Source: Lampris incognitus (Eukaryota > Chordata > Actinopteri > Lampriformes > Lampridae). From it: 64,000 nucleotides of DNA. The notes beneath the pieces were generated by a model. It was not told the origin of the DNA and ran no database searches. It worked only from the letters and a program-made list of their open reading frames with translations. The stretch's first letter is position 1. Each line of letters begins with the position of its first letter. This document shows positions 1 to 64,000 of the stretch, piece by piece. The stretch is taken from the NCBI RefSeq assembly GCF_029633865.1, contig NC_079217.1:40079834-40143833 (forward strand), in the 5' to 3' direction. A program made the position numbers and the translations under genes.

Positions 1-187
1 CATTCATACACAGATGGTGGAGGCTGCCTTGCAAGGCTCCAACCTACTCATCAGGAGTAGTTAGGAATATAGTGTCTTGTTCAAGGACACTTTGACATGC
101 TCTCTGTAGGAGCCAGGGATCGAACCAGCCACCTTCCGATTACTAGACGACCCGCTGTACCTCCTGAGCCATGCCAGCCATATACAG
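1..187 (-). mobile_element. tRNA-derived SINE (partial at window edge)
   Basis: Read on the minus strand this begins like a tRNA gene. It has an A-box-like GGAGGTACAGCGGGTCG stretch followed by a B box GGTTCGATCCC (complement near 116-126), then a non-tRNA body containing the complement of 'caaggacactttgacatg'. The sequence runs off the left edge. I recognise the pattern as a common teleost SINE; the family name is not certain. Confidence 0.6.
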
Positions 188-2215
188 AAATCTTCTGTCA
201 TGAGTCTCGCTATATTCCAGGGATTACAGGGCAGCATCACAGGTGGGGATGTGGTCAAGACAAAAGATAATGTTATGGTCAGGGTTAGGCAGAGTGATAG
301 GGTTTGCGAGGCCTAATTGATGATGCTACATCGATGAGATCCCCTCCACCACAGCTCAGGTCAGAACAAAAGCAGTAACATTCCCAGCTGAAGCACACAA
401 AGGGTTATGACATTCTCAAGTAAGATGGTTTTATGTAGAGCAAGCAAGCCAATCACAAGAGACTCAGAAAATGACGCCTTATATACGTACATACTATGAC
501 TCGATGGCACGGCGTGCATTTTTCAGAGGTACATTCGGTTGTAATTGTAACAAGGACAGCATTTCAACTAATGTGTCTAGAAATTATACCGCCTCTGAGA
601 TGAGGGAACATTTATCCATGCAGAGGACAAATCAACAGGCAGGTCTGTGGTACAGTTAGAGATGCATTAGAGAATGTGACTTTCTGTGTCGCCTTATCTG
701 ATAATGTATTTGCCATTAACTAAAAATGTAGTTTTTTTTTGAATGGATATATACGTTTTAATGCAAGTACAGTTATCCTATCCAGCACGTGAGCGATTTG
801 ATGTCATATTCAGACATGACTTATTTACTGGTGTGACATACATTCTTGTTTTGAAGTGTTGCCAGATGCAGCATTATAACAAAGCAAAGCTGATTCAATG
901 AATACCATTCCGTTCTCTCGGTGATCATTCAGTACGTACCATCTGATTCATTCTGGTTTTGCAGTATTGCTGCACACAGCAGCAACACAGACATTTCACC
1001 TGTGATTTGCCCCCCCCCCCCCCACACACACACACGCCACTGTGAACACTCTAGCTCCAATAATACAACATGGCAGCGCTCAAACAAAAATTCAGGGCTA
1101 AAGATGATGGCATCACCAATCAATATTGCTCAGGTACAGATGGGCAAGTTTAATAACTGCCCGTCACTAATTTGGTATTGAAAAGTGGACTGTTGTTTTA
1201 GAGTAGCAGCCTGTTCCATATTTGGTGCCAGAACCATATTTGTCCTAGTAGGAGAAGCCTATTTATGATGTAGTTAGCTAGCTAGGCTAATTCTAACCAA
1301 AAGTAAAAAATTAAGTTATTCTTCACTTTTCAACAATTAAACTACTAGACTGCTGAGTGCCGATGGGCCTCATGAGACGTGGCTGTGACAATAACTACCA
1401 ACTACAGTCGCACATTATAAAAAATTCATTTTCTATTTTGTAAATGGATGTTAGAAATGACACCATCCACTAAGTTGAGATGCTGGGCATTACTTAATCA
1501 TGTCCTCGAACACATCTTTTAACCACCTTGAGCTTTTGTGTCCTCATTGGCATATATAGCATTGGGCACAGTGCTGAGGAAACCGGTTGACTGAAATTAT
1601 GGTGGTCAGCAGCAGTTGCTCAGCTGTGACTGGGGAAAAAAGGGTGTGAAGCTTAGGATTGGTCAATTTATAAACAACTTTTCTTATCAGTTTTTGTAGC
1701 ACCGTCTGAATGCAGTTTCAGAGGACATTTCAACAAGCCAGGGCAAATAAGTACAGATACAGAACATTCCCAAGGTGCTTTCGGGCAGTGGCATATAGCT
1801 TGTTCTGAATATGGAAAGAGGATTTTGGTAGTTGAGGGAATTTTGCAGCTAAGGACTGAAGATCTATGGTTACAGTGAAATGTTCAAAATAATACCACAA
1901 CCTTTAGTTACAAACACTAGTTATAACTACTCGATATAATGACTAGTTATATCCAGATGCTCTTAGGTGACGAAAAGTATGGCATAATTTATAGAAAATA
2001 GTTTTCCCATGATCAAAGTTGATAGCATAGTAGGTATAAAGTAGTGAAGTCTCCACATTAACATGAGATTAAGGCAATATTTCAGTGAGAAGACAAAAAC
2101 AATACTGGCTAACGGCACCGGTCTGTTATATTGTACTTTTTTATATTGTGTATCTTGGTTCATGTAAGCCAACCTGTTCTCTCATGTTCTCTTATAAGAT
2201 TGCCACATATTGCAG
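188..2215. other. Non-coding DNA, no gene seen
   Basis: No reading frame above background on either strand and no recognisable exon. There is a C13 run followed by a short (CA) tract at 1011-1035. The rest is AT-rich, unique-looking sequence. Confidence 0.5.
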
Positions 2216-2219
2216 GGAG

Positions 2220-3770
2220 TAAGGGGGGCATACACTGGTTTGCACAAGTATTCACACCCTGACTATGATGCCTGGCTTGTAAAATTCCACAATAAGCAAT
2301 GCTGTTTTGTTGGTTATTATTTACTTTGTAGCCTGCAGCTCAAACACGAGGGAGACACGAGTACAGTTGATGTCTGTAACAGGTAGATTAAAAAAAGTCA
2401 AATATCTGCTTTGGACAACGACTGCAGCTGAAGGTCTTTTTGAGTAAGTCTCTGTTGGTTTTGTGCATTCGAATCTTGCAGATTTTCTGCTTGGATGCGC
2501 TCAAGCTCCATCAAGTTTCTGGGGAAATCCTTGTGGAAGCTTATGGACAGCAAGTCAAAAATTCTGAAAAGTATTCACATCAGGACTTCCACTGGGCCAC
2601 TAAAGCACTTTAACTGGACCATTGGGGGGAAAAAAAGTCCTGCTGGTAGATTAATGTTTTGCTTAGTTATAAGGTTTAAGCAGTCTCTTACAGATTTTAC
2701 AATAATATCTGCCATAAAACTATAATTTTAATTCTTCAATTCAAGCATGCTTATCGTCTTTGTCCTTGTTGACTGACTGACACTGTTAACATATATTTCC
2801 CCTCTACTCTGTTCATTATGGTAAAATGGGGTCCCCTTTGACCCTGGGGAGGCAGGCAGGAAGTTTGGATGATAAAACAGCGGTCACAGGGTGTTGCTGC
2901 TGTGAACTAAATAACAGTCTGTGAACTAAATAAACGTCACGTTTATTGGTAATAACATTGGTAGCAGAGAATCGTTACGATCCATCGACCTCTGGGTTAT
3001 GAGCCCAGAGGTCACTTTCTTCACTGTAGGTATGGTATTAACTGAGCGATGTAATGTGTTGATTCTATGCCAAACACAACCCTTAGCATGTAGACCAAAT
3101 ATTTCAGCTATGTTCATCTTGCCACAAAATTTGACACACGTTTGGCCCATTGCAAACACTTGTGCAAAACTATTTTGGTGGTTGTTTAAAACTCTGGGAT
3201 GGACTTTGAGATGGCAATGTTCCGGCAATGCGTTTGTTGTCGCTGGCATAGAGGCCAGTTTTATGTGAAAGTTGTGGAAATTGTTGCGTGATGTCCATCC
3301 ATCTAGGCTGGTGAAGTCTGCACCTCTTGGAGTTGTTCTTGGTCTCGCGGCGACATCTTTCTCCTAGCCCGACTGCTCAGTTTGAAGGAATGGCCCAGTC
3401 CTGATTGTATGATGAATCTTCGGTGTTCTTGGTTATGGAGTAAGGTATACACACAGGGGTGTTCAGACTAATATTCTTGCACCCCCTCCTCATTGATGAT
3501 TTTGTTTTTTTACTTTATTCCTACCTTGCTTTAATTGCTCTTTGAGCTTCGTTGCTGAGTCTTTCTTCTAAAACTCAGCATCTGACTGAGGAATTATCCA
3601 GAGTTTGGTGTCTTAATCTTGAAAACTATTGGGATTTCTGCACAAACACTGTCATTGAACACAGGCAAGGGCGGCTCATCTAATTCAGTTCACCGAAATT
3701 AATCAAGGTTTGCCAGAGTAAAAAGGCCTTCATACTTTTGTGATTTATTTTACTTTTTTTCTTATGTTAG
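2220..3770. repeat. Decayed repetitive element, unclassified
   Basis: Starts near 'gcacaagtattcacaccctga' (2240) and contains stretches such as 'ctgggccactaaagcac' and 'cacctcttggagttgttctt' that resemble decayed DNA-transposon interiors in other fish. No transposase frame longer than about 100 residues survives. I cannot name the family, and the ends are not defined. Confidence 0.3.
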
Positions 3771-4124
3771 TTTTTGCTGACATTCACTGTACCTTATTTA
3801 AGCTGTGGAAATTTTGAATGTGAACATCAGATTTTTAATGAAATATTAAGCTACAGAACAACTGTGGGCCACATTGTGTATTTTCACAAACTGGGGCATC
3901 ATAAGAGGGCCCTCAACACGTTGGCAAGCCACAGTATTGACAGAGGCGGACAGAGAGAATAAAAATGAGTGTTTGGCAATGGAGGTTGTGTTCTTGTCAA
4001 GGGAGGTAATGTTCCTTGACCTTCTGAGTTGTGGGAGTTGAACCTTTTAAGACAGACAGTCTGCCCTCTGTAAGAAAAGACACAGCCACACAGACAGGCC
4101 AGGTAAAGTATATTGGGAGTGTGA

Positions 4125-4239
<115 letters not shown>

Positions 4240-4247
4240 AGTAATGG

Positions 4248-5370
4248 GCATCAGAATCAGAATAATCTTTATTGGCCAAGTGTTCTTATGCATACAAGGA
4301 ATTTGACTCTGGTTGACAGTAGCTTTCTAGTACTTACATATATCACTCAAAAACAAAAAAGAAAGGCAACAAAAAAGAAAACCAAAAGAAATAAGGTGGA
4401 GGTGAGTATGTATGCACAACAAGGTATATGTCAAAACTATACAGAGTGTTGTTATGGCTGAATAACTTATAACCAGTTTACAGCAGCTGTATATATGTAT
4501 TCGCAATTGAACATTTATGTTGCACATGTGATTTAACAAGAGGTAGTGTGCATAGGAGATATATGTAAGTGAGAGATGACAGTCTGTCTCCCGGTACTGG
4601 GCTAGTGTACATTATATTCTACATCTGAGGTATCTAAGCGATAGATAGCGGGGTGGGGGGTACTGACAGTCTCTTTCCCTGGACTGGGACACAGCTGTAA
4701 TAATACTATGTAAGGGAGAGGGGCTTATTTACAGTGTTATGTTTACATAATAAGTGTCCATTATTGCACCGTGCCGTTAATTGTTCATCAGAGTGAAGGC
4801 CTATGGGAAAAAAACTGTTCCTCTGTCCGGTGGTTTTGGTGCACATTGCTCTGTAGCACTTGCCAGAGGGTAAGAGCTCAAATAGACTGTGTCCTGGGTG
4901 TGAGGGGTCTGTGCTGATTCTGACGGCCTGTTTCTGAGCTCCAGAGGTGTACATGTCCTGCAGGGTGGGCAAGGGAGCACCAATGATTTTTTTTCTGCTG
5001 TCCTTACTGTTTGCTGCAGTCTGTTCCTATCCTGTTTTGTTGCTGCTCCGAACCAGACCGTGATGGATGTGTCCAGGACAGATTCAATGACTGCAATGTA
5101 GAACTGGCTCAACAGCTCCTGTGGCAGACCAAATTTCCCCAATTGCCGCAGAAAGAACATCCTCTGCGGGGTCTTTTTGAGGATGGAGTTGATGTTGGTC
5201 TCCCACTTCAGGTCTTGGGAAATGGTAGTTCCCAGAAACTTGGAAGGTCTCCACGGTTGACACAGGGCTGTTGAATGCATACATGGCCATTTGTGTGTAT
5301 GCATGTGAATGACAACATGGGTGGCTAACGATTGTCAGTAATGGGGACACCATTTTGACCTTTTCATTTG
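4248..5370 (-). mobile_element. L2-group LINE, 3' fragment
   Basis: On the minus strand the frame at 4801-5304 encodes the C-terminal end of a Jockey-superfamily (L2-like) reverse transcriptase polyprotein, including FLGTTISQDLKWETNI, LPQELLSQFYIAVIESVL and a C-terminal LASATEQC block. The 3' UTR reaches about 4248 ('atcagaataatctttattgg'). It matches the 3' end of the longer copy at 26.3-31.4 kb. The copy is 5'-truncated within the RT C-terminus and is a dead copy. Confidence 0.75.
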
Positions 5371-5384
5371 TGGCATACTGTCTG

Positions 5385-5865
5385 TTACAGTATCCCACAC
5401 TTTCCCAGTTTGGCCACTAAGGACTGTGGGCCCAAGTATGGCTCCACACTATTCAAAGAAAGTGGGGGGTTTCCAACACATCTCCTTGGTAAAAGAGAAA
5501 CTCAACACCCAACTTTTAAAATGCTTTCTCATGACTAGCAGAATAAAATATGGCTTAAAATCTCATCAGGTTTCAAGCTGCCTGCATTTTAGCTGGACAA
5601 CTTGATTAATTCCGTGCAATTAAACTCACTGGCCTTTGAGAGTACCCTTTAATCCGTCTGAGTAATCCTAATTCTCAAGCAGAATGGATGGGCAGTTGAC
5701 ATTTCGACTATTAAAATGTGACGTCACCCAAAACCACACCACACACGTTAATCCTGGTTGCCATTTAAACCGAACACCGTGAGACTTACAGAGACGGCAC
5801 GCTTGACAAGCCAGTGGAATTTGTTAAACATGGACATCCTCATGTCTTACATAGCACAAACACTT
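5385..5865. other. Non-coding DNA, no feature
   Basis: AT-rich sequence between the L2 fragment and the next CA array. No exon or repeat recognised. Confidence 0.4.
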
Positions 5866-5867
5866 TG

Positions 5868-5870
<3 letters not shown>

Positions 5871-5931
<61 letters not shown>
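5871..5931. repeat. (CA)n microsatellite
   Basis: Pure CA run of about 30 repeats. Confidence 0.97.
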
Positions 5932-5935
<4 letters not shown>

Positions 5936-6089
5936 TTACCGATACATACATGCACACAAGCACATGTTCAAGGTGACTAAAGATGATCGACATTTAATTT
6001 TCTCAGTTTGACAGAAAGGATTTGAATTCACTTCGAAGCTATCTTCCTCCTTCCACACAGGCAGATGAAAACATGTACACTTGCACACG

Positions 6090-6094
<5 letters not shown>

Positions 6095-6121
<27 letters not shown>

Positions 6122-6160
6122 GGTTTAATAACCAGGTCCACAAAGTAGAAGTCCAAACCG

Positions 6161-6244
<84 letters not shown>

Positions 6245-6279
6245 TAAAAACCAGGTCCACAAAGCAGAAGTCCAAATCG

Positions 6280-6328
<49 letters not shown>
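6095..6328. repeat. Compound (CA)n array with duplicated spacer
   Basis: Three CA tracts (about 6097-6120, 6163-6240, 6283-6327) are separated by two nearly identical 42-bp spacers. Each spacer contains 'aaccaggtccacaaag' and 'agaagtccaaa' and ends 'cgtata'. It is effectively a minisatellite whose unit is spacer plus CA tract. Confidence 0.95.
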
Positions 6329-6329
<1 letters not shown>

Positions 6330-6330
6330 C

Positions 6331-7117
6331 ATAGCTATGGAACTGAAGCAAAATCCTTCCATCTCCTTTTCACACACACTTGTCAGCACCGACTCAAGTC
6401 AGTCAAAGCACAGTGGTTCACTTGCTCTTGAAGCACGGCTCTAAACTGACACCGCTAAGCGAGCACATTGACGGATTCTGCATGCTCTCATCCGGTTACA
6501 TCAAATTCAAGCACAGCTGAGGGCAATGCCTTTGAGGGTTTAGATGGATGTCTGTAATTCGGATTGCCAAAAAAACTTTTGATTGCTTTGGGCAATTTGT
6601 AGAGAGGCCTGTGCAGTGAACTGGTATTGAAGTCTGATAATCAGTTTTCGAATTTTAAGCACTCAAGGTCCTACCTCACATGCATCGCACGGGTTCTGAA
6701 CTGATTAAAACAAACACAACCACACACACACGCACACACACTGCAAATCTAAATGGCCAGGTTTACCAAACACTACCGTAATTATCCATAACACATCATC
6801 CTTATGCTTTTCCTTCCATAAACACTACATCACTACATTTGTCCATTCTGCTGCAGCCCACAACTCTGTCTTTGGTGATATTGCTCTAGAAGATAATTGC
6901 TGACCATGCAGTAGACAAAATTGCCAATCTACTTATTAGCTTTTGCAACACAACCCATGAAATCAAAGGGACACAGCCTATTGTGCATCTTGTTGGTAAA
7001 TGAGCTCAATGTGTTGTGGAATCTGTCTGGTTGTCCCAGGGTGCTCTCTGTCCACTCCACAAGGGGAAAAGAGAGGTCAAACTCTTATTAATCCCTGTTA
7101 ACAGACTTACCTGCAGT
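6331..7117. other. Non-coding DNA, no gene seen
   Basis: No convincing exon on either strand. Contains a short interrupted CA stretch near 6720-6742. Confidence 0.4.
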
Positions 7118-7132
7118 GGGGGGGGGGGGGGG
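7118..7132. repeat. poly-G tract
   Basis: Uninterrupted run of about 15 G on the + strand. It can form G-structures and is prone to sequencing error. Confidence 0.9.
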
Positions 7133-7433
7133 CGACCAAGAGTGTGAGAAAGATGCAGAAAGAGCATTCAGGAAAAAGAGAGTACCACATTTAGACAGAG
7201 CTCAAAATAGGGATATAGAAAAAAACAGAGATATACAGAGACAGAAATGAAGATAGAGGGACAGTTGTAAAGACAGACATACAGGGCAACAGAAACAGGA
7301 AAAAAAGGCACTTCAACACCAAATAAAAACCAGCCTCCATCCACGGAAATCAGCCCCGACTCTGAGCCAGTGTTATCCAGCAGCCCCCTGCATAACATGG
7401 CAGAATGGCAGACTGTCTTCAACCCACAGCCAA

Positions 7434-7763
<330 letters not shown>

Positions 7764-7811
<48 letters not shown>
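7764..7811. repeat. (CA)n microsatellite
   Basis: Pure CA run of about 23 repeats on the far side of the 7543-7763 repeat. Confidence 0.97.
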
Positions 7812-7815
<4 letters not shown>

Positions 7816-7984
7816 TGCACACGTGCACACAGAGCTATGGCGCTGTGGGACAGTAGTTTGGAGGTTTGAGCTGTAATTGGATCGGCCTCTATTTGGGGTC
7901 AGCGGTAAAAGTGAAAAGACTGGAGGCTTTTTCAAATGGACTAAAGACCAGGGAGACATCGGAGTACAGGAAAGGTTACTATAA

Positions 7985-8360
7985 ACTAGTCCCTATGGGG
8001 AGACAATGAGGAGGGCAGAAAGAGGGAGGGAAGGAGGGAGTGAACAATCTACAAGAGAGGAGGCAGTTAGCATGAAAAGGAAAAAGTAAGAAGGAGAGAG
8101 AGAGAGAGACAGTGACGGAGAGAGGGGGGGTGGTGGAGGACAGAAAGTGATAAATGCAAGAGGTATGGGGGAGAGATGGAACAGAGGGAGGGAGAGAGAG
8201 GGTGATAATAAGGAGTTGTTTCAGTCACTGGACTGTGAACATCTTGCTTTGGGGGGGAAAGAGACAAGGAGAGGAAGACGGCAAAGGAGGGAGGAACACA
8301 CGTAGACAGAGGAAAGACAGTAAGAGTGAGAGAGCAGGAGGGAGGGAGGGAGGTAGCCAC
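7985..8360. repeat. Long purine-rich (GA/GGGA) tract
   Basis: The + strand is strongly biased to G and A, with GAGA runs (8092-8110) and repeated GGGAGG blocks, the clearest at 8338-8352. The asymmetry is compatible with triplex or G-quadruplex formation. The minus-strand reading frame across it (8067-8489) is low-complexity Ser/Leu/Pro and not a gene. Confidence 0.7.
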
Positions 8361-8659
8361 GGTACTCATACAGTAAGAGAGAGTGTGAAAATCACAGTGA
8401 TGATGACAGTTGGGATGACTGAGAAAATAATTCAAACTGATTTGCTCTTTTAGTTGTTTGTGGGCAAAAACCAAGTGAGCTGAGGACACATCACATTCCT
8501 CCTCACCGCCACGCTCAAGGAGAGATGGAAATGGAGAGAGAGAAAGACAAAGATGAAGTGGTAACAGGGGGGAGGACAGAATCTGTCTGTCTCTCGCTCA
8601 TCCTGGCCACCCCTGAGAATCACTGATCAAATCACAGATCAATTCCAGTTCAGAGACAA

Positions 8660-8660
<1 letters not shown>

Positions 8661-8713
<53 letters not shown>
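8661..8713. repeat. (TG)n microsatellite
   Basis: Pure TG run of about 26 repeats, followed by a GGTTAGGG-rich dispersed repeat. Confidence 0.97.
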
Positions 8714-8717
<4 letters not shown>

Positions 8718-9000
8718 CGCGTGTGCGTTTTACATTTATCCATCTTCCTGGGGAACAAATGTCCTAAAGACGGTAAAATTTCTGAGCCACCTGCCCCGTG
8801 GGGACATTTCTGGGTGAGGGGATCAGTTTTTGGCAAGGGTTACACATGGGGATTTGGTTAGGTTTAGGTACTAAAATTAGGTGATGTTTTGGGCTGATTT
8901 AGGGTTATGGTTGAGGAAGGGGTTAGGGTTTGGGTTAATTGCAGGTTTGGGGTCAGGGAAATGGGACTTAAATTTTCGGGCCACACAAGGATAGAAAGAC
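8714..9000. repeat. TG-flanked dispersed repeat with GGTTAGGG motifs
   Basis: Contains 'ccgtggggacatttc', 'ggttaggtttagg' and 'ggggttagggtttgggtt'. It is the opposite strand of the class seen at 7543-7763. Confidence 0.55.
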
Positions 9001-9039
9001 AAATATAATGTGAGCTGGACAGTGCGTAAGAGGTAAAAA

Positions 9040-9160
9040 GACTGGCTGTCCAAGGTGTCTCCCTGCCTGCCGCCCAATGACTGCTGGGATAGGCTCCAGC
9101 ATCCCCACAACCCTGACAGCAGGATAAGCGGTTTGGATAATGGATGGATGGATATATTCG
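9040..9160 (-). repeat. Teleost RTE-type tail repeat (GGATGGATGG end)
   Basis: Holds 'gactgctgggataggctcca' and ends with 'ggataatggatggatggat'. Further copies of the same block are at 20049-20120, 54270-54400 and 57500-57660. It resembles the 3' end of fish RTE/Expander-like LINEs; this assignment comes from memory of the motif. Confidence 0.55.
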
Positions 9161-9164
9161 TCTC

Positions 9165-10340
9165 CACAGTTACCATTACTAAATGGAGTTTTTTCCATAA
9201 AATAATGCTGATTTAATAGAGACTCGATAAGATAGGTTTGAATAATTTAAAAATTATTTAACAATTTCATTTAAAATGATGCAATAAAAATTCAAATATA
9301 GTAAATTACTTACTTAAAAGGTTACGTGTAACTTGAGAGGCAAAGCAAACAATAGAATAACAACAACACTTTCACAGACAAGGCCTCTTAAATTTCCTTG
9401 CTATTGACTCGATTGCTTCAGGTTTATGATATTCCCTCCCAAATTGTAAGGGCCGGGAAGGACGTGTCTCAGAAATCAAGATGCATTCACCCCAAATCCT
9501 CTGCTAATTTCCCATTTGCTTGTTTTGCTACCATCGTTGTCTATTATTTACAATGTTCTTTTCTGTCCTTCCCTGCCCTAAACACACACACGCTCACTGA
9601 CTCTCTCTCGCTCTCTCTCGCTCTCTCTCTGGCTGAATATAAGATAATCCCTCGTGTATTCTCTGCATCAGCTTATACAGAGGACAAACCAACTGTCTTT
9701 GTGCAACTTTGCTTTGTGTGCACATGTGGCAATGTGCAGGTGTATGTGTGCGTCCAGTTACTTTATCCAAGTGTGTGTTATTGGAAATCGAGTTCCTTCA
9801 TCGTTATCTAAAGCTTAACTCCTGACGACCGATACAGAGTCAAACCTGTGATGGCTTTGAGTGAATGGATAACAAGGCCTGTGGCATAGGAGGGAAATGT
9901 CCTCATGGTGTTAAACCAAAGTGAGCCTTCTACACTACAGCATGATAGACAGGTATGTGGAAAGCCAAGTATAATAATCAAAATCCAGCTCTTCAACTAA
10001 AAAAAGAGTAGTATATTTTTTGGACCAAAACAGCTAGATCTAACTGGTTGTGTATTCTGCTGCAATACATACAATACATCCGATAAAGACATTTGTTTTT
10101 ATTGCTAGGGTCATTAGATTTACTGGAAGATGAACTCACTTCTTCAACACATTTCATCTGCCTTTTTAATTAGGGAAATTATTCTTTTTTCAGCAGACCA
10201 ATGCATAAAAAACCAGATAAAAGGTTCGACACCTGCTGACGTAAGTACATCCAAGCTAGGATGAGATATTGGGATATACACTTATATTAAATTTCTTGCT
10301 TTTCAAACGGCTTTATGAAATGTGCAATTTAAACGAAAGG
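9165..10340. other. Non-coding DNA, no gene seen
   Basis: AT-rich; short (TCTC) run at about 9600-9630. The plus frame at 9398-9811 is not supported as an exon: low complexity and no family resemblance. Confidence 0.4.
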
Positions 10341-10344
10341 CACG

Positions 10345-10382
10345 ATGAGAGAGAGAGAAAGAAAGAGACAGAGAGAGAGAGG
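10345..10382. repeat. (GA)n tract
   Basis: GAGA-rich imperfect run. Confidence 0.85.
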
Positions 10383-10492
10383 CGGACATGCGTACCAAGC
10401 TTCCAAATATATTTGGAAGGTTCAAGGCAATTATGAAGTTTCCCTTTCGTGTCAAGGTTGGATGTGCAAATCTGATAGACAGACTGAGCCTC

Positions 10493-10515
10493 ACACACAC
10501 ACACACACACACACA
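10493..10515. repeat. (CA)n microsatellite, short
   Basis: About 11 CA repeats. Confidence 0.9.
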
Positions 10516-10882
10516 GTGAAGGAGCAATACTCAAAGCCAGTCAGTCCCCACCTATTTTGTTTTGCATGGCTGATTTGAAAGGCTTTTATTATTGAAATTC
10601 AATTAATTCAGCATCAACCGGGAAACTATGACACACGTAAAGTACACACACACACATGTGTACAAACACGTGTCTGAACACACACCCTTTGTTGGCGTTT
10701 AGGGACGTAACAGCATGCTATCGACAGAGATTACCCGATGATGCTGAATGACATGGGATTAATGCAGTGAGATGAAGTAGGGTGATATTGTTGTTGTTTT
10801 TCTAAATAACAATGATGACGACACAAACATCAGTCTTGATCTGGCGTGAGATAATTATCTGGAATGTATAGAGATGTTAATA

Positions 10883-10933
10883 TGAGAGAGAGAGCGAGAG
10901 AGAGAGAGAGAGAAAGAGCGAGAGAGAGAGAGA
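10883..10933. repeat. (GA)n tract
   Basis: GAGA run interrupted by GC. Confidence 0.9.
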
Positions 10934-11159
10934 ACATTTAAGGGCATTCGGGTATGGGAACTAATGAATTAAACACTTTAAGATTTGCCAAGCACCCCTG
11001 TGAAACACCCAATTCACCGATGACTTAAGTTTTTCTTTGTAAGGGACCGTGGAATTTGTCGGTCTCCTTCCATTCTCTAAAACAACTCGGTCAGCTCTGA
11101 ACCCCCTGAACCTGTGGTCTTTGTCACAACAGAAATCCTCCCTATTACGCATGATGACC

Positions 11160-11279
<120 letters not shown>

Positions 11280-11814
11280 CAGTGTGGAGGAATAACAAGT
11301 GTGCGGAGAGGATGGAGGTGCGCCGCCGCTGGTATCTGGCTCATTAATTCACATGATGCGCGGAAAGTGCGGGCGCCTTTGCCTTGATGTCAAGGGCAAG
11401 AAATGCACCGCAATGACTCGAGGTTGTTCCGATGAAAACAATCCGACAAGGCGATCAGACTGTACACCACTGACGGCCCGGGGAGGTGGACACACACGGT
11501 AAGGGCTTATACATAGCTTAAGGCAATACAGCCCGGCCGAGTGTGTCCCCATCCAAGGATCTGAGAGATTTTGACTAGAATACCAGAAACAGCTCCCACT
11601 CTCTCGTTAGATCCAGCGCTCTGCTTTTGATATTTTAAAGATATACGGACGGGAGGGGGCGGGGGGCGTGGTGGAAATAAAATTCCTACACTCTCAAGAC
11701 AATCTAGAATAAAAGTGCAAATTGAAAGTAGTTTAAAGTCGAGCATTTGAAGGGTTTCCCGACCCATTAACACCTACCGTGTGCCTTTGGATCAGTACGG
11801 TGAAGCGGTCTCCC

Positions 11815-12250
11815 TGATAGCACGGCGGTTGGGAGGGAGGCTTCTGTCTCGTGCGTTGCGTCTTTCGTTCTCCTCACCGCCGCGGCAGGTCGCTCGCGCA
11901 TCGTTCGCCACAAACCCCGCCCTCGTTGCGCCGATTGGTCCGATGGCACTCTGGTACCGTTATCATTCCTCCCTAATTCGCCATACGTATTGATCCTAAT
12001 CGGAGACAAAATGTAAATTTTGCTCACATTTAATACCCCTGGGGAAAACAATTGCTAACTCTTGGCGACATCGGCGAAATTGATTGCAGAGGCCGGGAGG
12101 CGACGAAAATTACGTGGGTGTCTGGGATTTGTAGTTTGTACAGCCAATAGTGCTCGTCTTCATTGAGGAAGAAGTAAAACAACAAAAAACTACAATCGAC
12201 CTCCTGAGCGAAGCCTGCCGACAGCGTGCAAGCCTCGCCCACTGTAGCAC
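11815..12250. promoter_or_regulatory. CpG-rich, probably bidirectional promoter of PDCD10
   Basis: CG dinucleotides are dense here and rare elsewhere in the window. Visible sites: a GC box CCCCGCCC (11915-11922), an inverted CCAAT box GATTGG (11933-11938), a ZNF143-type motif CTGGGATTTGTAGTTT (12122-12137) and a direct CCAAT (12144-12148). There is no TATA box. In human, PDCD10 and SERPINI1 share a divergent promoter. The minus strand here also carries strong splice donors (AAG|GTAAGG at 12519/12518 and ACG|GTAGGTG at 11778/11777), compatible with a divergent first exon. The transcription starts themselves cannot be read from sequence. Confidence 0.6.
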
Positions 12251-12639
12251 CAGTTTGCCGTTGGCTGCAGTTTAATCAGACAGAAAACTTCCGTAAGTGA
12301 GGTACAACTCGCACCACGAAGAACTGATGAGTAAATTGTCCCGCCGGAGCAAACAACCACGGAAACATACGTTTTTTGTTTTTAATCGTCTGACTGTTGT
12401 CAGCTGACGTTCCCTCGTTACAATTGTTATTCGGTTTAACGTTAGGTAGCGATACAGTTTAGCCCAGAACGGAGTCGGTTACCTGCTCGAAGCTGCTAGC
12501 TTGTCGAGCAAACCTTACCTTGCTAATTGTCGCCGATTGCCGCCCACCCACCTTTTGTCCACTTGTACCAGTTCACTAACACGTCGTCTCTGCTCGGTCA
12601 GTGATATGTCACTGTGGATTTACCGGGGGCAGCTGACAG
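12250..12639 (+). other. pdcd10: Candidate non-coding exon 1 of PDCD10
   Basis: The donor GACAG|GTAAGCC at 12639/12640 is a near-perfect + strand splice site just inside the CpG-rich region, and the next + strand acceptor fitting PDCD10 is at 21891/21892. The 5' limit is arbitrary because no start site can be seen. The exon contains an ATG at 12606. If joined to 21892 it opens a 21-codon upstream frame that stops before the PDCD10 start. Confidence 0.45.
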
Positions 12640-12940
12640 GTAAGCCGTTTGGTCCGCTTACTCTCATGTAACAGCTCTCCATCACGGTCAGTTGAGTCGC
12701 GCCGACATGAATGTTCGGTACCGGTAAGGTAACAGTAGCGCTCAGCTCACTCACAATTTTAGTAAATCATGACGCGGCGTGTTTCTTGACTGAACATGCC
12801 GTCTACGCATATGTCGGAAAAAACTGCAGCTTTATGTCAACTTGATTATTAAGGACATAAATGTCTTCGTTAGATGACGATTTGAGCTGACACGTCTGTC
12901 TTATCCGATATCAAATGCCACAAAGGTCAAACGTAACATT
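12640..12940. other. Start of PDCD10 5'UTR intron, no feature
   Basis: CpG content falls off after about 12800. No exon or repeat recognised. Confidence 0.4.
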
Positions 12941-12944
12941 TTAG

Positions 12945-13300
12945 ACGTTTATTAAGACTAACATTCTCATCCAAATCCAAAGACGCTGCGGGAAAGAGGA
13001 TGCCGGAGTGCATGAGGTGTCTTCTTCTTTCGGCTTGCTCCGTTTCCCAGGGGTCGCCAGGGCGAATTTGATAGTTTCCATCGGTACCCTGTGAGGGCAC
13101 AGCACCGATGGCGGTCGTTGTTAACCCGGGCCTTGACCGATCCGGCATGGGCTTGTCAATCCGCATAATGATTTGACAAAATGTTGCGTCGGATGCCCTT
13201 CCTGACACAACCCCTAACCATGTGGATGGGGGCACAGGTAAAGCACTGGATGCCATCCCAGTATTCATGTACTTGCACACATGCCTATCGCCATCCAGAG
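12945..13300. repeat. Dispersed teleost repeat
   Basis: Contains 'tcttctttcggcttgctcc', 'ggggtcgccagggcgaattt' and 'cggatgcccttcctgacaca', blocks I recognise as recurrent in many fish genomes. No open frame of interest. Confidence 0.5.
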
Positions 13301-13419
13301 TGCATGAGGTGTAAAGGTCTTAATTCAGGTTTAATCAGGTCCCTATTAACAATGCCATTTTGTTTGTGTTTGGGCGGTCACACGTCACTGAGAGAGCCCT
13401 AGGTGTCCGTAAGGCTTTG

Positions 13420-13750
13420 AGCTCGATAGATGGATAGATAGAATCTTAATTGTCCTGCAGGAAATTTGTTTTCACAGCCAGTACATGTACAGAAACATAC
13501 AGACAACTGCATCGCAATGTATAGATATACTATACAGTTACATAAACATGCAGCATTCATAAACACACACATAACATTCACTCACAGATAAATCTGGCTC
13601 TGTGCTAAGTCGGCAAGGCAGTTTGTTTAGTGCTGCTATGGCAGAAGGGGCAAAACTTCTGCCTAAGCAAGCTCTTCTCCATTCCAGAGTCCTGTATCTG
13701 CGGCCCTGACGGCAGTAGTGTGAAGTATGAATTGAGGAGGTGATCAGTGT
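13420..13750 (-). mobile_element. LINE 3' fragment
   Basis: Minus-strand frame 13538-13753 includes RRYRTLEWRRACLGRSFAPS, resembling the C-terminal end of fish LINE ORF2 proteins. It is followed by a 3' part ending in GATA-type repeats ('gatagatggatagatagaat', near 13426). Heavily truncated. Confidence 0.5.
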
Positions 13751-13751
13751 C

Positions 13752-13890
13752 ATTACAATTACAATTTTATTTAGCAGACACTTTTATCCAAAGCGACGTA
13801 CATCTGAGAGTTAATACAACACAAGCAAGGATCTAGTCAGGAGACAACAACACAAGTAAGTGCCAAAAAAAAAAAAAAAAAAAAACTAGT
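13752..13890. repeat. Teleost 'TTTAGCAGACACTTTTATCC' repeat with poly-A
   Basis: Carries the widespread fish core 'tttatccaaagcgacgtaca' and ends in an A20 run (13866-13885). The reverse orientation of the core is at 43140-43185. Confidence 0.6.
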
Positions 13891-14896
13891 TCAAGTCCGA
13901 TAGGACATAGGTGTCAACAGGCAGTGCACAACGGCAATGCATAAGGTGCATAGAAGCAAATGTAATTTTATTTTTATTATATTAATACCGAGCTGGGTCT
14001 TTAGCCTTATGACATCACATGTCACAAGGCATGTGATGACTCTATTGTTCATACCTGAGATTGAGTGTAGGTGTGATCTTGGAGGCAGCATGTCTGATCC
14101 TGGTAAGTTTGTTTTTGTTGGAGATGATCAGCATGGTATAGAAACAGGGGGAACAGTACAGCGGGATGGGTTGGATTATGCTTTTGTAAAGTAACAACAG
14201 GAGGTGGGGGGGCAACAGAAAGTGCTCTGAACTTGTGGATGATGTGGTGTCTGCTGGGATCGATTATGGATATCAGTGATGTGTTGATCAAAGCTGAGTT
14301 TACTGACTTAAATAAGTCCAAAATATTTTAAGTTGTTAACCTTTTCTACTGTCTTGCTGTGAATAGAGATGGTGTTCAGTCCAGTGAGGGGTGTGTTTGG
14401 TGTGTTAATGACCAGTTTTTTTGTCTTGGTAAATGAAAATCAGCTAGACACAAAACTTCAAGCCTATTAGTTTCTTATTTGTCAGAGAATGTTAGTTAGG
14501 AAGTCATGTAATGGTCTGCACAAAAGAGTCAAGGGAAAGTTTTTAAATGTAAATGGGATGAATGCTAAGTCCTTCTTTGCACAAAAAATGACGAGCAGAG
14601 ACAAACTAAATAGGATGGCAGTTTACCACTGCTCTATTAGTAGTAATAATTTCATTGATTAACTATTCAAGTGTAATTGTCCTGTTATTAACAAATGGTA
14701 GATGGAAGGAATTTGATGAAAGTATTACTGCAGTGATGTGTCAACAGAGCTTTATACAAGGATCATACTTTACACAAACACCAACCTGATTATTCTGGGG
14801 GGTCGCGACTCAGAAAAGGTTGAGAACCACTGGTCGAGACGTGGCCACAATGTGTTGTTAATGTGCACACACCACATGCAGAATTTTTTGCAGTGT
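13891..14896. other. Intron DNA; one hAT-like terminus
   Basis: No exon. GGTTGAGAACCACTG at 14818-14832 matches the reverse complement of a hAT-type end (CAGTGGTTCTCAACC). A full partner end was not found. Confidence 0.4.
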
Positions 14897-14898
14897 CA

Positions 14899-15250
14899 AT
14901 GGGTGGCACGGTGGCCCAGTGGTTAGCACTGTTGCCTCACAGCAAGAAGGTCCTGGGTTCGAACCCCAGACCGTCCCAGAGCCTTTCTGTGTGGAGTTTG
15001 CATGTTCTCCCCATGTCTGCGTGGGTTTCCTCCAGGTGCTCCAGTTTCCTCCCACCATCAAAAAGACGTGCATGTTAGGGTTAATACTCCTGCCTGTACC
15101 CCTGACCAAAGCAATAGGAAAAAGAACTGGAGTTGGTTCCCAAGGTGCTGCAGCTGCCCACTGCTCCTGTGCAATAGGATGGGTTAAATGCAGAAAGAAA
15201 ATTTTATTGTAACCTACGATGACAAAATAAAGTGGCTTTCTTCTTTTTTT
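14899..15250 (+). mobile_element. V-SINE-type SINE, near full length
   Basis: tRNA-like head with A box GTGGCCCAGTGGTTAG (14911-) and B box GGTTCGAACCC (14956-14966). It is followed by the conserved V-SINE core 'gtgtggagtttgcatgttct ... tgggtttcctcc' and a tail ending 'aaagtggctttcttctt'. A 5'-truncated sister copy is at 42230-42510. Lies in the PDCD10 5'UTR intron. Confidence 0.85.
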
Positions 15251-15459
15251 TTATATGCATTAATACAGGGCTCCTGGCAAAATAAATAAATATCTAGGAG
15301 CCTAAACCCAAAATATTTAGGTGCCAAATCTAATTTTCAGGAGCATAAATATAGTGATGTCATGTGCTACATTGTTAAAAGGCTGCCTCACACTGCATTT
15401 TCTTTCCCCTCTGTACTACGGTCTGCTTTTGTTTGCTCTGCCTTCCATAGTCTACGTCA

Positions 15460-15612
15460 GCATTTCCAAAACTTCTCCTGGAGGACCACTTGCCCTGCAT
15501 GTTTTAGATCTCTCCCTGCTCCAACACAGCTGATTTAAACTGTTTGTTATTAAGCAGCTTCAGAAGTTCATAACAAGTTGATCATTTGAATCAGCTGTGT
15601 TGGAGCAGACCG
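15460..15612. repeat. Foldback repeat inserted in the hAT element
   Basis: Two inverted arms, CTGCTCCAACACAGCTGATT (15516-) and AATCAGCTGTGTTGGAGCAG (ends 15607), lie about 45 bp apart after 'ccctgcatgttttagatc'. This is a common short teleost repeat. Confidence 0.65.
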
Positions 15613-16104
15613 AGCAATGACACGATCCCCGGCGTTCTTATGGTTTTGTTTTTGTTTTTTACTGTCACCATGCTTCTTCGCGATTTCATTTTTAAAATGA
15701 CTCGAACCGGTAACGAACTCTGTTTTACCAGCAATCTCTTGTCCTACTTGAGCACAAAGTGTGCAGTACATTTTCCGCTTGTCATAACATAACCAGGCGA
15801 ACTCTTGTAGCCAAGCTGATTTAAACTCTCTTGAAGGGATGGGAGCCACAGGGATGGGAAAGGAAAACTCCACTTGCTGCGCTGGGTTATCATCTTCTGT
15901 AAAGGACTGCACAGTGTTTGAATCGGGCTGGGATGACCCAAATGTCACTTGAGAACTTTCACTGGTCGAGTTGGTCTCGACATCGTCAGCATCTGATGTA
16001 GAGGAGGCTGGGTTTGGATGGGCAGGGACAGCGAGTGAGAAAAAGTCTGATGTTTTTCGTTTGCGCATTTCGTTTTCTTGCCAGCTGGCTAATTCAAACT
16101 CCAT
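15568..16104 (-). pseudogene. TTF-type zinc-finger protein, hAT-derived, 178 aa fragment
   Basis: Open for 178 codons. Residues 1-80 are Ser/Thr-rich and low in structure (KRKTSDFF motif near 16). Residues about 93-155 look like a TTF-type zinc finger, with a WLQEFAWLCYDKRKMYCTLC core and an FVTGSSHFKNEIAKKHGDSK end, as found at the N terminus of hAT transposases and ZNF862-like proteins. The last 14 residues are encoded by the foldback insertion, so the natural C terminus and the transposase core are lost. It could be a relic or an expressed truncated DNA-binding fragment; nothing in the sequence shows expression. Confidence 0.55.
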
Positions 16105-16483
16105 CGAACTAAACTACATCGAACCAAATTAAACACTGTTCAGAAAGTGAACACTTCAAAATTTTAACCCGATAAATGTGACGTTAAGCTATCCTCAACC
16201 ACTGCTTCTGTTCATCTGTACAGCCGACGCTTCAACAGCTGCAGGACAGGAGTGCAGAGAAGATTGTGTATTGAGAACCGTACAGGAGTTCACGTGATAG
16301 GTCAGGTAGACGCAGGCGCAAGAGGTGACAAGAGTTCAGTACACAAACAAAACCGGATGGCCTTTCTTTTTTTTTGTTGTTTGTAGGTAATGGTAGCCAC
16401 TGGTGACTGGCCGAAAAAAAAAGGTTGCAAAATTAAAAAGTTATTTGCATTGGCGACCATTTTAGCCACCATCTGGAGCCCTG

Positions 16484-17500
16484 TAATATGCTACTAATAT
16501 AGGCTAAAACATAAATTAATAGCCTACATGCATACACATAACTGTTGATAGTCAGTCTCCTATTTTGCAGAACCATTATAGTCAAGTAGGCTAACGTTAA
16601 CAGTGTAACTAAACAACTTGTAACTAAACCTGTGCAAGTATTTGTGGTTATGGATCTATAACAAGTCATTCAACGAGTTGATGAGGCCTTTTACCAGAAG
16701 GTAGCAATAATAACAATAATATTAATAACAATAATAAGCTGAGTTCATGAAAGCTATACCTCTACTATAATGAAATAAGCTTGCATGAGACTATTAATGA
16801 GAATCTCAAAATGTCATTTTTATTGTAATTTCAAATAAAACTAGGACATGAAATTAAAGGATACCAGAGAATACTGAATGTAAATTACAGAGTTGATATC
16901 AACCTTCACATTGCCACCCTTTCAAGTGTCATGCATATCAATGTTTTTAACAAGTGATTTTGCACACCTACGCAAATGTTGTGATATTGTTGGGAAATTG
17001 TTTTCCACATCGCCCAACCCTATAGACACATATTCCCTTCATAAAGTGGCTTGGGCTTTAACCAAAGTTGATGTGAGAATCTGGATGGAGGCCATATTAG
17101 GTAAATAAATGAATTGGTCCTAATATTCCATGGCACACTTGATCTTGTTTCACGGCACACCGGTTGAGAGCCACTGGTCTAATAGCTAGCTAATCACTTA
17201 GTCTAAGCCAAATAACATAGGCTACAGTGTCAACATTAGCATGCAAATGAATTTCATCTGCGCAGCAGAGCTGACGAGAGCAAAACAGTTTAGAGGCTTA
17301 TAAATTGCACTTACCATTTATTAACTGCACTGTAACATTCCACTGAAAAGTTGTCCTGCTGGGGTCCCGGTGCTTGCACGTGTTTGTGTTGTTCCAGATA
17401 GAGTTTTGTTTGATTTATGTTCCGCTGCAAAATAACTCTACCCTTAAAGGCAAAGTGGGACAGACCAGACGTACAGGGTACAAGTAGGCCAAATCTTTTT
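16484..17500. other. Intron DNA, no exon
   Basis: AT-rich. A hAT-type end CGGTTGAGAGCCACTGG is at 17161-17177, a second member of the CAGTGGTTCTCAA class. Confidence 0.4.
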
Positions 17501-17506
17501 TCCTGG

Positions 17507-17679
17507 GATGGCGAAGTCATGGCCCGCCCTACTCTGCCTCTGATTGGCTAGTTGTTGTTTCCTTTGTTGGTTGGGTTTGTTAGGTTTAGACATGAGAAGT
17601 GAGATTGGTTAGGGTTAGGTTAAGAATAACAGGGTAAGCCAATCAGAGGCAGAGTAGGACAGGTCATGACTTTGCCATC
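17507..17679. mobile_element. Foldback MITE
   Basis: Arms of about 43 bp (17507-17549 and 17637-17679) are inverted copies. Both contain CCTACTCTGCCTCTGATTGG or its complement, and GATGGC(G/A)AAGTCATG at the outer end. The 87-bp loop has a GGTTAGGGTTAGG stretch. Non-coding. Confidence 0.75.
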
Positions 17680-18640
17680 TGTAAGGGACCAGGCTGGGTG
17701 TGTGGCAATCACACCATCCTAGGAGAAAAAATATCATGCACAGTAGAGCAGAGTGTCTCAGGGCTGGCCAAACACCTGCCCCACAGCAATGTGGAAGCCA
17801 GTGGCGTGGCAGAAATTTTGGGGTGGCTTATCAGATTGTAGAGGTGGCACTGGCCATGCCGGCCACCTCTTTAAAAATGTGCATGAAGACGAGCAAAGGA
17901 AATGAGAGAGCAGTTGCTAGATGGTGAAGGTAGACTTAGACTTGGACTGCTTTTATTTGTCACTGCCGTATGCATGTCGCATACATACAAGGGAACGAGA
18001 TTACATTTCACAAGGAACTCAGTGCCACATAAAAAACAAATAACACACATTAAATATTAAAAACAAAAAGTGCATTAAAAACAAGAATTATGTCATAGAC
18101 CTAAACATCACAAGCACTCCTGACATGGACAGCGAGCAAGACGGTCAAAAAGTAATTTTATGGAAGGTCTAAGTGTTCAGGCTGTTGAGGAACCTCACCG
18201 CCTGAGAAATGAAACTGTTGCATAGTCTGTTTGAGGCAGCACGAATGCTCCGGTACCTCCTGCCAGAGGGTAGGAGGGTGAAGTGGATGTGGGGAGGGTG
18301 GGTGGGGTCCTTCACAATGCTAAGAGCCTTCCAGGTGCACTGTGCATCAAAGATGGCCTGGATGGATGGGAGAGCAGTTCTATGATCTTTCCAGCTGTCT
18401 TCACTATCCACTGTAGGGATTTGCGGTAGGAGGCCTTGTAGTTCCCATGCCAGACAGAGATACAGCTGGTCAGAATGCTCTCTATGGTGCCTCTGTAGAA
18501 TGTAATAAGGATGGGTGGGGAGAGACTCACCTTCTTCAGACGCCGCAGGAAGTGAAGACGCTGCTGGGCCTTCTTGGGGAGCGCAGTGACATGTGAGGAC
18601 CAGGAGAGGTCCTCTGTGATGTGAACTCCTAGGAACTTAA

Positions 18641-19564
18641 AAATGCAAACATTTACACATTGGGAAAAAAAGGGCCAACTGGGTTACCTACAAAGTTGGA
18701 GATTTAATGGTTCAGCAAGTGTAAGACGAAAAGGACATCGGCGTCGTGGTCGATAGGTCAATTGAATTTCACACGCACATTTCTGAAAAAATAAAATAAA
18801 AAAAGCAAACTCTGCTGGCGATAATTAGAATTTTTTTTCTAAATTTGGGTAAGGAAATAGTTTTACCATTATATAAATCCTTGGTGCGATCTCATCTTGA
18901 ATTTGCAAGCTCGGTCTGGTGTCCTTATAAAGTAAAATATATAGAAAAAATTGAGAAGGTTCAGAGAAGAGCTACTAAACTAATCCAAGGTCTGAAAGAG
19001 ATGTCATATGATGAGAGGTTAAGAAATTTACGACTGCCGACTTTAGTATACAGGAGACATAGAGGAGACATGATTGAAGACTATAAGCTTGTACACAAAA
19101 TACATGATTTCACAGCTGAGCCTGTTGTCTATTTGTGGAATAATAGGTATGAGTTAAGAGGGAACTCCTTAAAACTATTCCCGTTAAAGTGTCACTCTGA
19201 AACAATTGGTGCTGTAAAAGCATGGAATGAACTTCCAGAGGATGTGGTGCAGGCTCCTTCAGTTAATTCTTTTAAAAATAGATTAGATAAATTTTGGTCA
19301 ACAAAGGACTTTTTATATGATTATAAAGCTGAGTTGTGATCATTGTGAGTATTGTGTGACAATGATTATTTGTGAGACTAATGTATTTGAGAGACTATTG
19401 TATTTATGGGATTTGTGATTATTTGTGAAATAATTGTGATTTTAATAACTATATTGTGGTTCTTTTTTGTGTGGTTGTTTTAATTTGTCGAGTCTGGTGT
19501 AGAGGATTTGTATCCTGTGCCAGAAAATTTGTCATTAAATTTCATTCATCAAATTAAATTTCAT
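18641..19564 (+). mobile_element. LINE 3' fragment inserted into the L2 copy
   Basis: Contains the 164-codon frame 18845-19339 with the C-terminal end of a non-LTR reverse transcriptase. It ends in a short imperfect 'attaaatttcattcatc' repeat tail (about 19525-19564), as in LINEs that terminate in short tandem repeats. Only a TAA is shared at the junctions. Confidence 0.7.
18845..19339 (+). pseudogene. Non-LTR reverse transcriptase, C-terminal fragment
   Basis: 164 residues from the region after the RT catalytic core: YKSLVRSHLEFASSVWCPY, QRRATKLIQGLK, LPTLVYRRHRGDMIEDYKLV and a C-terminal AVKAWNELPEDVVQAPSVNS block typical of CR1/L2-like and related LINE ORF2 proteins. Endonuclease and RT motifs are absent because the copy is 5'-truncated. 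The frame is intact over the surviving part, suggesting a fairly young insertion. Not a host gene. Confidence 0.75.
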
Positions 19565-19639
19565 TAACGCTGCTGACTCTCTCCACGTCCATACCATTGA
19601 TAGTCAGAGGAGTATGGTGGGTGCTGGTCTTTCTAAAAT

Positions 19640-20142
19640 TAATAAGTTCTAAAGTTGATAAGACATTTGATGAACTGCGACGCACGTCATGAGAGACAGT
19701 GTCCATTGGCAAACCGGGTCAAAGAAACTTCAGATTATTTGTGCCAGAGAGGGTCTAAAAAGGAAGTACACCATTTATGTTTGGTTTGTCAGCTTTTGAT
19801 GTGTCTCTATGGTGCCATCTTATGTATATTTGGTCCTATTGTTTTCCATTTGAGTGGTATTAGTAATGAAAATAAAACGCCATAGTTTTATTGTTGTTAA
19901 TAAACAAGAAGGCTGTTGTCAGCTAATTTGCACAAAAAATTGCTTTTATATTCATATTCAATAAAACTCAATAGTGTAAACTGTCTAGTTTGTCTTTTTG
20001 CCATGGAAATGGTATTAATTTTCTATTTAAAGGTATTAAAAAGGTCTTATGACTGCTGGGATAGGCTCCAACTTCCCATGACCCAAATTCAGATAAGTGG
20101 CTTGGATAATAGATGGAAAAAGGTCTTGAAAGTCTTTCAATT
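19640..20142. other. Intron DNA with RTE-type tail remnant
   Basis: No exon. The block 'gactgctgggataggctcca' at 20049-20120 is another copy of the repeat seen at 9040. Confidence 0.4.
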
Positions 20143-20332
20143 TGGGGCCGCCCTGGTGGCTCACCTGGTAGAGCGCGTATCACATAAGGCTGAGTCCTTA
20201 CTGCAGCAGCCTGAGTTCAAATCCAGCCCAGGCCCTTTGCTGTGTGTCATCCCCTGCCTTTCCTGTCTCTTTCTTTCTAGTATCACTATCAAATAAAGGT
20301 GAAAAATGCCGCCAGAAAAAAATAAATTAAAA
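20143..20332 (+). mobile_element. tRNA-derived SINE
   Basis: A-box-like TGGCTCACCTGGTAGAGCG (near 20156) and B-box-like GAGTTCAAATCC (near 20213), then a short body 'cctttgctgtgtgtcatccc' and an A-rich tail. Common percomorph-type SINE; family name not certain. Confidence 0.75.
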
Positions 20333-20334
20333 TA

Positions 20335-21005
20335 ATAACTACACTTGTGCTTTAAAAGTGTGTAGAAACCCTGAGAGCTTCTGTAACAACCTCCAAACTT
20401 TGGATGTTGGAATAGAAGTAATTAATAGTCAAGCAGGCTGGTGGTGGGACATTGGAATCTCAGAAAAAACACATACACTTCACGAACGCATACACATAGT
20501 ACGCAAGTTGCCCTCCAAAAGCATGTGCATCATCCTTTAGTTATGTCACATAGCAAGTTGAGCGAGGAATGAGGCCATATTAGATGCTGCATTTGTGCAC
20601 TGTAGGATTCTACATCATCGGTAGGCCCATTTGAATGAGTAAGTCAGTAATAGTCTGTACATAGGTCAATGACTAAAGGCAGAAACACATTAGAAGCATC
20701 TGACATGTTCATTATGTACATGTACACCAATTTGTTTGAAATGGCGTAATGCACATCAAAAGCGTTATTCGGTGCATCAGTCTGATTTGATGCTCCTAAT
20801 CATAACTTATCTCAATTTTTGGAGCGTAAACAGAGCACCCAGCGACCAATACACAACTGTATTTGTTTGGATTTCAAATCTTCGGCCTGCAGTGCACCTA
20901 AGAAGCGTCAGATAACACATCTCAGTGTTTAGATTTGACTTCTTTTTGTTCTGTGTCGTCTTCACTGAAGCCAAAATGTGTCCAAACGATGGACACGGCA
21001 TTCTT
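20335..21005. other. Intron DNA, no feature
   Basis: No exon, SINE or LINE recognised. Confidence 0.35.
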
Positions 21006-21007
21006 TT

Positions 21008-21600
21008 TAGTCAAGTCAAGTCAAGTTTATTTATATAGTACATTTAGTTGAACCAAAGTGCTGCACAAGATTAAAATACAATATAAAATAAGTGACACAT
21101 ATGAATATAAAAATACATGTAAAAAGACGTAATAAAATAAAGAAATTAAAATGTAAACAATAAAACATAAGAGTAAAAGTATATTGCCACAATAAAATCA
21201 CGGTGTCAAGCTCAACTTGAATTGAATGCCAGCGAGAAGGGTTAGGTCTTTAACCAAGATTCAAAAGTCTCCAGGGTCTGACCACATCTTATGTGTACTG
21301 GTAGATTGTTCCAGAGATCAGGGGCAGCCACTGCAAAGGCTCTGTCACCCTTATTCTTAAGCCTGGATCCCGGAACATGTAAGAACATCTGGTTTGTTGA
21401 CCTGAGTGCTCTGACTGGTGTATGATGATGTATTAGCTCAGATAAATAAGATGGTGCCAGCCCATTTAAAGGCTTAAAAACAAGTAATAAAATCTTAAAC
21501 TAGATCCTAAAATAGACAGGAAGCCAATGAAGGTATAAGCTGCTCAGGTTGAGGCCTATTTGTTGGCTCAGTGTTAGTGCTTGTGTCATCCATGCCACCA
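21008..21600. repeat. Dispersed teleost repeat ('AAGTCAAGTTTATTTATATAG')
   Basis: Starts with direct AGTCA repeats and 'aagtttatttatatagtac', then 'aaagtgctgcacaagatta' and a conserved-looking body ('ttccagagatcaggggcagc', 'ggaagccaatgaaggtata'). I recognise it as a frequent fish repeat but cannot assign its class. Confidence 0.5.
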
Positions 21601-21891
21601 GCTTGCTTTGAGTGAACTCGGACTAATGTTAGTTGGACGGGGTGGAGGCACGTGACCGAAGACTGTATTTTTTTTAAAGGGACAGTTCATGAACACACGC
21701 ACTGGGGACATTATTAACCGACATGAGCAGGATTAAGTTGGTGAGAGGTTCTTAATGTCATTTTCAATACATTTTCTCGGTTATTTGCCCAGCCCTAATC
21801 TGTAACATATCTTGATTTAATGTCTTCTTTTTCTATCGAGCTTCATCTCCCTCTTAACACTTGTTCACCTATCCTTTCATCACCTTTTTAG

Positions 21892-21965
21892 GTCTGTTTC
21901 TTTTACTCTCTGAGAGCAATTGAATGCAGTGAACCAAGCAACAGTTGGGGCACATACAACCACAT
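21892..21965 (+). other. pdcd10: PDCD10 5'UTR part of exon 2
   Basis: The acceptor 'caccttttta g' ends at 21891 after a pyrimidine tract, followed by 74 nt of leader before the start at 21966. The leader holds the end of a possible upstream frame (TGA at 21921-21923) and a two-codon ATG CAG TGA frame at 21924-21932. Confidence 0.6.
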
Positions 21966-50399
<28,434 letters not shown>

Positions 50400-52150
50400 G
50401 AGCCCAAGAAGACACACGCACTGAATAAAAGCAGAGGTCTTTTTTCATTTCCTTTTGTTTTTAACCCGAAAATCAGCTTTATACACTGTAAGGCCATTTT
50501 ATTACTTGGGTTGTATAATTTATAGCTTTAATTTTTTTAGAGGAAAGTGAAGTGGTGTTGGCAAGTGCATTGTTCAGGCAGAAAATTTTACCTTTGTTTT
50601 ATTCTTGTGTCCTTTCAGCTATTTCCAGTTCTGTTCAGCCTTCCTTGTCTAAAAACTTAATTAATTTAGATGAATTGCGGGTCTTAAAGTTTAGGCATGG
50701 CAGAGAACTTGGCCACACATTTTATTTAGCTGTTGACCCTTGACCCCATGTCATCCTAATGTGTTTTCAGATACACTGTTAAGATAAAGAAAATAACAGA
50801 ATTATGAAATCAAACATGTGGTTGAACAGCTTGTTTTCCTTATTCTACTCTACCCCTGACTGAAGACGCAGTTATACGTCACCGTGTTGCATCTGAGAGT
50901 GGAGTGAGTCCATTATACTAAAGTGGACAACAGTGTGTTAGCATGTCTTGCTTAGCCCAGTCTCTCTGCATTCATCTGTATCAAGCTCTAGCCTCGTAGC
51001 GATGAATGTACTTCTGTAAATTTGAGGCATATTGTTAACTAACTGGTGCAATAACCACCCAGGACAATTAAGAGCTGAAAGCAGTTTTGTTTGAACTAGT
51101 CTGATGTAACCGCTGCCAAGTTTACACGCGCGTCAGACTGCAAGAGTGAATAAATAGGTACTTGTTTCCTTTTAATATTCCTCTCTGGTTTGTCCTCACT
51201 GTACTGTACGTGTCTCCCTTTGACTATAAATTAAAGACTGGGACCTGAGCTTTCTCTCATATCCTCTTGTACACCCGGACATGATGGTGTGCAGTCTAAA
51301 ACAAAATGGCACCGCAGAGTTACAAATAAACACATGTAGAAATTTACAAAAGACCTTTAAAAAAAACTGGGTGTCACTTCAGATTTGTCTCATGTTGTAT
51401 AAAGTTATTCATTTTCAGTCATTGTGGATTCTGTCACTTGGAGTGCACCTCTTCCACCCAGTGCTTACATCCCTACCAGTTCTTTTCTCATTCCAGCAAA
51501 TTCATTCTTCCCCCAATATAATAGTGGATTCTCCATGGTGGATTTGTGGTGGGCTATTTCAGGCTCGGCGCTGCACTGCTGTAATCCAATTGTGAAAGCG
51601 TTAATTTTTAAAGCTTTATTATTGAAATTGCTGAGACCTCATTTTCTGATCCTGTCGCCACTGACGACCGCTGTAATCGGCTAATTCAACTTATTCCAGG
51701 CCATTAAGTCATACGGAGGAACTGGTCTCAGTCACTAAAGAGCCACTGAATGGGAAAAGATAGAGGAGGAAGCTAGCTTTATCTGGACTTTATTGCTTTT
51801 TCTTTTTTTTTTAAATTGGTATATGTGTGTTTGTTCTTTCATGGGTACTGGCATGCAGTGTGTATTATGTTGTAACATTTTCCCAAGTGTTTTTTCTCTT
51901 TTTACTTCTCTTTACCCAATTAGCTGTGTGTCTGTGTGTTTGGCTACGGTCAAGTAAAAGGAGGAGTAATCCGCCCGGGTGTATCCACTGCTGTGGGGAT
52001 GCTGTCGCTGAAGGTTTTGAATACTGCCATAAAACACTGGCAATATGTGGCTGCAAATGTCTTTCTTTATTTACAGCCATGTCTTGTTTTTTAGTGGACA
52101 AGTGACCTTTTATGACAGTCAGGAGAGTGCTAATGGTGTTGTTGATTTGG
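50400..52150 (+). other. PDCD10 3'UTR and downstream DNA
   Basis: Candidate poly(A) signals: AATAAA at 50424-50429 (only 25 nt past the stop) and AATAAA near 51147. Which is used cannot be told. No other exon seen. Confidence 0.45.
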
Positions 52151-52155
52151 GTTTT

Positions 52156-52158
<3 letters not shown>

Positions 52159-52211
<53 letters not shown>

Positions 52212-52249
52212 TGTGTCTGTGTCTGTGTGTGTGTCTGTGTCTGTGTGTG
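52159..52249. repeat. (GT)n microsatellite with TCTGTG interruptions
   Basis: GT run to about 52210, then 'ctgtgtctgtgtctgtgtg' pattern. Confidence 0.95.
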
Positions 52250-52338
52250 TTTGCGTGCATTGTACATGTCTTAAGAGTGTAATTGTAAGCAGTTATAAGA
52301 GAAGCTGCTCTCTAATTTCCAATCTTTGAATAAAGGTA

Positions 52339-52381
<43 letters not shown>

Positions 52382-52389
52382 CACACACA
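52339..52389. repeat. (CA)n microsatellite
   Basis: CA run with a single G interruption, 90 bp after the (GT)n array. Confidence 0.95.
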
Positions 52390-54260
52390 GAGGCACATGC
52401 AGACAAAAATGGCGTGGACACAAAACCCTTTTTGACGACTTGGTTGCCAGGAGATTTAGCCCGAGGCTTTGGGAGTGAGAGACAGTAAAAGAAAAGAATT
52501 GGGTTTGTGTATGTCTGTGTGTGTGGCCTCTTTTACCACAGTGCCTTAGCTACCAGGGTGGTGGGGGGTTAGTCAGTTAACTGTGCAAGTGTTTTTTATT
52601 ATGGAGTTGTTAGTGACGATTGCTTTGCTTAAGGTGTGGACAGAAGTGTCCAGATCTAGAAAAGGGCTCTGCTCTCCTCTTCAAAACTGCTGTCCGGACA
52701 CCAATCTGGCACCCAGAACACCAGACTGACCAGCTTTTTTTTGACTTGTCATAAATTGGAAGCGGAAGAGAAAAGAGATGCTATACTACTTTCCCAGCAT
52801 CATCACCTTAACACAGGATGTGAACCTCTGCACCACCAGCGGACGACATGCACGGTGAGTCGAGATCAAATAAAGGGTATGGTATGTCTGAGCTATCGTA
52901 CACCAAAGAAATTGTGTGATGACTTGTACTGATTGTTTCTGACTGTTGGATGTTGCAGTAAAAAACCGGTATGAGTGAAATGTAAACTGTTATCCCGGTC
53001 TTTACGAGACACTGGTCACTTGACAGCAAAGCTGCTGGGCTTTATGTTTGTCATTTAAAGTTAAAACTAATATTCTGGTCTGTTGCACCAAAGCACAGTA
53101 GAAATGGCTTGCTTGAAATATGAAAAAGTCAACGCAGATAAACAAAATGAAAAGCAATAAAAAAAAATCTTTAGAATTTTCTCCTTGGCCACTGGAAAAT
53201 AATGGCGTTTTTTTGTGTTTTCTTCTTTTGTGGCTTTATGCCAATCAGCAAAAGTTTGCCAGAAGTCTGAAAGTGGGAATGGTTCAAGCGTCAGTATGAC
53301 GTTCAGTATTACGAGTGGGTTGATGTGGCAAATATATCCACCGTGTGTCTTGTCTTTTAATGTATTTCTTTCCTGGAAACAAACAAATGGGAAATTCTTC
53401 AGTCAGAAGAACGCCATCAGCACTAAACTCCTTTATATTCAACGATGAAGAAAAGGAGGCTTTTGATTTGTTTTTAGCGTTTGCTTTTTACCTCATCGTG
53501 ACCAGGTTTCATCCCCTGTCCTCTTGCTTGGAGTTGGGTTTCACGTCCACTGGACAGCGTTTTCCCCTGTGGACTAAACTAAACCTCTCAGCATGGTGGT
53601 GGTTTGTATTGGCTGGTAATGTTAGGAGGAAAGCTGTCTGTGAAAGGAGGTGGCGGGTTGTGCAAGGTAGCCAGACTCAGATTTGATCAGGGGGTTTGTT
53701 TCCTCCTCAGGACTCGGAGGTGATTTTTATTATTCTACAGCATAATCTGCCTAAATTTGAATTTGTTTCTTAATGTATAGCAGTCAACAGGAAGTGCACC
53801 AGGGAGACTGATGTGGAGAAACCTGTAAATACCTTATGAAAAATTAGATTGGGGGGGCACCTTAATGTTTAGCACTAAAATTAGAAAGTTGTCACTTTTT
53901 TTATCAGTCTAAAAATGTGTGGCATAAACATGGTGATATCTTGACATCATCGGTGCCCCCTCTTCCCTTATAATAAAACAGGAAGGCCTGCATTGTAGCT
54001 CTGTCAAACACGCACGTGATATGATCTACTGCCCAGAGACGGACTAAGGAATACATTGTGGATTTGGTCAAGTACCGACTGCCCTTTCACAGCCAAGAGA
54101 TCCTGACTATGACTTAAGTCAGACTGAAATTAAAACAAGGGTTTTCTAGCGTCACTTATTACTCATCATACATTTTGTACTTTCTATTTCTATCTAAAAA
54201 AAAAGTTAAAAGTTAAGCCTCTCAACTTTTTTTTCTCTGATTCTCGTGATGTCATCAGAC
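52390..54260. other. Intergenic DNA, no gene seen
   Basis: Region between PDCD10 and wdr49. The frames at 53215-53686 have no family resemblance and no splice-site support. Confidence 0.4.
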
Positions 54261-54265
54261 ACACT

Positions 54266-54410
54266 TAATCAGGCCATCCATCATCCATTATCCGAACCGC
54301 TTATCCTGCTCTCAGGGTCGCGGGGATGCTGGAGCCTATCCCAGCAGTCATTGGGCGGCAGGCGGGGAGACGCCCTGGATAGGCCGCCAGGTCATCACAC
54401 AGCTCATCAA
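54266..54410 (+). repeat. RTE-type tail repeat
   Basis: 'ccatccatcatccattatcc' start, 'ggatgctggagcctatccca', 'cattgggcggcaggcgggga'. Same family as 9040-9160 and 57499-57665. Confidence 0.55.
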
Positions 54411-54575
54411 TCAGATCATCAAAATGTGAAACCCCGCACACCCTTACGCTGACCCTTTGTACCTTGTGTCACTCAAGGTTCCGCTCATGAATATTAATGA
54501 GGACTAGACCACTCCATAGTTATTAAAAAAAATCCACAATATTAGTCATTTACATATAAAAAGTATTGCTGAATG

Positions 54576-54770
54576 AAGGGGCGTCCGGGTAGCGTAGCGG
54601 TCTATTCCGTTGCCTACCAACACGGGGGTTGGCAGTTCGAATCCCCGTGTGTTATCTCCGGTTTGGTCGGGCGTCTCTACAGACACAATTGACCGTGTCT
54701 GCAGGTGGGAAGCCGAATATGAAAAGCAGGGTAACTGGCCAAGTACAACTGGGGTGGGGAAAAAAAGGGA
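54576..54770 (+). mobile_element. tRNA-derived SINE with 9-bp target duplication
   Basis: Flanked by TGCTGAATG at 54567-54575 and 54771-54779. Head with A-box-like GGTAGCGTAGCGGTC and B box GTTCGAATCCC (near 54635), then 'cggtttggtcgggcgtctct' and an A/G-rich end. Same family as the truncated copy at 36018-36240. Confidence 0.85.
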
Positions 54771-55228
54771 TGCTGAATGTTTATGCCATGTTCAATGTGT
54801 TTAGTCGTGAAAGGTTAAATCTGAGTTTTGATTTCGGTCCTACTTTTAAATCGATTTCGCTGCTTCCTTGGATCGCAGAAACAATACCAACTTGCATCAC
54901 ACAATTTACAGACCGTTTTCGTGTTCTAGAGATCCACTTTTAGGCCTTGAACCAGTCCTTAAAATTTCTCAGAGTTTAACGAGGAGCCATGTCTGCTCGC
55001 GATGAACAGAACTGACAGAAGAGTCCCGTGGCCTCCATGCGTTATTGTGGTGCTATGGTAACTACAGAGGGTTAACGGATTATGAGAGCTGGGAATGGCA
55101 TGCGGCACCACAGATGAGGGGAACTTGTTATTTGATTTTGAACCGTCGACACAACCACACATAGAAACTTAAGCTTTTTGACCTCCTTCAGAGCATCGTT
55201 GGACCGGTTATAGCTTTGAGCCATAACC

Positions 55229-55309
55229 ATGGTATCGAGGATGGAGGTGGGCGAGCTTGAAAGCAGGCTGGACGTCGAGGACTGTAAAAAACTAAAGCGT
55301 CTTTTTCTG
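55229..55309 (+). CDS. wdr49: wdr49 coding exon 1
   Basis: 27 codons, MVSRMEVGELESRLDVEDCK and KLKRLFL, donor CTG|GTGAGG at 55309/55310. The upstream 200 bp has scattered CG and no TATA box. Confidence 0.6.
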
Positions 55310-58300
55310 GTGAGGCCTGTTTTTTTTTCTCATTTTTTCCTTGAATACAACTTTAAACACGTATAACAGCCATCTCATTCAAACGTGTATAACAGCCATT
55401 TACTCATGTAAAATCGAACAGTGATGGACCTTTGGCATACTTTAAAATAGCCATTTATGCGGGCGAACAATAGACACCAGCGCTGGTATCTATTGTTATT
55501 GACTGGTAACGGTCACTCCTACCCCCGTGGTAGGAGTGACCGTTAAAACGACCAAAATGGACACCGGTTTTTCTGTCAAGATAAATAGCAACGCAAATGA
55601 GATATTAATGCATTGCATATGTTAGTGTGTCTGTTAGGAAACGACTGACACCAAAATTAACATTTTAACAACTATAATATTTTTAAACAATTTAAACTTC
55701 AGAGACATGGTCGAACTAGAATAGCAAAATTGAGTGAAAATTCAAGTGAAAATATTGCCTTAAAAACAAAACGGAAACACATTGCCAATCTAACTTACGT
55801 AATAAGGCATATAAAACGTGAAATGTAAAAAAAAAAAAAACTGAAAATAACCATTGAAACGGTCCCAAACAACGACCGGAACTTAAAATCTACTAGAACG
55901 GCCATTTTCCTCCAATGCAATTTTTAACGACCGGGGTAGGAGCGACCGTTAACGGTAAAAATGGCCGTCGGTTTTTAAACTCTATATTCTGTCAAGATAA
56001 ATACCCATTTGAGATATTCATGTATTGCATATTGTAACGTGCATGGATAAATAGACACGTTGGCCCTCAACTAACGGGTCGGACCCTTTAGTCGACTGGT
56101 TCACGTTGTCGCTTGCGGAGTTGGAGGTACGGGTTCGCGTCCTGGCTGTGGCGGTTCTCGGGCTGCTCCCCCAATTTGCTACATTGGTGTCAGAAGCGGG
56201 ATGGTGAGATCGTAAGGCTATCGAAAGCGTATGCACCCGGAGGCGTGAAGTAGCAGATATGCTTAAGCGCAGGGACGCGCTTCCTGAAGGAGGAGGGGGG
56301 TAGTGTAACGTGCATGGATAAGTAGACATGCTGGCTAATGGGTCGGACCCTTTAGTCGAGCGGTTAGCGATGTCTCCCGCGGTGCTGGCGATATAGGTTC
56401 GCGCCGCGGCAGTTCCTGTGGTTGCCCCCTGAATTCGCTACAATATGTTAGTATGTCTGTTAAAAAACGACTGACACCAAAATTAAAATTTTAACACGCC
56501 TCTAGGCGCACGCGATTCTGATGGTCTCGGCCTCACCATCCCACTTCTGACACCAATGTAGCGAATTGGGGGGGCAGCCCGGGAACCGCCACACCCGGGA
56601 CGCGAATCGGGTCTCCCGCACCACAGGCGACTACGTTAAACCAGTCGACTAAAGTGTCCGACACATCAGCCAAGGGCTAGCGAGTCTATTTATCCATGCA
56701 CGTTACACTACCCCCTCCTTCGGGAAGCGCTTCAGCATATCAACTCCCTCACGCCTCTAGGCGCACGCGATTCCGATGGTCTCGTTCTCACCATCCCACT
56801 TCTGACACCAATGTAGCAAATGGGGGGGGGGGGGGCAGCCCGGGAACCGCCACACAAACTTGGGTCTCCCGCACCACAGGCGACTACGTTAACCAGTCGA
56901 CTAAAGTGTCCGACCCGTTAGCCAAGGGCTAGCGAATCTATTTATCCGTGCACGTTACACTACCCCCCTCCTTCGAGAAGCGCGTCCCCACGCTTCAGCA
57001 TATCGGCTCCCTCACGCCTCTAGGCTTACGCGCTTCCGATGGCCTCACCATCCCACTTCTGACACCAATTTAACGAATTCAGGAGTCAGCCGGGACACGA
57101 AAACGGGTCTCCTGCACCACGAGCGACTGCGCTAACCTGTCGACTAAACAGTCCGACCCACACTCGTGGGTGTTCTGGTGTCAGAAGAGGGATGGTGAGG
57201 CCATCGGAAGCGCGTGCGCCCAGAGGTATGAGGGAGCTGGTGTGCTTCTCGAAGGAGGAGGGGTGGTTAGTATAACGACCAAGGATAACTACACTCGCTA
57301 GCGCTTGGCAAATGGGTCGGACTCTTCAGTCGACTGGTTAACGTAGTCACCCATGGTGCAGGACATCCAGGTTCTTGTCCCAGCTGCCCATCGAATTCGC
57401 TACAATACTATTTTTCAAACAATTTAAAATCGCCTCTGTCCAACGCCTGTAAATACTGCAGTGCTTCGGTGGTAGTCATGGTGCGGCAGCTTTACCCAGA
57501 CATCCATCCATCCATTATCCAAGCCACTTATCTCAGTTGGGGTCGCAGGATGCTGCAGCCTATCCCAGCAGTCATTGGACGGCAGGCGGGGAGAAGCCCT
57601 GGACAGGCCGCCAGGCTATCACAGAGCCGACACATTCACACCTAGGGACAATTTAATATGGCCGAAATAATCAAAAATCAAGTTATTATTGCTCTGCACT
57701 GGAGAATGCTAGTGTGTTTCTAGAACAGAGCAATGAACTTCGGGAAGGAAATGACGTGACCAACATACGTTATAAGTAGTGACATGACGTGCACGATGAC
57801 GCGACAATTACGCGCGGTCATTTTGACCGCCCATGGTCATTTTATGTAGCTCTTATAATAACTTTTTTGTGCAATTGATCTAAAACCAATTTTAATGTAA
57901 ATATATGCAATTGTAGGAGTATTCAGGGAGCAGCAGGTCTATCTTTTTTCCCCCACAAAGTTATTAAACTTTGAAAATCCAAAACGGTCAAAATGACTGC
58001 CTTGGTCTTTCTAGTTTGAATGTTACCAGATCAGCATTATTGTGTTTGTATTTCTGTCTGCTGACACTGCCACTACCATACCCACAGATCCCATGAAACA
58101 TGCACAAGGAAGATGAGGGAAGTCTTAAGTATTTTTCTTAGTGTCTGTGAGACAGATTGTTTATTATTTGTGTCAACAGTGGATGATACCTACTTAACCA
58201 TGTTGTCTCATGATGCAGAGCACCTCGGGCACACCTCTCTCCCTGTCCAGAACTGATTTCTGTAACAAAGCCTTGGCCTCCATCGGATGTGGCTCCGAAG

Positions 58301-58524
58301 AAGAATACGGCCTCCTGTTTGACAACGTGGTTGGAATCCAAGACTACGGTGGCCTCGTACTGGAGAGTGTAGATATGAGGAGGGAGGGCCGTATAACCTG
58401 GGAAGGGTTACGCTCTTTTATGATATTGGAGCTTTCTGAAAAGGTGGAGCATCCCATAGCCAGTATACCTGATTGGAAGCCACAGCACACTTTGACCTGT
58501 CCGCATCCTGACCCTATTCAACAG
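55229..58524 (+). CDS. wdr49: WDR49-like, first two coding exons (gene continues beyond window)
   Basis: Join 55229-55309 and 58219-58524, 387 nt, 129 residues, all in phase 0, open at the right. Residues 8-27 (ELESRLDVEDCKKLKRLFL) and 37-120 form an EF-hand-like N-terminal region of the kind preceding the WD40 repeats in WDR49/WDR64-type proteins. The clearest EF loop is DMRREGRITWEG, followed by LRSFMILELSEK, then DWKPQHTL and the exon end at PIQQ. The loop lacks acidic residues at positions 3 and 12, so calcium binding is doubtful. The start ATG (55229) sits in 'ataaccATGg'. The call rests on the fold pattern plus position: in human, WDR49 lies just downstream of PDCD10 on the same strand. 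WD40 exons were not found before the window ends. Confidence 0.62.
55507..55545. repeat. Perfect 16-bp hairpin
   Basis: TAACGGTCACTCCTAC (55507-55522), 7-nt spacer, then the exact complement (55530-55545). The duplicated copy near 55930-55955 keeps only one arm ('gtaggagcgaccgttaacgg'). Confidence 0.92.
56033..56442 (+). mobile_element. Miniature LTR element (TRIM-like) with tRNA-like boxes in LTR
   Basis: LTR-like repeats 56033-56183 (151 bp) and 56304-56442 (139 bp) both start TGTAACGTGCATGGATAA and end CGCTACA or TGCTACA, giving TGTA...TACA ends. After a one-base spacer comes TGGTGTCAGAAGCGGGAT (56185-56202), 17/18 complementary to the tRNA-Leu(CAA) 3' end. A purine tract (GAAGGAGGAGGGGGG, within 56286-56301) precedes the second repeat. 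Flanks are ATAT (56029-56032 and 56443-56446). The 120-bp interior is non-coding. Within the LTR, TAGTCGACTGG (56089-56099) and GGTTCGCGTCC (56132-56142) look like pol III A and B boxes. Confidence 0.75.
56494..57174 (-). mobile_element. Concatemer of the mini-LTR element, minus orientation
   Basis: On the minus strand, right to left: partial LTR (57158-57069), primer-binding site (57067-57050), interior, LTR (56959-56812), primer-binding site (56810-56793), interior, LTR (56707-56557), primer-binding site (56555-56538), truncated interior to 56494. All three sites are exact 18/18 complements of the tRNA-Leu(CAA) 3' end. A polypurine tract precedes each complete downstream LTR. LTRs are shared between neighbouring units, as produced by unequal recombination. 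Confidence 0.75.
57175..57414 (+). mobile_element. Mini-LTR element, 5'-truncated unit
   Basis: Primer-binding site (57176-57193, 17/18), interior, purine tract, LTR 57271-57414 ending CGCTACA. The 5' LTR is missing. It abuts the minus-strand concatemer at a small palindrome CCCACACTCGTGGG (about 57158-57171). Followed by 'atactatttttcaaacaatt', which continues the duplicated flank. Confidence 0.72.
57499..57665 (+). repeat. RTE-type tail repeat
   Basis: 'catccatccatccattatcc', 'tatcccagcagtcattggac', 'cattcacacctagggacaat'. Fourth copy of the family in the window. Confidence 0.55.
57666..58218. other. End of wdr49 intron 1
   Basis: Contains 'gcgcggtcattttgaccgcc' near 57813 and 'ggtcaaaatgactgccttgg' near 57987, possible inverted ends of a small DNA element, not resolved. 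Ends with acceptor 'catgatgcag' (58218). Confidence 0.4.
58219..58524 (+). CDS. wdr49: wdr49 coding exon 2
   Basis: 102 codons, phase 0 both ends. Acceptor 'ctcatgatgcag', donor CAACAG|GTAATG. Encodes the EF-hand-like region described under the gene. A second possible acceptor lies at 'ccctgtccag' (58250) but would drop the conserved-looking start. Confidence 0.62.
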
Positions 58525-58640
58525 GTAATGTGCCAAGTGGGAGAGAGAGCAGTAAACCGGTCGAAGAGTAACACCCCTTCAAAGCATGGCAAACATACCT
58601 AAGACGCATAGCTTTATAGATGCCAAGCATGACTGTGGTT

Positions 58641-59210
58641 GGCCCCATATGTGACCCCATCTATCCATAACATTCTGTTACTCAGAGATTGGATCACATA
58701 AACTTACCATAGGCAGCTATGAGGAACAAATTAAAAAGCTATTTTTCTTTCAGCTCTGGCATTTTCAAAGGTATTTTCATGAAATAGATATTTAAATCCA
58801 ATATTTTGACAGCCTGTACGGTTGATCTTAAGTTTGAAGATGGCTGCATTTGCTACACTTACTTGCAGTATGTTATTTACGCACAGCAAAGTTGGAAGAT
58901 GTCTTAGTTTGCTGCGTCTGCTGCACTTAAGTTACCGTGACGTACAGCATAGAAGTGTAGCTGATGAAGCCATCTTTGAACTCAACATCAACAATTCAGG
59001 ATGCCAAAATATTGGATTGAAAGATTTATTTCACCCGATTAAACATTTTACCCCACTGATTGGAATGCAGAGACCTTGAGGATCACAGTGACTTTGAAAA
59101 TGCCATAGCTGATTGAAAACAGGTATTCCTCATAGTTGCCTATGGCAAGCTAATGTGATCCCATCTCAGAGTAACGTAAAGTTACGAATAGATGGGGTCA
59201 CGTATGGGGC
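58641..59210. mobile_element. Large foldback DNA element
   Basis: The outer arms are inverted copies: GGCCCCATATGTGACCCCAT (58641-) and ATGGGGTCACGTATGGGGC (ends 59210). The inversion continues inward through 'ccataggcagctatgaggaa' and 'cattttcaaag' to 'gaagatggctgcatttgcta' and 'gatgaagccatctttgaact', so nearly the whole 570 bp folds into one imperfect hairpin. No coding capacity. In wdr49 intron 2. Confidence 0.8.
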
Positions 59211-60232
59211 TGTTCTGTTACTTTGCTGTGAAGAGAACGATACATTATCTTAATTTTGTGATTAGAAGTAGATGTGGTATTGAGAGCACATTTTCAAGTG
59301 AGTAGCCAATGACACACATTATTTACATTATGTCCTGTTAGTTCTTCAGAGCTAAATTTAGCTTATCTGAATCATGTGTTTGGCTACCCAACAACCCAGA
59401 AAAGCAAGCTGACACATCAGAAACATTTAAACACTTTTATCAAAAGACTGATTTGTTTGAGCAGGTGAAAGGTGATTACGTGTGTCTTTCTTGTATCTCT
59501 GTCCTTTGCGTTTCTGTGAAATCCTACCTTGAATGAAACAACAGCAATACCAAGTGATACTAGAATATGAGGGGGATGCTAAGGAAATAGTAGTGGGGGG
59601 TGCTGGAGAAATATATAACATTGTGTATTTTTTATCATATTTCTATTTACATACTTTGTCAGTTTTCTTACCAATGAGGATTATAATGTTTAATTTTCTT
59701 ACTTTACATACACCTTTAGGTGCACTCACTAACATTTTTGGAGCCCCCCCCCCCACACACACACAAATCTATGGTATGGCTAAACGTGAGACTAATCATC
59801 AGTTTGTGAATTAATTAGCAGCCAGGTTAATTTCAGTAGTTGCTTTGAATCTCAAAAAAGACTGCAATGAATTTGGAATCATTCAAAACCCTCAAGTTTT
59901 ATTTCATAAAACATTAAGTTGCTTATTAGTTAGCCAAAACTTTGCTCACTGGAGGGAATTGTTCACTTTTAAACATTCAGTTTGGAAACAGTGTGAACTA
60001 TTAGTTTTAGCTAATCTAAATGGCACCGGCCTCCTTGAGGTATATGTCTGTCAATTAAAATGTAAATGGACGGGCCAGTATATAGTGGCTACTGCAGAGG
60101 ATAAATTGATGTCTCGTCACTTTAATCTGAAAGCAGGTCAGGCTGTTAGAATGTTGCACCAACGGACTTCCACACAGCTAAACAGTTTTTATCCTGCTTG
60201 TGAGACTTCAAGAAACAGAAGGATAGACCCCA
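59211..60232. other. wdr49 intron, no exon seen
   Basis: The plus frame at 59845-60357 is open but has no recognisable domain, lacks splice-site support at its edges and ends in the CA array. I did not call it. Confidence 0.35.
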
Positions 60233-61085
<853 letters not shown>

Positions 61086-61089
61086 CGAT

Positions 61090-62543
61090 GGTTTTTTTTT
61101 AAACAATATTTTATTAAAGAAAATACCCTTAACCTTGTACCTCATCCCGCAGGCCTCTTCCACAGGAAATAAATTACTATAGTAGAATAAGTATAGAAAT
61201 TACAGTAAATAAAATTAAGTAAATATAATAGTACACTACAATTCAGTATAAAAATAAAGATGCATATAAGTTTCAGTATAAGTTATACTCATGAAGGCAG
61301 GGGAAAAAATAAATAAAATGAATAAAAGCAGTTGTTAATTGCACCAAGACTGTTGCAGTACTGCTGAGAGTCCCGAACATATAGTCTGGGACCTGCAGTT
61401 AGGGTATGTACACTCGAGAGCATATACATATAACCCCATTAACCATGCATAAGTCCTCTTAAAGAGGGGCTGGGTAGCAAACGGGCAGTAAGGCACCCAC
61501 ATGTCACAGACAGGACCACAAAACACCTCCACTATAACATTTCACTGGCAGGCAGTCAATCAAAATAACTGATTAATGGTTGACAATGGGAAAAGAATCT
61601 TTCAGTGGAACCCCTCATGGAGAATTTAATTTTTTCCAATTTCAAGAGGGACATTACATCGCATATCCAGCATTTAAATGATGGTGGTAGAGAGGTTTTC
61701 CATAGCAAGCGAATGCTTCTGCATGCAACTAGGGAGGCAAAGGCAATAATGTTAGTTTAAATATTAGATGTGATGTTATCTTCTGTTGGTCTTCCAAAAA
61801 TGGCTGTGTGAGGAGATGGTGAAATTTGAGTCCGTGTTATTTCAGAGACTACATTGGAGAGAAAAAAACTCCCAAAACCTAAATAATTTGGGGCACAACC
61901 AGAGCATATGTGTTAGATCACATGGAGAAAGTGACTATCTATTGCATTTATCTTCGATTGTAGCTAGGTAAATTTTGGAAAGCTTAGCCTTAATATAGTG
62001 GAGTCTGTGAAGCACCTTAAACTGGATAAGGCTAGGATGGGCACAAGAGGAGGATGAGTTAACAGTTTTTAGGGCTTTTTCCCAGAATTGATTGGAGAAA
62101 GTAGTCTGTAACTCGCTCTCCCAGTTTGCTCTAATTTTCTCTAAAATCAATTCGTTTTTAGGTAATAAACAGTCATAAAGTTAAGAGACATGGCCCTTGG
62201 TTAAAGTATCACATGAGTATGTAATCTGTGCCAGTGGCAGGTGGAGTTTGAGGGAAGACTGAAGAATGAGTCCTCGCAAAGTCCCATAGTTGAAAGTACC
62301 TAAAAAGGTCTAAATTGTTTAGTTTGAAAGTGGCGCACAATTGATTAAAGCTGGCAAATGACCCATCCACATGTAAGTCCCCCAAGCAACGCAAGCCCTT
62401 TCTAGCCAAGTACATAAACCTAGGATCCATTCTAGCAGGTAAAAATATGCTTATTGCAAATAGGAGTTGATCGAGGAGAGGTGGACCACTTAAAATTTCG
62501 TCTTATTTGTGCCCATATCTTCAAGGTCGCAATAATGATATGA
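61090..62543 (-). mobile_element. Tx1/L1-group LINE, 3' fragment
   Basis: Sister copy of the element at 32560-36015: 61935-62150 (FSNQFWEKALKTVNSSSSCA, SLIQFKVLHRLHYIKAKLSK) parallels 33430-33795, and 62209-62430 (CLGDLHVDGSFASFNQLCAT) parallels 33882-34166. The A/T-rich 3' end is near 61090. The 5' side is cut off by the gypsy element at about 62544. Confidence 0.75.
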
Positions 62544-62546
62544 TAC

Positions 62547-62723
62547 TGTGGCAGGAATGAGGAAAAACACATGAGACCAAGGCGAGTTTGATGTTTATTC
62601 CTCAACTCCAAAAACCAACTGCAGCAGGAACAACCCTGCCCCAGCGAGCCCGGGAACGTAAACCACGCCCCCAGCTCACAGTCCTGCTGGGTGAGAGGCA
62701 TAGCCCCTAGTGTCCGCCACACA
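62547..62723 (-). mobile_element. 3' LTR of a Ty3/gypsy element
   Basis: On the minus strand a C/G-rich polypurine tract (+ strand C run about 62724-62738) is followed by TGTGTGGCGGACACTAGG and ends ...CATTCCTGCCACA. About 177 bp. The target duplication cannot be checked because the other end is outside the window. Confidence 0.55.
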
Positions 62724-62768
62724 GGCCCCCCCCCCCCGAACACCCAGAAGGGACTCCTGGAAAGAAAA

Positions 62769-63998
62769 TTAGTGTCTCACTGGAGGCTTAAGCAGCCTGC
62801 CATAACGGCTGCGCCGTCCCTCAGCCGAAACAGTAGGTGAAACACAGTCCAAAGCCGGCTGAGAAGCAGAACGCTGAACCCGTGAAGACACTGCCGGGGT
62901 CCTGGAAGGAGGACGACCCCGACGGGGAACCTGGGCCGGAAACACAACTTCGCCTGCCACCCTGTGCGCCGGTTTAAGCCTATCAAGCGTGACACGCTCC
63001 CTACGCCCACCCATATCTAGCACAAAACCCTTAGGACCCGTCTCAAGAACCCGAAATGGGCCATCGTATGGGGGTTGGAGGGGTGAGCGGTGAGCATCAT
63101 GCCGTACAAAAACAAAACGAGCCGACATGAGCTCCGCAGGCACGAACGACCGTGGAAAACAGTGGTGAACGGGGCCTGGAACCCGAGTGCTGTCGGACAA
63201 AAAAGGATAAACGGCCGGACGGGGTCGAGGAGCGGAACTCCCAGGGCAAAAATTCCCCAGGGACGCGGAGTGGCTGACCGAGCACCAGCTCAGCGGGTGA
63301 CGCGTCGAGGTCCTCCTTAGGAGCCGAACGCAACCCGTGCATAACCCAAGGTAAACGATCCACCCAGTTACCACCCGAGAGCGCAGCGCTGCCTTGAGCG
63401 ACCGGTGAAAACGTTCACACAACCCGTTAGCCTGAGGGTGATACAAAGTAGTGCGGTGTACCTGCACACCCAAGGATCGCGCAAGTGCCGACCAGAGCTC
63501 TGACACGAACTGGGGGCCCCTGTCTGAGGTGATATCTGACGGAGTGCCGAAACGGGCGACCCAGGAGGAAAGAAAAGCGCGTGCAACATCCGAGGATGTT
63601 GTGGAGGATAGAGGGACAGCCTCTGGCCACCTGGTGGTCCGATCTACCATTGTGAGCAGGTGCGTAAAACCCTGTGAAGAAGGTAGAGGGCCCACCAGGT
63701 CCACATGCACGTGGTCGAAACGTCTGGCCGGGATCGGAAACGGTTCGAGGGGCGATTTAGTGTGCTGGTGGACCTTAGCGCGCTGGCACGCTACACATGC
63801 AGCTGCCCACCCCTTGACGTCCTTGCGGAGGCCAGGCCAGACGAACTTGGAACCGACCAACTTCACCGATGCCCGAACTCCAGGGTGCGAGAGGGAGTGA
63901 ATCGAATAGAAAACTCGACGGCGCCAGGCCACTGGAACAACGGGGCGGGGACGGCCGGTGGAGACATCGCAGAGGAGGGCAGGACTGCCTTCCTGCAT
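62769..63998 (-). pseudogene. Ty3/gypsy integrase, two frame changes, runs off window
   Basis: 409 codons open in the main frame. HHCC zinc finger near residues 33-75 (HSLSHPGVRASVK, ACVACQRAKV), catalytic D in HVDLVGPLP, D in ITSDRGPQF, E in LCERFHRSLKAAL, then the GPY/F-type module YDGPFRVLETGPKGF and LDRLKPAHRV near the C terminus. Between about 63370 and 63160 the family-like sequence (LPWVMHGLRSAPKEDLDASP, VPGEFLPW) is in a different frame (63097-63363). So two shifts that cancel out leave a stretch of unrelated residues in the long frame. The catalytic residues are intact, but the linker is scrambled unless these are sequencing errors. Confidence 0.85.
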
Positions 63999-64000
63999 CA

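Follow-up and report, generated by a model that had tools for sequence, protein, structure and literature searches.

Among the terminal-repeat retrotransposons in miniature (TRIMs), the closest described counterparts of the element analysed here are the Helenus elements of animals, in which the LTRs are tRNA-like and the insertions are flanked by 4-bp duplications (Kojima 2024, PMC10886601). Helenus or TRIMp3 elements are described as short (311-1263 bp), non-coding and equipped with two LTRs, and as primed in vertebrates by His, Leu or Lys tRNAs; the fishes listed are coelacanth (LTR1_LCh/LTR2_LCh), sturgeon, paddlefish, cypriniforms, one catfish and milkfish, and zebrafish LTR-11_DR is represented by 5,575 LTRs together with tandem arrays (PMC10886601). 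A Gypsy helper of animal Helenus is proposed in that account from the similarity of primer sites, and how the dependence of a TRIM on its autonomous partner is maintained is stated there to be not known (PMC10886601). A limited search of the open-licence literature since 2023 for Helenus in combination with LTR retrotransposons or TRIMs returned only Kojima 2024. Units with three LTRs and flanking duplications have been described by Sabot and Schulman (2007, PMC1950507) and explained by co-packaged RNAs; as presented there, the template-switch model predicts outer LTRs that are alike and accompanied by duplications.

The window, i.e., the whole stretch of 64,000 nucleotides that was analysed, contains at 56033-56442 a non-coding LTR-internal-LTR insertion of 410 bp. 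This insertion, its target site and the neighbouring copies are composed of the following features:

About 55571..55670, no strand: uninserted paralogue of the target repeat (empty site), 0.4 kb upstream of the unit
56029..56032, no strand: left target-site duplication ATAT, read directly and from the empty-site comparison
56033..56183, plus strand: 5' LTR of subfamily T1, 151 bp, starting with TGTAACG at 56033
56089..56099, plus strand: A-box-like TAGTCGACTGG of the 5' LTR, specified positions 93-98% conserved in 86 LTR copies
56132..56142, plus strand: B-box-like GGTTCGCGTCC of the 5' LTR, 32 bp past the A box, specified positions 86-99% conserved
56184..56303, plus strand: non-coding internal region, 120 bp
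56185..56202, plus strand: tRNA-Leu-type primer-binding site TGGTGTCAGAAGCGGGAT, one mismatch to TGGTGTCAGAAGTGGGAT
56286..56300, plus strand: polypurine tract GAAGGAGGAGGGGGG, just 5' of the 3' LTR
56304..56442, plus strand: 3' LTR of subfamily T2, 139 bp, with a final GCTACA to 56442
56353..56363, plus strand: A-box-like TAGTCGAGCGG of the 3' LTR, read from the sequence
56396..56406, plus strand: decayed B-box-like GGTTCGCGCCG of the 3' LTR, read from the sequence
56443..56446, no strand: right target-site duplication ATAT, read directly and from the empty-site comparison
56497..57164, minus strand: second array of the same element, consisting of partial internal region, LTR (56557-56707), internal region, LTR (to 56959), internal region and partial LTR
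57170..57409, plus strand: partial internal region and LTR in opposite orientation, closing the second array

The original prediction of a TRIM at this place is confirmed, with corrections. Its architecture is borne out by the ends, the primer site, the purine tract and copies elsewhere in the genome: the predicted TGTA/TACA ends are present at 56033 and 56442, the proposed purine run lies just 5' of the 3' LTR, and no stop-to-stop frame of at least 150 aa overlaps the internal region. The proposed Leu-type primer site holds as well, one base off TGGTGTCAGAAGTGGGAT, which we take to be a match to tRNA-Leu(CAA); the unmutated site also lies directly after the LTRs of other LTR elements of the same genome. 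A pair of LTRs had been claimed and is there, but its members are only 78% identical over 139 aligned bases and belong to two subfamilies. Similarly, boxes had been assigned to each LTR, whereas exact ones occur only in the 5' LTR and the 3' LTR has TAGTCGAGCGG and a decayed GGTTCGCGCCG; the gap between them is 32 bp instead of 33 bp.

Compared by description with published families, the element fits the Helenus class, so that the class itself is not new. At 410 bp, with LTRs of 151 and 139 bp and an internal region of 120 bp, the unit has the length of a Helenus element, and it resembles these elements in being a non-coding TRIM with boxes in the LTR, a primer-binding site, a polypurine tract, 4-bp duplications, a Leu-type primer, many LTRs and tandem arrays. 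The suggestion that a tRNA-like TRIM in a fish would be new does not stand, since Helenus was described in 2024 with fishes included (PMC10886601). What sets the present element apart from Helenus as described in that account are hybrids with Gypsy, units with mixed LTRs and a scarcity of T runs (PMC10886601). With the plant TRIM Cassandra it shares a pol III-type promoter inside the LTRs and tandem arrays; unlike Cassandra, whose LTR contains 5S rRNA sequence and is described with pol III terminators, the element analysed here appears tRNA-like and, in the 86 LTRs compared, lacks TTTT downstream of the B box (PMC7215508). No 5S rRNA was found in 56000-57500 or among 29 Rfam matches in 20 loci.

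Both flanks of the unit align to the uninserted paralogue (about 55571-55670), where their overlap consists of precisely the four bases ATAT, which bears out the predicted ATAT duplication and makes a single insertion event at this site well supported. The host sequence around the unit is itself repeated, and the second array (56497-57409), which is damaged, lies mostly on the minus strand and has an inverted end, begins 54 bases beyond the unit in the same host repeat. Elsewhere in the window, remnants of Tc1/mariner-type transposases (44793-45704, minus strand; 27066-27875, plus strand) and of a hAT element (39816-40433, minus strand) are present, together with reverse transcriptase pieces (34737-35318, minus strand; 37109-37750, plus strand) and ALKBH8_N-like matches (4801-5334 and 28282-28839, both minus strand, and within 37109-37750). 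A GC-rich stretch on the minus strand at 62600-64000 looks by eye like part of a Ty3/Gypsy polyprotein; Pfam gave no match for one plus-strand open frame within it.

The 410-bp unit was used to search its own assembly (1.48 Gb), and 40 of 5,632 first-look candidates were scored. These yielded 45 matches, the first 40 of them full-length or nearly so and 82-100% identical. The genome contains 1,861 exact copies of one 26-base junction between LTR end and primer site (reversed control, 0), in agreement with the Leu-type primer site of the window unit. A set of 60 loci (L001-L060) was composed of the 30 best matches to the unit and 30 primer-site matches. Within it, 32 units, solo LTRs included, have both outer ends, and 19 of them are flanked by exact 4-bp duplications (mean 6.0 and maximum 13 in 100,000 shuffles); the remaining 13 are not. 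All 19 duplications read NTAT or NTAC (ATAT 11, ATAC 2, TTAC 2, GTAT 2, TTAT 1, GTAC 1), and four of seven solo LTRs have exact ones. The complete units and solo LTRs with duplications expected from a genuine element were therefore found, and in the copies examined there was no sign that the unit is an internal piece of a larger repeat, that its ends fall elsewhere or that its boxes are unconserved. Among 27 measured LTR pairs, those of L011, L017 and L019 and one pair of L029 are 98-100% identical, so that some units are young. About 0.4 kb of extra internal sequence in L033 and L034 was considered as a piece of a longer parent and rejected, as these stretches look by eye like other, nested transposons. 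The primer-site matches of L037 and L043 run on into what we take to be more tRNA-Leu complement; L043 possibly represents an element whose primer site is longer, and L037 tRNA-Leu-derived sequence.

Conservation of the boxes was assessed in 86 LTR copies from L001-L060, the window's own copies in L001 included, with patterns that follow the usual A- and B-box rules. The A-box pattern is present in 71 of these LTRs, the B-box pattern in 58 and both in 49, with the 32-bp gap in 47, as the predicted conservation among copies demands. A strict A box followed by a B box at 20-64 bp occurs in 51 of the 86 copies versus 0 of 17,200 dinucleotide shuffles, and only once on both strands of the 64-kb window, namely in the unit. 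Mean conservation amounts to 0.95 at the specified A positions and 0.93 at the specified B positions, compared with 0.82 for the stretch that separates the boxes and 0.735 directly downstream of them, these figures coming from related copies and thus not being independent tests; the LTR termini are conserved equally to the boxes (0.94 and 0.946), as expected of integrase ends. TTTT is found in 3 of the 86 LTRs versus 29.4 expected from shuffles, a scarcity that is suggestive only, the copies being related. Its absence from 54 internal regions is uninformative (0.8 expected).

Likeness to whole tRNAs is weak. Rfam gave no match whatever in 56000-57500 at E up to 10, and in 20 loci no tRNA in the LTRs, with one sub-threshold tRNA match outside the unit (L014:1057-1128); ARAGORN found no tRNA in L001-L030. 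The tRNA-like stretch is therefore decayed and its isotype ambiguous. The sole ARAGORN call in the window is a tRNA without an assigned type at 14905-14978 on the plus strand. When the LTR plus strand was aligned to 27 tRNAs (19 entered by hand and 8 fetched), scores of 34-44 were obtained for 11 of 12 LTRs, whereas shuffles averaged about 24 and only 0 to 2 of 300 reached the score of the LTR concerned; Gly, Arg, Asp and Glu were the best-scoring types. The window's 3' LTR is not above shuffles in this alignment (92 of 300 reach its score), and when the only tRNAs used were 18 genes taken from the same genome, one of eight LTRs exceeded all 200 shuffles. Judged from sequence, the TRIM would be transcribed by pol III.

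Standard reverse transcription gives an element identical LTRs, and the differing LTRs of the window unit, T1-type at the 5' side and T2-type at the 3' side, consequently need an explanation. Nine units of the order T1-internal-T2 have both ends, and eight of these are flanked by exact duplications, which are found in only five of 11 same-type units. A directional element with T1 always first, suggested by the first 30 loci, in which the window-unit query favours the T1-T2 order, was rejected by the whole-genome counts: exact patterns identify 193 T1-T1, 48 T1-T2, 47 T2-T1 and 367 T2-T2 neighbours joined by an internal region. Mixed neighbours account for 95 of 655 (about one in seven), fewer than the roughly 304 expected from free pairing of types. 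Six of the 48 T1-T2 cases are near-identical places on C21 (40.5-44.4 Mb) with an unusual, shortened LTR arrangement, which may have arisen when part of a TRIM was amplified in a segmental or satellite-like manner; without them 89 of 649 neighbours are mixed, with 42 T1-T2 versus 47 T2-T1 and thus no bias of direction. Four three-LTR units reach the LTR ends, all from the query biased to T1-T2. In keeping with the template-switch model, their outer LTRs are of one type (4/4), with an inner LTR of the other type, and two of the four have duplications; one, L007, belongs to a longer array.

The primer site also joins the TRIM to an unrelated coding family, which distinguishes these junctions from the units of Sabot and Schulman (as described in PMC1950507). 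The primer-site pattern not preceded by T occurs at 827 places in the genome, and the first 30 sorted comprise 14 TRIMs, eight members of an LTR family of L066 type, two of the L049/L051 family and six others. The end of the L049-type Gypsy LTR followed by the primer site is present 46 times, the next base being T, as in Gypsy, in 29 cases and G, as in the TRIM, in 17. All nine G junctions viewed continue into TRIM internal sequence, and 16 of the 17 keep the diagnostic Gypsy-type base before the site (GCCACAC). With a Gypsy-type base before the site and a TRIM-type base after it, the switch lies inside the primer site; TRIM and Gypsy also have TTCGCYACA in common just 5' of the 18-bp site. 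L056 contains a 66-bp Gypsy LTR match, primer site included, and in L094-L101 the Gypsy LTR accounts for 76-215 bp of the fetched core and is 78-94% identical. Four hybrids have both outer ends, three of them with exact duplications:

L097: hybrid with duplication ATAC/ATAC
L099: hybrid with duplication ATAT/ATAT
L100: hybrid with duplication ATAA/ATAA, LTR end reading CACG
L098: hybrid with flanks ATAT/AAAT, no duplication

Of the others, L095 runs into another TRIM internal region or unit, the 5' end is not intact in L094, L096 and L101, and the 3' LTR of L094 is incomplete as well. The reciprocal junction occurs five times in the genome; each time a TRIM LTR of full length, which is T2 in four cases and T1 in one, is followed by Gypsy internal sequence of 89-96% identity. 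In L119 and L121 a TRIM internal region precedes, so that the LTR is common to TRIM and Gypsy. Fourteen TRIM/Gypsy junctions are verified and eight more are indicated by the next base, 22 in total. In their Gypsy parts the hybrids resemble one another at least as closely as they resemble the three Gypsy copies used for comparison, and some of them may share an ancestor; in their internal regions, all eight fetched hybrids are closer to a plain TRIM than to any other hybrid. On a single hybrid founder the internal and Gypsy parts thus point different ways, and the hybrids may not all be independent. Titles and abstract starts in a limited search of the open-licence literature gave no report of TRIM-Gypsy primer-site hybrids in fish.

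The partner (L049/L065) is a Ty3/Gypsy family with gag-capsid, RT, RNase H and integrase domains, located in separate open pieces in L065. It has the tract GGAGGGGGTAA 5' of the LTR, and the single copy of which both ends were viewed is flanked by an ATAA duplication, 4-bp TA-containing duplications thus being found in both TRIM and partner. The Gypsy copies L051/L062 and L049/L065 share about 155 bp of the LTR 3' part and not the preceding 210 bp (with the start of the L051 LTR placed by eye), a pattern that an exchange of the U3 region might have left. The L066 family was considered as helper and rejected: it has a 605-bp LTR, the same primer site as the TRIM, GGAGGGGGGCAG as a similar purine tract 5' of the LTR, NTAY in eight of eight 5' flanks examined and GTAT and ATAT duplications in two copies with both ends, yet none of its 212 exact LTR/primer-site junctions identified by the genome-wide pattern continues as TRIM (Fisher p about 1e-14), the 100 listed among them all continuing as L066. 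With its NTAY preference and closer purine tract, L066 could nevertheless mobilise the TRIM as a second helper that leaves no hybrids. The copy scanned gave a sub-threshold gag match and no RT, which leaves its LTR-element class unproven. At L066:4451-6913 (plus strand), an open frame of 821 aa combines this type of match with a WD40 repeat, which may have been captured from the host.

The hybrids are read here as products of recombination during reverse transcription of co-packaged RNAs, which would name the likely helper. In the proposed cycle, pol III would start inside the 5' LTR and, meeting no T run, continue across the internal region and to the end of the unit, 3' LTR included. This RNA would be packaged with that of the Ty3/Gypsy family having the same tRNA-Leu-type primer site, as the hybrids suggest, and be reverse-transcribed with the use of primer site and purine tract; the resulting DNA would be inserted at NTAY sites with a 4-bp duplication, a footprint seen in the genome and attributable to the Gypsy integrase. 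Since partner cDNAs have the primer site in common, plus-strand strong-stop DNA of one, which ends in this site, could prime on the minus strand of another molecule. Such intermolecular transfer would generate the observed Gypsy-LTR/TRIM hybrids, mixed-LTR units like that of the window and mixed arrays. A transfer product has different LTRs but two integrase-competent ends, and a duplication is hence expected. Plus strands extended over a complete TRIM likewise end in this site, and from them arrays could arise, among them the TRIM-Gypsy ones observed. That the window unit is a TRIM of the Helenus kind with pol III-type boxes, co-packaged with Gypsy and forming hybrids by transfer at the primer site, is considered probable. 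The wider proposition, that a pol III TRIM undergoes reverse transcription in the same particles as one Ty3/Gypsy family, with plus-strand transfer at the shared primer site being common, is favoured by a little.

The main rival would place the recombination after insertion: gene conversion or ectopic recombination would have produced both the mismatched LTRs and the Gypsy hybrids, leaving an otherwise ordinary Helenus whose helper the hybrids would not reveal. High copy number, many tandem or inverted copies and short homology in the form of the 18-bp primer site and the TTCGCYACA before it offer substrates for such events, random conversion would also make T1-T2 and T2-T1 equally frequent, and LTR-LTR recombination is proposed for many arrays in the accounts of PMC11899658 and PMC7215508. 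It accounts poorly, however, for the duplications, which crossing-over loses and which are exact in eight of nine mixed-LTR units and three of four two-ended hybrids, non-ATAT ones included. Neither the switch inside the primer site, with the Gypsy base retained in 16 of 17 G junctions, nor the 0 of 212 in the L066 family is readily reconciled with it, and this explanation is regarded as unlikely.

An alternative for the boxes alone, held to be about equally doubtful, is that they are a relic, in which case pol II would transcribe the element, as it does other LTR elements, and the tRNA-like part would be a functionless captured SINE piece. The lack of a tRNA fold recognisable to ARAGORN and Rfam, the decayed B box of the window's 3' LTR and the 37 of 86 LTRs in which one or both strict boxes are missing would fit a relic. 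Against this, the boxes keep their position in two subfamilies that differ at about a fifth of sites, the three most variable box positions are those left free in the patterns, and TTTT is scarce in the LTRs. The LTRs might also be mimicked by tandem copies of a tRNA-derived SINE or satellite. The tRNA-like stretch, the short unit and the frequent tandem copies might speak for this reading, but it is scarcely credible in view of TG...CA ends with 4-bp duplications, solo LTRs that have them too (4/7), the primer site and purine tract where expected and the Gypsy hybrids at the primer site. SINEs, which lack LTRs and insert in LINE fashion, were rejected as the class of the element, given its LTR ends, integrase-type 4-bp duplications and empty site.

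As its type of promoter is already known, the window unit alone is ordinary, and the hybrid junctions are the useful part. They bear on whether tandem LTR arrays originate in reverse transcription or in later recombination, a point left open in the account of PMC11899658. If co-packaging with primer-site transfer is true, it would explain mixed and tandem TRIM arrays, and the hybrids would constitute a genomic test by which a TRIM's helper is named directly. Present with one LTR family and not with the other of the two tested, primer-site hybrids may offer a direct way of naming helpers in any genome.
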